Shown piece by piece: positions 1 through 64,000 of a stretch of DNA of 64,000 bases (its first letter is position 1; every line of letters begins with the position of its first letter). A model generated the notes under the pieces. The model saw nothing but the letters and a program-made list of their open reading frames with translations. It searched no databases and had not been told where the DNA came from. The position numbers were made by a program, and so were the translations under genes. The DNA comes from Candidatus Manganitrophaceae bacterium. Lineage in GTDB: Bacteria; Nitrospirota; Nitrospiria; SBBL01; Manganitrophaceae. The stretch is from assembly GCA_016200325.1 (NCBI GenBank), contig JACQEZ010000011.1:248001-312000 (forward strand), read 5' to 3'.

Positions 1-483
1 CAGCAGATCCGATCGGGTAATTCCGGGGCCTCCCTTGCGCGGGATCTTATCTCCCGCCGCCACATCGATCACATAAATCGCTCGGTCGGCCAGCTCCGGG
101 CTGAAGGTCGCTGCAAGGTTGTCTCCGCCACTTTCGATGAAGATCAGCTCCAGATCGGGAAATTGATGGATCAGGTAATCGATTGCGTGGAGGTTTCCGG
201 ACGCATCTTCCCGGATCGCCGTATGCGGGCATCCTCCGGTCTCAACGCCGACGATGCGCTCTTTCTCCAACGCCCCCGCCCGGATCAAGAACTCGGCATC
301 CTCCCGCGTATAGATGTCATTCGTGACCACCGCGATCCGATATCGATCGCGAAGGCGCTTGCAGAGCCGTTCAACCAATGCCGTTTTCCCTGAGCCGACC
401 GGTCCACCGATGCCGATTCGAACCGGCCAATGCATCTTTCGCAGCGTCGGCTCAGATGACTCATGGTGATGGAATCCTCCCAT
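1..483 (-). CDS. ureG: Urease accessory GTPase UreG (partial, 3' end outside window)
   Basis: SIMIBI-class GTPase that powers nickel delivery to apo-urease together with UreF and UreD in the cytoplasm. The visible 161 codons contain the P-loop GGPVGSGKT near residue 30, the VVTNDIYT segment, the metal-site motif [13 protein letters not shown] and the [15 protein letters not shown] motif, all typical of UreG. The ATG at 483 follows a clear AGGAGGAT-type ribosome site. The short N-terminus carries three consecutive histidines (MGGFHHHE), a small version of the His-rich nickel-binding tails seen in this family. It lies 16 bases after ureF, last in the operon as far as the window shows. The C-terminal part is beyond the left edge. 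Confidence 0.96.
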
Positions 484-499
484 CCCTATCCTCCTTTGA

Positions 500-1198
500 T
501 TAGGACTGAAAGAGCCGCATCTCGGCAGCCTCGTGTCGCATGCCGCGGATCTCCAGCGCCGGTTGGAAGGACGAGGGAACGGTCTCTTCCGCCACGATCT
601 CTTCCAGCGCCGTGGCCGCTTCCAACATCTCCCATATCCGATGGAGAATCCGCTGGCCTTCCCCCTGACCGATCGGCAAGAGCCGAAGCCCCGCCGAGAC
701 CTGTCCCGATGCGACGCCATAGAAATATCCAGCCAGCGTCGGAAGGGCCGGTCGGCCCGAAGCCGCGCCGGCCAAGGCAAAAGCGACCGCCGGGTCACCC
801 CGAAGCGCTCCGTCCGCGAGGGCTTGAAGGCATCGCGCCGTCCAACCGGTCGGATAAAGATCGGCCGTCATCTGAATCCATCTCCGGCCGATCGCCCGAC
901 CCCCCTCACGGTGTTCTCTTGCAAGCCGGATCGCAAGCCCTTCTGCATCCAGTTGGCAGACGGAGTCGAGCGCTTCCCGTAGGGCCGCCGCATGGGCTTG
1001 CCGAAGGAGAACCCCTTCTCCCGGCACCACCGCATAGAGCAGTTTTGAGCGAATCCAGAGAAAAAGAGTGTCACCGTTATGAACGGTTTTGTCTCTGACG
1101 GCCTCTTCGAGGCCAAACGAGTGGGCATATCCCCCCGCGGGGAAGAGAGAATCACACCACTGCATCAATCCAAAAAGCGCTCGAACCGAGAGATCCAT
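500..1198 (-). CDS. ureF: Urease accessory protein UreF
   Basis: 232-residue helical accessory protein that bridges UreD and UreG in the urease activation complex. The N-terminal motif with [13 protein letters not shown] at about residues 20-32 is the family hallmark, and length and alanine/leucine-rich helical composition fit UreF. It sits 8 bases downstream of ureC and just before ureG, the usual order. No ureE (the nickel metallochaperone often placed near ureF) is found anywhere in the operon, so UreG alone or a distant gene may supply nickel. Confident call from motif, length and context. Confidence 0.95.
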
Positions 1199-1206
1199 TT
1201 CCGGCC

Positions 1207-2921
<1,715 letters not shown>

Positions 2922-2925
<4 letters not shown>

Positions 2926-3293
2926 GACCGCCCCTCTTTAAACTTCTTCTCGCGAAGACGCTCCAGAGCGCCCTGCTTTTGCGCTTCGCTCGTTCCGCCG
3001 TCGGTCACCCCGTTCAGCCCCCGGACGACGCGGCTTCCTCCCAGCTCCACCAAAACCACCCGCTTTTTCTCCCCCGGCTCAAACCGGACGGCCCCCCCGG
3101 AGGGGATGTTCAGCCGCATTCCGAACGCCTTCTCCCGCTCGAACAAGAGCGCCCGGTTGACCTCAAAAAAGTGAAAGTGAGAGCCGACCTGAACCGGCCG
3201 GTCGCCGGTGTGGGTAATCATCAGCGCCACCGTCCGCCGCGCGACATTGGCCTCAATCTCGCCCTCAAGGATGAAATATTCACCTGGAATCAT
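2922..3293 (-). CDS. ureB: Urease beta subunit UreB
   Basis: Small structural subunit of the urease trimer. It starts [14 protein letters not shown] and contains the [20 protein letters not shown] segment typical of UreB. I chose the ATG at 3293 (123 residues) over an upstream in-frame start at 3353, because a TTTAGGAG ribosome site lies just before it and homologues begin at this methionine. The C-terminal tail is longer and more charged (many Lys/Glu/Arg) than the minimal family core. The stop codon overlaps the ureC start by four bases. Confidence 0.96.
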
Positions 3294-3396
3294 GGGAGCT
3301 CCTAAAGAAAAGTGATCGGCATTCAGCCGAACCGAAAGAACCAAGAAACCCATTTTTCAAGCTGAGGGCTGACCGCTGATTTCTGACAGCTATTTT

Positions 3397-3699
3397 TCAC
3401 TGAATCGGATCGTGAATCGTCACCAGCTTGGTGCCGTCGGGGAAGGTCCCTTCCACCTGGATCTCTTTGATCATCTCCGGGATCCCTTCCATGACCTCCT
3501 CCCGGGAGAGGATCTTTCGTCCCATGGACATCAATTCCGAGACCCGCTTGCCGTCTCGGATCCCCTCCAGCACCTCCGAGGTGATCAGCGCCACCGCCTC
3601 GGGGTAATTGAGCTTCAGACCGCGGCGGCGCCGTTCGCGCGCCAGTTGTGCCGCCATGTAGATCAGGAGCTTTTCTTGCTCCCGGGGTGTCAGATGCAA
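3397..3699 (-). CDS. ureA: Urease gamma subunit UreA
   Basis: 100-residue gamma subunit with the family start [20 protein letters not shown], the central [11 protein letters not shown] segment and the end [18 protein letters not shown]. It is a separate chain, so the enzyme has the three-subunit bacterial architecture rather than the fused AB form. The gap to ureB is about 100 bases, and it lies 25 bases after urtE, so the enzyme and transporter genes seem to be transcribed together. Confidence 0.97.
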
Positions 3700-3724
3700 T
3701 CGTCTTTCCTTTCATCAATAAGAA

Positions 3725-4414
3725 TCAGACGGTCAGATGCCTGCGGACCACCTCGTCGTTTAATTGCGCGACCGGGCCTTCCGCCGCGATCGCCCCCTTC
3801 TCCATCACATAAAACGAATCGGCGACCTCCCGGACCAGCGAGAGGTATTGCTCGACCAATAAGATCGCCATCTTCCCCTCCGCCCTGATTCGCAGAATCA
3901 CGGAGACAATTTCCTTGATGATCGACGGCTGAATCCCCTCGGTCGGCTCATCGAGCAGCAGGAGCCGGGGACCGGAGACGAGCGCCCGGCCGATGGCGAG
4001 CTGCTGCTGCTGTCCGCCGCTGAGATCACCGCCGCGGCGATGGAGCATCGTCTTTAAGACCGGGAAGAGATCAAAAATCTCCGGCGGGATCGCCTTTCCG
4101 CCCGACGCCTCCAGGCCGACGAGCAAATTTTCTTCCACCGTGAGAGAGGGGAGAATCTCTCTCCCCTGGGGAACATAGCCGATCCCGCGACGCGCCCGCA
4201 GATAAGGGGGCGCCTGCGTGATTTCATCGCCGCCGAGCGTAATTCGGCCCCGCCTCGGGGAGAGAAGACCGATGATTGATTTCATCAAGGTCGTCTTTCC
4301 AACCCCGTTCCTCCCCATCAAGCAGACGACCTTCCCCGCCGGGATCGTCAGATCGACTTCTCGAAGCACCTGGCTATCGCCATAATAAACATTTAGACCG
4401 CGGACCTCAAGCAT
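3725..4414 (-). CDS. urtE: Urea ABC transporter ATPase UrtE
   Basis: Second ATPase of the high-affinity urea importer (LivF family). It has Walker A GRNGVGKTT, signature LSGGQQQQLAIGRAL, Walker B LLLLDEPTEGIQP and the switch histidine region LLVEQYL. The ATG at 4414 gives 229 residues and sits inside the urtCD stop region (ATGCTTGA, an 8-base overlap), with an AAGGAA ribosome site upstream. A TTG at 4447 would add 11 residues and is less likely. The EGIQPSII motif after Walker B separates UrtE from general LivF proteins. It pairs with the UrtD half of the fused upstream gene. Confidence 0.95.
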   Translation of the reverse strand: MLEVRGLNVYYGDSQVLREVDLTIPAGKVVCLMGRNGVGKTTLMKSIIGLLSPRRGRITLGGDEITQAPPYLRARRGIGYVPQGREILPSLTVEENLLVGLEASGGKAIPPEIFDLFPVLKTMLHRRGGDLSGGQQQQLAIGRALVSGPRLLLLDEPTEGIQPSIIKEIVSVILRIRAEGKMAILLVEQYLSLVREVADSFYVMEKGAIAAEGPVAQLNDEVVRRHLTV

Positions 4415-6449
4415 CGTTTGATTCCTTGATCGGGGAAGGTCCTCCAATCGCTCCTCCCCCTACGCTCGCACCGGCCGCGCCGGCGCCGCGCTCCTCTCGC
4501 CCGAGATACACTTCGATCACCCGCGGATCTCTTTGAACCTCCAGCATCGGCCCCTCGCAGAGGACCGTCCCCTCATGGAGAACGGTCACCTTTTTTGCAA
4601 AATGGCGGACGAATTCCATGTCATGCTCGATCACCAACACCGAATGCTCCCGTGCAATCGCCTCCAGGAGCAGCCCGGTCTCCTCCCGCTCTCGTCCGGT
4701 CATTCCGGCGACCGGCTCGTCGATGAGGAGCAGCTCCGGCTCCTGCGCCATCACCATGCCGATCTCCAGCCACTGCCGCTGCCCATGCGCGAGTGTTCCG
4801 GCCAAACGGCCGGCATGCTCCGTCAGCCCAATCCAACCGAGGATCGCCTCGATCCGCTCCCGCTCTTCCCCTTCCCGCCGCCCGACGAGCGAAGCGATCA
4901 CCCCCTTCTTTCCTCGAAGGGCGAGGGTGAGATTGTCATAAACGGTATGATGTGGAAAGGCGGTCGGCGTCTGAAATTTGCGGCCGATCCCTTGGGTGAC
5001 GATCTGGTGCTCTCTCAACGGAAGCAGGTCGGTCGCTTTGTCAAAAATCACCCGTCCTTTCGCCGGCTTGACCTTCCCGGAGATCACATCGAGGAGGGTC
5101 GTCTTGCCGGCGCCGTTCGGGCCGATCACAAAACGAAGCTCCCCCTTCTCCATAAAAAAATTGAGGTCGCGCAAGGCGAGAAAACCCTCGAAGCTGACCG
5201 TTACCCCCTCCAGGTAGATGATCGTCTCGGTCGGCTTGAACATCATCCCTGGATCTATGGTTTCCACGGAGGGGAGAGGCTCCACGCCGTTGCGTGAACC
5301 GATTCCCTTTCGGTCGGTGGCGGCAGGCCCCTCCTCGGCACCCGGCTCGGGAGAGCGGACGGTGCCAAAGCGTCGCTGAATCGAGCGGCGGAGCTGGCCC
5401 GGAAGCCCGACCAACCCGTTTGGAAAGAAGAGGACCCCGCCGACGAAAAGGCCGCCGAGGAGAAAGGGCCAGAGCTGCGGGACCTGGGTGGTGAGATAGG
5501 TTCGCAACCCGTTCACGACGACTGCGCCGAGCGCCCCGCCGACCAGGGTCCCCCGTCCGCCGAGCGCCACCCAGACGACCACCTCCAGCGAGGGGAGGAC
5601 CCCCATCTGACTCGGCGTGATAATCCCGACCTGCGGGACATAGAGCGCCCCGGCCAACCCGGCCAAGGCCGCCGAGAGGACAAAGACGAAAACTTTAAAT
5701 GGGGTGGTAGAGAAGCCGCAAAACCGAAGCCGATGTTCATTGTCTCGGATCGCCTGAAAAATCTTTCCCAGCTTGGAGGTCACGATCCACCGGCAGAGGA
5801 GAAACGCGCCGATCAAAGAAAAGACGGTGACGACATAGAGTCCCCGCTGCGTCGCCGGGCTGTTGAGGGAAAAGCCGAGGAGGGTTTTGAAATCGGTGAG
5901 GCCGTTCGTCCCGCCGAGGTTCATCTCGTTTCGATTGAAGAGAAGCCAGGCGGCGAAGGCGAGCGCCTGGGTCAATATCGAGACATAGACCCCTTTGATC
6001 CGGCTTCGGAAGGTGAGATAGCCGAAGGCCGCCGCAAAGAGGGCCGGAACGAGGATGACCCCCAACACCGCAAAGCCGAAATGGTCAAACGGTTTCCAAA
6101 ACCAGGGAAGGCCCTTTAACTGGTTCCAGACCATGAAATCGGGAATCGCCTCGCCATATTTGCTCTGCGCGGCGCCGATCTCCAGCATCAGATACATTCC
6201 AATGGCATATCCGCCGAGACCGAAGAAGACCGCCTGGCAGAGGCTTAAGATCCCGGCATATCCCCAAAGGAGATCCAGTCCGACCGCCAAAATCGCCAGC
6301 GAGAGGTACTTTCCGAGAAGGCCGAGGTAAAAATCGGGAAGATGGAGCGGAGCGCCGGCCGGAAGGAGGTTGAGAATCGGCAAAACAACCCCCAAGAAAA
6401 GCGCAACCCCGATCCATGCCATTTTTTCTTTCGTCAAACCAATCACCAC
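4407..6449 (-). CDS. urtCD: Fused urea ABC transporter permease-ATPase UrtC-UrtD
   Basis: Single 680-residue reading frame joining two proteins that are normally separate. Residues about 1-350 are the LivM-type permease UrtC, with many hydrophobic spans and the loop SKLGKIFQAIRDNEHRLRF. Residues about 351-408 are a charged, proline-rich linker. Residues about 409-680 are the ATPase UrtD, with Walker A GPNGAGKTT near 443-451, signature LAHGQRQWLE near 553 and Walker B LLLIDEP near 573. The frame is continuous, so this is a true fusion and not two overlapping genes. It starts at GTG 6449; an in-frame ATG at 6422 is possible. The last 30 residues are Gly/Ala-rich and look like a tail. Confidence 0.94.
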   Translation of the reverse strand: MVIGLTKEKMAWIGVALFLGVVLPILNLLPAGAPLHLPDFYLGLLGKYLSLAILAVGLDLLWGYAGILSLCQAVFFGLGGYAIGMYLMLEIGAAQSKYGEAIPDFMVWNQLKGLPWFWKPFDHFGFAVLGVILVPALFAAAFGYLTFRSRIKGVYVSILTQALAFAAWLLFNRNEMNLGGTNGLTDFKTLLGFSLNSPATQRGLYVVTVFSLIGAFLLCRWIVTSKLGKIFQAIRDNEHRLRFCGFSTTPFKVFVFVLSAALAGLAGALYVPQVGIITPSQMGVLPSLEVVVWVALGGRGTLVGGALGAVVVNGLRTYLTTQVPQLWPFLLGGLFVGGVLFFPNGLVGLPGQLRRSIQRRFGTVRSPEPGAEEGPAATDRKGIGSRNGVEPLPSVETIDPGMMFKPTETIIYLEGVTVSFEGFLALRDLNFFMEKGELRFVIGPNGAGKTTLLDVISGKVKPAKGRVIFDKATDLLPLREHQIVTQGIGRKFQTPTAFPHHTVYDNLTLALRGKKGVIASLVGRREGEERERIEAILGWIGLTEHAGRLAGTLAHGQRQWLEIGMVMAQEPELLLIDEPVAGMTGREREETGLLLEAIAREHSVLVIEHDMEFVRHFAKKVTVLHEGTVLCEGPMLEVQRDPRVIEVYLGREERGAGAAGASVGGGAIGGPSPIKESNDA

Positions 6450-6506
6450 CCAACGATTACGATTGCGACCCTTGCCAAAAGGACCCGGCCCGCGGAGAGA
6501 GCGGTC

Positions 6507-8219
6507 TTAGGCCGACTCCGCCGCCCTTCCCTTCGCCGGGAAGAACCCGGAAGGCTTCCGTTGAAGAAAAAGGATAATGGCCGCCAAGATAAAAATCTTC
6601 GCATAGATCGCCCCGCCGGTTCCGCCGATCATCGGCTCCAAGATCTTGTTCAACATCCCGATCCCGAACGCCGAGACAACCGTTCCGGCGAGCTTGCCGA
6701 CGCCGCCGACCACCACCACCATAAACGAATCGACGATGTAGGTCTTCCCCATTTCCGGATCGACATTCCCGACCAGGCTCAAGGCGCAGCCGGCCAAGCC
6801 CGCAAGTCCCGCCCCGAGGGCGAAGGTCCAGCCGTCGACCCGGCGGGTTGAAATTCCGAGGCAGGCGCTCATATCCCGGTTCTGCGTCACCGCCCGGATC
6901 TTCAATCCCCATCGGGTTCGGGACAAAAGAAGGGAGACCCCTACCAATCCGGCGGCGCTCAGGAGGATGATGAAGATGCGATTATAGGGGAGAACCAACC
7001 CGACCGACGCCTGGATGCCGCCGCGAATCCAGCCCGGCGCGTTGACGCTGGTCAGATCGCCAAAATACCAGCGCGCCGCCTGCTGAAAAATCATGCTGAT
7101 CCCCCAAGTCGCCAGCAGCGTCTCCAGCGGCTTTCCATAAAGAAACCGGATCACCCCCTTTTCGAGAATCCATCCGATGACGCCGGCCACCAAAAACGAA
7201 AGGGGGAGCGCCGCGATGAAGTAGAAACTATGATAGGCCGCCGGAAAATGCGCGGTGAAAAATTCCTGGAGGGCGAAGGTGGTATAGGCCCCGACCATCA
7301 TCATCTCGCCATGGGCCATGTTGATCACCCCCATCAGCCCGAAGATGATCGCCAATCCGAGCCCCATCAATAATAAGATCGACCCGAGGCTTATCCCGCT
7401 GAAGAGGGTTCCCGCAAATTGCTCCCACGCTTGGTAACGTTCAATCCGAGCGATGGCCGACTGAATCGCCGCGCGGGCGCCGGGATCGCTCTCGGTCGGC
7501 GTCTCTGAAAGGAGCGCCTTTAATCTGGGGAGCGCTTCCTGACTGTGGATCGCCCCCAACTGCCCCGCCGCCAGGCGCCGCATCTCCGGATCGGGATTGT
7601 CGAGCTGAATCTGGCCGATCGCCTCTTCCATCGCATGGCGTGCCCATCGGTCCTGTTCCGGTGCCACGGCGCGGTTGAGTACGGAGATGGCGGAGAGGTC
7701 GCCGCTGTTCCCGATTTTCATCGCCGCGGAGCGCCGGACCTCCGGAGAAGGATCGGACAGCTTGATCCGGTCGAGCGCCGCTTGGAGCCATCGCCGCCCT
7801 TCACCAACCACCGAGATCATCTCGAACCCTTCCGCCGTTCCGTCCCCCTCGCCGACCCGCTCTCCGGTGAGGGGATCGATCAAAAAACCTTTCTTATCAC
7901 CGGTGGGCAGGTCGACCGTCTGCACCATCACCACCCGGGTTTTTCCGTCGGCTGCCCAGCGGTAAAGCGTCCCCTCATACAGCGCCGTCAGAAGCGGAAG
8001 GGCCGCCGGATCGCCCGTCTCGGCCAACTCTTTCAGTACAGTGGCCTGCAGTTCCGGATCGCCTCCTGCGATTTTTTGCAGACGATCATGCCTTTCGAGG
8101 GAAAGATTTCCCTGCAAACGACTCGGCTCCTCCGACCGAGCCGACACGACCGACAAAAAAAGAATAAAAAAGAAAATAAGGAAAAGAAGAGCGTTACATT
8201 CTTCCCTTCGGCTAAACAT
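6507..8219 (-). CDS. urtB: Urea ABC transporter permease UrtB with long periplasmic N-domain
   Basis: LivH-type permease of the urea importer. The ATG at 8219 (570 residues) follows an AGAGAGGA ribosome site and opens a signal peptide (hydrophobic run about residues 11-26, then SARSEE). Residues about 30-270 form a soluble region with HEAT-like helical repeats (for example DPSPEVRRSAAMKIGNSG and NPDPEMRRLAAGQLGA). This extension is known in UrtB proteins and distinguishes them from amino-acid LivH. About eight membrane spans follow, starting near LFSGISLGSILLLMGLGLAI. A hairpin separates the gene from urtA; urtCD follows 57 bases downstream. Confidence 0.95.
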   Translation of the reverse strand: MFSRREECNALLFLIFFFILFLSVVSARSEEPSRLQGNLSLERHDRLQKIAGGDPELQATVLKELAETGDPAALPLLTALYEGTLYRWAADGKTRVVMVQTVDLPTGDKKGFLIDPLTGERVGEGDGTAEGFEMISVVGEGRRWLQAALDRIKLSDPSPEVRRSAAMKIGNSGDLSAISVLNRAVAPEQDRWARHAMEEAIGQIQLDNPDPEMRRLAAGQLGAIHSQEALPRLKALLSETPTESDPGARAAIQSAIARIERYQAWEQFAGTLFSGISLGSILLLMGLGLAIIFGLMGVINMAHGEMMMVGAYTTFALQEFFTAHFPAAYHSFYFIAALPLSFLVAGVIGWILEKGVIRFLYGKPLETLLATWGISMIFQQAARWYFGDLTSVNAPGWIRGGIQASVGLVLPYNRIFIILLSAAGLVGVSLLLSRTRWGLKIRAVTQNRDMSACLGISTRRVDGWTFALGAGLAGLAGCALSLVGNVDPEMGKTYIVDSFMVVVVGGVGKLAGTVVSAFGIGMLNKILEPMIGGTGGAIYAKIFILAAIILFLQRKPSGFFPAKGRAAESA

Positions 8220-8268
8220 CTCGATATCCTCTCTCCGCCATCCCTTCACCACTCGTTCCTTAAACGAT

Positions 8269-8310
8269 AAAGGTGGGCTGGGGCTCGGATTGAAACCCCA
8301 GCCCACCTTT
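8269..8310 (-). terminator. Hairpin between urtA and urtB (attenuator or 3' stabiliser)
   Basis: A perfect 15-bp stem (8269-8283 with 8296-8310) and 12-base loop lies in the 107-base gap between urtA and urtB. On the coding (minus) strand only three T residues follow the stem, so termination would be partial. Such hairpins after a binding-protein gene commonly let it be made in excess over its permeases. That role is inferred; the stem itself is directly visible. Confidence 0.75.
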
Positions 8311-8326
8311 TGTAACCGACGACCGA

Positions 8327-9718
8327 CTACATCGGCTCGATCGGAGCCGCCGCCGGATCAAGGAAGACCTTCTGTCCCCCTTTCATATCGTACGATCCCT
8401 TTCCTCCCTTGCCCCAATCGCACTGCCGATCGGGATAGGTAAACTCGCTCCACGGCTCCGGCGTCACAAGTCCCTTCGACTGCCAGATCACTTCGAATTG
8501 CCCATTGGCCAAAATCCGGCCGATATAGACCGGTTTCGCCGTGTGATGATTTCGTTTGTCGGCCACGATCTTCCCGGCCGCCGTCGGGATCTCGATCCCC
8601 GGGAAAGCTTTCAAGACCGCATCGACCTCGGTGCTCCCCGCTTTTTCCACCGCCGCCTTCCAGAGGAAAAGGCCGTTGTATCCCCAGAACATCGGATCAT
8701 CGACCACCCGTTTGTCGCCGCCTGGAAGATTGTTCTTCTTGGCGTACTCTTTGAACCGCTTGATTAGATCTTTGTTCTCCGGCGTGTTGACCGTCTGGAA
8801 GTAGTTCCAGGCGGCGAGATGGCCGACGAGCGGTTTCGTGTCGAGACCGCGCAGCTCATCTTCCGCCACGCTGAACGACATTACCGGACAGTTCTCCGCC
8901 TTGACCCCGGTGTTCGCCAGCTCTTTGAACAGCGGCACGTTGGAGTCGCCGTTGACGGTGTTGATCACCGCCGCCTTGCCGCCGGCGCAGAACTGTTTGA
9001 TCTTGGCGACGATCGTTTGATAATCCTGGTGATGGAACGGGGTGTACTCTTCCGCGATGTCCTTCTCGGCGATCCCTTTCTTTAGGAGCATCGCGCGGAG
9101 GATCTTGTTTGTGGTCCGAGGATAGACATAGTCGGTGCCGAGAAGATAAAATTTCTTCTTTTCTCCCCCCTCCTTGCTCAGGAAGTACTCGACCGCCGGA
9201 ACGGCCTGTTGGTTGACCGCGGCGCCGGTGTAGACGATGTTTCGGGAGCACTCTTCCCCTTCATATTGGACCGGATAGAAAAGCAACCCGTTGTTCTTCT
9301 CGACGACCGGCAGGACCGATTTTCGGCTCACCGACGTCCAACAGCCGAAGATCACCGGGACTTTGTCTTGAACCAGAAGCTTCTTTGCCTTCTCGGCGAA
9401 GAGGTCCCAGTTGGAAGCGGGGTCTTCGACGACCGGCTCGATCTTCCGGCCGAGCACCCCCCCCTTGGCGTTGATTTCGTCAATTCCCATCATCATGATG
9501 TCTTTGATCGACTGCTCGCTGATCGCCATCGTTCCGCTCAGCGAGTGAAGGATGCCGACCTTGATCGGACTTTTGTCTTCACCGGCCGCGTCGGCGACCT
9601 TCCGGGCGGCGAACGTCCCGGCCGACCCGATTAGGGCCAGGGCCAGAAGCCAGACCGCCGGCCTGAGATACTTTTGTTTCCCAGACCTCGATTCACCTTT
9701 CTTTCTTTCATTCAACAT
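8327..9718 (-). CDS. urtA: Urea ABC transporter substrate-binding protein UrtA
   Basis: 463-residue periplasmic binding protein that captures urea. A lysine/arginine-rich start precedes a hydrophobic export segment (about residues 20-38), then the mature domain IKVGILHSLSGTMAISEQ. The UrtA signatures FGCWTSVSRKSVLPVVE, LLFYPVQYEGEE, GAAVNQQ and GTDYVYPRTTN are all present and separate it from amino-acid LivK proteins. The ATG at 9718 is preceded by GGAGGGG. It is the first transporter gene, between ureD and urtB, which fits high expression ahead of the hairpin at 8269-8310. Confidence 0.96.
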   Translation of the reverse strand: MLNERKKGESRSGKQKYLRPAVWLLALALIGSAGTFAARKVADAAGEDKSPIKVGILHSLSGTMAISEQSIKDIMMMGIDEINAKGGVLGRKIEPVVEDPASNWDLFAEKAKKLLVQDKVPVIFGCWTSVSRKSVLPVVEKNNGLLFYPVQYEGEECSRNIVYTGAAVNQQAVPAVEYFLSKEGGEKKKFYLLGTDYVYPRTTNKILRAMLLKKGIAEKDIAEEYTPFHHQDYQTIVAKIKQFCAGGKAAVINTVNGDSNVPLFKELANTGVKAENCPVMSFSVAEDELRGLDTKPLVGHLAAWNYFQTVNTPENKDLIKRFKEYAKKNNLPGGDKRVVDDPMFWGYNGLFLWKAAVEKAGSTEVDAVLKAFPGIEIPTAAGKIVADKRNHHTAKPVYIGRILANGQFEVIWQSKGLVTPEPWSEFTYPDRQCDWGKGGKGSYDMKGGQKVFLDPAAAPIEPM

Positions 9719-9772
9719 TGCTTCCCCTCCCGTTATGCAGGTTATGTGTGGCCGATTTGGCCGATTTACAAT

Positions 9773-10618
9773 TTAATAGACGCCTGGACCGGCCTGCTTC
9801 GTCGCTCTAGTACCTCCGGATCGGGGGGAGAGCTCTTCCCAGGACTTCCCCCCGAAATATATTCCAGAGGATAAAAAAAAATCGTGAAGGGTCGGGGTAT
9901 CGTGCGCGAGAGCCCGAACCGCCAGACCCCGGCGGGAAAGAAGTGTTGCTCCCCAAAAGAGATCTCCTCCATCGACCGACCGAAATGCTGCAAGAAGCGG
10001 CAGCCGTTTCTCTTCCGGGCAGACGATATAAAGGGTGCCGAGGTGACTGAACCCCTCCATCACCCCGATCTCCTCCAGCGGACGCTCGGACGGGACGAGC
10101 TGAAAGTGCTCTTGAACCAGAATCCCCTCCCGGTCGGTGATCCGCAGCTGATTTTCATAAAAGCGGTACTCAAACGATTCTCCCCGGCCGAGCCGCCCCG
10201 GACCGAGCAGGTCGGCATAGAAGAGGAGGGTCCCCTCTTCCAACCGGATCTCGGTCTCCTGACGAAAAGCCGCCCCGGCATAAGGAAGCACCGGCTCCGC
10301 CCAATATTCGAGAACGGCCTCTGGACCGACGGAGAGGGTCGTCCGCTGCATTGCCTGGCCGGACGGCATGGTGTGAACGCGGGTCGCCGCCGGCGTCAGC
10401 ACGACAGCATGGACCCCCTTCTCCAGCTGGAGCGAGATCTCGAGATGATCTCCCTCCAGCACCCCCGCCGTGGTGTTCAGAAGATAGAGATGGGCCGGCC
10501 CCTCCTCCCCTTCCGGGTAAAACGGCCGGATCATCCGAAGCGGGGCTTTTTGCCGAAGGACCCCGATTCCCGTCCGCTCCCCGTCGCGCTTCAAGGTGAT
10601 CTCTAATAACCCTTGCAT
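9773..10618 (-). CDS. ureD: Urease accessory protein UreD
   Basis: 281-residue scaffold (UreD/UreH family) that binds apo-urease and recruits UreF and UreG for nickel insertion. Family features seen are YLLNTTAGVLEGDHLEI, LTPAATRVHTMPSGQAMQ and YWAEPVLPYAGAAFRQETEIRLEEG. It is placed between the outer-membrane porin and urtA, apart from the other accessory genes, but on the same strand with short gaps, so it probably belongs to the same operon. Start ATG at 10618 after GAAGGGAA. Confidence 0.94.
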   Translation of the reverse strand: MQGLLEITLKRDGERTGIGVLRQKAPLRMIRPFYPEGEEGPAHLYLLNTTAGVLEGDHLEISLQLEKGVHAVVLTPAATRVHTMPSGQAMQRTTLSVGPEAVLEYWAEPVLPYAGAAFRQETEIRLEEGTLLFYADLLGPGRLGRGESFEYRFYENQLRITDREGILVQEHFQLVPSERPLEEIGVMEGFSHLGTLYIVCPEEKRLPLLAAFRSVDGGDLFWGATLLSRRGLAVRALAHDTPTLHDFFLSSGIYFGGKSWEELSPRSGGTRATKQAGPGVY

Positions 10619-10638
10619 CGCTTCCCTTCTCGATTTGT

Positions 10639-11778
10639 TTAGAGCTGAAACTGAAGACCGAGTCTAAACCCGTCGACATCCGGGGCACCGGTGACGCTCT
10701 TATCCTTGTCTTTGAAGTAATCGAAGGAGATCCGGGCGTTGTGCCCGTTGATGATATAGCTCAGCTCCGCATCGACCCGGTTGTGATCGCCGGTGACCGG
10801 CCCTTCGTTTTTGAACTTTTGGTAACGGACCAATGGTTGAAATTGGCCTTGGAATGCCCCGGCCCCGACTTTCATCGGAAGAAGATAGCTGACCAACGCC
10901 AGATATCCCTTTCCTTCCGTCGCCACGCCATCATTATCATAATGATAGTAGGCCGCTTCAAAGGTTGGGACCCCGATCGCCCCCAGGTTCCGCTCTGCAA
11001 GGAAGTCGACGTTCCACCCGGTAAAATCCCCGGGAGTCGCCGCGGTTCCGACCGCATTCTTTTGGGTCATTCCGACCAAACCAAGGGCGAGAACATTCAT
11101 GGCGCCATAATAGGTGCTGCTGTTGTAGTAGCCCGGCTCCGGATCCCACAGGTTCAGCGTCAGCCGACCTGCATAGAGAAGGTCATCCTTTTGATTGGGA
11201 CCACCGGGGACCGCGCCTTCTCCTTGAAATGCGCCGAACTGATATTTGAAAAATCCCTTGCCGACCATTCCCCAGATCGCGGCGCCGTCATCCCGTCCCG
11301 CAAAGATCGCCGGATATCCTAACGCAACGAGGGGATAGTCCCAGGAGTTGAGGTAGAAGGGGCCGCTTAAATTCGACCGGTCGCTCGGGGGGAGAAAACG
11401 GCCGACCCAGACATTAAAATAGTCGTTAAACCCGAACTTCACGACCGCATCCAGGATACGAATGCTCTCGGTGGCGGTCGTCGGCCCTGTCTGCTCGGTT
11501 TCGGTATTCAATTCAAAAGTGATTAATTCATGGAGCTGCCCACTCATATAGATACGGGCATCGTTGAGGGTAAAATCTTTCGACCGACTCTTCCCATCGG
11601 GAGCCGCATCTTCGACCATATTAAAGCTGGTCCGCAACCCGACCCCGATGCTGATCGAATGCGAATCGTCGATTTTGATGGTTCCCCCCGCGTGGGCGAC
11701 CGACCGACCGATGATCATCAACAAGAAAAAGGTGCCTACCACTCCCGAGAGAAGTTGCCCAAGCCGGCTTCGGATCAT
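10639..11778 (-). CDS. Outer-membrane porin, probably for urea or short amides
   Basis: 379-residue protein with an N-terminal export signal (hydrophobic stretch about residues 8-29, cleavage after AHA) and a mature part of alternating aromatic/polar strands ending in LGLQFQL, as expected for a 16-18-strand beta-barrel of the phosphate-selective/FmdC-like porin group. It is the first gene of the urea transport and urease operon, 20 bases ahead of ureD, so I infer that it admits urea or short amides to the periplasm. Substrate is not readable from sequence. The ribosome site GGAGGG precedes the ATG. Confidence 0.82.
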   Translation of the reverse strand: MIRSRLGQLLSGVVGTFFLLMIIGRSVAHAGGTIKIDDSHSISIGVGLRTSFNMVEDAAPDGKSRSKDFTLNDARIYMSGQLHELITFELNTETEQTGPTTATESIRILDAVVKFGFNDYFNVWVGRFLPPSDRSNLSGPFYLNSWDYPLVALGYPAIFAGRDDGAAIWGMVGKGFFKYQFGAFQGEGAVPGGPNQKDDLLYAGRLTLNLWDPEPGYYNSSTYYGAMNVLALGLVGMTQKNAVGTAATPGDFTGWNVDFLAERNLGAIGVPTFEAAYYHYDNDGVATEGKGYLALVSYLLPMKVGAGAFQGQFQPLVRYQKFKNEGPVTGDHNRVDAELSYIINGHNARISFDYFKDKDKSVTGAPDVDGFRLGLQFQL

Positions 11779-11830
11779 TTCGATTTTCCCTCCATTCCGT
11801 TGAAGTTATTGTTATAGAATCTCGCTTTAG

Positions 11831-11872
11831 AAAATAAAAAAGGTGCATCACCCGAATGGGATGAGGCACCTT
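11831..11872 (-). terminator. Intrinsic terminator inside the leader of the porin/urease operon
   Basis: On the minus strand a stem with outer pairing AAGGTGC/GCACCTT, two mismatches inside and a short loop is followed by a T-rich tract (TTTTTTATTTT). It ends about 50 bases upstream of the porin ATG and downstream of the sigma-54-like promoter, so transcripts must read through it. This arrangement is typical of attenuation or antitermination control; the controlling factor is unknown. Confidence 0.75.
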
Positions 11873-11884
11873 GCCTTCGCAGAA

Positions 11885-11902
11885 GATTACTCCTTCGTAA
11901 TC
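11885..11902 (-). other. Leader hairpin with six-base loop
   Basis: Perfect GATTAC/GTAATC stem with loop GAAGGA, just upstream of the leader terminator. A short hexaloop hairpin ahead of a terminator resembles ANTAR-responsive leaders. The loop lacks the A at position 1 of that consensus and no matching second hairpin is clear, so the link is weak. Confidence 0.5.
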
Positions 11903-11923
11903 GACCGCTCGTTTTAGGTAGGT

Positions 11924-11940
11924 TGCAATTGCTATACCTA
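11924..11940 (-). promoter_or_regulatory. Candidate sigma-54 promoter of the porin/urt/ure operon
   Basis: The minus strand reads TAGGTATAGCAATTGCA. This keeps the invariant GG (-24) and GC (-12) doublets 10 bases apart and has a perfect TTGCA -12 box, while the -24 box matches only in GG and A. It lies about 145 bases upstream of the porin ATG. Nitrogen-regulated sigma-54 control is expected for urea scavenging genes, but the match is partial. Confidence 0.55.
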
Positions 11941-12215
11941 TCTGGGAGTAGACGGGCCGACCGATCCAGAAAACAACTGATTCCCTTTAAACGCGCCGCT
12001 TCCCTTTGCTGATGAATGTTTCAAGTTATTCACGAATCTTTCCATAAAAAACCGATCGGAGGGTTAAAAATGGATCAAAGACGACTGTTTTGTCGTTAAT
12101 AAGACAATTGCGTCGGGCATTGTTTCCCGTTCTTGTAACCTCAATTACCAACGCGTGTCCGATCGGCACCGGTGGTCGCCGGTATCTCCAGCATTCAGAT
12201 CAACGCGGGTTCTCC

Positions 12216-12244
12216 TTGACCCTCTGCCGCCGCTGTGTTATGGT
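12216..12244 (+). promoter_or_regulatory. Candidate sigma-70 promoter of livG
   Basis: TTGACC at 12216-12221 and TATGGT at 12239-12244 are separated by 17 bases. The position, about 50 bases before the livG start, and the ideal spacing make this a good housekeeping-type promoter. Confidence 0.6.
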
Positions 12245-12295
12245 GCTTCCATTTTGACTTCCTTTTTCAAATATGTTATCCAGAAGTGAAAACCG

Positions 12296-13081
12296 ATGCC
12301 TTCGCAGGCTTTTTTAGAAATCGAGGGGCTGACGAAGACCTTCGACGGTCTCAAGGCGCTCGAAGGGATCGCCCTCTCGGTCGAGGCGGGGAAGGTCACC
12401 AGCCTCATCGGGCCAAACGGCGCGGGGAAGACGACTTTTTTTAACTGCGTCACCGGATTGATCTCGCCGACCTCGGGCACCATCCTCTTTCGGGGGACGC
12501 CGATCACCTCTCTCAAGCCCCACGAGATTACCCGCCTCGGCGTGGCGAGAACGTTCCAGAACATCCGTCTCTTCTCGGAGATGACGGTGTTGGAGAATGT
12601 CATGATCGGGCGGTATCTACGAAGCGCCCCTCCCCTCTTCGGAACCTTTTTGGGAGCGCTTCTGCAGAGCCGCCTTTTTCGGGAAAAGGAGCGGCGGCTC
12701 CGGGAGGAGGGACGCCGTTTTCTTGATTTCGTCGGCCTGGCCGATCGGCATCGGCTGACGGCCCGCCATCTCGCATACGGGGATCAACGGCGCCTGGAGA
12801 TTGCTCGCGCGCTCGCCTCAGAGCCAAGCCTGCTCCTGCTCGATGAGCCGGCCGCCGGGATGAATCCGCGCGAAACCGAGGCGCTGATGGCGCTCATCCG
12901 ACAGATCCGCGATCAGGGGATGACCCTCTTCTTGATCGAGCACAACATGAAGCTGGTCATGAAGATCTCCGACCGGATTTTCGTATTGGACCACGGCGTA
13001 AAGATCGCTGAAGGGACCGCGACGGAAATTCAAGGGAATCCAAAAGTGATTGAGGCCTATCTGGGGAAAACGGGAGCATAG
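12296..13081 (+). CDS. livG: LivG-type branched-chain amino acid ABC transporter ATPase
   Basis: 261-residue ATP-binding subunit of the hydrophobic amino-acid uptake family. Walker A GPNGAGKTT, LivG-type ARTFQNIRLFSEMTVLENVM, signature LAYGDQRRLEIARAL, Walker B LLLLDEPAAGMNP and switch region FLIEHNMKLVMKI are all visible. No permease (LivH/LivM) or binding protein (LivK) is adjacent, so this ATPase and the following LivF are orphans in the window. The neighbours are glycine cleavage genes, so an amino acid such as glycine is a possible substrate, but that is inference. Start ATG at 12296. Confidence 0.92.
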   Translation: MPSQAFLEIEGLTKTFDGLKALEGIALSVEAGKVTSLIGPNGAGKTTFFNCVTGLISPTSGTILFRGTPITSLKPHEITRLGVARTFQNIRLFSEMTVLENVMIGRYLRSAPPLFGTFLGALLQSRLFREKERRLREEGRRFLDFVGLADRHRLTARHLAYGDQRRLEIARALASEPSLLLLDEPAAGMNPRETEALMALIRQIRDQGMTLFLIEHNMKLVMKISDRIFVLDHGVKIAEGTATEIQGNPKVIEAYLGKTGA

Positions 13082-13150
13082 ATTGCGGAATTCGGAGTTC
13101 GAATTTTTTACATCGTTTCACTCCGCAATCCGCCATCCGAATTCCGCAAT
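13082..13150. repeat. 15-bp inverted repeat between livG and livF
   Basis: A perfect inverted repeat ATTGCGGAATTCGGA (13082-13096) / TCCGAATTCCGCAAT (13136-13150) fills the gap between the two genes, and a third partial copy (CTCCGCAATC) lies inside. It can form a long hairpin. It looks more like a REP/MITE-type palindromic unit than a terminator, because no T-tract follows on the plus strand. Confidence 0.7.
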
Positions 13151-13159
13151 TGTTAGAGC

Positions 13160-13876
<717 letters not shown>

Positions 13877-13918
13877 AAAGCGAAATGTCCAACACTCTGA
13901 GCGGATATCCTGAGGTCA

Positions 13919-15013
13919 ATGATGAAAAGAACGCCTCTTTATGAGACGCATGTAAAATTAGGGGCCAAGATCGTCCCGTTCGCCGGCTGGCAGATGCCCC
14001 TCTCTTACACCGGCGTAACCGATGAGCATCGGGCGGTCCGCTCGGCGGCCGGCCTTTTTGATATCAGCCATATGGGACGATTCGAGCTCTCCGGAAAGGG
14101 GGCGGAAGCCTATTTGGAGCAGACCACCCCCGGTCCCATTCATAAGATGCAGCGGGGAAGCGCTCAATATTCAATGTTGCTCAATGAGCGGGGGGGGATT
14201 TTAGACGATATCTACCTCTATAAACGGGGGACCGACCGCTTTTACGTCATCGTGAATGCGGCGAATATGGATAAAGATTTTAAGTGGATGACCAAACATC
14301 TCCCGCCCGGCCTCACCCTTCAGAACGTCAGCAGCGAAACCGCCATGTTGGCGCTGCAGGGGCCGAAGTCATGGGAAGCGCTGGTTCAAATCATCCCGTT
14401 CGGTAAGAGCGAGATCGCACTGCGCAATTTCATCGAGACCGAGTTGGTTCCGGCCCGGGGCGCCAAGGCGCTGATCGCTCGAACCGGCTATACCGGCGAG
14501 AAGGGATATGAGCTGGTCGTTCCGGCAGAAGTCGCTGAAACGGTCTGGAACGCGCTTCTGGAGGCGGGAAAGCCGGAGCGAATCCAGCCGGCCGGATTGG
14601 GTTCACGGGATACCTTGCGCCTGGAAATGGGCTATCCCCTCTATGGGCACGACATGAATGATGAGACGACCCCGATTGAAGCCGACCTGGAACGGTTTAT
14701 CGATTTTGAAAAAGAGTTCCTCGGGAAAGAGGCGCTCGTCGCACAGCGGAAAAAAGGGCCTCAGAAAAAACTGATCGGCTTTGAGCTGCTGACCGGTGGG
14801 GTTCCGCGGGAAGGTCACATGATCTATTCAGACCAGAAAGAGATCGGCAAAGTCTCCTCCGGCAACTTCTCCCCCTCCCTGCGAAAAGGGATCGGCATGG
14901 GCTATGTCGATCCGCGTTATGGAGATGAGGGGAGCGAAGTGTTGATCGACATCCGGGGGAACGCCGCACCGGCAACGATTGTCAAACGGCCTTTTTATAA
15001 AAAGAAGAAATAA
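13919..15013 (+). CDS. gcvT: Aminomethyltransferase GcvT (glycine cleavage T protein)
   Basis: 364-residue T protein that moves the aminomethyl carbon from lipoylated H protein to tetrahydrofolate, releasing ammonia. It starts MKRTPLYETHVKLGAKIVPFAGWQMP, with the folate-site region LFDISHMGRFELSG, then GYTGEKGYELV and the C-terminal barrel RKGIGMGYVDPRYGDEG. Length and motifs fit the family with nothing missing. A double ATG opens the gene after a GAGGT site. The H protein gene, commonly next in line, is absent; gcvPA follows. Confidence 0.97.
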   Translation: MMKRTPLYETHVKLGAKIVPFAGWQMPLSYTGVTDEHRAVRSAAGLFDISHMGRFELSGKGAEAYLEQTTPGPIHKMQRGSAQYSMLLNERGGILDDIYLYKRGTDRFYVIVNAANMDKDFKWMTKHLPPGLTLQNVSSETAMLALQGPKSWEALVQIIPFGKSEIALRNFIETELVPARGAKALIARTGYTGEKGYELVVPAEVAETVWNALLEAGKPERIQPAGLGSRDTLRLEMGYPLYGHDMNDETTPIEADLERFIDFEKEFLGKEALVAQRKKGPQKKLIGFELLTGGVPREGHMIYSDQKEIGKVSSGNFSPSLRKGIGMGYVDPRYGDEGSEVLIDIRGNAAPATIVKRPFYKKKK

Positions 15014-15048
15014 GCGTCGCGGCTGACTGAAACAGAGCGCGACTGCAT

Positions 15049-15135
15049 CGTCCGTTATTTCCGCGAAAGCGGGAATCCAGAAGTCACTCGGCTGAAAAAC
15101 ACTGGATGCCCGATAGCGCATTTCGGGAATGACGA
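15049..15135. repeat. Dispersed imperfect palindrome with GTCATTCCCG-type ends (copy 1)
   Basis: The gcvT-gcvPA gap holds an element with inverted ends: a degenerate CGTCATTCCCGCG on the left, then GCGGGAATCCAG, and CTGGATGCCCG...CGGGAATGACGA on the right. A second element of the same design lies at 41,928-42,031. These resemble short dispersed palindromic repeats widespread in bacteria and have no coding content. Confidence 0.7.
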
Positions 15136-15155
15136 AATAAATAAATGGAGGCTTC

Positions 15156-16517
15156 ATGGAATATATTCCGAAAACGGCGGCAGAAGAGACGGCAATGCTG
15201 CAGGAGATCGGCGTCACCTCGTTTGATCAGCTCTTGGAGATTCCCCAGCGGTTGCGGTTAAACCGCCCCCTGAATCTTCCCCCACCGCTCTCTCAGATGG
15301 AGCTGCGGCGGGAGATGGTCGAAATCAGCCGTAAGAACTTAGAGACCGGAACCACCCTCTCTTTTCTCGGCGGAGGAAGTTATGACCACTTCATCCCGAG
15401 CACCGTCGGCCATGTTCTCTCGAAATCGGAATTCTACACCTCTTACACCCCTTATCAGGCGGAGATGAGCCAAGGGCTGCTGCAGACGATTTATGAATAT
15501 CAGACGATGATCTGCCAGCTGACCGGGATGGAGGTCTCCAACGCCTCCGTTTACGACGGCGCCTCTGCGCTGGCGGAGGGGGCGTTGATGGCGATGCGGG
15601 TCACGAAGCGGGGGAAGGTTGTGATCGCCCGGTCGGTTCACCCCCACTACCGCCAGGTGGTGAAGACCTATCTCTCCGGGCTCGCTTCGGCCCAGTTGAA
15701 AGAGGTTCCCTTCGAGGCCGGGACGACGGAGCTGAACCGTCTCGCCGAGAGGGTGGACGATCAAACCGCCGCGGTGTTGATTCAACATCCGAACTTCTTC
15801 GGCCAGTTGGAGGAGGTGGAGGAGATCGAGCGGCTGGCACACGCGCACGGAGCGCTTTTGGTCATGTCGGTCGATCCCATCTCGCTCGGCCTCTTGAAAA
15901 CCCCCGGCGAATACAAGGCCGACATCGCCGTCGGGGAAGGTCAGCCGCTCGGAAATGCCATCGGCTACGGCGGCCCTTATGTCGGCTTTTTCACGACCCG
16001 GCGCGACTTCATCCGCCAGATGCCGGGGCGGGTTGTCGGGGCGACCACCGATGCGCAGGGAAGGCCCGGTTTCTGCCTGACCCTCCAGACGCGCGAGCAG
16101 CATATCCGGCGCGAGCGGGCGACCTCCAACATCTGCACCAATCAGGCGCTCAACGCATTGGCGGCTTCGGTCTACCTCGCCACGGTCGGCAAGGAAGGCC
16201 TCCGGGAGGTGGCGATGCTCTCCCTCGCGCACGCACATGCGGCGCAGGAGAAGATTGCGGCCCTCCCCGGCTTTGTCACCCCGTTCACCGCCCCTTTCTT
16301 CAAAGAGTTTGTCGTTCGCCTTCCGGCGCCGGCCTCGCGGGTCCTCAATAAGGCCCGCCGCGCCGGCGTGTTGGCCGGCATCGATCTCGGCGCATACTAT
16401 CGGGAACTCAAAAATCACCTCTTGATCTGCGTCACGGAGAAGCAGACCATCGCGGAGATTGACCGTCTGATCGCAACCCTCCGAACCTTTGAGACCGGTC
16501 CATCGACAGAGGGATAA
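15156..16517 (+). CDS. gcvPA: Glycine dehydrogenase (decarboxylating) subunit 1, GcvPA
   Basis: N-terminal half of the two-chain P protein (453 residues), which together with GcvPB decarboxylates glycine on a PLP cofactor. It begins MEYIPKTAAEETAMLQEIGV and contains LSFLGGGSYDHFIPSTV, TPYQAEMSQGLLQTIYEYQTM, MEVSNASVYDGASALAEGAL and RATSNICTNQALNAL, all classic for subunit 1. The PLP lysine sits in GcvPB, as expected. GGAGGC lies before the ATG. Two unrelated genes separate it from its partner subunit. Confidence 0.97.
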   Translation: MEYIPKTAAEETAMLQEIGVTSFDQLLEIPQRLRLNRPLNLPPPLSQMELRREMVEISRKNLETGTTLSFLGGGSYDHFIPSTVGHVLSKSEFYTSYTPYQAEMSQGLLQTIYEYQTMICQLTGMEVSNASVYDGASALAEGALMAMRVTKRGKVVIARSVHPHYRQVVKTYLSGLASAQLKEVPFEAGTTELNRLAERVDDQTAAVLIQHPNFFGQLEEVEEIERLAHAHGALLVMSVDPISLGLLKTPGEYKADIAVGEGQPLGNAIGYGGPYVGFFTTRRDFIRQMPGRVVGATTDAQGRPGFCLTLQTREQHIRRERATSNICTNQALNALAASVYLATVGKEGLREVAMLSLAHAHAAQEKIAALPGFVTPFTAPFFKEFVVRLPAPASRVLNKARRAGVLAGIDLGAYYRELKNHLLICVTEKQTIAEIDRLIATLRTFETGPSTEG

Positions 16518-16601
16518 TCATTCGCATGCACGCCGGAACAGGCAAGGCGTTCATGCAGGTCGGCATGCCCAGCATGCCCAGAGAGAGCAGGTAGGATCGA
16601 T

Positions 16602-17534
16602 ATGTTGGAGAGAGCCGCTTCACCTTCGGAACACCAGGCGTTTATCGCCTCTCAGGTCACTCAGATCACCGAGGAGCAGATCGTTCGTCACCTCGAAGCA
16701 CTGGTCGGAGTTCGGCATCCGGTCACCGCGCCGGAAGCGCTTCGGGCGAGTGGGCTCTATCTCTCGGAACAGATGAAATCGTTCGGCCTCGATCTGCTGG
16801 AAGAGGAGATCGAGGGAGAGCGAAACGAGCGCTTCGTCAATCTGATCGGTCGGATGAGCGACGGCCGTGTCGACAAAAAGATCTTGGTTATCGGGGCGCA
16901 CTACGACACCACTTCCGAATCGCCCGGCGCCGACGACAATGCGAGCGGCCTCGCCGCCTTGTTGGAGGTCGCCCGGCTCCTCGCCCCCCTTCGGGGAAAG
17001 ATGACGGTGCAGTTCGTCGCCTTCTCATTGGAAGAGGAAGGCTTTCTCGGGAGCGATCACTACGCCCGGCAGGTCCGGAGAAACAAGGTGCCGCTCTGGG
17101 GAGCGATTATTCTCGAATGCGTCGGCTACACCGATGGGCGCGTCGGATCACAAACGGTCCCCCCCGGCCTTCCGATGAAATTGCCCGATCGGGGCGACTT
17201 CATCGGTCTCGTCGGGAACGCCCCGGCGGAGCCGATTCAAAAAGCGTTCGAAGTGGCCGTATCGACTTACTGTCCGGAGCTCCCCTGTATCAGTTTTCTC
17301 GTTCCCGGCAAGGGCGAGGCGATTCCCGACACACGGCGCTCCGACCATGTGCCGTTCTGGGATCGCGGCTACCGCGCGGTGATGCTGACCGACACCGCCG
17401 ATTTTCGGAATCCGCATTATCACAAAAAGAGCGATCAATTAAAGACACTCGACATCCCCTTCATCACCCGGGTGGCGCGGTCGCTCGCGGCGACCGCCAT
17501 CGAGCTGGCGGAGTTGAAGCAGGTATCGGAATGA
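16602..17534 (+). CDS. M28-family zinc aminopeptidase-like protein
   Basis: 310-residue metallopeptidase fold. The zinc-site pattern is readable: His in VIGAHYDT, bridging Asp in SPGADDNASG, the catalytic/ligand Glu pair in FSLEEEGFLGS, an acidic ligand further on, and the final His in FRNPHYHKKSDQ. No signal peptide is apparent, so it is probably cytoplasmic. It is embedded between gcvPA and the NUDIX gene (its TGA overlaps the next ATG). A role in releasing glycine-containing peptides for the glycine cleavage pathway is only a guess. Confidence 0.9.
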   Translation: MLERAASPSEHQAFIASQVTQITEEQIVRHLEALVGVRHPVTAPEALRASGLYLSEQMKSFGLDLLEEEIEGERNERFVNLIGRMSDGRVDKKILVIGAHYDTTSESPGADDNASGLAALLEVARLLAPLRGKMTVQFVAFSLEEEGFLGSDHYARQVRRNKVPLWGAIILECVGYTDGRVGSQTVPPGLPMKLPDRGDFIGLVGNAPAEPIQKAFEVAVSTYCPELPCISFLVPGKGEAIPDTRRSDHVPFWDRGYRAVMLTDTADFRNPHYHKKSDQLKTLDIPFITRVARSLAATAIELAELKQVSE

Positions 17535-18055
17535 CGCGGGAAATCTACCGAGGGAAAATCGTCCACCTCTTCATCGAATCGGCCACCCTTCCGAACGGAA
17601 AGACCTTCGAGCTGGAGGTGGTTCGCCATCCGGGGGCCGCTGCGGTGGTTCCGCTCCTAGCAAACGGCAAGGTCGTCCTGATTTACCAATACCGTCACGC
17701 GGCCGGAGGTTATATCTATGAGGTCCCGGCGGGGAAGCTCGACAAGGGAGAAGCCCCGGAGGCGTGCGCGGCACGAGAGGTCGAGGAAGAGATCGGTTAC
17801 CGGGTCGGCGCGCTGGAGAAGCTGACGACGATCTTCACCGCCCCGGGCTTTTGCGATGAGCAGATCCATCTTTTTCTCGCAACAGGGTTAACCCCTTCCG
17901 CCCAAGATCTGGGGGAAGATGAGGTTTTGCAAATTATCGAAATGCCTTTTGCGGAAGCGATGCAGAAGATTGAAGACCAGACGATCCGCGATGCGAAAAG
18001 CATCGTCGCCTTGGAGCTGGCTTACGGCCGCGCGAAAAAGCAGGGCTGGATTTAA
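17531..18055 (+). CDS. NUDIX hydrolase, ADP-ribose pyrophosphatase-like
   Basis: 174-residue NUDIX enzyme with a complete box GKLDKGEAPEACAAREVEEEIGY's core (G-x5-E-x7-R-E-V-x-E-E-x-G) at about residues 73-95. The YQYRHAAGGYIYEVPAGKLD and TAPGFCDEQIHLFLA segments are typical of ADP-sugar pyrophosphatases. It starts at ATG 17531, overlapping the peptidase stop as ATGA; a longer in-frame reading upstream is only a shadow of the peptidase gene. Predicted cytoplasmic. Substrate is not certain from sequence. Confidence 0.92.
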   Translation: MTREIYRGKIVHLFIESATLPNGKTFELEVVRHPGAAAVVPLLANGKVVLIYQYRHAAGGYIYEVPAGKLDKGEAPEACAAREVEEEIGYRVGALEKLTTIFTAPGFCDEQIHLFLATGLTPSAQDLGEDEVLQIIEMPFAEAMQKIEDQTIRDAKSIVALELAYGRAKKQGWI

Positions 18056-18092
18056 AAGAACCACTTAGCGTTAGAAAATAGGAGGAAAAAGG

Positions 18093-19541
18093 GTGCCGGA
18101 GAAATTGATCTTTGAAAAGAGCGTGCCGGGACGGCGGGGTGCGACCTTCCCAACCGAAACGCTTCAGCATTTTTCGATCGACCAGGTCTTGCCGAAGAAA
18201 TACCAACGCCAGATCCCGCTGCCGCTGCCGGAGGTGAGCGAGAACGAGCTGATGCGCCACTACACCCGTCTCTCTCACGAGAATTACGGCGTCGACACCG
18301 GCTTTTATCCGCTCGGCTCCTGCACGATGAAGTACAATCCAAAGATCAACGAGGATGTCGCCCGGCTCCCCGGCTTTGCGCAGATCCACCCGCTTCAGCC
18401 GGTCGAGACGGTTCAGGGCGCGCTGCAGCTGATGTATGAGCTGGAGCAGATGCTCGCCGAGATTGCCGGCATGGCCCGGGTCTCGCTCCAGCCGGTCGCC
18501 GGCGCACAGGGAGAGCTGATCGGAATGCTGACCACCCGCGCCTACCACCAAAAACAGGGACGGCAGCGATCGAAGGTGATCATCCCCGACTCGGCGCATG
18601 GGACCAATCCTGCCAGCGCGGCGCTCGCCGGCTACACGATCCAAACCGTTCACTCCAACGCCGACGGGCTGATCGATGTCGATGACCTGGCCAAAATGGT
18701 CGACCAGGAGACCGCCGCCTTCATGTTGACCAACCCAAACACGCTCGGCCTCTTCGAGCGGGAGATCGACAAGATCGTTGAGATCGTCCATGCCGCCGGG
18801 GCGTTGATGTACCTCGACGGCGCCAACCTCAATGCCCTTCTCGGTCTCACCCGGCCGGGCGACATGGGGTTCGACATCGTCCACTTCAACCTCCATAAAA
18901 CCTTCTCCACCCCGCACGGCGGGGGGGGGCCGGGGGCCGGGCCGGTCGGCGTGGCGGAGGCGCTCATTCCTTTTCTCCCCGCTCCGACGATTGAGAAAAA
19001 GGGAGAGCAATATCTTCTCGATGCAAGGCGGCCGGAGTCGGTCGGCCGGATCCATGGCTTCTACGGCAATTTCGGGATTCTGGTCCGGGCCTATACCTAC
19101 ATCCGCCGCTTGGGCGCGCCGGGGCTTTCCGCGATCAGTCGGAACGCCATTCTCAACGCCAATTATCTCAAGAAACAGCTCGAGGGAGATTACCCGATCC
19201 CCTTCAACCGCCCCTGCATGCATGAGTTTGTTTTGTCTGCAAAGAAATTCCGGGAGAAGGGGGTGCATGCTTGGGATATCGCAAAGCGGCTGATCGATTA
19301 CGGCTTTTATCCCCCGACCGTGAATTTCCCCTTGGTCATTGAAGAGGCCCTCATGATCGAGACCCCCGAGTCCGAGCCTCGCGAAAACCTCGATGCCTTT
19401 GCCGAGGCGATGAAGGCGATTCGGAAGGAAATCGATCAAGATCCTTCGCGGGTCACCGGGGCGCCCCATACCCGGCCGGTCGGGAGGATGGATGAGGTTC
19501 AAGCAGCAAAACGGTTGGATGTCCGGTATCAAAGTAAATAA
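18093..19541 (+). CDS. gcvPB: Glycine dehydrogenase (decarboxylating) subunit 2, GcvPB
   Basis: 482-residue catalytic half of the P protein. The PLP-binding lysine is Lys269 in HFNLHKTFSTPHGGGGPGAG. Other family motifs are NYGVDTGFYPLGSCTMKYNP, SLQPVAGAQGELIGML and DSAHGTNPASAALAGY. It starts with GTG at 18093 after AGGAGGAAAA. It is 37 bases after the NUDIX gene and 26 before sdhA. With GcvT and GcvPA the glycine cleavage machinery lacks only H protein (and L protein) in this window. Confidence 0.97.
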   Translation: MPEKLIFEKSVPGRRGATFPTETLQHFSIDQVLPKKYQRQIPLPLPEVSENELMRHYTRLSHENYGVDTGFYPLGSCTMKYNPKINEDVARLPGFAQIHPLQPVETVQGALQLMYELEQMLAEIAGMARVSLQPVAGAQGELIGMLTTRAYHQKQGRQRSKVIIPDSAHGTNPASAALAGYTIQTVHSNADGLIDVDDLAKMVDQETAAFMLTNPNTLGLFEREIDKIVEIVHAAGALMYLDGANLNALLGLTRPGDMGFDIVHFNLHKTFSTPHGGGGPGAGPVGVAEALIPFLPAPTIEKKGEQYLLDARRPESVGRIHGFYGNFGILVRAYTYIRRLGAPGLSAISRNAILNANYLKKQLEGDYPIPFNRPCMHEFVLSAKKFREKGVHAWDIAKRLIDYGFYPPTVNFPLVIEEALMIETPESEPRENLDAFAEAMKAIRKEIDQDPSRVTGAPHTRPVGRMDEVQAAKRLDVRYQSK

Positions 19542-19567
19542 TCTGAGAAGAACCCAGGGAGAAACCA

Positions 19568-21238
19568 ATGCCTTTGGAGCATGATGTTCTGATCGTCGGT
19601 GCGGGGCTCGCCGGGATGCGCGCCGCGATTGCGGTTCCGAAACATCTCAATGCCGGGGTCATCTCCAAGGTCCACCCGGTGCGAAGCCATTCGGTGGCAG
19701 CCGAGGGGGGGATCAACGCAGCGATTCGGCCGGAGGACTCCTGGGAACAACACATGTACGACTCGGTCAAAGGGAGCGACTGGCTCGGAGATCAAGATGC
19801 CATCGAGATCCTCTGCCGAGAAGCCCCCGGCGACATCATGGAGCTGGAGCGGATGGGGGCCCTCTTCTCGCGGGATGAGCAGGGACGGATCGCCCAGCGA
19901 AACTTCGGCGGATTGGGCTTCCCGCGCACCTGCTATGTCGCCGACCGGACCGGCCATGCGTTGGTCCACCTTCTTTATGAGCAGCTGGTGAAGCGGGCCG
20001 CACACGTCTATGAAGAGTGGTACGTCACCTCGCTCATTGTCGAGGAGGGGGTCTGCCGCGGGGTCATCGCGCTGAATATCTTCAACGGCGAGCTGACGGA
20101 GATCCGCGCCAAGGCGGTGGTGCTCGCCACCGGAGGATACGGCCGGGTCTACCTGATCTCGACCAACGGCTTGATCAACACGGGGGATGGTATGTCGCTC
20201 GCCTATCACGCCGGCGCCCCGCTGCAAGATATGGAATTCGTCCAATTTCACCCGACGACGCTGAAGGAGACCGGCATTCTGATCACCGAAGGGGCGCGCG
20301 GCGAGGGGGGGTTTCTTTTTAACGCCCGCGGCGAGCGGTTTATGGAAAAATATGCGCCGAAGATGATGGAGCTGGCGAGCCGCGATGTCGTCTCCCGGGC
20401 CGAATATCAGGAAATCCTGGAGGGCCGCGGCGTCGACGGCTGCGTCCTGCTCGATCTGCGGCATCTCGGCAAAGAAAAGATTATGGAGCGGCTCCCGCAG
20501 ATCTGGGAGCTCTCGATCACCTATGCCGGGGTCGATCCAATCGAGGCCCCGATCCCGGTGACCCCCGGCGTTCACTACTCGATGGGGGGAATTTTAACGA
20601 ATGTCCACGGCGAGACGCCGATTCCGGGGCTTTACGCCGCCGGGGAGTGCGCCTGCATTTCCGTGCACGGCGCCAACCGGCTCGGCGGAAATGCCTTAAT
20701 GGAGACGATCGTTTACGGTCGCCGCACCGGCGCCCGCGCCGCCGAATATGCGGAGAAAACGCCGCTGGCGCCTTCTTCGGATCGGGCCCTTCAGAAGGAG
20801 CGGGAGCGGATCGGCGCCCTTCTCTCCCGAAAGGAGGGAGAGCGGGCGGGGTTGCTCCGCGAGGAGATCGGGAAGGTCATGGCCGATCATTTCGGCATTC
20901 TCAGAACCCGCGATCGGATGGAAGAGGGGAAGGAGAAACTGGCGGCGATCCGGCCGAGACTGGAGAAGATCGCCCTGCATGACCGTGGAAAGACCTTTAA
21001 CTTGGAATTGATCGATGCGCTGCAGATTTTCTCGATTATGGATTCAGCGGAGACGATCGCGGCGGGAGCTCTCGTCCGGGAAGAATCACGCGGCGCCCAT
21101 GCCCGGCCCGACTTCCCAAAACGGGATGACGTCCATTGGCTGAAACATACGCTCGCCTATCGCACCGACGCCGGACCCCGGCTCGATTACCGCCCGGTGA
21201 CGATCACGCGCGTCCCGCTCGGGGAGCGCAAATACTAA
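19568..21238 (+). CDS. sdhA: Succinate dehydrogenase/fumarate reductase flavoprotein subunit
   Basis: 556-residue flavoprotein with covalent FAD expected at the His of VRSHSVAAEGGINAA. It has the N-terminal dinucleotide fold VLIVGAGLAGMRAA, substrate-site segments FVQFHPTTL and TEGARGEGG, the catalytic Arg/His region HYSMGGI and HGANRLGGNALMET. Complex II normally also needs an iron-sulfur subunit and membrane anchors, but no sdhB/C/D is adjacent, so the partners lie elsewhere. Whether it runs as SDH or FRD (reductive TCA direction) cannot be told from this subunit. Last gene of the plus-strand run, convergent with the next. Confidence 0.95.
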   Translation: MPLEHDVLIVGAGLAGMRAAIAVPKHLNAGVISKVHPVRSHSVAAEGGINAAIRPEDSWEQHMYDSVKGSDWLGDQDAIEILCREAPGDIMELERMGALFSRDEQGRIAQRNFGGLGFPRTCYVADRTGHALVHLLYEQLVKRAAHVYEEWYVTSLIVEEGVCRGVIALNIFNGELTEIRAKAVVLATGGYGRVYLISTNGLINTGDGMSLAYHAGAPLQDMEFVQFHPTTLKETGILITEGARGEGGFLFNARGERFMEKYAPKMMELASRDVVSRAEYQEILEGRGVDGCVLLDLRHLGKEKIMERLPQIWELSITYAGVDPIEAPIPVTPGVHYSMGGILTNVHGETPIPGLYAAGECACISVHGANRLGGNALMETIVYGRRTGARAAEYAEKTPLAPSSDRALQKERERIGALLSRKEGERAGLLREEIGKVMADHFGILRTRDRMEEGKEKLAAIRPRLEKIALHDRGKTFNLELIDALQIFSIMDSAETIAAGALVREESRGAHARPDFPKRDDVHWLKHTLAYRTDAGPRLDYRPVTITRVPLGERKY

Positions 21239-21254
21239 GACAACATTCCTAATA

Positions 21255-24200
21255 TTAGTTTGTCCCACCGGAGACGGTGTGAAGGATCACCCCGTTTGCC
21301 CCGACCGCCCACCCTTCTAAACCGTTCGGGGCGAAGTAAAGACCCGTTAGACTCTGGTTCGTCCCGACCGACGATTGCGGCGTCCAGTTCGACCCGCCAT
21401 TGAGCGTCGAAACGACAACCCCCGCCGCGCCGACCGCCCAACCATGGGTGGCATCGGAGAAATGGACGGCAAAAAGGTTCGATCCGGTGGATGATGCCTG
21501 GGAAGCCCAGGTCGCGCCCCCGTCGGTCGTCCGATAAATTCTTCCCGAGCTTCCAACGGCCCAGCCAGTGGAGGCGCTGACGAAATGGACCGCATTCCAG
21601 GTATTGCTGGTAGGGTTTGTCTGCGTGCAGCTCCAGGTGACTCCCCCATCGATGGTGCGGGCGGTCCACCCGCTGGTCCCGACCATCCAACCTTTGCTGG
21701 CATCGAGGAAGTACACGCCATTCATGGTCACGGTGGCCGGAAGAGGGCTGTTAGGAGGAACACAGGTGGCGGTCGATTGCGCAGACCAGCTCGTTCCGTT
21801 GTAATAGTAAACTTGTTTTACCGTCCCGTTCGTGATCTTTCCCACGGCCCAGCCATTCGCAGCATCTGCAAAATAAACTCCCTTGAGATTTCCCGAACCG
21901 GCGAGGGTCGCCTGAAGTCCCCACGATCCGCTGCTGTAATGATAGATCTGCCTTGTATCGTTCACGGCCCAGGCGTTGGTTGCCGACACCACCGAGAGAC
22001 CGGTAAAGTTCCCTGCAACGCCTGACTCCTTCACCCAGTCTGTCCCGCCAGTCGACGTGCTCAAAACGGTCCCGCCGGCGCCGACCGCCCAGCCATTGAC
22101 TCCATCCAGCGCAAAACCGACCGACGTTAAATTGTTGATTGAAGGTCCCGAGACATTTCCCCAATCGCTCCCATTCGAGCTGGTGAAGGCCATTCCGAAG
22201 ATTCCGACCGCAACCCCATTCCCACTATTAGAAGCAATTGCCTTAAATACTTTAGGAGAAGGGAGTGTCGCGTCGCCTACATTAAAGGATACTGGAGACC
22301 ACGTGGATCCATCCCAACGCAGGATGGTCCCTGGTAATGTGGGAGGATTGCCCTCATCCCCTCCTACCGCCCACCCCAGATTCGGACCCGATATAAACAA
22401 ATCTAAGAGAGGGAATGTGGTGCCGCTGTCAACGAGTTCCGTCGTCCAGGGCTCCACGCCGGTATCCGAGTAGAGATGAAGGATCGATCCATGGCCACTG
22501 ACTTTATCGGGCGCACCCACCGCCCAACCGTCCAATCGGTTTGGCAGAACGGAGTTCGGGTCTTTTGGGAGGAAGAACACAGAGTAGAGATCCGCCGCGC
22601 TTTTCTGATCCTGGGGCGTCATCGTGGACCAGTTATTATCGGTCCATAAAAGCGATTCGTTCGAATTTTTTACAGTGATCCATCCGTGGGTGGCATCGTT
22701 CATGAAGATATGGGTGAACTGGCTCGGCTTGCTTCCCGATGCCGCGGTGGCGGTCCATGTTGCGCTGCTGTCTCGATAGAGGACGGTTCCTGCGTTCCCC
22801 ACCGCCCATCCATGAGAAGCATCGAGAAAGTAGACCGATTGAAGATGTTGGCTCGTTGGACTCGTCGTATCGGCCGTCCATGTTGCGCCGCCGTCCGTAC
22901 TGTGTAAAATGGTCCCGCTGTCCCCGACCACCCAGCCTTCTAATGCACTGACAAAATAAATCCCGCGAAGGTTGGCCCCCGTTCCGCTCACCACCGGAAT
23001 CCAATTATTTCCATAATCAGGCGAGTCGGGTGGAGATCGGAAGAGTGTCCCGCCATCTCCGGCCGCCCAGGCGACTCCCAGCTCGGAGAATGTGACATCG
23101 TTGATCGGATAGCTCGTCGGTTTCGGGTTCTGGTGCGCCCACGCCATCGGGTTGCTCAGGCCGACTTCAATCGTTTTTGAGGGAACCGGAGAGGCGTTAC
23201 TGCCGCCGGCGGTCGCCGTCAGGGTAATGGTCGCCGAATGCCCCAGTCCGCAGGTGAGACCGGAGGCATCGGGTGTCACGGTAATGGTCGCCGAGGTGGC
23301 GCCCGCCGCCACCGTCCCACTGCTAATATCCAGAGCAAGCCAGCCGCTGGCCTGGCCGGTGTAAGTCACCGCCGCGCTCCAGCCGAGCGGGCTGCCGCCG
23401 TTGTTCTGAATCGTAAACGGCTGCGGGTCCGGGCTCACCTTGCAGGCGGTCGCAAAGAACCCGAGAACCGAGGCGCTCGGATTCATCGTCGCCGCCGCCG
23501 GGATCGTGACCTCCACGGTGATGCTCTGTGGGGAATTCCCCGCTTCCGTGGAGCTGATGGCGATGGTTCCGGAGGAGACGGCCCCGCAAGGAAGGGTGGA
23601 GGTGTCGATATTCGCGACCGTCACCGTTGATCCATCGGTTCCGCTGGTCGGGGCGAACTGAATCCAGGGCTTGCTCGCCGCCCCGCTCCAGTTGAAACTT
23701 CCATTTCCATCGCTGGAAATGGTAAAGGACGGCGAACCGCTGGTTGCACTCCCGCCACAGGTCACGGCGGTGAAGGTGACTTTCAATGTACTGGTGATAA
23801 TCGCCGGCCGAGGGGGAACAACCACGTCGACCGTTACGCTGCTAGGAGAAACCCCCGTATTGTCGGAGCTGATCGTGATCGTTCCGGAAGAGGTCGCCCC
23901 ACAAGGCAGGGTCGATGTGTCGATATTCTCCAGGGTGACGGTTGCTCCCGCGGCTCCGCTCGTGGGGGCAAAGTGAATCCACGGCGGGTCGGCCGCCGCA
24001 CTCCAATGAAAGCTGCTTTCAGCGGCGGTGATGATAAAGGACGGCGAGGCACTCGTCGCGACCCCCCCACAGGTCGAAGCGGCAAAGGTTATTTTTGAAG
24101 GATCGGTGGTGATGACCGGAAGCGGGGGGATCGTCAGACTGACCGTCACATCGACCGGTGTGTTGCCGGCGCCGGAGGCTTCAATATGGATCGTCTGCGA

Positions 24201-24512
24201 ATAACTCTGCCCGCAAGAAAGGCCGGCGGTATCGACCTGCGCAGCCACGGTGGTCGGAGCGGTCCCGCTGGAGGGGGTGAGAAGCAACCAGGAGGGAACA
24301 TTGGAGACCGACCAGGTGAGCGTTCCCTCTCCGGCATTGGTGATCTCAAAGGTCTGGCTGGCCGGGTTTGATCCGCAGCTGATGCCGGTGAAGGACAGGC
24401 CGGCGGCACCCAGGTGGAGGGAGGGAGGAAGGGGGCTTGGGGAGGCTTGATGGCTGCCCCTACCACATCCGGCCAGTAAAATCATGCAGGCAAAAACAAG
24501 AATTCTTCTCAT
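21255..24512 (-). CDS. Giant lipoprotein with BACON-like and YCF48-like beta-propeller repeats
   Basis: 1085 residues. A lipobox LLAGC puts the lipidated Cys at position 16, so the protein should be anchored in the envelope, probably facing outward. Residues about 30-450 hold four Ig-like BACON-type repeats, each with a pattern such as SWLLLTPSSGTA...LSCG...I. Residues about 460-1085 hold many YCF48-like units (GWAVG..G....S..GG..W pattern), predicted to form one or more beta-propellers. Such modules mediate adhesion or carbohydrate/protein binding; the ligand is unknown. Paired cysteines within repeats suggest disulfides. It faces sdhA convergently, with only 16 bases between. Confidence 0.88.
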   Translation of the reverse strand: MRRILVFACMILLAGCGRGSHQASPSPLPPSLHLGAAGLSFTGISCGSNPASQTFEITNAGEGTLTWSVSNVPSWLLLTPSSGTAPTTVAAQVDTAGLSCGQSYSQTIHIEASGAGNTPVDVTVSLTIPPLPVITTDPSKITFAASTCGGVATSASPSFIITAAESSFHWSAAADPPWIHFAPTSGAAGATVTLENIDTSTLPCGATSSGTITISSDNTGVSPSSVTVDVVVPPRPAIITSTLKVTFTAVTCGGSATSGSPSFTISSDGNGSFNWSGAASKPWIQFAPTSGTDGSTVTVANIDTSTLPCGAVSSGTIAISSTEAGNSPQSITVEVTIPAAATMNPSASVLGFFATACKVSPDPQPFTIQNNGGSPLGWSAAVTYTGQASGWLALDISSGTVAAGATSATITVTPDASGLTCGLGHSATITLTATAGGSNASPVPSKTIEVGLSNPMAWAHQNPKPTSYPINDVTFSELGVAWAAGDGGTLFRSPPDSPDYGNNWIPVVSGTGANLRGIYFVSALEGWVVGDSGTILHSTDGGATWTADTTSPTSQHLQSVYFLDASHGWAVGNAGTVLYRDSSATWTATAASGSKPSQFTHIFMNDATHGWITVKNSNESLLWTDNNWSTMTPQDQKSAADLYSVFFLPKDPNSVLPNRLDGWAVGAPDKVSGHGSILHLYSDTGVEPWTTELVDSGTTFPLLDLFISGPNLGWAVGGDEGNPPTLPGTILRWDGSTWSPVSFNVGDATLPSPKVFKAIASNSGNGVAVGIFGMAFTSSNGSDWGNVSGPSINNLTSVGFALDGVNGWAVGAGGTVLSTSTGGTDWVKESGVAGNFTGLSVVSATNAWAVNDTRQIYHYSSGSWGLQATLAGSGNLKGVYFADAANGWAVGKITNGTVKQVYYYNGTSWSAQSTATCVPPNSPLPATVTMNGVYFLDASKGWMVGTSGWTARTIDGGVTWSCTQTNPTSNTWNAVHFVSASTGWAVGSSGRIYRTTDGGATWASQASSTGSNLFAVHFSDATHGWAVGAAGVVVSTLNGGSNWTPQSSVGTNQSLTGLYFAPNGLEGWAVGANGVILHTVSGGTN

Positions 24513-24692
24513 CTTACTGAAAAGTATATCCCAGGAGATCTACCTTGTCAGTGCAGGCGAGGGATGGAGAATAGACGTGTGCGGTGATATCCCTTTTAGA
24601 GGTTTCAATCCGAGACTTGAAAGATTTGGTTCAAGGGCTTTAAATCGAAGAAGCGGAAAAGATGGCGGGAGCGAAGGATGCGGCGATCAAGG

Positions 24693-25070
24693 CTAGGCTT
24701 GGTAGTATTGCCCTTCGATATTTCCTCCGCCGACGAATTTGAAAACGGTGTTTCCGATTCGAATGAGATCGCCGTCCTTCAGGGCGGAACCGATGACTTT
24801 GATGTCATTCACATAAACCCCGTTCTTGCTGCGGAGGTCCTTCACCATGGTCTGGTTGTTCTTTCGATAAAACTCGGCATGGTTTCGGGAAACAGTTTTT
24901 TCATCGAGCGAGATCTGGACCTGATCCCCTCGGCCGACCAGGATCTGCCGCTGATCGAGCATATACTTTTTACCCAGCGGTTTCCCGGAGATCACGACCA
25001 GACAAGGAAGGCATTTCCGAGGATCGGTGGCCGGAGAAACATCGGGATGAATCGTATCCTCGTTATCCAT
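24693..25070 (-). CDS. FHA-domain protein
   Basis: 125 residues, nearly all one forkhead-associated phosphothreonine-binding domain at about 25-120. Conserved positions are visible: GRG (start of the binding loop), the SRNHAEF motif with its Ser-x-x-His, and LRSKNGVYVND with the Asn-Gly pair. The start at 25,070 follows AGAGGAAATAAGG; an ATG seven codons upstream lacks a ribosome site. Lying alone between ComEC and the BACON/YCF48 lipoprotein, its partner kinase is not evident. The N-terminal tail has several threonines near acidic residues (NEDTIHPD) and may itself be a phosphorylation target; that is inference. Confidence 0.9.
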   Translation of the reverse strand: MDNEDTIHPDVSPATDPRKCLPCLVVISGKPLGKKYMLDQRQILVGRGDQVQISLDEKTVSRNHAEFYRKNNQTMVKDLRSKNGVYVNDIKVIGSALKDGDLIRIGNTVFKFVGGGNIEGQYYQA

Positions 25071-25237
25071 CCTTATTTCCTCTTTAATCATCTTACATTC
25101 CAGTGAGGGTTTCGGCCGGTTGATCTATCCGCTCCCAGTCAAGTTTATAACAAAACGGCCATTTGTCAAATGGGACTGCCTTTTTAATACCAACTCTGTA
25201 TTTTCAGAAAAGGGGCGGCGATCCTCTTTTAAATGAA

Positions 25238-27811
25238 TTAAAATCGACGAAAAGCCCTTCTGAGATTTTCCCATTCCTGCATCAGCAGGGGAGCGCGCCA
25301 AAGGACCTTCGTCATTTTACACTCCTGATACGTCCTGATTTCCCAGCCGGCCCGGTCGGCCTCAATCACGATGGCGCCGTCCCGGTCGGTTCGATAGATT
25401 TGAGCCGATAAGGCTTGGTATGCATCGAGGACATCCAGATGGGGATGATGATAAGAATTGTGGCGTCCGACCGAAAAGAGAGCCACTTGGGGAGAGACCG
25501 TCGAGAGAAACGCGGGATTCAGCGCGCTGCGGCTTCCATGATGGGGAACCTTTAAGAAGGTGCTCTTCAGATCGATTCCCTGCTGCAATAGATGCTCCTC
25601 CGCACCCTGTTCAATATCCCCGGTGAAGAGAAAAGAGAGCCCGCCGTCGCCCAGATCCGGGCAGGCCAATCGCAAAACGATGGAGCGGTCGTTGAGGTCG
25701 CCCTCGGCAAAGAGGTTCTCGGCGGGCGGGTTCAGGAAGTGAAGGAAGCATCCATCGATCGACATCGGCGGGGCATCACCGGTGATGACCTTCGGACGGA
25801 GCCCCTTCTGTTCCATTGCGTCGGAAAAAAGGCGATAGAAGGGAAGGTCGCGCGATTCCCCGTTGGTCCAGACCTCACCGACCTGAAAGCTCCGGATCAG
25901 GGAGGAGAAGCCGCCGATATGATCCATTTGGGGATGGGTGCCGACGAGATAATCGATCGTTCGAATTCGCCGCTCCCAAAGGTAGGGCGCCACGGCAATC
26001 CGCCCGACATCGAACGCCCCTCCGGAACCGCCGTCGACCAGGATTGTTTTCCCGTGCGGAAATTCAATCAACGCCGCATCGCCTTGGCCGACATCGATCA
26101 TCGTCATCCGGAGCCGCTCCGGAGAAAACCGGAACCACCCTGCGCCTAAAAAAAGGATCAAGAAAAGGGCGACCGTGCAAGCAACCGTCCTTCGCGACAC
26201 CGTTCGGTGCAGCATGAAGACGAGAATCCCATAAAAGACAATCACCCCCCACAACGGAGGAGAAGCATAATGGAGATCCGAGCCGGGAAGTCGAGCAAAA
26301 AGAGCGGTGAGGTGATAGTAGGATGATCCGAGCCACTGGTTCCACCCGGCCAATGGAAAACCTTCTCCAAAAAAGAGAGAACAGACGGCGGCAATGAATC
26401 CAAAAGGAACGATCACCCAGCCGGCCACCGGGATCAGGATCATGTTCGCAAAAAGACCGACCCAGCTGAACTGATGAAAATAAAAAAGGGTCAGCGGCGC
26501 CGTTCCCAACGTGGCACCGACCGTCGATACAATCATCAGCTGCAGGGGTGAGATCAGATACCGTTGTAAGAAAGACCGCTCCTCTTTCGGAAACGCGGAT
26601 GGAACTTCGGCCGAAGCGGTCGCCTTCCACCAGTGGAACGTCGACGTGATGGCGAGGACCGAAAGAAAAGAAAGCTGAAACGACAGATCGAAAATCGCCT
26701 GCGGATGAGAGAGAACGATCAAAAGGGCCGCGAGCGAAAGGCTGACCCTCACATCGCTGCGCTTTCCAATCCAGATCGAAAAGAGATAGACGCCGATCAT
26801 GATCAAGGAACGAAGCGTCGCAACCTCCGCGCCGGCCAAGAATGCATAAAAGGCGACCGGCCCGGCGGTGATCAACGCCGCCCATTGGGAGGGAATTTTC
26901 CAGAGCGACAGACGAAGGAGAATCGGCTCTGGAAGGCGAAGGATCAACCATCGGGTCAATCCAAAGATCAGCAAAGAGACCAAGGCGAGGTGCGAACCGG
27001 AGATGGAGAGAAGATGGGTTGTGCCGGAGGCGGAGAAGGCCTCCCGGATCGGATCGGTGAGGTAGCCGGTCTCGCCGATAATCAGGGCCAACAACAGCGC
27101 GGCCGCTTCGCCCTCCATCGACGCAAGGACCTTGCGGCGGATCTCTTCGCGGCCCCGGTAAAGCCGGCGGAGGAGCGGGTTTCCTCCCTCCCCGATCTTC
27201 CGAACGTGGTCGAGGCGTGACAGGCTGGCGATGCCGCTCCAGCCTTCCCGTTCCCGGTAGTCGGCATACTGAAACGCCCCCGGGGTCTCAAACTGTTGGG
27301 GCCGGCGAAGCCGGGTCTCCAATTCGAGCCGGTCGCCATATTCAAAAGGGACCTCGGGCAAGTAGACAATCACCCGGAAGATCCCTTGAAGGGGTCGTTC
27401 ACTCCATTGTGATTGTGAGGACGCGCCGTCCGGGGGGGCGGGAAGGGGTGTCTCCGCACCGACCGTCGACGCCCGGATTGCAAGCGCCCTCATCTGAAAA
27501 GAAACCTGCTCCGGCGAATGCTGCGGCGGACCGTCGATTTGCGCGACGATTCGGATCTCGCCCCGGTCAAGATAGGGCGCGAGATCTCCTTCGGAATAGG
27601 GGGTGGAGACGATCTGGTAGACGAGCAACCCCAGGAGGCCGAAGAGAAAGGCCGGGAGAGAGATGAGCGCTTCTCGCCTGAAAGATCGCTCTAAAATCAG
27701 AAATAAAAAAAGAGCCGAGGCGACGGTCAGGGGAAAGTAGGAGAAGCGCTCTCCGAGGGCGAGGCCGCAGATAAAGGCGACGGTGATCGTAACCAGGGGC
27801 GGGGAACCCAA
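25238..27811 (-). CDS. comEC: DNA uptake channel ComEC/Rec2
   Basis: 857 residues with the full three-part layout: an N-terminal DUF4131/OB-like region (about 1-230), the Competence membrane domain (about 240-550, with HLLSISGSHLALVSLLIFGL and LSFQLSFLSVLAI), and a C-terminal metallo-beta-lactamase-like domain (about 570-830) with DVGQGDAALIEFPHGKTILVDGG, THPQMDHIGG and FLKVPHHGSRS. It makes the inner-membrane pore for transforming DNA. Start is TTG at 27,811, supported by AAGGAG eight bases upstream. Full length suggests a natural competence capacity; no other competence genes are in the window. Confidence 0.94.
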   Translation of the reverse strand: MGSPPLVTITVAFICGLALGERFSYFPLTVASALFLFLILERSFRREALISLPAFLFGLLGLLVYQIVSTPYSEGDLAPYLDRGEIRIVAQIDGPPQHSPEQVSFQMRALAIRASTVGAETPLPAPPDGASSQSQWSERPLQGIFRVIVYLPEVPFEYGDRLELETRLRRPQQFETPGAFQYADYREREGWSGIASLSRLDHVRKIGEGGNPLLRRLYRGREEIRRKVLASMEGEAAALLLALIIGETGYLTDPIREAFSASGTTHLLSISGSHLALVSLLIFGLTRWLILRLPEPILLRLSLWKIPSQWAALITAGPVAFYAFLAGAEVATLRSLIMIGVYLFSIWIGKRSDVRVSLSLAALLIVLSHPQAIFDLSFQLSFLSVLAITSTFHWWKATASAEVPSAFPKEERSFLQRYLISPLQLMIVSTVGATLGTAPLTLFYFHQFSWVGLFANMILIPVAGWVIVPFGFIAAVCSLFFGEGFPLAGWNQWLGSSYYHLTALFARLPGSDLHYASPPLWGVIVFYGILVFMLHRTVSRRTVACTVALFLILFLGAGWFRFSPERLRMTMIDVGQGDAALIEFPHGKTILVDGGSGGAFDVGRIAVAPYLWERRIRTIDYLVGTHPQMDHIGGFSSLIRSFQVGEVWTNGESRDLPFYRLFSDAMEQKGLRPKVITGDAPPMSIDGCFLHFLNPPAENLFAEGDLNDRSIVLRLACPDLGDGGLSFLFTGDIEQGAEEHLLQQGIDLKSTFLKVPHHGSRSALNPAFLSTVSPQVALFSVGRHNSYHHPHLDVLDAYQALSAQIYRTDRDGAIVIEADRAGWEIRTYQECKMTKVLWRAPLLMQEWENLRRAFRRF

Positions 27812-27887
27812 CGATCACACTCCTTCTCGGCGGCAGTCAATTTGATTGAGTGCGTCCCGGAGAGCGGGATGAGAGAAACGCGAACCG

Positions 27888-28031
27888 CTAAGGCCGGTTC
27901 TGAAGAATGCCGGCGACGATCATCGCAATCACGACCCCAAATAAGAAAAGGGCGATGCAGCCGCATCCCCATCGATTCGTGCTTTGGACATCTTTTACCA
28001 GAGAGGCTTTGCTTTTTTTCCGCTTGATCAA
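27888..28031 (-). CDS. Possible small single-span membrane protein
   Basis: 47-codon frame beginning TTG at 28,031. It encodes a Lys-rich start (LIKRKKSKAS), then a WGCGC motif and a hydrophobic span (IALFLFGVVIAMIVAGIL), ending QNRP. The composition is that of a tiny inner-membrane protein. The TTG start has only a weak ribosome site and an in-frame stop lies two codons upstream, so expression is uncertain. It is on the same strand as comEC, 76 bases upstream of it. Confidence 0.35.
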   Translation of the reverse strand: MIKRKKSKASLVKDVQSTNRWGCGCIALFLFGVVIAMIVAGILQNRP

Positions 28032-28098
28032 CGCTTACTCGGATTCATCGCTGCGGGTCCACGCCGTGGTCGGTTCCAAAATCTCACCGGGTTATCGC

Positions 28099-28341
28099 TC
28101 ACTGCCGCCCCTTCTGTGCAGCCGGCATGCAATCTGTTGCCTCTTCAAGCTGACGCGCCCTTTCTGCAATTCCTTCAAGCTTTCCCCGAAGCAGCGCGAT
28201 CCGCGCCAGAAGATCGGAAGAAGGATTGAGCCGCTCCACCGCGCCGAAGGTCGAAAGAATCTCTGGAAGGAGCTCTCGCATTTCCGTCATCAAACGGATC
28301 CGCTCCTTCCCTTGCGTCGGTGTTCCCATCTTAGGTCGCAT
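28099..28341 (-). CDS. Small hypothetical coiled-coil protein
   Basis: 80 residues, charged and leucine-rich, predicted mostly helical (segments ERIRLMTEMRELLPEIL and LLARIALLRGKLEGIAERA form heptad-like repeats). Its ATG overlaps the 3' end of the PDZ gene by 11 bases, so the two are probably translationally coupled. A second ATG four codons in is also possible. I recognise no family. No signal peptide or metal motif is seen; a helper of the PDZ protein is conceivable. Confidence 0.6.
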   Translation of the reverse strand: MRPKMGTPTQGKERIRLMTEMRELLPEILSTFGAVERLNPSSDLLARIALLRGKLEGIAERARQLEEATDCMPAAQKGRQ

Positions 28342-28693
28342 CCCTCGGCGGCGTTCCCACCGAGATCTCTATTTTTTTCTCTTGTCTTCCTCGAAAGAGG
28401 GTCATTTCAAGAGACGTACCGGGATTTAGCTTGGAGACCGCTTGGCGAAGCGCTTCAGGACTGGTGATCTTTTGGCCGTTCAATGCAACGATCACATCCC
28501 CGGCCCGCAGCCCCCCCTTATCCGCAGGACTCCCCGATTGGACGGAGGCGACGAAGACCCCTTCAGAAACGCGAATGCCAAGACGCGTGGCAATCTGCGG
28601 CGTCAGCTCTTGAATCGTAATGCCGAGCCAGCCCGCCGGCGGCGCCTCAACGGCGAGCCATCCTATCAGAAAAAGGAAGAGAAGTCTTCGCAT
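28331..28693 (-). CDS. Small secreted or membrane-tethered PDZ protein
   Basis: 120 residues: an N-terminal hydrophobic signal or anchor (MRRLLFLFLIGWLAVEA), then one PDZ domain at about 22-110 (GWLGITIQELTPQIATRLGI, GVFVASVQSGSPADKGGLRAGDVIVALNGQKI). The domain matches the PDZ1 of HtrA/DegP proteases, but no protease domain is attached. It could bind unfolded or C-terminal peptides in the periplasm. It overlaps the next small gene. Either an independent adaptor or a remnant of a DegP-type protein; the intact signal sequence favours an independent gene. Confidence 0.85.
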   Translation of the reverse strand: MRRLLFLFLIGWLAVEAPPAGWLGITIQELTPQIATRLGIRVSEGVFVASVQSGSPADKGGLRAGDVIVALNGQKITSPEALRQAVSKLNPGTSLEMTLFRGRQEKKIEISVGTPPRDAT

Positions 28694-28836
28694 TTTTCAT
28701 ACCCGTAAAATTTTACAGATCTGGGACGATTATTTCAGACGCCCAAAGGGAAGTCAAGACGGGAAGGCCTCAATCCGAAGCGGCCCGGTTGATTTCTCAT
28801 GGACGGGACGGTACGATGAATAAAGGAGTATGCTCA

Positions 28837-30063
28837 ATGACATTAAATAATCGTTTTTTGAATGATCTCTTTCAGCACCTCCCCTTTAAAATCGCCTGGA
28901 TTAATCGAGACCGCGTCTACGCGAGGGTCAGTCCCTCTTATGCCGGAATGTTTGATGGAAAGAAGCCGAAAGATCTCATCGGCCGGTCGATTTATGAGCT
29001 TTTTCCCAACACGAATAACGCTTTAGATTCCCTCTTCGATCAAACCGCGTCGACCGGAGGAGACTCCGAGACAGTGCTAGAGCTGAACTCAGACGAACAT
29101 CAAGGTCACTGGTTCATCAAGGTCTGGCCCGTCCAAGATTCCGATAAAAAACCGCTCGGCTGGATTCTTTCTATTCTTGATTTAACCCCGGAGATCGAGA
29201 TGCAGACGCATCTTGAAGAGACACTCGCCGAACTGGAAGAAGAGCGGGAGAAGCTCCAAGCCGATATTCGAGAAAAAGAGAAGGTCATGTCGCTCTTGGA
29301 TCAATCTCACTTCGACCTCGCGGCCAAACATCTGGAGCTGGAGCAGGTCAGCGAGCACCGAAGCCAGCTGCTGACCGACCTCTCCCACGAGCTACGGACA
29401 CCCTTAAATATTATCTTGGGCTATGCTCAACTTCTTCAGGATGAAAAGTTCGGTCGGATGAACACCGCACAGCGCGATGTCTCCCAGAGAATCGTGGAGA
29501 ACTGCCGCGTCCTCTCGAAAGCGATCGACAAAAGGGTCGACCGGCCTCGACGCTCCGAGCGGCCTGCCCCCTCTTTCATCACCGAAGTGGCCCTGCCGGC
29601 GCTTTTGTCGGGCGTTCTCTCCTCAATCCGGCCGCTCCTACGGGAGAAGCAGATTCGGGTGAAGTGGAGCACCCGGAAAGAGCTCCCGACCATCGTCAGC
29701 GATCCGGTTCGGCTTCGAAGGATCTTCTTGAATTTAATTAACAACCTGGCTAAATTTGTCCGAGGGGTTACTTTTACCTTGGCTTTAAAAGACCTTCCCA
29801 ATGAGAAGTGCGTGGCGGTCCATTTGACCGAGAGCGGTTCGAGGAAGATTCCCGAATCCCTTTCGCCGATCTTCAACGATTTCTTCCGACTCGAAAAGCA
29901 AGAACACACCGGGGCCGGCGTCTCCATCGTCAAGGAGCTGCTCGATCAGATCGGCGGCCATATTGAGTTGAAGCAAAAGCGAACCGGTGTCACTTTCGTC
30001 ATTCGACTCCCGTATTTCCTTCCGGGACAAGAGCAGCTCCCCCGGAAGAATGAGGCGGCGTGA
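28837..30063 (+). CDS. PAS-domain histidine kinase with degenerate ATPase G1 box
   Basis: 408 residues from the ATG at 28,837, which has AAAGGAGT upstream. A PAS-like sensor (about 5-125, FKIAWINRDRVYARVSPSYAGMF's core) is followed by a coiled coil (about 125-175), a HisKA domain with phospho-acceptor His184 in SHELRTPLNIILGYAQLL, and a HATPase region. The N box (NLINNLAKF), F-like box (IFNDFFRLEK) and G2 box (HTGAGVSIVKELL) remain, but the G1 box that should read D-x-G-x-G is ESGSRK. Activity may be reduced or lost. No membrane span and no adjacent response regulator; soluble orphan kinase. Confidence 0.85.
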   Translation: MTLNNRFLNDLFQHLPFKIAWINRDRVYARVSPSYAGMFDGKKPKDLIGRSIYELFPNTNNALDSLFDQTASTGGDSETVLELNSDEHQGHWFIKVWPVQDSDKKPLGWILSILDLTPEIEMQTHLEETLAELEEEREKLQADIREKEKVMSLLDQSHFDLAAKHLELEQVSEHRSQLLTDLSHELRTPLNIILGYAQLLQDEKFGRMNTAQRDVSQRIVENCRVLSKAIDKRVDRPRRSERPAPSFITEVALPALLSGVLSSIRPLLREKQIRVKWSTRKELPTIVSDPVRLRRIFLNLINNLAKFVRGVTFTLALKDLPNEKCVAVHLTESGSRKIPESLSPIFNDFFRLEKQEHTGAGVSIVKELLDQIGGHIELKQKRTGVTFVIRLPYFLPGQEQLPRKNEAA

Positions 30064-30082
30064 AACCGCTCAAAACGATCGG

Positions 30083-30613
30083 ATGATGAGAGTGACTCAG
30101 AAGACCGGATCGGTTGTCGCCGTCTGCCGCCGTCCGGCCGCCGGCATTCCGAAAATTCCGCAGCGTGAAATCATCGTCGGCCCCGATGGCGTGGAAGGGG
30201 ACTACCATGCCGGCCCCAAGCGTCGGAGCCGCCGGACCGGCAGAGTCAAAATAAACGATCGCCAGATCAGCATCGTCGCCCATGAAGTGCTTGAGGCGCT
30301 GAATCGGCAGCTGGGCATCGCCATTCCGCAAGGCGGCTTTGGAGAAAACATCCTGGTGGCCGGCTTAGGCGATCTCTCGGGTCTGTCGGAAGGAGATCAA
30401 GTCTGCTTTGAAAATGGGGTCGTCGTCGAGGTCACGGAGCAGAACCCTCCCTGTGCCACCCTGAAGCGCTGGCACAAGCAGCTCCCGTCTGAATCGATGG
30501 GGCGACGCGGTGTGGTGGGGGTGGTCAAAAAGGAGGGGGTGATTCGCCCGGATGAACGCGTCACGTTAAAAAAGACGCGCCTCCGGGCGGCTTCGGTCGG
30601 TAGAAAGCGCTAA
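30083..30613 (+). CDS. MOSC-domain protein
   Basis: 176 residues of MOSC fold (molybdenum-cofactor sulfurase C-terminal family). Motifs seen are GVEGDYHAGPK, RQISIVAHEVLE, GGFGENILVAGL and NPPCATLKRW with the conserved cysteine. Proteins of this stand-alone type (YiiM-like) bind the molybdenum cofactor or detoxify N-hydroxylated bases. I took the ATG at 30,083; the kinase gene upstream ends 20 bases before, and several earlier in-frame starts lie inside that gene. Convergent with the FKBP gene, with only five bases between the two stops. Confidence 0.85.
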   Translation: MMRVTQKTGSVVAVCRRPAAGIPKIPQREIIVGPDGVEGDYHAGPKRRSRRTGRVKINDRQISIVAHEVLEALNRQLGIAIPQGGFGENILVAGLGDLSGLSEGDQVCFENGVVVEVTEQNPPCATLKRWHKQLPSESMGRRGVVGVVKKEGVIRPDERVTLKKTRLRAASVGRKR

Positions 30614-30618
30614 ATCTT

Positions 30619-31050
30619 TTATTTTATATCGATCAGCTCCACATCAAAAAGAAGGGTGGCGTTGGGCGGAATGACCCCTCCCGCGCCCCGCTTGCCGTAC
30701 CCCAGATCGGGCGGGATGGTGAGCTTCCGCTTTCCGCCGACCTTCATCGTCATCACCCCTTCATCCCATCCGGGAATGACCTGCCCCACCCCGATCTGGA
30801 ACGCAAACGGCTCGTTCCGGTCGCGGGAGCTGTCAAACTTCTTTCCATCGGTCAGCCAGCCGGTGTAATGGACGATGACCGTCTGTCCTTTCTTGGGGCT
30901 CGCCCCCTTCCCTTCCACTTCATCGACATATTCCAAACCGGACGCCGTCTTCACCGCCTTCTCCTTTTGCGCAGACATCTTCTCGCTCTCCGCCGCCATG
31001 AGGGGGCTCGAGAAGAGAAGACCCAAGATTAAGAGAGCTAAAAACCGCAT
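30619..31050 (-). CDS. FKBP-type peptidyl-prolyl isomerase, exported
   Basis: 143 residues from the ATG at 31,050, which follows a strong AGGAGG. A signal peptide ([21 protein letters not shown]) directs it to the periplasm. The FKBP domain (about 35-143) has [47 protein letters not shown] and [15 protein letters not shown], including the aromatic residues lining the active site. It catalyses cis-trans isomerisation of proline bonds in exported proteins. An upstream in-frame start seven codons earlier lacks a ribosome site. Confidence 0.95.
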
Positions 31051-31129
31051 TGATCCTCCTATCCCATTCATATCGTCAATTCGGCCCTGAGTCTATCCTC
31101 GGAGAAATAAAGAATCAAGCGATTTTTAG

Positions 31130-31366
31130 CTACTTCTTTTTCCCTGTCCGCTGAAAGGCATCGACCGCGCTCCAGAGCGCCAGGGCCACCAAGATCGCCT
31201 GGAGGGAAAGAAGCCCGGCCTTTCCCAACGTCTCCCGGCGGACCACCCCGCTCAGGATTATCGCCGATGCCAGAAAAATCGCCCCCTTCACCCATCGGTG
31301 CTGAAGCATCTGCCCCGCCCCCGGCAGAACGGTTGAAAGTGTGGCGGTGAGTATTCGTTCCATCAT
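31130..31366 (-). CDS. Small two-span membrane protein
   Basis: 78 residues with two hydrophobic segments (about 28-43 and 50-66) and the motif STVLPGAGQMLQHRWVKGAIFL near the start. Short proteins with P-G-x-G-Q followed by membrane spans resemble the TM2/DUF5683-like group. The C-terminus is basic (RTGKKK). Function unknown. It is upstream of the FKBP gene on the same strand, about 80 bases away. Ribosome site GGAGGG/AAAAGCC is modest. Confidence 0.7.
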   Translation of the reverse strand: MMERILTATLSTVLPGAGQMLQHRWVKGAIFLASAIILSGVVRRETLGKAGLLSLQAILVALALWSAVDAFQRTGKKK

Positions 31367-31554
31367 GGCTTTTCCTCCCTTTTTTGTATTTCCATAAAGT
31401 ATATCCTAAATTTTGGAGGAAAGAGGACATTCATCTATCAGCTCACATGGCAATCCATTTTCAACAATCGTCAACAGAGGCGCTTAAACCAAGACAAACG
31501 CATTGACGGCGTCATACAATTATTATAAAACGTAAGACGCGATTAGGAGGACAT

Positions 31555-31746
31555 ATGAAAAAGTCTCAGGTCACGGTTCGGTTGGACAAAGATCAACTGG
31601 CTCGCGCACAAAAAATTCTAGGTGCCGAGACCATCACAGAAACAATCGAGCAGGCGTTGGCATTGGCCACAGAAAAAGCAACGCACGACGCCATCGTTCG
31701 TAAATATAGCGGCACAGGCCGAAAGGACTCCTTTGCAGACCGGTAA
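31555..31746 (+). CDS. Ribbon-helix-helix antitoxin, VapB-like, without toxin
   Basis: 63 residues beginning MKKSQVTVRLDKDQLARAQKIL, then TITETIEQALALA, the beta-strand plus two-helix pattern of RHH antitoxins that neutralise PIN-domain VapC toxins. A TTGACG box sits at 31,503 with an AT-rich candidate -10 15-17 bases on, and TAGGAGG precedes the ATG. No toxin follows; the next gene is another antitoxin. An orphan antitoxin that could be a decayed module or an anti-addiction gene. Confidence 0.75.
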   Translation: MKKSQVTVRLDKDQLARAQKILGAETITETIEQALALATEKATHDAIVRKYSGTGRKDSFADR

Positions 31747-31839
31747 CTTTGCTCTCCGCGATATGTCCGTTTATATGAACGTATCGTTGAATATGCATAA
31801 ATATGGCATGATGCATCTAATACTTCCAGAGGTGAGACC

Positions 31840-32037
31840 GTGCGCATAAAATTAAACATTGAGGACAAACTGCTTGACCAGGCATCAAAGTTGACCGGCG
31901 TTAAGGAAAAAACATCGCTGGTCAGACTGGGTCTTGAAGCATTAATTGCCAGAGAAAGTAGCAAACGGCTGGCTGAGCTCGGGGGAACTGAAAAGAAATT
32001 AAAGTCGATCCCACGCCGAAGAATGGGTCATAGATAA
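31840..32037 (+). CDS. vapB: VapB-family antitoxin
   Basis: 65 residues beginning MRIKLNIEDKLLDQASKLTGVKEKT, then SLVRLGLEALIARESSKRLAELGG, the pattern of type II VapB (RHH) antitoxins. The start is GTG with a GAGGTGAGACC ribosome site. A basic tail ends the protein. Directly downstream only the first few codons of a VapC-type toxin remain, so this is an orphan antitoxin today. Confidence 0.8.
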   Translation: MRIKLNIEDKLLDQASKLTGVKEKTSLVRLGLEALIARESSKRLAELGGTEKKLKSIPRRRMGHR

Positions 32038-32040
32038 CAT

Positions 32041-32070
32041 AATTTTGGTCGACACCGCCGTATCAGGCGC
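32041..32070 (+). pseudogene. vapC: vapC stump (first codons only)
   Basis: Just after the vapB stop the reading ATA ATT TTG GTC GAC ACC GCC GTA gives I-I-L-V-D-T-A-V, the near-universal start of a PIN-domain VapC (M-I-L-V-D-T-S-V, with the first catalytic Asp). Homology ends after about eight codons, where sequence downstream of the sheath gene begins. The normal ATG reads ATA. The toxin was therefore lost by a deletion or insertion whose junction lies near 32,070. Confidence 0.6.
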
Positions 32071-32098
32071 ACCTCTTTCAGTCACCGGAAGCGGCGCG

Positions 32099-33652
32099 CT
32101 ACGATTTCTGCATCTGCTGAAAGGTGATCTCCGTGAACTCGGCCGGGCGGCTGATCGCCACCTTCACCGTGACCCGCAAGATCCCCTCGACAATCTCTTC
32201 CGCCGTCATCGTCTCTCCGAGTCCCACCTGAACGCTGAACGCGTCATCCGCACTCGCTCCCGCCAGCCCTCCCCGTTTCCAAACCGAGTCGAGGAAATTG
32301 CCGATCATGCTTTTGAGGGCGACCCAGGTGGTGGCGTCGTTTTTCTCGAAGATAAAGGCTTTCGCCGCCAGCTTGATCGATTCTTCCAGCATGATCCTCG
32401 TTCGGCACATGTGGATATACCGCCGATCGGGGCTGTTTCCGTCGAGGGTCCGCGCCCCCGAAACCAGCGTCCCTTCGCCGACGAAGGCACGGAGGACGTT
32501 GATCGACTTCCCCTGCGGGGAGACGTTCAGCGCCTCCCGCTCCTCGTCGGTGATGGGGACGGCGGGAGAAATCACGGCGTTCAAACTGGCGTTCGCCGGC
32601 GCCTTCCAGACCCCCTGCGACGCGTCGATCGTCGTATAGACGCCGGCCATCGCGGCCGCCGGCGGGAGGAGGTTCAGACGGCGCTGGATCTCGGAGAGAA
32701 TCTTGCCGTAAAGCGGGAAGCCGGCACGGAGGTTCCTGTCCAGAACTTTTTTAGAAGTCGATACCTCCTCCGCCTTCGCCCCGGAATCTTCCGTCCAGTC
32801 CTGGGTGATGTGGTCCACCCCTTCAATCAGCGCGGCCACCCGCTCGGGTTTCAAACCTTCCGCCGCCAGGCGCTTCACTTCCGCCCTGAGAAGGGTCTGC
32901 AAGCGCTCTTTATTGGAAATGTTTTCGTAACTCACCTCGTTATTTTGAACAATGGCGGTGTTCAGCCAGGGATAATAGGCCGCCGCAAAGTCGAGGTATT
33001 TGTTCCCCACACCGTCTCGGAACTTCTCAATCACATCCCCGCCGGGCCCCTGCCTTCCTTGATCCCCTCCGTGAACATCGAGAATCGCAACCCGGTTTCC
33101 CATCTCTCCGCAATGGGCCAAGGCGGCCTGCTGCACCGCGGCGCAATCGGCCGCCGGCAGCCGCACCGCTTCCGGGATCACCACCATCGTCGGTTCCAGC
33201 TCCGCCGTCAGCGTGTCGATGCCGGCCTGCAGCTTGTCCGCCGCGAAATCGGCGGCATAGTCTCCCACCGACACGATGTAACAGACCTCCCCGCCGTTTT
33301 GAAAGAAAAGGAGCATGCTGTAATAAAGGAGATATTTTCTCGAATCCCACGTCAGCGAATAGCCGTTCTTGTCTTCATCGAAAAAAGCGGCGACCGGGGA
33401 CGCTGCAGGGGAAGTCGCCGATTGATCGATCTTGGCAAGAGTGAACTTCGGCGTCGGGCCGACGCCGAAATAGGTTTGGAACTCCGGCAGCGAGCTGATC
33501 CGCCGGGGCGTGTTCAACAACGATTTTCCCTGATCGTCGGCCTTCTCGGTATGGCCGATGAATGCGGGAACCGCGGTCGCCACCTCCACCACGGAATTGG
33601 GAAAGGCATTTTTTTCGACGATAAAAACACCGGGGCCTTTTATCTTTTCCAT
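32099..33652 (-). CDS. Contractile-tail sheath protein (orphan)
   Basis: 517-residue phage-tail-sheath family protein. It begins MEKIKGPGVFIVEKNAFPNSVVEVATAVPAF's core (sheath N-terminal arm pattern 'PGVYVEE...'), with FIGHT, and ends with the conserved C-terminal region GILRVTVKVAISRPAEFTEITFQQ. The stretch near IHMCRTRIMLEESIKLAAKAFIFEKN also fits the family. Such subunits form the contracting sleeve of myophage tails and extracellular contractile injection systems. No tube, baseplate, spike, AAA+ or tail-fibre gene is nearby. Ribosome site AAAGGGAAA. GC content matches the chromosome, unlike the AT-rich island beside it. Confidence 0.85.
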   Translation of the reverse strand: MEKIKGPGVFIVEKNAFPNSVVEVATAVPAFIGHTEKADDQGKSLLNTPRRISSLPEFQTYFGVGPTPKFTLAKIDQSATSPAASPVAAFFDEDKNGYSLTWDSRKYLLYYSMLLFFQNGGEVCYIVSVGDYAADFAADKLQAGIDTLTAELEPTMVVIPEAVRLPAADCAAVQQAALAHCGEMGNRVAILDVHGGDQGRQGPGGDVIEKFRDGVGNKYLDFAAAYYPWLNTAIVQNNEVSYENISNKERLQTLLRAEVKRLAAEGLKPERVAALIEGVDHITQDWTEDSGAKAEEVSTSKKVLDRNLRAGFPLYGKILSEIQRRLNLLPPAAAMAGVYTTIDASQGVWKAPANASLNAVISPAVPITDEEREALNVSPQGKSINVLRAFVGEGTLVSGARTLDGNSPDRRYIHMCRTRIMLEESIKLAAKAFIFEKNDATTWVALKSMIGNFLDSVWKRGGLAGASADDAFSVQVGLGETMTAEEIVEGILRVTVKVAISRPAEFTEITFQQMQKS

Positions 33653-34223
33653 ACGCTTTCCCTTTCATTCGGGTTAAAAGGACGATCGCCTGTCTGCTGT
33701 TTTCTCTTTGAGTGACTTGGGAGGACGGGTCCGGGACAACAACTCGCGCTCAGTGGGGGCCTGGGGAGGTATTAAACCCTTCTCGGTGCGTTGTCAATGC
33801 GGTCGCTGAGGCGACTGCGGGAGGGCCGGGGACTAGCGGATTCATTCTCAGAAAATGTTCTTCTCCTTCAAAGTCTGCCCCTTCAGCAATGTTCCTAAAC
33901 TCTGCTATAGACATCAACTTTAATTATAATTTGGCTTATTTAAAGTTAAGTTCTTAACTTTAAATATAAAAACTGTATGTAAAGAAAAATCCAAGACTTC
34001 AAATTGGGTATTTATTTTCCCTCACGATCTCTTTCAATGCATCAATGCAAGGCCTGACCCCGTTCATTTCTCCGCACATGCTAACAAATTTTGAAAAAAG
34101 AACGCAATCCAATCTCAAATTAAATTTTCAAAGTTACCGGTGCCCCATATCCCCCCTGCCCGATCGCATCGCGTCGGCCTTGCATGATTGACAGAGTGAT
34201 TAGCTTGAATCCGGGTGGCACGT
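33653..34223. other. Gene-free stretch at the edge of the AT-rich island
   Basis: About 570 bases with no credible gene. Base composition changes abruptly near 33,880 from GC-rich to AT-rich. A segment TGCATCAATGCAAGGCCTGACCC's core at about 34,037-34,060 resembles sequence often found beside REP-associated (Y1) transposases, though no transposase is present. A self-complementary AAAGTTAAG...CTTAACTTT occurs near 33,941-33,962. Confidence 0.6.
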
Positions 34224-35138
34224 TCAGGATGATACCGCCATATGATGGAGGGTCGGCCTTAGTTTGCGGTATTGTGGCCGGTTTGTTTGTCGATTCTTGA
34301 TTTCATCGGGTAATCGTAGGCCTTTAGATGCTATTAATAGCTCGGAGCCAACCCGTTTTGTTTGTATGGAATAATTTATATCGAATAAAAACTGGCGACG
34401 CTTAACGTAGAGGGCCTGGATTTCTTTTGTATAGTCATAAGTTACAATCCAAGGGTATTTCAATCCCAAAACTGTATCTGCAACATCTTTGTGTTCATCC
34501 GGGCCGTAATAGTTTGTGTATAGACTTGACCCTTTGTTGAAGTAGGGCGGATCGATGCAAAAAAACGTCTTTTCTGGCAGGTTTTTCTGCATTTGTTTCA
34601 TGAATGGTATTGCATCAAGATTGGTAAGATGAATTCGATTGCGATACTTGGCAACACGTTTTATCCGCCGAGCTAAGTCCTTACGATTGAAACGGCAGTC
34701 AAGCTTATAGTTACTATTTTGTGACAGTCCCCCTATTGCGCCCGCTCCTTTGATGACGCCAGAACGGTTAGTTCTATTCAAGAAAAATGTTGCGAATGCG
34801 AGCTGAAGTGTGTTGTCCGAATCCACTGAGAGATGGATTTCCTTTTGTCGATGCCACTCTTTTATTGTTACGGGAGTGTCTTCTACCAATTCGATCAATT
34901 CTTCTGTCCGATTTAAAACGCATTCCCAGAACGCGCAGATGGAAATATCCAAGTCATTTATATGTATGTCGCTTACATGTCCCTCATAAAGCAGCGAGAG
35001 AGCCAGTCCGCATCCACCGGCATAGGGCTCAACATAATGCCCCCTTTCTAAACGATTCTCGCGGAGAATAGTAGAAACAAGACCATAAAGGCAGGATTTT
35101 CCGCCGGGGTATCGAAGAGGTGAGGTTGTTCTAATCAT
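34224..35138 (-). CDS. D12-class N6-adenine DNA methyltransferase (Dam-like)
   Basis: 304-residue methylase of the Dam/D12 type. The N-terminal SAM-binding motif reads SPLRYPGGKSCL and the catalytic motif IV is the DPPY in FFCIDPPYFNKGS; YVEPYAGGCGLALSL and TFFLNRTNRSGVIKG are further family signatures. No restriction nuclease is adjacent; the same-strand upstream neighbour is a ParB-like gene ending 80 bases away. AT-rich codons unlike the surrounding genome suggest recent acquisition. It could be a solitary regulator, the modification half of a restriction or BREX-like defence, or a phage methylase. Target site unknown. Confidence 0.92.
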   Translation of the reverse strand: MIRTTSPLRYPGGKSCLYGLVSTILRENRLERGHYVEPYAGGCGLALSLLYEGHVSDIHINDLDISICAFWECVLNRTEELIELVEDTPVTIKEWHRQKEIHLSVDSDNTLQLAFATFFLNRTNRSGVIKGAGAIGGLSQNSNYKLDCRFNRKDLARRIKRVAKYRNRIHLTNLDAIPFMKQMQKNLPEKTFFCIDPPYFNKGSSLYTNYYGPDEHKDVADTVLGLKYPWIVTYDYTKEIQALYVKRRQFLFDINYSIQTKRVGSELLIASKGLRLPDEIKNRQTNRPQYRKLRPTLHHMAVSS

Positions 35139-35218
35139 ACTTTGACCGCTTATTTTTCATAACTTTCAAAGTAGTTTAACATTTATCGATTCACTCGGCC
35201 AGCGATTTCAAGGGAGCG

Positions 35219-36520
35219 TTATTTTCCCTTCGCTTCTTCTGCCAATTTGCATATTACTTCTTTCAAGGTATCCATATCATTGGCAAGCTGCTCCCCACTG
35301 AAATTTGCCGACCTATCATGGTGCTTTGTGGTATTCCCATAATTGGAGATCCGTTGAAGCGCCTGGCGAATTGAATTTACATCTTCCTTAACGGAAAAAC
35401 CCATAGAATTGAGCTTCTGTTTACTCAGAAAATCATTGAAAGAGGTGGCTGAATTTCGTCCGCATTGTGAAGTTAAACACTCAAAGAATGACCATGCCCC
35501 CACGGAAATAAGAGGTGTGTGGTTTTCGAGACTAATATCACAAATCGAATAGTATATCGTTTCCATTTTATAGCTGGGTATGGCTTTCAACTTGGCGTGG
35601 ATGTCCGCTTCGTAGCGAATATTTTTTGGTCTGTCGGGTTTCTTTGGTGATGTTTTCCTTTTCCTACCCGTACCTCCTGCGCTTGGATCAGACAACGACT
35701 CAGGATCGGTGCGCCTTCCCGTTAATCCATCAGTTGTGCCAAGAGTACGAGAGTACTCCTTAATTGCTTTCGAGTTGGAACGTGAATTCACGACATCACT
35801 TAGTAAATCTGCTATGAATTTCTTTAAGAGAAGATCGAAGTCAGGTTTCGGTCTGTTTCGTGAGATGTCCTCAAGATTGCTGGTATCAAGACCCATTGTC
35901 TCACGCAGGATAGCGTTGCCAAGGTATCGCTGTACTGTGGTGATTTTCCCTTCTCGGTCCTGTGCCGATATTAGATGATTTTTCTCGGCGTAGTCCAAAA
36001 CGACTTGCGCGAGAATGTTTTTCTTATCACCGATATGGCGTGTCTTTTGTTCAGCGTTCCACGGCTTTCTGCCAATACCTCCCTGCAAGCCGCCGTGTAT
36101 TCTATCCAGCCAAATATCCACTGCATTCTTATCGTCAAATATGACGGCAAGCACCTCTGATATTTTCGGCGACTTTTCAGCCAGTTTTTCAAAAGCCTTG
36201 CGTTGTTTCGTGGGAGCTCGATCGGGATCATTTAACAACCTGATCGCACACATGCGCCGATTGCCTTCTGCGACTGTATAAGAGGCTACTGCGCGCTGCT
36301 TGTCCTTTTTTCCATCTAATGGGATAAGCGCAAAAAGCTCTAATGGATTCAGGCCATGCTTCGATATATCTTTAGCAAGCTCATACACGTACTCATCACG
36401 ACAGAGATATTCGATTACTTCCGCTTCACTCTGGTAAGGTTTATGCCTGGGGTTTTCAAGATTGAGAAAAATTCGATCTACAGAGATTATCTTTGCATCT
36501 ACGAGTTGATGTTTGATCAT
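35219..36520 (-). CDS. ParB/sulfiredoxin-fold domain protein, possible partner of the methylase
   Basis: 433 residues. An N-terminal ParB/Srx-like domain (about 8-110) has VDRIFLNLENPRHKPYQSE and the motif VAEGNRRMCAIRLL, replacing the usual GHRR/GERR with EGNRR. A helical middle (about 150-260) and a Lys/Pro-rich linker (about 270-310) precede a helical C-terminal domain (about 320-425) ending near ISNYGNTTKHHDRS, which recalls HEPN/DUF4145-like ends, though the canonical R-x4-H is not intact. It is not a plasmid ParB: no ParA and no parS were seen. AT-rich, same strand as the methylase; possibly one functional unit. Role unknown. Confidence 0.8.
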   Translation of the reverse strand: MIKHQLVDAKIISVDRIFLNLENPRHKPYQSEAEVIEYLCRDEYVYELAKDISKHGLNPLELFALIPLDGKKDKQRAVASYTVAEGNRRMCAIRLLNDPDRAPTKQRKAFEKLAEKSPKISEVLAVIFDDKNAVDIWLDRIHGGLQGGIGRKPWNAEQKTRHIGDKKNILAQVVLDYAEKNHLISAQDREGKITTVQRYLGNAILRETMGLDTSNLEDISRNRPKPDFDLLLKKFIADLLSDVVNSRSNSKAIKEYSRTLGTTDGLTGRRTDPESLSDPSAGGTGRKRKTSPKKPDRPKNIRYEADIHAKLKAIPSYKMETIYYSICDISLENHTPLISVGAWSFFECLTSQCGRNSATSFNDFLSKQKLNSMGFSVKEDVNSIRQALQRISNYGNTTKHHDRSANFSGEQLANDMDTLKEVICKLAEEAKGK

Positions 36521-36624
36521 CTTTTAGCCATAGTCAGGGTTATTTTATATTAAAACTTACGATTAGAGGAAATCATCGAACCACCCGTCGATGTGCTTTT
36601 CTCTTTCATGACCATTCCCTTCCC

Positions 36625-36843
36625 CTACACCAGCTCGATCATCACCCGGCGTCCGACCATCGCTGCCGCCCGTTGCAGACTCGAAAGCGTGATATCATTT
36701 CTCGGATCAAGCAGGCGGGCAACCGGCGGATTGCACAGGCAATCGAATTCACGAAGCGTGATCTGATCCATCACACCCGCTTTGTGCAGTCCCTTCGCTG
36801 TGGCATAGACCGCTTCAAGGATTGCTAATTTTCTTCTCCTCAT
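36625..36843 (-). pseudogene. Chimeric antitoxin fragment
   Basis: 72 residues that look like the joining of two antitoxin families. The first half (LAILEAVYATAKGLHKAGVM, then DQITLREFDCLCNPPV) is the N-terminus of HigA/MqsA-type antitoxins, which would normally continue into an HTH. The second half (RVARLLDPRNDITLSSLQ-like: ARLLDPRNDITLSSLQRAAA then RRVMIELV) is the C-terminus of an XRE-type antitoxin. No complete HTH remains. Probably the scar of a deletion between two TA modules. Confidence 0.6.
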
Positions 36844-37278
36844 TGCGCCATCTTACACCAATTCGGCGTAATTTCGAATCCCATTTTCCATCCTAAATGT
36901 TATTGTTCCCCCGCCTGCCGTCGCGTCCGGGAAGATGCGTCCCTACCGCGACAGCGAAAAGTCCCGCCGCCCCCATGGGGCTCCCCGCCGCACGACATCC
37001 AGCGGAGCCAAGGACACCCGTGGCTCTTGGGGTCGCGTCTTGAATCTTGATAAACCGGACAAGATCCTCTGTTTGTTAGAATGAGAATATTCCTACAGAG
37101 CAATGAGGTCACCCGTCATATAATCTATTTAAGAACAGCATTCATGATTTGTGTTTTTAATCTACTCCATTCATGGATTTCCTTCAACCGTAGTTTTCAG
37201 GAAGTGACCGATGAGGGGTATTGGGCACAGAAATAGTGTTCAACTGTTACTGCTCTTTTAAGAACATCCTAAAAAGAA
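36844..37278. other. Gene-free stretch with first copy of the island direct repeat
   Basis: 435 bases, no credible gene. It contains a GC-rich patch (about 36,900-37,025) that contrasts with the AT-rich island and then repeat copy A (37,022-37,143). A 70-codon minus-strand reading through here (CXXC-rich, proline/arginine-rich) looks spurious. Confidence 0.6.
37022..37143 (+). repeat. Island direct repeat, copy A
   Basis: About 122 bases starting GGCTCTTGGGGTCGCGTCTT and ending AACAGCATTC. Copy B lies at 38,585-38,710 in the same orientation and differs at scattered bases and small indels. The two copies bracket the truncated antitoxin and the higBA-like pair. Confidence 0.85.
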
Positions 37279-37533
37279 CTATGCGGCCGGCTGGTTCGCT
37301 TTGACCTGAAGTTGGACATCCTCATATGCTTGAAGAATTTTAATAATCCCGAAGATACTTTCCGCCCTCGGGTTGCCGCGCGGTCCAAGCATTCGGTGAA
37401 TACTTTTGCTGGGCTTGCCGAGCTCCTTCGCCAAGCCTTCAAACGTAATCGTTGCATTGATATAATCCCGCAACAAGGCCTTGCCCGCCCCAAGGTCGCC
37501 TGCAAGCAGCGCATTCACCGCCTCGGTTAGACT
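37279..37533 (-). pseudogene. 5'-truncated HigA-like antitoxin
   Basis: Codes for the C-terminal two thirds of an addiction-module antidote protein: (SLTEAV)NALLAGDLGAGKALLRDYINATI, then LAKELGKPSKSIHRMLGPRGNPR, the HTH of this antitoxin family. The normal N-terminal segment ahead of LLTEAVNALLAGD is missing: a TGA stop appears right upstream of the SLTEAV codons. A GTG at 37,518 could still give 79 residues, but family proteins are longer. No toxin partner. It is a broken module member. Confidence 0.7.
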
Positions 37534-37689
37534 TCAACCTAAGTTACTTATTTTTATACGAAATAAATCCGCTCTTTTTGTCCAGGGCCAGTCTGGGGCC
37601 ACAATTACATAGCCATAAAAATAGCATTCCAGAAAAGCCTCAGCGATAAGCAGCCAGTGCCAAACCTTGTTGTGCAATTTTGCATGTAC

Positions 37690-37718
37690 TTGACAACATA
37701 TGTATTATAATACATAAT
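37690..37718 (+). promoter_or_regulatory. Promoter with 18-bp palindromic operator for the HigBA-like pair
   Basis: TTGACA (37,690-37,695) and CATAAT (37,713-37,718) are spaced by 17 bases. A perfect 18-bp palindrome TATGTATTATAATACATA (37,699-37,716) covers the spacer and -10. This is the expected binding site for an autorepressing antitoxin. Transcription should start at or just before the GTG at 37,725, so the toxin mRNA may be leaderless. Confidence 0.75.
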
Positions 37719-37724
37719 ATCTCA

Positions 37725-38087
37725 GTGAACTGGGATGTCCTTATACATGAAGAATTCGAACCCGAGTTTGATGCCCTGCCTGAAGAAGTGCAGAACGAAC
37801 TCCTCGCTCATGCGAAACTTCTCAAAGAATTTGGACCTCAGTTAGGTAGACCTTGGGTCGACACGCTTAAAGGCTCCCGCTACGTGAACATGAAAGAGCT
37901 AAGGTTTGATGCAGCTGATGGCGTTTGGCGTGTCGCCTTTGCCTTCGACCCCAAGAGGAAAGCGATTCTTCTGGTGTGCGGCGACAAGTCAGGAGGGAGC
38001 TCAAAACGCTTTTATAAACAACTGATCAGTAAAGCAGATAAGAGATTTGACGGGCACCTAACCCGTTTGAAAAAGGAAAGGAAGTAG
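37725..38087 (+). CDS. higB: HigB/RelE-like toxin (Gp49-family)
   Basis: 120 residues from the GTG at 37,725: an N-W-D-V-L start, then EEFEPEFDALPEEVQNELLA, the basic PWVDTLKGSRYVNMKELRF and VWRVAFAFDPKRKAILLVCG, and the C-terminal KRFYKQLISKADKRFDGHL. This is the RelE/HigB fold of ribosome-dependent mRNA interferases. The GTG lies within the first bases of the predicted transcript. An ATG at 37,680 would fall upstream of the promoter and is unlikely. Four bases before the antitoxin gene; toxin-first order is typical of higBA. Confidence 0.85.
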   Translation: MNWDVLIHEEFEPEFDALPEEVQNELLAHAKLLKEFGPQLGRPWVDTLKGSRYVNMKELRFDAADGVWRVAFAFDPKRKAILLVCGDKSGGSSKRFYKQLISKADKRFDGHLTRLKKERK

Positions 38088-38091
38088 AACG

Positions 38092-38442
38092 ATGAAAACG
38101 ATTGATCAAAAAATGAAGGGAATGACTGCCGAGCGGCGGAAAAAAATTGAAGCACGCGCCGCGCAATTACGTGCCGAGGAAATGACCCTTCAGGAACTCC
38201 GGCGGGCACGCAAGCTTACACAGGCTCGGATGGCGAAGGCTCTTGGCATCTCTCAAGATGGCGTTTCCCGCCTCGAAAAACGTACAGACCTTTTGCTTTC
38301 AACACTTCGTAAAACGGTGGAAGCTATGGGTGGCAATTTGTCTATTGTAGCGGAATTTCCAGATCGAGAGCCAGTTATTTTATCTGGCATCGCCACTGAG
38401 GATTCAGAGCCTACTGTATCTCGTAAACACGTGCCGGCATAG
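38092..38442 (+). CDS. higA: XRE-family antitoxin (HigA-like)
   Basis: 116 residues with a helical N-terminal arm (MTAERRKKIEARAAQLRAEE) and a helix-turn-helix (about 38-92: LQELRRARKLTQARMAKALG, ISQDGVSRLEKRTDLLLSTL). The tail contains MGGNLSIVAEFPDREPVIL, seen in antitoxins that wrap HigB. It should neutralise the toxin just upstream and bind the 18-bp palindrome to repress the operon. The only apparently intact TA pair of the island. Confidence 0.9.
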   Translation: MKTIDQKMKGMTAERRKKIEARAAQLRAEEMTLQELRRARKLTQARMAKALGISQDGVSRLEKRTDLLLSTLRKTVEAMGGNLSIVAEFPDREPVILSGIATEDSEPTVSRKHVPA

Positions 38443-38584
38443 TGTAACACCTCAAAAACCGACATCTGTCTTATTGGTATTCAGGAAGGACTACTACTCT
38501 AAAAATTCGCCATCAAACGAACATTGAAACGCGCATGTCGCGCCAGCATAGAACTGTGTTCTCATCTCCTTTTGTGACCCGTCG

Positions 38585-38710
38585 GGCTCTTGGGGTCGCG
38601 TCTTGAATATTGATAAACCGGACAAGATCCTCTGTTTCTTAGAATGAGAATCTTCCTACAGAGCGATGAGGGTCGCCCGTCACATGTTTATCTATTTAAA
38701 AACAGCATTC
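38585..38710 (+). repeat. Island direct repeat, copy B
   Basis: About 126 bases starting GGCTCTTGGGGTCGCGTCTT and ending AACAGCATTC, matching copy A at 37,022-37,143 with scattered differences. Its right end overlaps the 3' end of the frameshifted hicB-like gene. Confidence 0.85.
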
Positions 38711-38952
38711 CGTTGGAAGCCTTTTCTTTTACCCATCCGAGCGACTGTAGAACCTCATCAAGGGTGCCGTCTTCAATACACTCGTTGATAAAAAGTTGCG
38801 CCGCCTCGCTGATATTTTGCAGGGCCTTCTTTTCCGTTTTGCCGCAGGCAAGATAAATCTAAGACAGGAGGATAGGCAACATAACTTTGGCCTTCCTTAA
38901 ACAGCTTTACTGGAATATTGAGATCGATTTGGATTTTGGTTTTTTCTGCCAT
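38688..38952 (-). pseudogene. hicB: Frameshifted HicB-like antitoxin
   Basis: Begins ATG at 38,952 after an AGGAGA site: MAEKTKIQIDLNIPVKLF, then EGQSYVAYPPVLDLS, the N-terminal fold of HicB. A single extra base near 38,860 shifts the frame (LDLS|CGKTEKKALQNI). After correction it continues EAAQLFINECIEDGTLDEVL, QSLGWVKEK and stops at 38,688. In the current frame a stop comes early. No hicA toxin gene is present on either side. Confidence 0.75.
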
Positions 38953-39016
38953 CCGGTTCTCCTGTCGTTAGGATAGCAGAAGAGAGGGGAAGTAAATAGA
39001 ACGGCCTGTAAAAACC

Positions 39017-39103
39017 TGGTGCCGAAGGGGGGACTCGAACCCCCACGGGGTCACCCCCACTAGACCCTGAACCTAGCGTGTCTACCAATTCCACCACTTC
39101 GGC
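39017..39103 (-). tRNA. tRNA-Leu (CAG)
   Basis: 87-base gene with encoded CCA. Acceptor stem GCCGAAG/CTTCGGC, a long variable arm typical of leucine tRNAs, T-loop GTTCGAGTC and anticodon loop TTCAGGG giving anticodon CAG. Its 3' end points toward the accessory island, the usual geometry for a tRNA integration site, but no second copy of the 3' end was seen. Confidence 0.95.
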
Positions 39104-39194
39104 AATATTCGGAAGGCGCGGCGTGCTTCAGCCGCCGCAATTTTATAACAGATTTGAATAGAAACCGTCAAGTCAAAGTCGGCCTGCCGCCAAA

Positions 39195-40415
39195 TTACTT
39201 CGCCGTCTCTTTTGGGTTCGATCCGATCGCCTCTTTTCTAAATTGCGCATAGAGCAGAAGATCATAGACGCTTTTCAACCCCGCGGCGAGGTAGAAGGGG
39301 GCGGCCGCCGAGACCGACTGAATTAAAATGCCGGTCAGGGAGGGGGAGACCGCCTGGGTCAGGCTGCGGGAGAGAAGGGTGATCGAGGCGGCGGCCGTCC
39401 GCTCCGAGGGGGCGACGATCGTCACCGTGTAGGCCTGCCGGGTCGGCACATCCATCTGAGAGAGCGCCATCCGGATGAGATAGAAGCCGACCGCCATCTC
39501 AAACGTCGGAGAGAGAGGGATCAAGACGAGAAAGAGATGGGAGATCAGATGGGTCGAGACCATCGTCTCGAGCAGGCCGATCCGGTCGGCCAAGCGGGCG
39601 GCGACCAAAAAGGAGAGGGAGGTCAAAATCCCGGCGATAAAAAAGAGAAGCGACAAGGTTTGCAGCGGAACATTAAATCGGACATAGAACCAATAAGCCA
39701 CCAAGCTTTGGATGACAAAACCGCCGGCGAAGGCGTCGAGGCCGAAGAGGAGCGAGAGGCGGGTGATCCGTTTTCGGGAGAGGGGGCTCATCCCCGTCGA
39801 CTGCCGCGGCGCCACCGCCCCCTCCACCGAGGGACTCAGCCGCGAGGCGAGCCAGGCGGAAAGCAGTCCGAGAGAGGCATAGAAGAAAAAGAGCCACTGA
39901 AAGCTTTGCAGCGCGCCGATCCCCCGCTGTTGAAGCCAACCGGGGACCCCGCCGAACAGCGTCCCCGACGCGGTGGCGAGGAGACCGGCCATGTTATAGA
40001 AGGCGAAGCGCTGATTTCGTTTTGCGTCCGACCCAACCTGCGCCAGGACCGCCTGCTCAATCGAGAGAAACGGTCCGATCTCATAGCCGGTGGCATTGAC
40101 CCCGCCCACCGACGCGGCGAGGAGGATCAAGCCCCAATGGGTCGAGAACGCAAAGAGAAGGCCGGAAGCGCCCATCAGGACGCTGAAGAAAAGGAGGGTC
40201 GATCGGCGGCCGAATCGATCGGCATAACGGGCCGCCAGCAGGGTAAAGAGGGTCCCGCTGAGGATGCTGGCGGTGAGGACCACCCCGATCTTCCCCTCCG
40301 AGAGGCCCCGCTCCCGCAGGTAGATCGCGAGGATCAGGCTGCCAAAACCATAGGCAAAGGCGCGGACCATCCGGGCGGAAATCAGAAGAAGGCCGTCTCG
40401 GCCGAGCCCCCGCAT
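39195..40415 (-). CDS. MFS transporter
   Basis: 406-residue transporter of the major facilitator superfamily with about 12 hydrophobic spans. The MFS loop motif is visible as AARYADRFGRRSTLLFFSVL after span 2, and a related ADRIGLLE in the second half. The start at ATG 40,415 lies just after the DUF2156-like stop (GCCTGAGGATG); a longer in-frame reading through the upstream gene is a shadow. Substrate unknown; the context (lysyltransferase-like protein and a cysteine-cluster protein) gives no clear clue. Drug or sugar export is possible. Confidence 0.88.
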   Translation of the reverse strand: MRGLGRDGLLLISARMVRAFAYGFGSLILAIYLRERGLSEGKIGVVLTASILSGTLFTLLAARYADRFGRRSTLLFFSVLMGASGLLFAFSTHWGLILLAASVGGVNATGYEIGPFLSIEQAVLAQVGSDAKRNQRFAFYNMAGLLATASGTLFGGVPGWLQQRGIGALQSFQWLFFFYASLGLLSAWLASRLSPSVEGAVAPRQSTGMSPLSRKRITRLSLLFGLDAFAGGFVIQSLVAYWFYVRFNVPLQTLSLLFFIAGILTSLSFLVAARLADRIGLLETMVSTHLISHLFLVLIPLSPTFEMAVGFYLIRMALSQMDVPTRQAYTVTIVAPSERTAAASITLLSRSLTQAVSPSLTGILIQSVSAAAPFYLAAGLKSVYDLLLYAQFRKEAIGSNPKETAK

Positions 40416-40417
40416 CC

Positions 40418-41317
40418 TCAGGCCGCTCCGTGCCGGGCGAGAAAGCAGCCGGTTTTTTGAGTCGGCCGATACGACTCCTTGGTCCGGCGGAGCGACGGGA
40501 TCCCGGAGTCGTCCATCAGATTGATCCATTGAAAATCGACGAGGGTCCGACAAAATTCGCGGAAGAGGTAAGCGGACCCCCCCTTTTTCTCCGGATCGGT
40601 TACCTCTAAGAAAACACAGAACGTCTCGGCGTTTTGAGGAAATCCGAACGTATAGCCGACGATCGCTTCGTCGACCGCGACGACCCTCCCCACCAGGCCG
40701 AGCGCGTCCGCCTCCGCCAAGGCGCGGGAGTGGACCGATTCCGCATCTTGAAGCATCATCCGGTAGACCGTATCCGAATGCCGCGCGGCCCGATCGCCCG
40801 CCCAGCGCCGGAAGAGATCCCGGCACGCCCCTTCATCCGCGGCGCGGTAAGGACGGCCGACCGGCTGAAATTGCTTCTCGAAATAATTGCACGCGGCCCG
40901 CTGCGATTTGTATCGATCCCCCTTCAATTCGGCCAGGGCGATCCGCCGGCAGAGATATTCGGGATCTTTCGGTTCCACCGTGAGCCCGGAGGCGCGATAA
41001 AGGCCGGTCTCGGCCTCGGCGATATTTTCGATCCGGGAGACGGCGCGGTCGGGGTTCTCCCGGTCCATCCAATCAAAACAGTCGAAAATGATTTTTTGAT
41101 CGGGCGGACCGAGGGGGGGAAGCGGCATGTAGATGCAGCGGTCATATCGGGCGAAGAGGAGGAGGTGATCTTGTGAGACATGATAGAAAAACGAAAAGTG
41201 CCCCTGCCAGAGAAAATGGGTGACGAAAGAGTAGGCCGAGAGGGGCGCGCCGGTCCGCTGGAGGAACGGATCAAAAAGCGATCGGCTCTCCGGAAGAAGC
41301 GGTTTAAGGGCGATCAT
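40418..41317 (-). CDS. DUF2156/LPG-synthase C-terminal-like acyltransferase
   Basis: 299 residues with the double-GNAT look of DUF2156 proteins: an N-terminal half with FSFFYHVSQDHLLLFARYD, a linking LAELKGDRYKSQRAACNYFEK (lysine/arginine-rich helix seen in phosphatidylglycerol lysyltransferase C-terminal domains), and a C-terminal half with VGYTFGFPQNAETFCVFLEV. It may transfer an aminoacyl or acyl group; the substrate cannot be read. No membrane spans. Overlaps the YkgJ-like gene by 14 bases and the MFS gene follows 3 bases on, so the three probably form an operon. Confidence 0.75.
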   Translation of the reverse strand: MIALKPLLPESRSLFDPFLQRTGAPLSAYSFVTHFLWQGHFSFFYHVSQDHLLLFARYDRCIYMPLPPLGPPDQKIIFDCFDWMDRENPDRAVSRIENIAEAETGLYRASGLTVEPKDPEYLCRRIALAELKGDRYKSQRAACNYFEKQFQPVGRPYRAADEGACRDLFRRWAGDRAARHSDTVYRMMLQDAESVHSRALAEADALGLVGRVVAVDEAIVGYTFGFPQNAETFCVFLEVTDPEKKGGSAYLFREFCRTLVDFQWINLMDDSGIPSLRRTKESYRPTQKTGCFLARHGAA

Positions 41318-41891
41318 CGAGGTGGAATGGCTTGAAAGGGGCCACCCGGCCGACCCGCTCTGTCACGCGAGTCAGGGGGCGAAGAAGGATCACATCGTCC
41401 TGAAAAGGGCCGATCAGCCCGGGATGGCCTGCGAGGACCGACAAGATCGACTCCGATTCTAAGAACGACGCGACCTCGCCGGCATCGACCTGCATCTGCG
41501 GGTCGGTCGCATGCTCTTGGATAAAGGGGCATTTGGTGTCGATTCCGAGCACGACCGCGCCTTCTTGATCGCGCAAGAGGGCAAAGGGGTAGATCCGGCA
41601 GTCGAGCGGACGGTCGGTGTAAATTTTGCAAAACTGCGTCTGCGGATCGAAGTAAGGACAGATGCACCCCTCTCCGTGGGGCTGAAGCCGGATTTTCGAT
41701 CCGGTCACCGGCGCATGGAATCGGCGCGCCTCGTTCGATCCCAGCTGATCGATCTCTTCTCGTGTGAAGAACGGCGCGAGAAAGCTCGTCTCCTCCGGAA
41801 AACGGCAGCAGACATCACAGGTGAGGCAGAGCGAAGAGGGAACGATCTGCTTGAGAGGACGGTATTTTTCGATGAGGGAGTTTGGGTTCAT
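41304..41891 (-). CDS. YkgJ-family cysteine-cluster protein
   Basis: 195 residues from the ATG at 41,891. The cysteine cluster CLTCDVCCRFPEET (C-x2-C-x2-CC), then CICPYFDPQTQFCKIYTDRPLDCRIYPF, matches YkgJ/UPF0153 zinc- or iron-binding proteins. Role unknown in the family. A TTG start 20 codons upstream would lie inside a dispersed repeat and is less likely. First gene of a three-gene run with the DUF2156-like and MFS genes. Confidence 0.85.
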   Translation of the reverse strand: MNPNSLIEKYRPLKQIVPSSLCLTCDVCCRFPEETSFLAPFFTREEIDQLGSNEARRFHAPVTGSKIRLQPHGEGCICPYFDPQTQFCKIYTDRPLDCRIYPFALLRDQEGAVVLGIDTKCPFIQEHATDPQMQVDAGEVASFLESESILSVLAGHPGLIGPFQDDVILLRPLTRVTERVGRVAPFKPFHLDDRP

Positions 41892-41927
41892 TGAATAAAT
41901 CGAACAGGTTTTTAAAAATCTTAATCT

Positions 41928-42031
41928 GTCATTTCGCTTCGCGGAACGCAATCCAGTCGTTTGAACCGAACCATTCCGGATTCCCGCTTTCGTACCCTGC
42001 TGAGAGCCGCGGGCACAGGCGGGAATGACGA
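41928..42031. repeat. Dispersed imperfect palindrome with GTCATTCCCG-type ends (copy 2)
   Basis: Element bounded by GTCATTTCGC on the left and GGCGGGAATGACGA on the right, with CAATCCAG and GGATTCCCGC inside. Same architecture as the element at 15,049-15,135, here between rnpB and the YkgJ-like gene. Non-coding. Confidence 0.65.
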
Positions 42032-42070
42032 CCGAACACCGATCGCATTTTTCAAAAAGATGCGATCCGA

Positions 42071-42102
42071 ATAAAGAAAGGGGGAGGCTTTCACCTCCCC
42101 CC
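42071..42102 (-). terminator. Intrinsic terminator of rnpB
   Basis: Minus-strand 8-bp GC stem GGGGGAGG/CCTCCCCC with a GAAA-type loop followed by TTTCTTT. It directly follows the RNase P RNA 3' end, as expected for an independently transcribed RNA. Confidence 0.85.
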
Positions 42103-42105
42103 GTT

Positions 42106-42519
42106 CAAGTCGAAGTCGCTCATAAGCCGAGTTCTGTTCCCTGACCGAAATCAGGGTGATGATCATTCCTCTGGACCGTCTGTTGCCAGCCGGTTCTAGC
42201 GACCTTACCCGAGAGCGCCGGGCGGGCCGCCCTTCGCAGGAACGATTTGTGATCATCCTGCTAGCTCTCCTATTTGGTCTTGCTCCGGGTGGGGTTTACC
42301 ATGCCTTCGATGTCACCATCGAAGCGGTGAGCTCTTACCTCGCCGTTTCACCCTTACCTGCCATCCAAAGGATGGCGGGCGGTTTATTTTCTGTGGCACT
42401 TTCCTTAGGGTCGCCCCCAGTCGCCGTTAGCGACCACCCTGCCCTGCGGAGCTCGGACTTTCCTCCCCCCGAAAGATCAAATCGACCTTGCTGAGAGCGA
42501 TCATCTAAGCCACTTCGCG
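42106..42519 (-). ncRNA. rnpB: RNase P RNA (class A)
   Basis: Catalytic RNA that matures tRNA 5' ends. On the minus strand the 5' conserved block GAGGAAAGTCCGAGCTC, the core CAGGGTGGTCGCTAACGGCG, AAGGAAAGTGCCACAGAAA, the AGGTAAGGGTGAAACGG and AGAGCTCACCG segments, AACCCCACCCGGAGCAAGACC, and the 3' ACAGAACTCGGCTTA are all present in the right order. Ends pair (GAAGTGGCT with AGCGACTTC, one mismatch), giving about 414 bases. Boundaries are approximate to a few bases. Confidence 0.93.
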
Positions 42520-42527
42520 AAGTGATT

Positions 42528-42950
42528 CTACACCCTTTTACTTTTCTTGTCGACCGCTTGGTTCGCCAAAGCATCGGCCTCGCTGTTCTCTGCCCGCGGA
42601 ATGTGATGGAACCGGACCGCCCCTTCCGGAAGTTGTCTCCGGAGCTGCTGCGCCCGCTGGACCAACGGAATAATGCCGGGGTGCTTGACCTTGTACTCGC
42701 CGGTCATCTGACGGACGACCAATTGAGAGTCGAGATAGAGATCGACCTCCTGCGGCTGGAACATCTGGGCCGCCTCGAGCGCGCGGATCAAGGCGGTGTA
42801 TTCCGCGACATTGTTGGTGGCAATGCCGAGATATTCGGAGAGGGTCTGAACCGTCTCGCCCCGCTCATTTTTAATCACCACGCCGATGCCGGCCTCACCC
42901 GGATTGTTCCGAGAGGCGCCGTCGGTGTAGATCAACAGTTTTTTGCTCAT
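42528..42950 (-). CDS. rnhA: Ribonuclease HI-family protein
   Basis: 140 residues. The acidic catalytic residues are visible: Asp in YTDGASRNNPG, Glu in NVAEYTALIRAL, Asp in LYLDSQLVVRQMTG, and Asp in ENSEADALAN. It lacks the basic-protrusion helix of E. coli RNase HI and resembles the compact archaeal/Bacillus-type RNase HI group. It should remove RNA from RNA-DNA hybrids. Its ATG overlaps the stop of the zinc-ribbon gene upstream by four bases, and rnpB follows. Confidence 0.93.
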   Translation of the reverse strand: MSKKLLIYTDGASRNNPGEAGIGVVIKNERGETVQTLSEYLGIATNNVAEYTALIRALEAAQMFQPQEVDLYLDSQLVVRQMTGEYKVKHPGIIPLVQRAQQLRRQLPEGAVRFHHIPRAENSEADALANQAVDKKSKRV

Positions 42951-43657
42951 GCGGGCGGGGCGAAGTAGAGGATTCGTCGGCAGTAGGTGCAGGTGTGGAT
43001 CTTCTCGCCCTTTCGCACTTCGGCGATCAGCTGCGGGGGAAGATTGAAATGACAGCCGGTGCAGGTATTTCCTTTCAACGCAACGACCGCCAGTCCCTTT
43101 TGGGTCTGGGCGAGACGCTTATACTCTTCGAGGAGCTTCTTCTCTACCTTTTCGGAGAGGACCGCCCGCTCTCTTTCAAGGGTCATCATCGATTCGGAAA
43201 GGGCTTTGACCGATCCTTCCAGCGTCTCTTTTTCGGAGCGGAATTTTTTTTCCTCTTCGGCGACGACTTTTTCCTGCGCCGCCACCTCTCCCTTGACCGC
43301 ATCGACCCGCTCCATCAGGAGGAGGATTTGCTCCTCGACCTGCCCCTTCTCCTGGGTGGCCGCTTCGATTTCGTGAAGATGCGTTTGATATTCCTTGTTG
43401 GTTTTTAAATCGGTCAGCCGGAGCTTGAGTTTGGTGATCTTTTCCTCCGCCGACTGCAGCGCTTGTTCCTTCTCTTTCCGCTCCTTGGTGAGCTGGTCCA
43501 AAGCAGCCTTCGATTGGGTCGCCGTCTCCTTTGCCCCATCGAGCGGCTGTTGCGCGGTTTTAAGGCGCTCTGGAAGCAGCCTCTCTTCTTCTCGGTACTG
43601 ATTAAGTTGGCGGTCCAACCCTTGTAGCTGAATCAAAATTGCAAGTTGCTCTTTCAC
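42947..43657 (-). CDS. Coiled-coil protein with C-terminal C4 zinc ribbon (DUF164/CT398-like)
   Basis: 236 residues. A long antiparallel coiled coil (about 10-180, Glu/Lys/Leu-rich) leads to a zinc ribbon with CTGCHFNLPPQ and CTYCRRILYF (two C-x2-C pairs). This combination is the DUF164/zf-RING_7 family, often adjacent to an RNase HI or Nif3-like gene. GTG start at 43,657 after GGAAGGAG. Precise role unknown; links to RNA metabolism or flagellar export have been proposed for relatives. Overlaps the RNase HI gene. Confidence 0.85.
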   Translation of the reverse strand: MKEQLAILIQLQGLDRQLNQYREEERLLPERLKTAQQPLDGAKETATQSKAALDQLTKERKEKEQALQSAEEKITKLKLRLTDLKTNKEYQTHLHEIEAATQEKGQVEEQILLLMERVDAVKGEVAAQEKVVAEEEKKFRSEKETLEGSVKALSESMMTLERERAVLSEKVEKKLLEEYKRLAQTQKGLAVVALKGNTCTGCHFNLPPQLIAEVRKGEKIHTCTYCRRILYFAPPA

Positions 43658-43698
43658 CCACTTCTCCTTCCGTCACTTCCAGTAAAACAGCATGGGAA

Positions 43699-43774
43699 TG
43701 GTGGGCCCACCAGGATTCGAACCTGGGACCAACCGGTTATGAGCCGGCGGCTCTAACCGCTGAGCTATGGGCCC
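43699..43774 (-). tRNA. tRNA with CAT anticodon, probably tRNA-Ile2
   Basis: 76 bases with encoded CCA: acceptor GGGCCCA/TGGGCCC, D-arm AGCTCAGCGGTTAGAGC, anticodon loop CTCATAA, T-arm with GGTTCGAATCC. Anticodon CAT may be elongator Met or Ile2 (needing lysidine). The D-arm and the TTGGTCCCAGG region resemble Ile2 more; this assignment is tentative. Confidence 0.9.
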
Positions 43775-43863
43775 GTTCGATCAGCCGCTCGGCCTTCTGG
43801 GTGAGGGATCCCCAAAATACGCTCCTGCAGATTGAACCGACCTCTGAGGACGCGGCCTGCTCG

Positions 43864-45678
43864 TTAGAGACTTTCGACAAAGCTCTTCAGCCGCTTGCTT
43901 CGGCTGGGGTGGCGAAGCTTCCGGAGCGCTTTGGCTTCGATCTGCCGAATACGCTCCCGGGTCACCTCAAAATCTTGGCCGACCTCTTCCAAGGTGTGAT
44001 CGGTCGACTCGCCGATCCCGAAGCGCTTCCGGAGGACCTTCTCCTCGCGCGGGGTCAGCGTCTGCAGAACGCTGTTGATCTGACGCTGCAGATCATACCG
44101 AATCGCCGCATCGAGCGGGGAGATGACTTTTTTATCCTCGATGAAGTCGCCCAAATGCGAATCCTCTTCTTCGCCGATGGGCGTCTCCAACGAGATCGGT
44201 TCCTTGGCGATCTTAAGAATCTTCCGAACCTTCTCCAGCGGAAGGTCCATCTTCTCGGCGATCTCCTCCGGGGAAGGCTCTCTTCCCAATTCTTGAACGA
44301 GTTGACGAGAGGTCCGGATCAGCTTATTGATCGTCTCGATCATATGAACCGGGATCCGGATGGTTCGCGCCTGATCGGCGATGGCGCGGGTGATCGCCTG
44401 ACGGATCCACCAGGTGGCGTAGGTCGAGAATTTGTAGCCGCGCTTGTATTCAAATTTGTCGACCGCCTTCATCAGGCCGATATTGCCCTCCTGAATCAGG
44501 TCGAGGAATTGAAGCCCGCGGTTGGTATATTTCTTCGCAATGCTGACGACGAGCCGAAGGTTCGCTTCGACCAGCTCGCTCTTCGCATATTTCATCCGCT
44601 GCTCGGACTGAGAAAGCTGTTGGATGGAATGCCTTAACTCCTCCGCCGAGACAAATGCCGACTCTTCGACCTCCCGAATTCTCTTTTTGGCGCTTCGATA
44701 GGTTTTCTCAATCTCCAAGATCTGCTCTTCCGAGAGGTTGACCTTTCTTTCAACGGCCCGCATCTCTCTCCGCCCCAGCTTCGCTTTTTTCAAAAGGGCG
44801 TTGAGCTCATCACTCGGGACGCCCAATTTCCTCGTGCAAAGGGTGACCTCCCGTTCGGCGTGGATCACCTTATCGGCCAGAGAGCGGAGCTCCTCGATGA
44901 GTCCTTCAATCACACGGGGATGGAGGTTGAGCGATTCAATCCGCTCGATCACTTTGGCCCGCGCGACTCTGACGATCTCCTGTGCCTGCTTTTTTCCCTT
45001 TTCCGAGCGGGCGGAGCGCTTGGTCCGCTCGATGATTTTCATCAGGTCGCGGTAGCGGTTCTTAATCTGAACCATCACTTCGAGGGTCTTGTTCTTCAGC
45101 TCCCGTTCATCCTGCTCGACCACCTCAAATTCTTCATCCTCCGGCATAGAGACGACTTCGCCGATCTGAATCTGCTCCCCCTTGAGCTCCTCGCCGAGCG
45201 ACAGCACCTTCTGGATGGCGATCGGAAGACCAAAGATAATGCTGGAGATCTCTTTCTTCCCCTCCTCGATCCGCTTGGCGATCTCGATTTCACCCTCCCG
45301 TGAAAGAAGGGGGACCGATCCGATCTCTCTGAGATAAAGTCGGACCGGATCATCGGTTCTGCTGACGGCGCCGGGGGTGAGATCGATCTCTTTCTCCCGC
45401 TCTTCCCCGACCACTTCCTCGTCGACCTCTTCCACCTCCTCGACCTCTTCGACCTCTTCATCCGATTCGGCCGGCAGTCGCTGGAAGCGGCCCGCATCTT
45501 CCGGATCGATGACCTCGATATCCATCTCACCGAACATCACCATGATATGGTCCAGCTGGTCGGAAGAGAGAACATCCGCCGGAAGGGCATTATTCAATTC
45601 CTCATAGGTGAGGAATCCTTTTTCTTTGCCTAAAGAAATCAGTTGTTTGACCTCTTCCATTTTTTCTTCTTTGGACAT
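43864..45678 (-). CDS. rpoD: RNA polymerase primary sigma factor RpoD
   Basis: 604 residues with every sigma-70 region: region 1.1 at the N-terminus ([20 protein letters not shown]), an acidic stretch ([15 protein letters not shown]), region 1.2 ([21 protein letters not shown]), a non-conserved insert (about 150-330), region 2 ([20 protein letters not shown], then [20 protein letters not shown]), region 3 and region 4 ([32 protein letters not shown]). It directs housekeeping transcription. dnaG lies just upstream in the same operon, 29 bases away, as in many bacteria. Confidence 0.98.
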
Positions 45679-45707
45679 GGAACCTCCGATATATCCCTAA
45701 ATAAACT

Positions 45708-47483
45708 TTATAAAGATTCGTTCAGCTGGTTTAATTTTCTTCTCAATTCAAAAAGACGACGCTGCAACGACTCGATTAATTCACTGTCGCCGCCTCGGTC
45801 GGCCTCTCTTATTTTTCCCTGAAGCGCGATGCTTTCCCGCTGCATCCTTTTCTTCTGCAGAGAGGCGACGCAATCTTTGAGCGTCTGCGGCGCGTCCTCA
45901 AAATAATTTTCACGGATCGACAAGCGGCGCACCAGCCCCAAGAGCGACTCGTCCATCTCGTCCAACGCTTCCAAATTCTGCGGCGTGGACCATCGGCCTT
46001 CAGCGGCATTCCATAAATGGCTAAGAATGCCGCGCATCTGTGGATCTGTAAAATCGTCCAATTCCAGACCGGAGAGCGCAGATGGGTCTATTTGGTTCTG
46101 GAGGAGAAGGGAGACAATCATCTCCTCACCCTGAGGAAGCCTCGCTCCGGCCGGGAGCGCCTGGCTGACTGGACGCGCTTCCTTTTTTCCTTTGGTTCGG
46201 GAAGCAAATTGGGCCCGCAGATCAGGCTCTTCGATATTGAGCGTCTCTGAGAGCGTTTTTAAATAATGGCCCTGCTCGAATTTGTTTTTCAGCTTTTCAA
46301 TAAGGGGAAAGATCTCCTCCGTTACCTTGATTTTATCATCAATCGATTTCAAAGAGGAAGCCTCCGCCAGCTTGGCGATGGCAAAATCGATCAAGGTTTT
46401 TCCTTCCCCTAACTTACTAAGAAAGCCCTCCTTCCCGACCCTCCGGATAAAGAGATCCGGGTCCTCTCCCGGCGGAAGCGAGATCACTTCGGCAGAGATT
46501 CCCTCTGTAATAAAGAGGGGGGCGGTCCGAATCGCCGCGCGGGCCCCCGCCTCATCCGGATCAAAGAGGAGGAAGACTTTTTCGGTCCATCTTCGGATCA
46601 GACGGAGATGGTCTTCCGTTAAAGCGGTCCCCATCGTCGCGATAACGTTCGTGATGCCGGCCTGGTGCGCCGCCACGACATCAAAATAACCTTCGACGAT
46701 GATCAGGGAGCGCGCTCCCGATTTTTTGGCCCGATCCAATGCAAAAAGATGTCTCCCCTTCGTGAAGACGGGGGTCTCGGAGGTGTTCAGATATTTCGGC
46801 TGCGCGTCATCCAAGACCCGTCCGCCAAATCCGACCACATTTCCCTGCAGGTTGCGAATGGGGAAGAGCACCCGATTTCGGAACCGATCGAAGAAGGTCT
46901 CTTCTCCCTCTCTCCTTGAGATCAGCCCCGCTCTCTCCAGAAGGGGACGCGGAAACTGTCGGCCGAGTTGTTTTAGAAGATCGTCCCGCCGGGGGAGGGA
47001 GAAACCGATCGAAAATGCTTGAATGGTCTCCGGCGTAATCCCTCTTTTCTTAAGATAGTCGACAGCACGGGCCCCTTCGGGCGTCTCCAGCAAATTGCGC
47101 TGAAAATAGGTGGCGGCGGCCTCGTTGATGCGATAGATCTGATCGGTCTCACCCCGGACCGCAGGATTCTCTTTCGGAGTATATTCCGGAATGACCACCC
47201 CGGCTTTGCCCGCCAGCTTACGAAGGGCTTCCGGGAAAGCAAGGTTTTCCATCTTCATGATAAATTGAAAGATATTTCCCCCGGTTCCACATCCAAAGCA
47301 GTGAAAGATCTGTTTAGAAGGGCTCACCGTGAAGGAAGGGCTTTTTTCGGCATGAAAAGGGCAGAGCCCCAGATAATTCTGCCCTGCTTTCTTGAGGGCA
47401 AGATATTCGGATATGACAGCGACCAGATCGGTTCTGTCCCGAATGGTTTCGATGAGCTGGTCAGGAACCCGTCTTCCGAGCAA
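45708..47483 (-). CDS. dnaG: DNA primase DnaG
   Basis: 591 residues from a TTG at 47,483, giving (M)LGRRVPDQLIETIRDRTDL, which matches the usual DnaG start; GAAGG lies upstream. An in-frame ATG far upstream falls in the yqeY gene. Domains: CHC2 zinc finger (CPFHAEKSPSF, HCFGCGTGGNIF), catalytic TOPRIM (LIIVEGYFDVVAAHQAG, LLFDPDEAGARA), and a C-terminal DnaB-interacting region (about 440-590). It makes RNA primers for replication. Lies between yqeY and rpoD. Confidence 0.96.
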   Translation of the reverse strand: MLGRRVPDQLIETIRDRTDLVAVISEYLALKKAGQNYLGLCPFHAEKSPSFTVSPSKQIFHCFGCGTGGNIFQFIMKMENLAFPEALRKLAGKAGVVIPEYTPKENPAVRGETDQIYRINEAAATYFQRNLLETPEGARAVDYLKKRGITPETIQAFSIGFSLPRRDDLLKQLGRQFPRPLLERAGLISRREGEETFFDRFRNRVLFPIRNLQGNVVGFGGRVLDDAQPKYLNTSETPVFTKGRHLFALDRAKKSGARSLIIVEGYFDVVAAHQAGITNVIATMGTALTEDHLRLIRRWTEKVFLLFDPDEAGARAAIRTAPLFITEGISAEVISLPPGEDPDLFIRRVGKEGFLSKLGEGKTLIDFAIAKLAEASSLKSIDDKIKVTEEIFPLIEKLKNKFEQGHYLKTLSETLNIEEPDLRAQFASRTKGKKEARPVSQALPAGARLPQGEEMIVSLLLQNQIDPSALSGLELDDFTDPQMRGILSHLWNAAEGRWSTPQNLEALDEMDESLLGLVRRLSIRENYFEDAPQTLKDCVASLQKKRMQRESIALQGKIREADRGGDSELIESLQRRLFELRRKLNQLNESL

Positions 47484-47535
47484 AGAAACGCCTTCTTTAA
47501 AGTCAGGACCCTGCAGTTTTTTCGCGACCCTCAGG

Positions 47536-47991
47536 TTACTTTTGCCCGAGGCATTCTCGAACCACCTGGCTGATCTTGTTTCCTTCGGCCTTTCCGACAA
47601 GCTGCGGGATCAACAGCTTCATGACCTTCCCCATTTCCTTCACATCGGTCGCGCCCGATTGGGCGATGGCCTCCTGGACCTTGATTCGAAGCGCTTCATC
47701 GGAAATCTGCTCGGGAAGAAAGGATTGAAGAATCGTCAGCTCTTTCTCTTCTTGCTCCACGAGGTCTTGACGTCCCCCCTTTGCGAACTGCTCGATCGAC
47801 TCCCGCCGCTGCTTCATGGCAGAGCTGATCAGCTGAAGGACCTCTTCCTCGGTCAGCTTCTGTCCCTTCCCCTTGTCGATCTCTTTGTTCTTAATGGCCG
47901 AACGGAGGAGGCGGATGACGGAGAGTCGGGCGGCATCGCCGGTCCGCATCGCCCCTTTTAATTCTTCAGCCAATTTTTCTTGGGTTGTCAT
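47536..47991 (-). CDS. GatB/YqeY-domain protein
   Basis: 151 residues with the YqeY family start MTTQEKLAEELKGAMRTGD, then RLSVIRLLRSAIKNKEID and a C-terminal helical part (LPEQISDEALRIKVQEAIAQ, GKVMKLLIPQLVGKAEG). It is similar to the tail domain of GatB amidotransferase and may bind tRNA; its role is poorly known. Member of the classic macromolecular-synthesis block (yqeY-dnaG-rpoD). The ribosomal protein gene rpsU that often precedes it is absent here. Confidence 0.9.
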   Translation of the reverse strand: MTTQEKLAEELKGAMRTGDAARLSVIRLLRSAIKNKEIDKGKGQKLTEEEVLQLISSAMKQRRESIEQFAKGGRQDLVEQEEKELTILQSFLPEQISDEALRIKVQEAIAQSGATDVKEMGKVMKLLIPQLVGKAEGNKISQVVRECLGQK

Positions 47992-48096
47992 TTTTATGAT
48001 TCGTCGAAGGATTCACAAGAACAAGATAAATTTTCATTATAGCGAACGGGGTATCTCTTGTCAACCAGTTGTTTTTATTTTATTTTCTCTGCCTCT

Positions 48097-48447
48097 TTAA
48101 CCGGGGGGCCAGCGCATCGGGCGCCCCCCTAACAGATGAATATGGAGGTGAAAAACCGTTTGGCCGGCATCCCTTCCCGAGTTGATAACGGTCCGAAAGC
48201 CCTGTTCCGCAATCCCCTTTTCCTGGGCCAACTGAGGAACCACGGAGAAAAGATGCGCTACCTCCATTCTCTGGTCAGAGGTCAGGTCGAGCAGGCCGGA
48301 GAGGTGCTTTCGGGGGATCAGCAGCAGATGCACCGGCGCCTGAGGGTTAATATCCTCAAATGCGATGACCTTTTCGTCCTCGTAGACCAGCTTGCAGGGG
48401 ATTTTCTTCTCGACAATTTTACAGAAGAGGCAGTCCGGGTTTACCAT
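48097..48447 (-). CDS. HIT-family nucleotide-binding hydrolase (HinT-like)
   Basis: 116-residue histidine-triad protein. It starts with the zinc-type CLFCKIVEKKIPC and ends with the catalytic triad motif in FHLHIHLLGGR (H-x-H-x-H). Members hydrolyse AMP-lysine or related phosphoramidates. It lies 9 bases downstream of hisIE and is the last gene of the his chain, so probably cotranscribed. A general housekeeping function; no link to histidine synthesis is needed. Confidence 0.94.
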   Translation of the reverse strand: MVNPDCLFCKIVEKKIPCKLVYEDEKVIAFEDINPQAPVHLLLIPRKHLSGLLDLTSDQRMEVAHLFSVVPQLAQEKGIAEQGFRTVINSGRDAGQTVFHLHIHLLGGRPMRWPPG

Positions 48448-48456
48448 ATCGGCTCC

Positions 48457-49164
48457 TTAGCGTTTCGCGGCAGGTTTTTTCGTTCGCGATTTTTTCTCGC
48501 GCGATTTTTTCTCGGCCAGTCCCGATTGAGCGGTCCGGCGCTGCAACTCCTCATCGATTGCCTTTAGAGGAATCCCCTGCTGATTCAGAGCGACCAAAAG
48601 GTGGTAGAAGAGGTCGGCTGTCTCATGGATGACCTCTTTCCGATCCTCGTTTTTGGCGCTGATAATGAACTCGCCCGCCTCCTCCCCCACTTTTTTCAGG
48701 ATCGAATCGATCCCCCCCTGAAGCAGAAGGCTCGTATACGAATGGGGAGAAGGATGCTTCTTCCGTTCCGAGATCATCTGGTAGAGCGCTTCGAGCATCG
48801 GAAGCGCCGGCTGGGCCGGGGCCGAATGCGACGGGCAGCCATTTGCATCGATCTTCTCGAAAAAACAGGAGCGGCTCCCGGTATGACAGGCGACGCCGAC
48901 CTGCTCGACCTCAATCAAAAGGGTGTCTTGGTCGCAGTCGGTATAAAGCGCCTTTACCCGCTGGATGTGCCCCGACGTCTCCCCTTTTCGCCAGAGCGTC
49001 TTTCGCGAGCGGCTCCAAAAATGGGTTTCGCCCGACCGGAGCGTTTTTTCCAGCGCCTCCGCGTTCATATAGGCGACCATCAACACATCTTTCTTTGCAT
49101 GGTCGACGATGACCGCCGGAATCAGCCCCCGGGAAAATTTCAGCTGGTCGATTATTTTCTTCAT
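48457..49164 (-). CDS. hisIE: Bifunctional HisIE (PR-AMP cyclohydrolase / PR-ATP pyrophosphatase)
   Basis: 235 residues with two domains. The N-terminal HisI part (about 1-115) has [37 protein letters not shown] and [13 protein letters not shown] with the metal-binding cysteines. The C-terminal HisE part (about 125-215) has [36 protein letters not shown] and [12 protein letters not shown]. It performs the second and third steps of histidine synthesis. The end is unusually basic ([18 protein letters not shown]). The ATG overlaps the hisF stop (ATGA). Confidence 0.96.
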
Positions 49165-49946
49165 ACGCTTCGAACCGAAACCCCCCGCTCGGCCAGATAG
49201 CGCTTCGCCTGCGGGATCGAATAGGTCTGGTAATGAAAGATCGAGGCGGCGAGCACCGCATCGGCCCGGCCGACGGCGACCCCTTGATAGAGATGCTCCA
49301 GGGTTCCGACCCCGCCGGAGGCGATGATCGGGACATGCACCGCCTCGGCCACCCCTTTTGTTAATTCCAGATCATACCCCTGCGTCGTCCCGTCCTGGTC
49401 CATGCTGGTGAGGAGGATCTCCCCCGCGCCGAACCCCTCCATTTTCTTTGCCCAGGTGATCACGTCGATCCCGGTTTCCTTTCGGCCGCCGTGGGTGTAC
49501 ACCTGCCAGGTCGGATTTTCCGGGTCGTCCTCCCGCCGGTTTTTGTTCCGCTTCGCATCAATGGCGACGACGATCGTGGAGCTGCCGAACTGGAGCGCCG
49601 CGGCCCGGACGAACTCCGGATTTTCGACGGCGGCGGTATTGATCGAGACCTTGTCGGCGCCGGCCGCGAGCAGCCGCCGGACATCTTCCACCGTTCGGAC
49701 GCCGCCGCCGACGGTCAGCGGCATCGAGACCTCTTCGGCCGTCCGCCGGACGATCTCCAACAGAATATCCCTTCCTTCCGACGACGCGGTGATATCGAGA
49801 AAGCAGAGCTCGTCGGCCCCTTGCGCTTCATAGAGCTTGGCGATCTCCACCGGATCGCCGGCATCTTTCAAGTTGACGAAGCCGACCCCTTTGACGACCC
49901 GTCCCCCTTTGACGTCGAGACAAGGGATGATCCGCTTGGCCAGCAT
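49161..49946 (-). CDS. hisF: Imidazole glycerol phosphate synthase subunit HisF
   Basis: 261-residue TIM barrel synthase subunit that uses ammonia from HisH. Starts [20 protein letters not shown] and has the two phosphate-site motifs ([36 protein letters not shown]). The catalytic Asp residues are in CLDVKGG and [13 protein letters not shown]. The ATG at 49,946 shares bases with the hisA stop (TGATG); a GTG one codon earlier is possible. Near-perfect family length. Confidence 0.97.
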
Positions 49947-50671
49947 CACCCCTCCCCGCGAAGCATCGCCAGCGCCTTCGGCAGCGAGAGGGCCCCGGTA
50001 TAGAGCGCCTTCCCGACGATCGCCCCCTCGACCCCGGGGATCTCGGCCAGCTGTTGGATCTGCTTTAGGGTCGTCACCCCGCCCGAGGCGATAATCGGAA
50101 TCTCGACCTGCATTCCGATTTCTCTGAAGAGATCGATGTTCGGGCCGGCGAGCATCCCGTCTTTCTCGATGTCGGTTAAAATCAGCGCGGCGACCCCCGC
50201 CTCCTGCATCCGATACGCCAAGGTGGCGACCTCCTCCGGATGAATCTCGGTCCAGCCCCGGACGGCGACCTGCCCTTGCTTCGAATCGATTCCTGCGATG
50301 ATCTGGCGGGGAAATTTCCGCGTTGCCTCCTTGACCAGCGCCTCGTTCTGAAGCGCGGCGGTCCCCAGGATGACTGCGGCGGCCCCGACCGAAAGATAGC
50401 GCTCCACCCGCTCGAGGTCGCGGATGCCGCCGCCGACCTGGACCGGGATCTGAACCGCTTTGATCATCTGTGCGATCAATTCATAATGGACCGTCGTCCC
50501 GCCGACGGCGCCGTCGAGATCGACGAGATGAAGGCGCTCGGCCCCTTGCGCCTCCCACTGCCGGGCCATCTCCGCCGGATCTTCCGAGTAGACCGTCTCG
50601 GAATCCATCGCTCCCTGCGTGAGGCGAACGCAGCGCCCCCCTTTGATGTCAATCGCCGGAATTAAAATCAT
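49946..50671 (-). CDS. hisA: ProFAR isomerase HisA
   Basis: 241-residue TIM-barrel isomerase for the fourth step of histidine synthesis. The catalytic Asp residues appear in [15 protein letters not shown] and [15 protein letters not shown]. Phosphate-site motifs [17 protein letters not shown] and [13 protein letters not shown] are present. Ends immediately at the hisF start. Paralogous to hisF, sharing the repeated half-barrel pattern. Confidence 0.96.
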
Positions 50672-50680
50672 CCGCGTCCC

Positions 50681-51289
50681 TCACTTCAACTTAGCAAAAT
50701 TCGCCAGAAGGGTTCGTCCCCGCTCCTGGCTCTTCTCCGGGTGAAACTGGCAGGCAAAGAGGTTGTCGCGGGCGATCGCCGAGGCGAACCGAACCCCATA
50801 CTCGGTGGTCGTCGCAACGGCCTCTTCGTCTTTTGGAACGGCATAATAGGAGTGGACGAAATAAAAATAAGACTGGTCCGGAATGCCCTCCAGGATCGGC
50901 GTTTTCTTCTCGATCCGGAGTTGGTTCCATCCCATATGCGGCACCTTCAGCGCCCCCTCCGGAAAGCGAACCACCCGACCGGGAATGAGGTCGAGGCCGG
51001 GGTGCGGCCCGAACTCCATCCCCTCCGTGAAAAGGATTTGAAGGCCAAGACAGATCCCAAGATACGGCTTTCCCGTTCGGATCGATTTGGCAATCGGATC
51101 GAGGAGGCGAAGGGCCTCGAGGTTCTTCATACACTCCGGAAAGGCGCCGACGCCGGGGACCACCAGATGGCTGGCGTCGGCAACCCTCTTCGGGTCGCGC
51201 GTGATCTCGGCGGCATATCCGGCCCGCTCGAATCCCTTCTGAACGCTTCGAAGGTTCCCCGATCCATAGTCAACAATAACGATTTTCAT
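50681..51289 (-). CDS. hisH: Imidazole glycerol phosphate synthase glutaminase HisH
   Basis: 202-residue class-I glutamine amidotransferase that feeds ammonia to HisF. Starts MKIVIVDYGSGNLRSVQKGF. The catalytic cysteine is in GKPYLGICLGLQILF, and the His-Glu pair is in CQFHPEKSQ. Also present: GVGAFPECMKNLE and HMGWNQLRI. Length is normal. Lies between hisB and hisA with short gaps; part of the same operon. Confidence 0.96.
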   Translation of the reverse strand: MKIVIVDYGSGNLRSVQKGFERAGYAAEITRDPKRVADASHLVVPGVGAFPECMKNLEALRLLDPIAKSIRTGKPYLGICLGLQILFTEGMEFGPHPGLDLIPGRVVRFPEGALKVPHMGWNQLRIEKKTPILEGIPDQSYFYFVHSYYAVPKDEEAVATTTEYGVRFASAIARDNLFACQFHPEKSQERGRTLLANFAKLK

Positions 51290-51313
51290 CAGCGTTGAAG
51301 GAACCTCCGTTCC

Positions 51314-51898
51314 TTACAATTTTCCCTTCGTCGAGGCAACCCCCTTTAACCTCGGATCGATCTGGGTCGCTTGATCGAGCGCGCGGCCAAATCCTTTAAA
51401 GATCGCCTCCAAAATATGGTGTGGATCCTTGCCGTATTGGAGGTTCACATGGAGGTTGATCCGACATTGGTCGACGACCGAACGAAAGAAGTGTTCGATC
51501 AGATCGGTATCGAATTCCTTAATCTTCTTCTTCGGCATCTGCACATGATAAACGAGATAAGGACGGCCCGAGAGATCCACCGTCACCTCCGCAAGCGCCT
51601 CATCGAGCGGGATGGCGGCATGACCGAACCGCCGAATCCCCCGCTTCTCCCCCCAGGCCTTGGCCAGCGCCTCGCCGAGAACGATCCCGATGTCTTCCAC
51701 CGTATGATGGTCGTCGATCTCGACATCTCCCTTCGCCTTGACGGTCAGATCGAAATAGCCATGCTTCGCAAAGGCCGAGAGCATGTGATTTAGAAAGGGA
51801 AAGGGGGTCTCGACCTGATACTTTCCCGATCCGTCGAGGTCGACCTGAAGGGTAATCGCCGTCTCTTTCGTTTCCCGTGTCACAACACCGTTACGCAT
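51314..51898 (-). CDS. hisB: Imidazoleglycerol-phosphate dehydratase HisB
   Basis: 194-residue monofunctional IGP dehydratase, without the phosphatase half found in enteric HisB. It contains the metal-binding His/Glu motifs [20 protein letters not shown] and ...[17 protein letters not shown], and [15 protein letters not shown]. It removes water from imidazoleglycerol phosphate on a manganese cofactor. Overlaps hisD by 8 bases, so is probably coupled. Ends TKGKL like most family members. Confidence 0.96.
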
Positions 51899-53195
51899 TT
51901 TTTTTCACCCTGACCCGGACCATGTTGGCATGGGCTTCTAAGCCTTCGACCTCCGCGATGCGGACCAGATGTTCGCCGCTTCGCTCCAGCGCCTCCCGGC
52001 TGTAGGAGATGACGCTGCTCCGTCTGACGAAATCGTCGACACAGAGCGGCGAGAAGAACCGCGCCGTCCCCCCGGTCGGCAAGACATGATTCGGTCCGGC
52101 GATGTAATCGCCCAACGCCTGCGGCGTCTGCTCGCCGAGGAAAACCGATCCGGCATGGACAATTTGATCGAGATAAGCGAACGGCTCGGAGACGAAGAGG
52201 GACAGATGCTCCGGCGCGATCTCATTGGAGAGCGCGATCGCCTGCTTGAGATCGGGAACGATGAAAGTCACCCCATGCTGCCGCAATGACATCGTCGCGA
52301 TCTTTTTCCGAGGGAGCCGGGCGAGTTGCGCTTTCATCTCTTTTTCGACTTTGGCGACCAGCTTTTGGGAGGTCGCCACAAAGATCACCACCGCCTCTTC
52401 GTCATGCTCCGCCTGGGAGAGGAGGTCGGAGGCGACATAGGTCGGGTTCGCCCGGTCGTCGGCGATAATCAGCAGCTCGCTCGGTCCGGCGATCATGTCG
52501 ATATCGACCAGTCCATAAACCAGCCGCTTGGCGGCGGCGACATACTGATTCCCCGGCCCGACGATCTTATCGACCTTCGGTATCGTTTCGGTGCCGTACG
52601 CCAGGGCGCCGACCGCCTGGACCCCGCCGATCCGATAGATCTCGCTGACGCCGGCGATGTCGGCGGCGATCAATAGATAGGGGTTGATCGCCCCTTCCGG
52701 AGAGGGGGAGCAGATCACCAAGCGGGGCACCCCGGCCACCCGGGCGGGAATCGCGTTCATCAGCACCGAGGAGGGATAGGCCGCCTTTCCGCCGGGGACG
52801 TAAAGCCCTACCCGTTCGATCGGATGGACCCGCTGGGCAAGGTAGATCCCGTCGTTTTGAAGGGTGAACCCCTCTTTCTTCTGCTTCTCATGAAAGGCGG
52901 TGATCCGATCGGCGGCATATTTAAGGCTCTCCACCACCGCCGGGTCGGCCTTTTCATAGGCTCGCCGAAGCTGATCTCCGTCGACGCGGAGCTCGGAAGC
53001 GCTCAGCCGGAGCCGGTCGAACTTTTCGGTATACCGGAGAACCGCGCGGTCTCCCTTTTCCCGCACCTCGTTGAGAATCTTTCGGACCGTCTTCTCGATC
53101 GAGTCCGCTCCGAGATCGAGGCGATTCAATACTTTCCGATAAAGCGTCTGAAACCGTCGATCGTCCACGTGAACCGTTTTCATCATTGCGAGCAT
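51891..53195 (-). CDS. hisD: Histidinol dehydrogenase HisD
   Basis: 434-residue zinc enzyme for the last two oxidation steps. Motifs: [20 protein letters not shown], the family signature [42 protein letters not shown] with metal ligands, and [15 protein letters not shown]. Start at ATG 53,195 ([10 protein letters not shown]) after an AGGAGG; shorter starts at the next methionines cannot be excluded. Sits 16 bases downstream of hisG. Confidence 0.96.
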
Positions 53196-53211
53196 GGCCA
53201 GACCGTCCTCC

Positions 53212-53883
53212 TTATCCGCGGCTTTTCGCCGCAGGCTTCTTGAGTTCTTTCTTGATTGCGTCGAACAATTTTTGAATGGCCGGGTATTTTAATTTGAGGC
53301 TCGCCCGGTTGACGATGAGCCGGGCCGTGCAGAGGGCGATCTCATCGACGACGCCCAGGTGATGGGTCCGGAGCGTCTCGCCGCTGGAGGTGAGGTCGAC
53401 GATCTGATCGGCGAGCCCGACCAACGGCGCCAGCTCGATCGAGCCGTAGAGCTTGATAATCTCGATCGGGATTCCTTTCTCCAAAAAATAGCGCTCGGTG
53501 ATGTTCGCATACTTCGTCGCCACCCGGAGCTTGGAGTGGCCGTTGCTCCGCGCGCCGCGCGACCCATTGCCGCTCGGCGCGGCGAGGACGATCCGGCAGA
53601 AGCCGTATTCGAGATCGATCGGCTCATAGACGTCGCACATCTGCTCCAGGAGGAGGTCTTTTCCGACAATCCCGACATCGGCCGCGCCATATTCGACATA
53701 GGTCGGAACATCGGTCGCCCGAACCAGGATCACCTTCACCTTTTTTTCGGGGATATCAAAGGTCAGCCGGCGGCTCTCTTCCGAGAGCTCCGACGAGGAG
53801 AGGCCGAGCCGTTTGAGAAATTCGATGCTCGGTTTGAGGAGTCGCCCTTTCGACAATGCGATGGTTAGGAGCGGCCTGTTCAT
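53212..53883 (-). CDS. hisG: ATP phosphoribosyltransferase HisG, short form
   Basis: 223 residues from ATG 53,883 (MNRPLLTIALSKGRLL). Motifs: VKVILVRATDVPTYVEYGAA, DVGIVGKDLLLEQ, LRVATKYANITERYFLEKG, IELAPLVGLADQIVDLTSSG with the PRPP-binding region. The short form lacks the regulatory domain of the long form and generally needs HisZ, which is not in the window. A basic KKPAAKSRG tail ends it. It is the first enzyme of the pathway; murA lies 71 bases upstream. An in-frame reading beyond the ATG is a shadow of murA's 3' end. Confidence 0.95.
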   Translation of the reverse strand: MNRPLLTIALSKGRLLKPSIEFLKRLGLSSSELSEESRRLTFDIPEKKVKVILVRATDVPTYVEYGAADVGIVGKDLLLEQMCDVYEPIDLEYGFCRIVLAAPSGNGSRGARSNGHSKLRVATKYANITERYFLEKGIPIEIIKLYGSIELAPLVGLADQIVDLTSSGETLRTHHLGVVDEIALCTARLIVNRASLKLKYPAIQKLFDAIKKELKKPAAKSRG

Positions 53884-53954
53884 CTCTTCTGCCTTTCCAC
53901 CCGAATCACCGGGACGATCCGGTCGATTCCGACTGTTCGGCCGACGCGCCGCAC

Positions 53955-55211
53955 TCACCCGGCCCCCTTTACCCGCCGAATCGTCGCCCCGACCTTCGAG
54001 AGCTTCTCCTCGATTCGCTCGTATCCCCGATCAAGATGATAAATCCGCAAAATCTCCGTCTCTCCTTTTGCGATGAGCCCCGCTAAAATCAACCCGGCGC
54101 TCGCCCGCAAATCCGACGCCATCACCGGCGCCCCCGAGAGCTTCCGGACCCCTTTGATGACGGCATGGTTTCCTTCTAAACGAATCTGCGCCCCCATCCG
54201 CCGCAGCTCGGCGACATGGTTGAAGCGGCTCTCGAAGATCGTCTCGGTGATGACGGAAAGACCGTCGGAGATCGACATCAACGCCATCATCTGCGCCTGC
54301 ATGTCGGTCGGAAAGCCGGGGTAGGGAAGGGTCTTCACATCGACCGCGTGAATCTCACCCCCTTTGACCCGCAGGAGGTCCCGTTCCTCGGTGATCGTCA
54401 CCCCCGCAAGCCGCAGCTTGTCGATCAGGCTGGTGAGATCCGCTGCGTGTCCACCGCGAAGGATCAGCTCTCCCCGGGTGATGGCGGCGGCCACCATAAA
54501 CGTCCCCGCCTCAATCCGATCGGGCATCACCCGGTACGACGCGCCCCTCAACGAGGAGACCCCCTCGATGGTGATCCGGTCGGTTCCGGCCCCCTGAATC
54601 CGGGCGCCGCAGGCGCTGAGAAATCGGGCCAGATCGGCGATCTCCGGCTCACAGGCGGCATTCTCTAAAAGGGTGGTTCCCTCCGCCAGGGTGGCGGCCA
54701 TCATCAAATTCTCGGTGCCGGTCACGGTCGGGACATCAAAGTAAATCTGAGCCCCTTTTAGCTTTCCCGCCTTGGCATGGATCATTCCATGCTCGATCTG
54801 AATCTGGGCCCCCATCTTTTCGAGGCCGGCGAGATGGAGCTGGATCGGCCGGGCGCCGATGGCACATCCCCCCGGCAAGGAGACGTGCGCCTCGCCGCCG
54901 CGGGCGAGCAGCGGCCCCAAGACCAAGATCGACGCCCGCATCGTCTTGACAAGCTCATAGGGGGCTTCACAGCTCTCGATCGACCGGACCTGAATCGTAT
55001 GAACCCCCTTCTCCTCGGAAATCTCCGCCCCCATTCCGCGAAGGAGCTTCTCGATCGTCACCACATCCATCAACTTCGGGATTCCCAGAAGGGTCTGCGG
55101 CTCCGGAGAGAGCAAGGTGGCGGCCAAAATCGGAAGGGCGGCGTTTTTGGCGCCGCTGATCTCGATCTCTCCGTTGAGGCGGCTTCCCCCCTGGATGACG
55201 ATTTTATCCAT
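53955..55211 (-). CDS. murA: UDP-N-acetylglucosamine 1-carboxyvinyltransferase MurA
   Basis: 418-residue EPT-fold enzyme that starts peptidoglycan synthesis. It begins [20 protein letters not shown]; a longer in-frame reading upstream runs through prmC and is spurious. The catalytic cysteine is in [20 protein letters not shown] (the fosfomycin target Cys, not the resistant Asp form). Other motifs: [45 protein letters not shown]. It overlaps prmC by 8 bases, a common rpmE-prfA-prmC-murA-like arrangement. Confidence 0.97.
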
Positions 55212-56115
55212 CGAGCGGACCCATCTCGGTTCGTTTGGGTCGACCGTCGGCACAGATACACCGGGCGATCCGGTCGATGTTGGCAAAATCGGGCAGAAAG
55301 GTTGGAATGAAATCGGTCTCCGCCTCGGCGAAGCTCCGGAACCAAGCAGACTGTCCCGCGCCGAGCTCGAAGAGAAGCACCCCGCCGGGGGCGAGATAAA
55401 GAGAGGCTTGCCGCAGGACCCGGCGATAAATCGCCGTCCCTTCCTCCGGAGCGAAGAGGGCAAGCGCCGGCTCATAATCGCGCACTTCGGGCGGCAGGGT
55501 CGGCCGATCCCGTTCAGAAATATAAGGGGGATTGCAGACGATGAGATCAAAGCGCTCTTGATCGGCCTCCAGCGGCGCGAAGAGATCGCCTTGGAGAAAC
55601 GTGATTCGTGAAAGAGATTGATGGCGCGCGGCGTTTTGCGAGGCGGTTTGCAGCGCCGTTTCATTCAGATCGGTTGCGACCACCTTGGTATGGGGAAAGC
55701 GTTTTGCGAGGGCGACGGCCAGGGCGCCGCTGCCGGTGCAGAGATCGAGAATCCGCGAAGGAGCCGGAGCGATCCGTTGCGCTTCCTCGACGATCAGCTC
55801 GGTCTCGGGCCGGGGGATAAAGACCCCCGGACGGATGGCGAGGGTTAAGCCGTCGAATTCGACCTCACCGGTAATGTATTGAAGCGGCTCGCGTCGGCTC
55901 CGGCGGGTGATTCGCGCGCGGAAAACGTGCGCCTGATCGGGCTCGATGGACCGATTCGGTTCAAGGTAGAGATCGATCCGACGGCAGCCGAGCGACCCGG
56001 CGAGGAGGAGCTCCGCCTCCAATTGCGGCGCCGGCACCCCGGCGCGATCAAGGACGGTCCTCGCTTCCAGAAGGAGTGCGGCGGCGGTCACCTCTTTTGT
56101 CCTGACAATCGGCAT
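55204..56115 (-). CDS. prmC: Release-factor glutamine methyltransferase PrmC
   Basis: 303 residues. An N-terminal helical release-factor-binding domain (about 1-95) is followed by an AdoMet fold with [20 protein letters not shown] (motif I) and the catalytic NPPY in [17 protein letters not shown]. It methylates the Gln of the GGQ loop in the release factors, including PrfA encoded just upstream. Start ATG at 56,115. It ends inside the start of murA. Confidence 0.95.
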
Positions 56116-56167
56116 TTTCTGTCACGCGGTTGAAGGGGAGGTCTCAACAAACGGCGGCGCCGCGCGC

Positions 56168-57259
56168 TTACGACTCCGCCAGTCTCTTCTCTTCGTCGTC
56201 GGTGATCAACGCATTGATGACCGAATCGACCTCTCCTTGGAGAATCTGGTCCAGTTGATAGAAGGAGAGATTGATCCGATGATCGGTCAGCCGGTTTTCC
56301 TTGAAATTGTAGGTCCGGATCTTTTCGCTTCGCTCTCCGGTCCCGACCTGGGATTTCCGATTCTTCGCGATCTCCTGCTCCTGCTTCTCTCGCTCGATCT
56401 CAAGCAAGCGCGAGCGAAGGATCCGCATCGCCTTGGTCCGATTTTTCAGCTGAGAGCGCTCGTCTTGACAAGAGACGACCGTCCCGGTCGGAATATGGGT
56501 GATCCGGACCGCCGAGTAGGTGGTGTTCACACTCTGGCCGCCCGGCCCGGAGGAGCAGAAGGTATCGATCCGAAGATCTTTTTGATCGACCTGGATATCG
56601 ACCTCTTCCGCTTCCGGGATCACCGCCACCGTGACAGTTGACGTGTGAATCCGCCCGCTCGCCTCGGTTTCCGGAACCCGCTGCACCCGGTGAACGCCGC
56701 TTTCGAATTGAAAATGGCGGTAGGCCCCCTTTCCGGCCACGGCGAGAACGACCTCTTTCAGCCCGCCGACGCCGGTCTCACTGGAGGTCATCATCTCGGC
56801 CTTCCACCGGTGCTTTTCGGCATATTTCATATACATCCGAAGCAGGTCCGAAGCGAAAAGCCCCGCCTCGTTTCCGCCGGTCCCGGCCCGGATCTCCAGG
56901 AAAATATTTCGGTCGTCATGCGGATTTTTGGGAACCAAGAGGGTCTTTAAGACCGATTCCTGCGCCTCTTTTTTTTTCTGGAGCGCCTGCCATTCGCCTT
57001 CGGCCATCTCGCGCAGCTCGGGATCGGCCTTAGGATCGCGACGCACCTCATCCGTATCGGCGATCTCTTTGAGAATCGCGCGATAGGCTTCGTATTGCTG
57101 GACGGTTTCCTCGTATTCGGCCCGCTCTTTGGCCAGACGGATCTGTTCCGTCGGATTCGACATAATCGCCGGATCGGATAGCTGCGCCGTGAGGGCTTCG
57201 TACTTTTTGACGATCCCTTCCAGCTTGTCTGTCAGGAACTCTTCTTTAGAAAGCACCAT
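56168..57259 (-). CDS. prfA: Peptide chain release factor 1, PrfA
   Basis: 363-residue release factor with the catalytic GGQ in CSSGPGGQSVNTTYSAVRIT. A region R-x-H-T-S-T-V-T-V (GRIHTSTVTVAV) is typical of RF1. It releases peptides at UAA and UAG stops. N-terminal coiled-coil helices (about 1-110) are as expected. Start MVLSKEEFLTDKLEG at 57,259. An intrinsic terminator separates it from rpmE upstream, so it may depend partly on read-through or its own promoter. Followed by prmC, its modifier. Confidence 0.97.
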   Translation of the reverse strand: MVLSKEEFLTDKLEGIVKKYEALTAQLSDPAIMSNPTEQIRLAKERAEYEETVQQYEAYRAILKEIADTDEVRRDPKADPELREMAEGEWQALQKKKEAQESVLKTLLVPKNPHDDRNIFLEIRAGTGGNEAGLFASDLLRMYMKYAEKHRWKAEMMTSSETGVGGLKEVVLAVAGKGAYRHFQFESGVHRVQRVPETEASGRIHTSTVTVAVIPEAEEVDIQVDQKDLRIDTFCSSGPGGQSVNTTYSAVRITHIPTGTVVSCQDERSQLKNRTKAMRILRSRLLEIEREKQEQEIAKNRKSQVGTGERSEKIRTYNFKENRLTDHRINLSFYQLDQILQGEVDSVINALITDDEEKRLAES

Positions 57260-57328
57260 AGCGGTTCACGAGTCTAGATGGTTCAATGACACCGGGATCA
57301 GCCCCGGGCCGAACGGTTCAGAGAGAGG

Positions 57329-57358
57329 AAAATAAAAAACCTGCCGGTGAAGGCAGGC
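57329..57358 (-). terminator. Intrinsic terminator after rpmE
   Basis: Minus-strand stem CCTGCC/GGCAGG with loop TTCACC followed by TTTTTTATTTT. It lies between rpmE and prfA and may set lower expression of the downstream genes. Confidence 0.85.
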
Positions 57359-57378
57359 TCAGGAAGAGGAAGCGGGGA

Positions 57379-57579
57379 CTATTTCTTCGCGTATTTCTTC
57401 TTGAACCGCTCCACGCGGCCCTCGGTATCGACGATCTTTTGCGTTCCGGTGAAAAATGGATGACAGGACGCACAAATATCGAGCCGGATGTCTTTTCGGG
57501 TCGATTTTGATTTCAGCACCGCCCCGCAGGCGCAAGCAATCTCGACCTCATTATATTCGGGGTGAATCGCTGTTTTCAT
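57379..57579 (-). CDS. rpmE: 50S ribosomal protein L31
   Basis: 66 residues: [20 protein letters not shown], then [20 protein letters not shown] and a basic end FKKKYAKK. The CAC...CASC cysteine set shows the zinc-binding C+ form. A cytoplasmic protein of the ribosome's large subunit. Expressed from its own strong promoter and followed by a terminator. Confidence 0.97.
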
Positions 57580-57626
57580 GGCAAATCTCCTTTAGATTCC
57601 AATATATAAAATTGGACAAGGGTTTG

Positions 57627-57655
57627 ATTATAACCCAAAACGAACCCTCGTTCAA
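57627..57655 (-). promoter_or_regulatory. Sigma-70 promoter of rpmE
   Basis: Minus strand TTGAAC and TATAAT (perfect -10) with 17-base spacing; about 50 bases before the rpmE ATG. A strong housekeeping promoter, fitting an abundant ribosomal protein. Confidence 0.85.
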
Positions 57656-57660
57656 GTCCT

Positions 57661-58908
57661 TTATTTATTCATCGACTCCAAGAACTCTTTATTCGACTTT
57701 GTTCCCTTAATTTTGTCAAACAAGAATTCCAACGATTCGATGGTTGAGAGAGGACTCAAGACCTTCCTGAGAATCCACATTTTATTGAGATCTTCTTTAT
57801 CGACGAGCAGCTCTTCCTTACGTGTTCCGGAGAGGGTCATGTCGATCGACGGGAAGATGCGGCGGTCGGCCAGCTTCCGGTCGAGGTGAAGCTCCATGTT
57901 GCCGGTTCCCTTAAACTCTTCGAAAATGACATCGTCCATCCGGCTGCCGGTATCGATCAGCGCGGTTGCGATGATCGTCAAGCTGCCGCCGTTTTCGATG
58001 TTTCTTGCCGATCCGAAGAACCGCTTCGGCCGCTGCAGCGCGTTGGCGTCGAGACCGCCGGAGAGGACCTTGCCGCTCGGGGGAACCACCGCGTTGAAAG
58101 CGCGCGCCAACCGGGTGATCGAATCGAGCAGGATGACGACATCCCGCTTGTGCTCGACGAGCCGCTTTGCCTTCTCCAACACCATCTCCGCGACCTGGAC
58201 GTGCCGCTGCGCCGGCTCATCGAAGGTCGAGCTGACGACCTCTCCCTTGACCTGCCGCTGCATATCGGTCACCTCTTCCGGACGCTCATCGATGAGAAGA
58301 ACGATGAGGATGATCTCCGGGTGGTTCTTCATGATCGCCTTTGCGATCGCTTGCAAGAGCACCGTTTTACCGGTCCGGGGCGACGCGACGATCAATCCGC
58401 GCTGTCCTTTTCCGATCGGGGTGATCAGGTCCATGATCCGGGTAGAGTAGTCTTCTTGGCTATATTCGAGCTTGATCCGCTCCATCGGATAGAGCGGGGT
58501 AAGGTTATCGAAGAGGATCTTATCGCGGGCAACATCCGGATCTTCATAATTGATCTTCTCGACTTTTAACAAAGCAAAGTAGCGCTCGCTCTCTTTGGGC
58601 GGCCGGATCTGACCCGAGACGATGTCTCCGGTACGGAGGTTAAAGCGTCGGATCTGCGAGGGAGAAACGTAGATGTCGTCCGGTCCCGGAAGATAGTTGT
58701 AGTCGGGGGATCGGAGAAAGCCGAAGCCGTCCGGGAGGGTTTCCAGCACCCCTTCGCCGTAGATGGTGCCGTTCTTTTCGGACTGCGCTTGCAGAATCGC
58801 AAAGATAAGCTCTTGTTTTCTTAGGTTGCTCGCCCCCTCGATCTTCAGATCCCTGGCAACCTCATTCAGGTCCGCGATGCTTTTCTCTTTTAACTCAGCA
58901 AGATTCAT
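57661..58908 (-). CDS. rho: Transcription termination factor Rho
   Basis: 415-residue hexameric RNA helicase. N-terminal Rho-N helices (about 1-45), a cold-shock-like RNA-binding domain with [20 protein letters not shown] and [15 protein letters not shown], Walker A in [13 protein letters not shown] (Rho-type), Walker B in [16 protein letters not shown], and the Q/R-loops ([20 protein letters not shown]). It stops untranslated transcripts. ATG at 58,908 after AAGGAG; a palindrome lies immediately upstream. Standard length. Confidence 0.98.
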
Positions 58909-58923
58909 CTTTTTCTCCTTGAT

Positions 58924-58941
58924 GTGGACTGATCAGTCCAC
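58924..58941 (-). promoter_or_regulatory. 18-bp perfect palindrome in the rho leader
   Basis: GTGGACTGATCAGTCCAC lies between 16 and 33 bases upstream of the rho ATG, just before its ribosome site. It may be a protein-binding site or an RNA hairpin that tunes rho translation. A 12-bp palindrome CGTTGTACAACG follows at 58,956-58,967. Confidence 0.6.
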
Positions 58942-59456
58942 GCTTTAGTTTAATACGTTGTACAACGAGTGAAGGGGTCCGCATCGGTTGGCAGAAGGAT
59001 TAACCCGGGGTTGCTCTTTATCTTTAAAATAGATTGTGTCATTCACAATAAGAGTTTAGACGGGGAAGGGATAACGAGAAGAGTAGGCACTTAATTTATG
59101 GCCATCAATTTTTTTTAGTTTTAAGCCTTATGGTATTTAATGAAATGCTCTGAGCAGATTTTGGAAGATAACCAGCGAATCTAATGAGACGGTCTTTCGC
59201 TTAAACCGGCAGTTTTGAATTTAGGATGTGGTTTTGATGAGCCGAGTTGGAAAGAAGTCCCAACGAAATTTACCAAGAACTTAAGTTGTATTATAGTCAA
59301 CCTCGTTTTCTTTGTCAAATCTTTTTATAAAATTCATTAAGATAGTGAATTCCTCCCCCCTCCAGGTATCATCATAAACTCACTCTCATCATTTGACATT
59401 TAGGGGAGGGGTGGTATATTGGATAAGTTTTTATCGTTATCACGGAGGAGGGAACG
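58942..59456. other. Gene-free divergent region between rho and the lipoprotein operon
   Basis: About 515 bases, AT-richer than the flanks, with no credible gene. It contains a second palindrome (58,956-58,967), an AACTTAAGTT palindrome near 59,278-59,287 and the promoter at 59,393-59,420. No RNA gene was recognised. Confidence 0.6.
59393..59420 (+). promoter_or_regulatory. Sigma-70 promoter of the LPP20/LpoB operon
   Basis: TTGACA (59,393-59,398) and TATATT (59,415-59,420) with 16-base spacing, about 40 bases upstream of the first gene. A near-consensus promoter; with the strong GGAGGAGGGA ribosome site it suggests good expression. Confidence 0.75.
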
Positions 59457-60020
59457 ATGAGGCAGCGGCCATATTTCGTGCAGGGGAGCATCGCTGTTAT
59501 GATTTTACTGCTGGTCGGTTGCGCAGGGCATTCGTCCAAGACCGATGAGCCCGACTGGGTCCGAAAGGGAAACGGCGCCTTTCTCGACAAAGGCCAGAAG
59601 GCCTTTTATGGCGTCGGCGCAATCACCGGGGTGATGAACAAGCCGCTGGCGAAGACGGCGGCCGACAACCGCGCCCGGGCGGAGATCGGCAAGGTCTTCG
59701 AGACCTACTCCGCGTCGCTGATGCGCGATTATGCCGCCTCGACCACCGCGGGTGATTTCAAGAAAACAAGCGAGGAGCAGAATATCGAACAGACGGTCAA
59801 AACCTTCTCCGCCAACACCCTCTCCGGCGTCATTATCATCGACCATTGGACCGATCCCTCGGATGGCACCCTCTATTCTTTGGCCAGACTCGACCTCGAT
59901 CGATTCAAGGAAAACATTCAGCAGGCCAAAGAACTCAATGCGCAGGTCCGCGATTATGTTAAAAAGAACGCGGAGAAAGCGTTCGAAGCGCTCGACAAAG
60001 AAGAAGAGAAACACCGGTAA
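59457..60020 (+). CDS. LPP20-family lipoprotein
   Basis: 187 residues. The lipobox LLLVGC places the lipidated Cys at about 22; no Asp at +2 (it is Ala), so outer-membrane sorting is expected. The mature part begins with the family motif EPDWVRKGNGAFLDKGQKAF, then AFYGVGAITGVMNKPLAKTA, an LPP20/FlgP-like pattern. C-terminal helix (about 150-187) is highly charged. First gene of a four-gene envelope operon with lpoB-like and COG3014 genes; likely an outer-membrane structural or accessory lipoprotein. Function unproven. Confidence 0.88.
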   Translation: MRQRPYFVQGSIAVMILLLVGCAGHSSKTDEPDWVRKGNGAFLDKGQKAFYGVGAITGVMNKPLAKTAADNRARAEIGKVFETYSASLMRDYAASTTAGDFKKTSEEQNIEQTVKTFSANTLSGVIIIDHWTDPSDGTLYSLARLDLDRFKENIQQAKELNAQVRDYVKKNAEKAFEALDKEEEKHR

Positions 60021-60104
60021 ATGACCTCGGACAGAAGCAGGCCTCGTTCGCAGGGATCGCACCGCGCTTATTATCAAGATAAGGCAACATAAGGAAGGAA
60101 GAAG

Positions 60105-60710
60105 ATGAACAAGAAGGCCCTCTCTCTCATCTTTACGGCACTCTTTTTTACCGGCTTGGTCTCTTGCGGCGGAAAGACCGTCTCCCGGGTCGGCACCGAT
60201 ACAGTCACCGATCTCTCCGGCCGCTGGAACGATACCGACTCTCGCCTGGTTGCCGAGGAGATGGTGAAGGACTCGCTGAATCGCCCCTGGGTCGATAACT
60301 TCATGAAAAAATCGGGCAAAGAGCCGACCGTCATCGTCGGAACCGTCGTCAATCGAAGCCATGAGCATATCAATGTCCAGACCTTTGTGAACGATCTGCA
60401 GCGGGAGCTGACCAATTCAGGCCGAATCTCCTTCGTTGCCGGAAAGGACGAGCGGGAAGAGATCCGAACCGAGCGCCTTGATCAGGCAAGGAACTCCTCG
60501 GAGGATACGGCGAAGGGCCCCGGCAAAGAAGCGGGGGCCGATTATATGATGATCGGGACGATCAACACGATCCTGGACGAAGCCGAGGGAACGAAGGCGG
60601 TCTTTTATCAGGTCGATCTTGAAATGGTCGACATGGCCAATAACAAAAAGGTCTGGTTCGGGCAGAAGAAGATCAAGAAGATCATCGAGAAGAGCCGTAT
60701 CAAATTTTAA
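60105..60710 (+). CDS. LpoB-like lipoprotein (penicillin-binding protein activator family)
   Basis: 201 residues with lipobox FTGLVSC (Cys at about 21). The mature domain has VTDLSGRWNDTDSRLVAEEM, PTVIVGTVVNRSHEHINVQT, LTNSGRISFVAGKDEREEI and MMIGTINTILDEAEGTKAVF, matching COG3417/LpoB. In enterics LpoB reaches from the outer membrane to activate PBP1b; here no PBP gene is adjacent, so partner unknown. AAGGAAGG before the ATG. It is immediately followed by the COG3014 gene. Confidence 0.9.
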   Translation: MNKKALSLIFTALFFTGLVSCGGKTVSRVGTDTVTDLSGRWNDTDSRLVAEEMVKDSLNRPWVDNFMKKSGKEPTVIVGTVVNRSHEHINVQTFVNDLQRELTNSGRISFVAGKDEREEIRTERLDQARNSSEDTAKGPGKEAGADYMMIGTINTILDEAEGTKAVFYQVDLEMVDMANNKKVWFGQKKIKKIIEKSRIKF

Positions 60711-60712
60711 GC

Positions 60713-62125
60713 ATGCCTTTCCCCTGGAACGTTCAGATGCTCCTCTCCTCGGCACCCTTCTTTTCGTTTCGAACATCCGCTCGGTTTTCCTGGGTGAAAA
60801 GGGGGCTGCTCCTCTCCCTCCTCTTTTTGGCCGCGTGCGGCCCCTCGCTCCATCAGCAACAGATCGTCGAGCAGCACCTCCTCTCCCACCGGTACGGTGA
60901 CGCCGACACGGTCGTCGAGAAAAACAGGTCCCAATATGGGGATCGAAACATCCTTCTTTATTATTTCGATCGCGGCTTCTTGCTCCATTTGGCCGGGCGC
61001 TACGCGGAGAGCAATCAATTTTTCGCGAAGGCCGCCGACGAAATCGACCGGCTCTACACCCAGAGCATTTCGAGTCACGCCGGAGCGATGCTGACCAACG
61101 ACAACCTCCTCCCCTACGAAGGAGAGGATTTCGAAACGGTCTTGATCCACCTCTTTTCGGCGCTGAACTATGCCGCCCTCAATCAATGGGACGACGCTTT
61201 GGTGGAGGCAAGACAGGTCGACGCCCGTCTAAACGTCTTAAATGACCGCAATGCACAGAAGAGTGTCTATAAAGAAGATGCCTTCGCGCGTTATCTCTCC
61301 GGGATCCTTTATGAGACGCGCGGCGAATTCAATGATGCATTTGTCTCCTATCGGAAAGCCTATGACGCTTTCCAGGATTATAAGAAGCACTATCAAACGT
61401 CGGTTCCGGCCCGGCTCGGCATCGACCTCCTCCGGATGACCGAGACCCTTCATCTTTCGGCCGAAGAGGAGGAGTATAAAACCCTCTTTCCCCAGTCGGT
61501 CACGTTGGCCGCTGAGCACCCCGAGACGGCCGGAGAAGCGGTGGTCGTCACCTATGAGGGGCGCTCCCCGGTGAAAGAAGACAATTTCATCAACGCGCCG
61601 GTCCCGGACGGAAACGGCGGGGTCTACCTGGTCCGTGTCGCCTTCCCCCGCTTCGTTCCACGTCCCTCCAACGTCGGCTTTGTGGAGGTCACCTTTCGAC
61701 AGGGCAACATGGTACTCAAACAGCGCTCCGATCTGATGGAAGACATCACCGCCATCGCCAAAAAAGATTTGGATGATCGGATCGGCCGGATCTCGGCAAA
61801 GGCAATCGCCCGCGCCACCGCCAAGTACCTCGCCGCCCGGACCGCCCGGCATGAAGCCAAAAGGCGGGGGGGTGAAGGGGCCGAGCTGTTGACCGGACTT
61901 TTGACCGACGTCTACTCCATCGCGACCGAGCAGGCGGATAAACGAAGCTGGCAGACATTGCCGGGGAAGATCCGCCTGGCGCGGGTCCCCCTCTCCCCCG
62001 GTGAGTGGACCGGACAGATCTCCTACTACTCAAATCAAGGACAGCTCATCGAAGAGCGTCGTCTTCCTCCCGTCACCATCGAAAAAGGGAAGAGACGTGT
62101 TGTCATCGACGAAACCCTTCGTTAA
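60713..62125 (+). CDS. COG3014-family lipoprotein
   Basis: 470 residues from ATG 60,713; a GTG at 60,794 gives a more typical lipoprotein signal (MKRGLLLSLLFLAAC). The lipobox is LAAC. The N-terminal half (about 50-270) is helical with TPR-like repeats (AGRYAESNQFFAKAADEIDR, FSALNYAALNQWDDALVEAR); the C-terminal half is beta-rich (VVTYEGRSPVKEDNFINAPV). The COG3014-LpoB-LPP20 combination recurs in several phyla. Role in the cell envelope unknown. It starts two bases after the lpoB-like stop. Confidence 0.82.
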   Translation: MPFPWNVQMLLSSAPFFSFRTSARFSWVKRGLLLSLLFLAACGPSLHQQQIVEQHLLSHRYGDADTVVEKNRSQYGDRNILLYYFDRGFLLHLAGRYAESNQFFAKAADEIDRLYTQSISSHAGAMLTNDNLLPYEGEDFETVLIHLFSALNYAALNQWDDALVEARQVDARLNVLNDRNAQKSVYKEDAFARYLSGILYETRGEFNDAFVSYRKAYDAFQDYKKHYQTSVPARLGIDLLRMTETLHLSAEEEEYKTLFPQSVTLAAEHPETAGEAVVVTYEGRSPVKEDNFINAPVPDGNGGVYLVRVAFPRFVPRPSNVGFVEVTFRQGNMVLKQRSDLMEDITAIAKKDLDDRIGRISAKAIARATAKYLAARTARHEAKRRGGEGAELLTGLLTDVYSIATEQADKRSWQTLPGKIRLARVPLSPGEWTGQISYYSNQGQLIEERRLPPVTIEKGKRRVVIDETLR

Positions 62126-62145
62126 TTTCTGACCAGGAGGCTTTT

Positions 62146-63177
62146 ATGGAAAGCGCTCTTCATCTTCAACGGACCGTTCGGACCGGGCTGATCGTCTGCC
62201 TGCTCTTCTCCGCGACCTCCTTGCTTGCAGCCGAGAAGCCCGACTGGGTCGACGGCGCCGGCGCGCACTATCCCGACGCGACCTATCTGACCGGCGTCGG
62301 CTCCGGCGACACCCGCCAAAAGGCCGAAGACAGCGCCTATGCCGCGCTGGCGCGGATCTTCCGAACCGAGGTGCGCTCTACCGTCCAAGAGCGCGAAGAC
62401 TTCAAGCAGGCGGAGAAGACCCAGGGGGTGGAGGTCGATCGGAGAGTCGATATTCAAAACCAAACGGTCGTCTCCACCGACAAGGTGCTGGAGCAGGTTC
62501 GGATCGCCGAGCGATGGGCCGACCCGGTGTCGCAGGTCTATTACGCTTTGGCGGTATTGGACCGCGCCAAGAGCGCCGCGGCGCTTCGACAGCAGTCGCT
62601 CGATGCCGAGACGGAAGCGCGGGAGTGGGAATCGCGCGCGAAGAGAGCGACCGATCCGATGGAACAGGCACGCGCCCTTCGAAAGGCGATTCTGGCGGCG
62701 CGCCGGACCGAATCTTATGAGGCCGATTTAAGGGTGGTCCAGCCGACCGGCCGAGGAGAGGGGCTGAATGTGAACCCCGCCCTCCTCGACGCGCAACTGA
62801 GAGAGCTCCTCAGCCGCGCCTTCCGGGTCGACGTTCATATCGAAGGACCCTATGGCGCGCCGGTGCGGGATGCCCTTCTTGCGAAACTCCACGAGAAGGG
62901 GCTGACCGGCGCACCCGACGGCGAGATTCTAATCCAGGGGGAGGTCGGTATGGAACCGGTCGATCTAAACGACCCGCGTTGGCACTACGCGCGGTGGACC
63001 GCCCATGTGACGCTGACACAAAAGGAGGGACAGAAAATTTTCGGCGGCCTCCAGCGATCGGGACGGGAAGGCCACCTGAGCGCCAAAGAGGCGGATCGAA
63101 AGGCGCTGAGCGCGATGCAGAAGGAGCTCTCCGAGAGCGTCGGAGAAACGCTCCTCAACTTTATCTACGGAAATTAA
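62146..63177 (+). CDS. LPP20-domain exported protein
   Basis: 343 residues from the ATG at 62,146, which has a perfect AGGAGG; a longer in-frame reading upstream lies in the preceding gene. A signal peptide (ends near LLAAEKP) lacks a lipobox Cys, so the protein is probably periplasmic. The LPP20-like domain has PDWVDGAGAHYPDATYLTGV, GSGDTRQKAEDSAYAALARI; a second domain (about 220-340) has an LPSB-like ending (LSESVGETLLNFIYGN). Ancestrally related to the first gene of the operon; probably part of the same envelope complex. Confidence 0.85.
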   Translation: MESALHLQRTVRTGLIVCLLFSATSLLAAEKPDWVDGAGAHYPDATYLTGVGSGDTRQKAEDSAYAALARIFRTEVRSTVQEREDFKQAEKTQGVEVDRRVDIQNQTVVSTDKVLEQVRIAERWADPVSQVYYALAVLDRAKSAAALRQQSLDAETEAREWESRAKRATDPMEQARALRKAILAARRTESYEADLRVVQPTGRGEGLNVNPALLDAQLRELLSRAFRVDVHIEGPYGAPVRDALLAKLHEKGLTGAPDGEILIQGEVGMEPVDLNDPRWHYARWTAHVTLTQKEGQKIFGGLQRSGREGHLSAKEADRKALSAMQKELSESVGETLLNFIYGN

Positions 63178-63257
63178 AACCCCCTCAACACCTCTTTCAC
63201 CTTCGGATTAATTCAGCCTCTTATCCGGCAAAGTTGAATCGAGAAAGCGACCATGAT

Positions 63258-63287
63258 AGAGTGAGAAGCAGGTTGCTTTCTCACTCT
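63258..63287 (+). terminator. Hairpin between the LPP20 operon and the FGE-family gene
   Basis: AGAGTGAGAAGCA and TGCTTTCTCACTCT pair with a single bulged T and a 3-base loop. No strong T-tract follows, so it may be a stabiliser or weak terminator. It lies in a 195-base gap. Confidence 0.6.
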
Positions 63288-63372
63288 CCGCTGCCTCCTG
63301 CCGGCCAAAGACCGGGACAGGAACAGAGCGCACTCGCATCACACATGTTCCTCTTGTCGGGAAGAGAACGCG

Positions 63373-64000
63373 ATGAAAGAAGTCAGTATCCTCCTTGGAA
63401 TGGGCGTCGTCTTCCTCTTGCTGATCGTCATCTCCGTCGCCCGGGTCAATTCGCTTCGCTCCGAGGCGAAAGCCGCTCGAGCGCGCCAGGCCCCCCGGGT
63501 CGTCGTCCCCGCCCCCGACCCGTCCCGATTCAATCAGCTCAGAATTGCCCCGCTCGGAAAAGATGCCGCCCAGATGGTTTTTGTCCCGGGGGGAACGGTT
63601 TGGATGGGATCGAGGGAAGAACGGGGTGAGTTCGATGAAAAGCCGGCTCGGCAGGTCACCCTCCATCCTTACTTCATTGATCTTTACGAAGTCACCAACA
63701 CCCAATACCAACGCTTTGTTCAGGAGACCCATCGTCATCGACAGGAGGTGATGGTCTTCTTCGACGACACGACCGTTCTTTTTCAGCCGAAGCTCCCCGC
63801 CGTCGGGGTCTCCTGGTTTGACGCCGACGCTTATTGCGTCTGGAACGGAAAGCGCCTGCCGACCGAAGCGGAGTGGGAGCATGCCGCCCGCGGAGAGGAT
63901 AACCGCCCGTGGCCGTGGGGTGAAAATTATGCAGAAGGCTACGCCAACGCCCGGGGAGAGGGGGACGGCTTCGCCTATACCGCCCCGGTCGGCAGCTTCG
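63373..64000 (+). CDS. Formylglycine-generating-enzyme-family protein (partial, 3' end outside window)
   Basis: The visible 209 codons begin with a membrane anchor (VSILLGMGVVFLLLIVISVA, about residues 4-23), then a short linker, then an FGE-sulfatase/SUMF1 domain from about residue 65: MVFVPGGTVWMGSREERGEF, HPYFIDLYEVTNTQYQRFV, GVSWFDADAYCVWNGKRLPT, EAEWEHAARGEDNRPWPWGE. True FGE needs two C-terminal cysteines, which are beyond the edge, so it may be a sulfatase maturase or a non-catalytic C-type-lectin-like relative. Following the envelope operon, it may be co-expressed. Start ATG at 63,373; GGAAGAGA upstream. Confidence 0.88.
   Translation, partial: MKEVSILLGMGVVFLLLIVISVARVNSLRSEAKAARARQAPRVVVPAPDPSRFNQLRIAPLGKDAAQMVFVPGGTVWMGSREERGEFDEKPARQVTLHPYFIDLYEVTNTQYQRFVQETHRHRQEVMVFFDDTTVLFQPKLPAVGVSWFDADAYCVWNGKRLPTEAEWEHAARGEDNRPWPWGENYAEGYANARGEGDGFAYTAPVGSF

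Follow-up and report, generated by a model that had tools for sequence, protein, structure and literature searches.

PD-Lambda-5 is the described system closest to the locus studied here. It was found in a functional screen and tested in E. coli in 2022 by Vassallo et al. (PMC9519451), and the E. coli system protects against nine of the ten phages tested (PMC9519451). The strain used in that work had no mrr (PMC9519451), a host background that fits active DNA methylation. A P2 defence hotspot beside the portal gene was reported in the same study (PMC9519451). Our literature search found no published mechanism for PD-Lambda-5 in the open literature.

The window, by which we mean the whole stretch of 64,000 nucleotides that was analysed, carries two genes, named A and B below, that match this system.

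34224-35138, minus strand: predicted D12-class N6-adenine DNA methyltransferase PD-Lambda-5_B (B), 304 aa, second gene (Pfam, PADLOC)
35139-35218, minus strand: gap of exactly 80 bases, from the stop of one ORF to the ATG of the other
35219-36520, minus strand: ParB/Srx-fold protein PD-Lambda-5_A (A), 433 aa, first (upstream) gene (PADLOC, PHROG, Foldseek)

The PADLOC model PD-Lambda-5_A (PDLC04000) matches A over its full length (E 6e-178, protein residues 9-431 of 433, profile positions 5-425 of 428), the D12 methylase B matches PD-Lambda-5_B (PDLC04018, E 7e-122), and the two genes are adjacent on the same strand in the order A then B. A also matches PHROG 9592 (E 2e-54). We put the probability that the pair belongs to the PD-Lambda-5 anti-phage system at about 95%. 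An earlier note on this DNA, made from the sequence alone, had likened the two genes to pairings known from defence islands and had not recognised in them any described system. The call of defence stands, with PADLOC naming PD-Lambda-5 and protection demonstrated for the E. coli system (PMC9519451). The second point falls: PD-Lambda-5 is already described and modelled in PADLOC, and the locus adds a further copy, not a new kind of system. The gain here lies in annotation: an anti-phage system of a validated type is placed in another bacterium.

In E. coli strain KL53 a natural pair (L124) lies in a P2-like prophage, with the replication endonuclease gene on one side and the portal gene on the other, and pairs of the KL53 type are carried by 22 of 5426 E. 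coli genomes. PADLOC assigns both KL53 proteins to PD-Lambda-5, their identity to the exact tested allele not being established. With hhalign, the profile of the window A and the E. coli A align across 417 columns (probability 100, E 1e-39), and the identity to the E. coli pair is 33% over 217 aa for A and 41% over 287 aa for B. This pair was reached through the methylase of locus L052; DNA similarity searches with L007 or L046 found no E. coli relatives of A.

The pair is held by a low-GC island, whose features and near surroundings are the following.

33787-39016, no strand: variable low-GC island holding the A-B pair, at the tRNA-Leu 3' end (comparison with same-genus genomes)
39017-39103, minus strand: tRNA-Leu (CAG), the anchor of the hotspot
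37680-38442, plus strand: HigB-like (Gp49) toxin and HTH antitoxin, a complete pair (Gp49 E 1e-22, HTH antitoxin E 8e-8)
31555-31746 and 31840-32037: two ORFs for VapB-like antitoxins, neither with an obvious toxin

Over 34-39 kb the GC content runs 0.430, 0.439, 0.488, 0.465 and 0.458, against mostly 0.54-0.63 elsewhere in the window, with further dips to 0.482 at 31-32 kb and to 0.478 at 59-60 kb. These values agree with the foreign composition that the earlier note had ascribed to the two genes, and the same holds for its description of them as lying on one strand 80 bases apart, in coordinates, strand and lengths. Its mention of several TA modules nearby is right in part, the modules being one complete HigB/HigA-like pair and the two VapB-like antitoxin ORFs. 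The HigB/HigA-like pair is probably cargo of the island and outside the PD-Lambda-5 system. No Pfam family was matched by the small ORFs at 36625-36843 and 37279-37518, and no convincing promoter or terminator was found in the 80-base gap. An imperfect direct repeat (37022-37143 and 38585-38710; 87 bases at 95% and 21 more bases) flanks the HigBA-like pair. Elsewhere in the window, positions 2475-2773 match the Rfam 5' ureB sRNA (E 5e-26), which perhaps reflects no more than the conservation of a ureB gene.

Three genus-mates keep the tRNA-Leu and an MFS gene, with about 73% nucleotide identity on the MFS side. On the other side, similarity ends at or within 8 bases of the tRNA-Leu 3' end, and beyond it each genus-mate has different low-GC DNA. 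In G005 this DNA holds an AAA/OLD-like ATPase with a small partner; in G002 it holds a SoFic-type Fic protein and a protein that is either Zn-ribbon/TIR-like or deoxyribosyltransferase-like; in G004 its genes were not recognised. The 3' end of tRNA-Leu(CAG) is a hotspot, its cargo differing in four genomes of the genus (the window, L118, L119 and L120), and it gathers defence-like cargo, as seen in two of the three genus-mates. An integrase and an attachment repeat were sought in the window island, and neither was found. A lone phage tail-sheath-like gene (32099-33652) stands at the island edge; in G004 the gene at this place is broken up, and in G002 and G005 none was found at the site.

B matches Pfam MethyltransfD12 (E 4e-12), and its closest solved relatives in the PDB are 7m6b, DpnM and Dam. 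The catalytic motif is placed as follows.

34542-34553, minus strand: catalytic DPPY of B, residues 196-199, invariant in 18 relatives

The SAM-binding loop EPYAGG is intact as well, and by its sequence B is classed as a D12-class N6-adenine methylase with intact motifs. PADLOC type II methylase models match it too. Methylases of the B family also occur in other settings. In two E. coli elements, an ICE and a prophage remnant, as well as in Citrobacter phage phiNP, such a methylase lies directly downstream of an AAA/OLD-like ATPase (L121 3930-6579, L122 3924-6636 and L123 3134-5822); the ATPase and the D12 methylase form a possible separate two-gene defence module. In two relatives from the phylum of the window (L031 1928-6806, L032 5855-10800), the genes that follow a B-type methylase without a ParB-like partner encode, in the same cassette, a HIT-like protein, a small protein that seems to have membrane segments, and a PEP-synthase-like protein of about 885 aa, names that were read from the sequence. 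The B-type methylase looks like an exchangeable self-marking module, as far as we can infer.

A is without any family in Pfam or NCBIfam, and neither its sequence nor its profile had a significant match among the PDB sequences. An AlphaFold model built with 22 relatives has a mean pLDDT of 84 and a pTM of 0.41, the latter making the placement of the domains uncertain. The following parts were distinguished.

36137-36493, minus strand: ParB-CTPase-type N-terminal domain, residues 10-128 (AlphaFold pLDDT mostly >80; Foldseek)
36443-36454, minus strand: Box I NPRH, residues 23-26, with N23 and R25 invariant in 22 relatives
36254-36268, minus strand: EGNRR, residues 85-89, at the position of ParB Box II / the phosphate motif, invariant in 22 relatives
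35735-36073, minus strand: middle helical domain, residues 150-262, with conserved W154 and R198
35222-35614, minus strand: all-helical domain at the C-terminus, residues 303-433, GNxTKH conserved; putative HEPN-like effector

Foldseek aligned the N-terminal and middle part of A with the CTP-bound ParB 7bnr (E 7e-4, probability 1.00, 268 columns), and the counterparts of Box I and Box II of ParB are NPRH and EGNRR, both of which are intact in A. Such folds may bind CTP, ATP or GTP, the nucleotide not being predictable from sequence (PMC12704722). The C-terminal domain folded alone has a pLDDT of 90 and a pTM of 0.85. Its best Foldseek match is the HEPN protein 2hsb, a weak one (E 0.31, probability 0.69), and the canonical R-x4-6-H motif by which HEPN membership is judged is absent from it. 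For these reasons the domain is only possibly HEPN-like, and the term is a lead, not a result. A close subgroup of A has GNxTKH with a conserved R ten residues before the H, a pattern that is not conserved in distant relatives. Both the EGNRR motif and the helical C-domain had been pointed out before; the motif is found as listed, and the AlphaFold models bear out the domain. Pfam, profile and Foldseek searches found no PD-(D/E)XK, HNH or other nuclease domain in A.

Relatives of A were gathered from genomes, phages, plasmids and viral contigs. B adjoins A in 32 of the 35 distinct full-length relatives, on the same strand in most pairs and convergent in one subgroup (L006, L054-L058, L063). 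Over 34 pairs, the pairwise distances of A and of B are strongly correlated (Mantel r 0.898, which 0 of 10,000 permutations reached); the test cannot separate co-evolution from joint inheritance, and either means that the pair travels as a unit. Chance adjacency of A and B is ruled out by the pairing count and the Mantel correlation. As for the three relatives without B, the contig of L060 ends shortly after A, the short locus L024 holds a distant relative, and L004 (6359-9266) has two tandem copies of A near a type III-like Mod/Res pair. No B-type methylase was found in the L004 genome assembly, so B is not strictly required. The idea that the two genes form a unit, put forward in the earlier note, is upheld by the conserved neighbourhood and the correlated divergence. 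Homologues of the two genes do co-occur, and the ParB-like gene did not turn out to be a known phage regulator, though temperate phages, Paracoccus phage Pkon1 among them, do carry the pair, as do many viral contigs.

This presence in phages, as well as the anti-defence roles suggested for phage ParB-methyltransferase fusions (PMC12704722), would also suit a phage-derived module for self-protection or regulation, where the methylase, regulated or loaded by the ParB-like protein, shields the DNA of the element from host restriction. We consider this quite improbable, as protective activity has been demonstrated for the E. coli relative (PMC9519451) and the window copy lies in a tRNA hotspot where the tail-sheath-like gene at the island edge is the sole recognised phage gene. 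A plain type II restriction-modification system with the ParB-like protein as the endonuclease would account for the near-obligate pairing with a methylase and for the matches of B to type II models, and PMC12839542 cites ParB/Srx proteins that have nuclease activity. The lack of any nuclease domain found in A makes this reading very doubtful. No endonuclease gene was found among the island ORFs searched.

Shorter relatives of A, of about 360-400 aa, are without the C-terminal helical domain. A gene with the signature GDGGID..QC is present in the locus of 29 of the 36 distinct short relatives and of none of the 35 full-length ones, and a methylase lies near 32 of the 36 (25 cytosine-type, 7 B-type). 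We call the signature gene Mrr-like on account of a motif that we take to resemble that of Mrr. It was assigned to no PADLOC, Pfam or NCBIfam family, and a PDB search was not significant, its best match being the restriction endonuclease 4f0p (E 0.74). Three-gene phage modules of this kind are seen at L066-L101, L033 and L125, with the methylase mostly cytosine-type and convergent; in phage Wphi the arrangement is gp98-gp96-mth, i.e. ParB-like, Mrr-like motif and cytosine methylase. Our literature search found nothing on these three-gene relatives.

The short relatives, with no C-terminal domain and with a separate Mrr-like-motif gene, are as expected if the C-terminal domain is an effector. 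The comparison of short and full-length proteins suggests one family with exchangeable effectors, and it yields a model that can be tested, where sensing would fall to the ParB-like protein and the effector role to the C-terminal domain. More tentatively, and at somewhat less than even odds, PD-Lambda-5 may belong, as a single branch, to a larger family of ParB switches that are borne by phages and coupled to methylases, in which a common NTP-binding ParB-like sensor has either a built-in helical (HEPN-like) effector and an adenine methylase, or a separate Mrr-like nuclease and a cytosine or adenine methylase. If this is true, the ParB fold would serve in general to tell self from non-self by reading DNA methylation, and the effectors would be exchangeable.

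For the PD-Lambda-5 pair itself, we regard as probable, when taken as a whole, a mechanism where the methylase marks self DNA, the ParB-like protein acts as a sensor gated by NTP and the C-terminal domain is the effector. B would put N6-methyladenine on a sequence motif in host DNA, which would mark it as self. In A, the NPRH and EGNRR boxes would bind a nucleoside triphosphate, and the ParB and middle domains would bind DNA. DNA without host marks, or replicating phage DNA, would make A change state, and A would then fire its C-terminal helical domain; the resulting damage to DNA or RNA would stop the phage, possibly at the cost of the cell.

The methylase of PD-Lambda-5 could instead attack or signal, methylating phage DNA or stalling on it under the control of the ParB-like protein, while host enzymes such as type IV restriction do the damage. 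The use of an E. coli host without mrr (PMC9519451) means that methylation may call in host nucleases; a recognisable nuclease domain is missing from the ParB-like protein, and the methylase family has another partner in the AAA ATPase. However, the E. coli system protects without mrr, and the related three-gene modules bring their own Mrr-like-motif gene. We hold this version to be unlikely and prefer the self-marking methylase with the ParB-like sensor and C-terminal effector.

Several known systems share parts with the pair. Like the type IV systems GmrSD and BrxU (DUF262 and HNH), it has a ParB/Srx-type NTP-binding domain in a putative DNA-directed defence, and BrxU 7p9m is a weak fold match to A in Foldseek. 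Unlike them, A is without a DUF1524/HNH domain and has a partner methylase. The GmrSD/type IV assignment was rejected, as neither A nor its alignment has a GmrSD_N or DUF1524 match and EGNRR replaces DGQQR. With the canonical ParB of ParABS, A has in common the ParB-CTPase fold, Box I and Box II, whereas the methylase partner and the C-terminal domain are different and no ParA gene is found among the island ORFs. Plasmid partition was rejected on the absence of parA, the neighbouring ORFs being the methylase, the tail-sheath-like gene, TA genes and small ORFs; the earlier note had likewise seen no plasmid-partition context. The Wphi module gp98-gp96-mth has a related ParB-like N-terminal domain beside a DNA methylase, but it consists of three genes, with a ParB-like protein that has no C-terminal helical domain and a separate GDGGID..QC gene. 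Compared with the E. coli PD-Lambda-5, the window A has a C-terminal domain in a divergent subgroup with GNxTKH, and the window pair lies at a tRNA-Leu hotspot whereas the E. coli pair lies in a P2 prophage. The two have in common the same two genes in the same order, near full-length homology, and a mobile or hotspot context.
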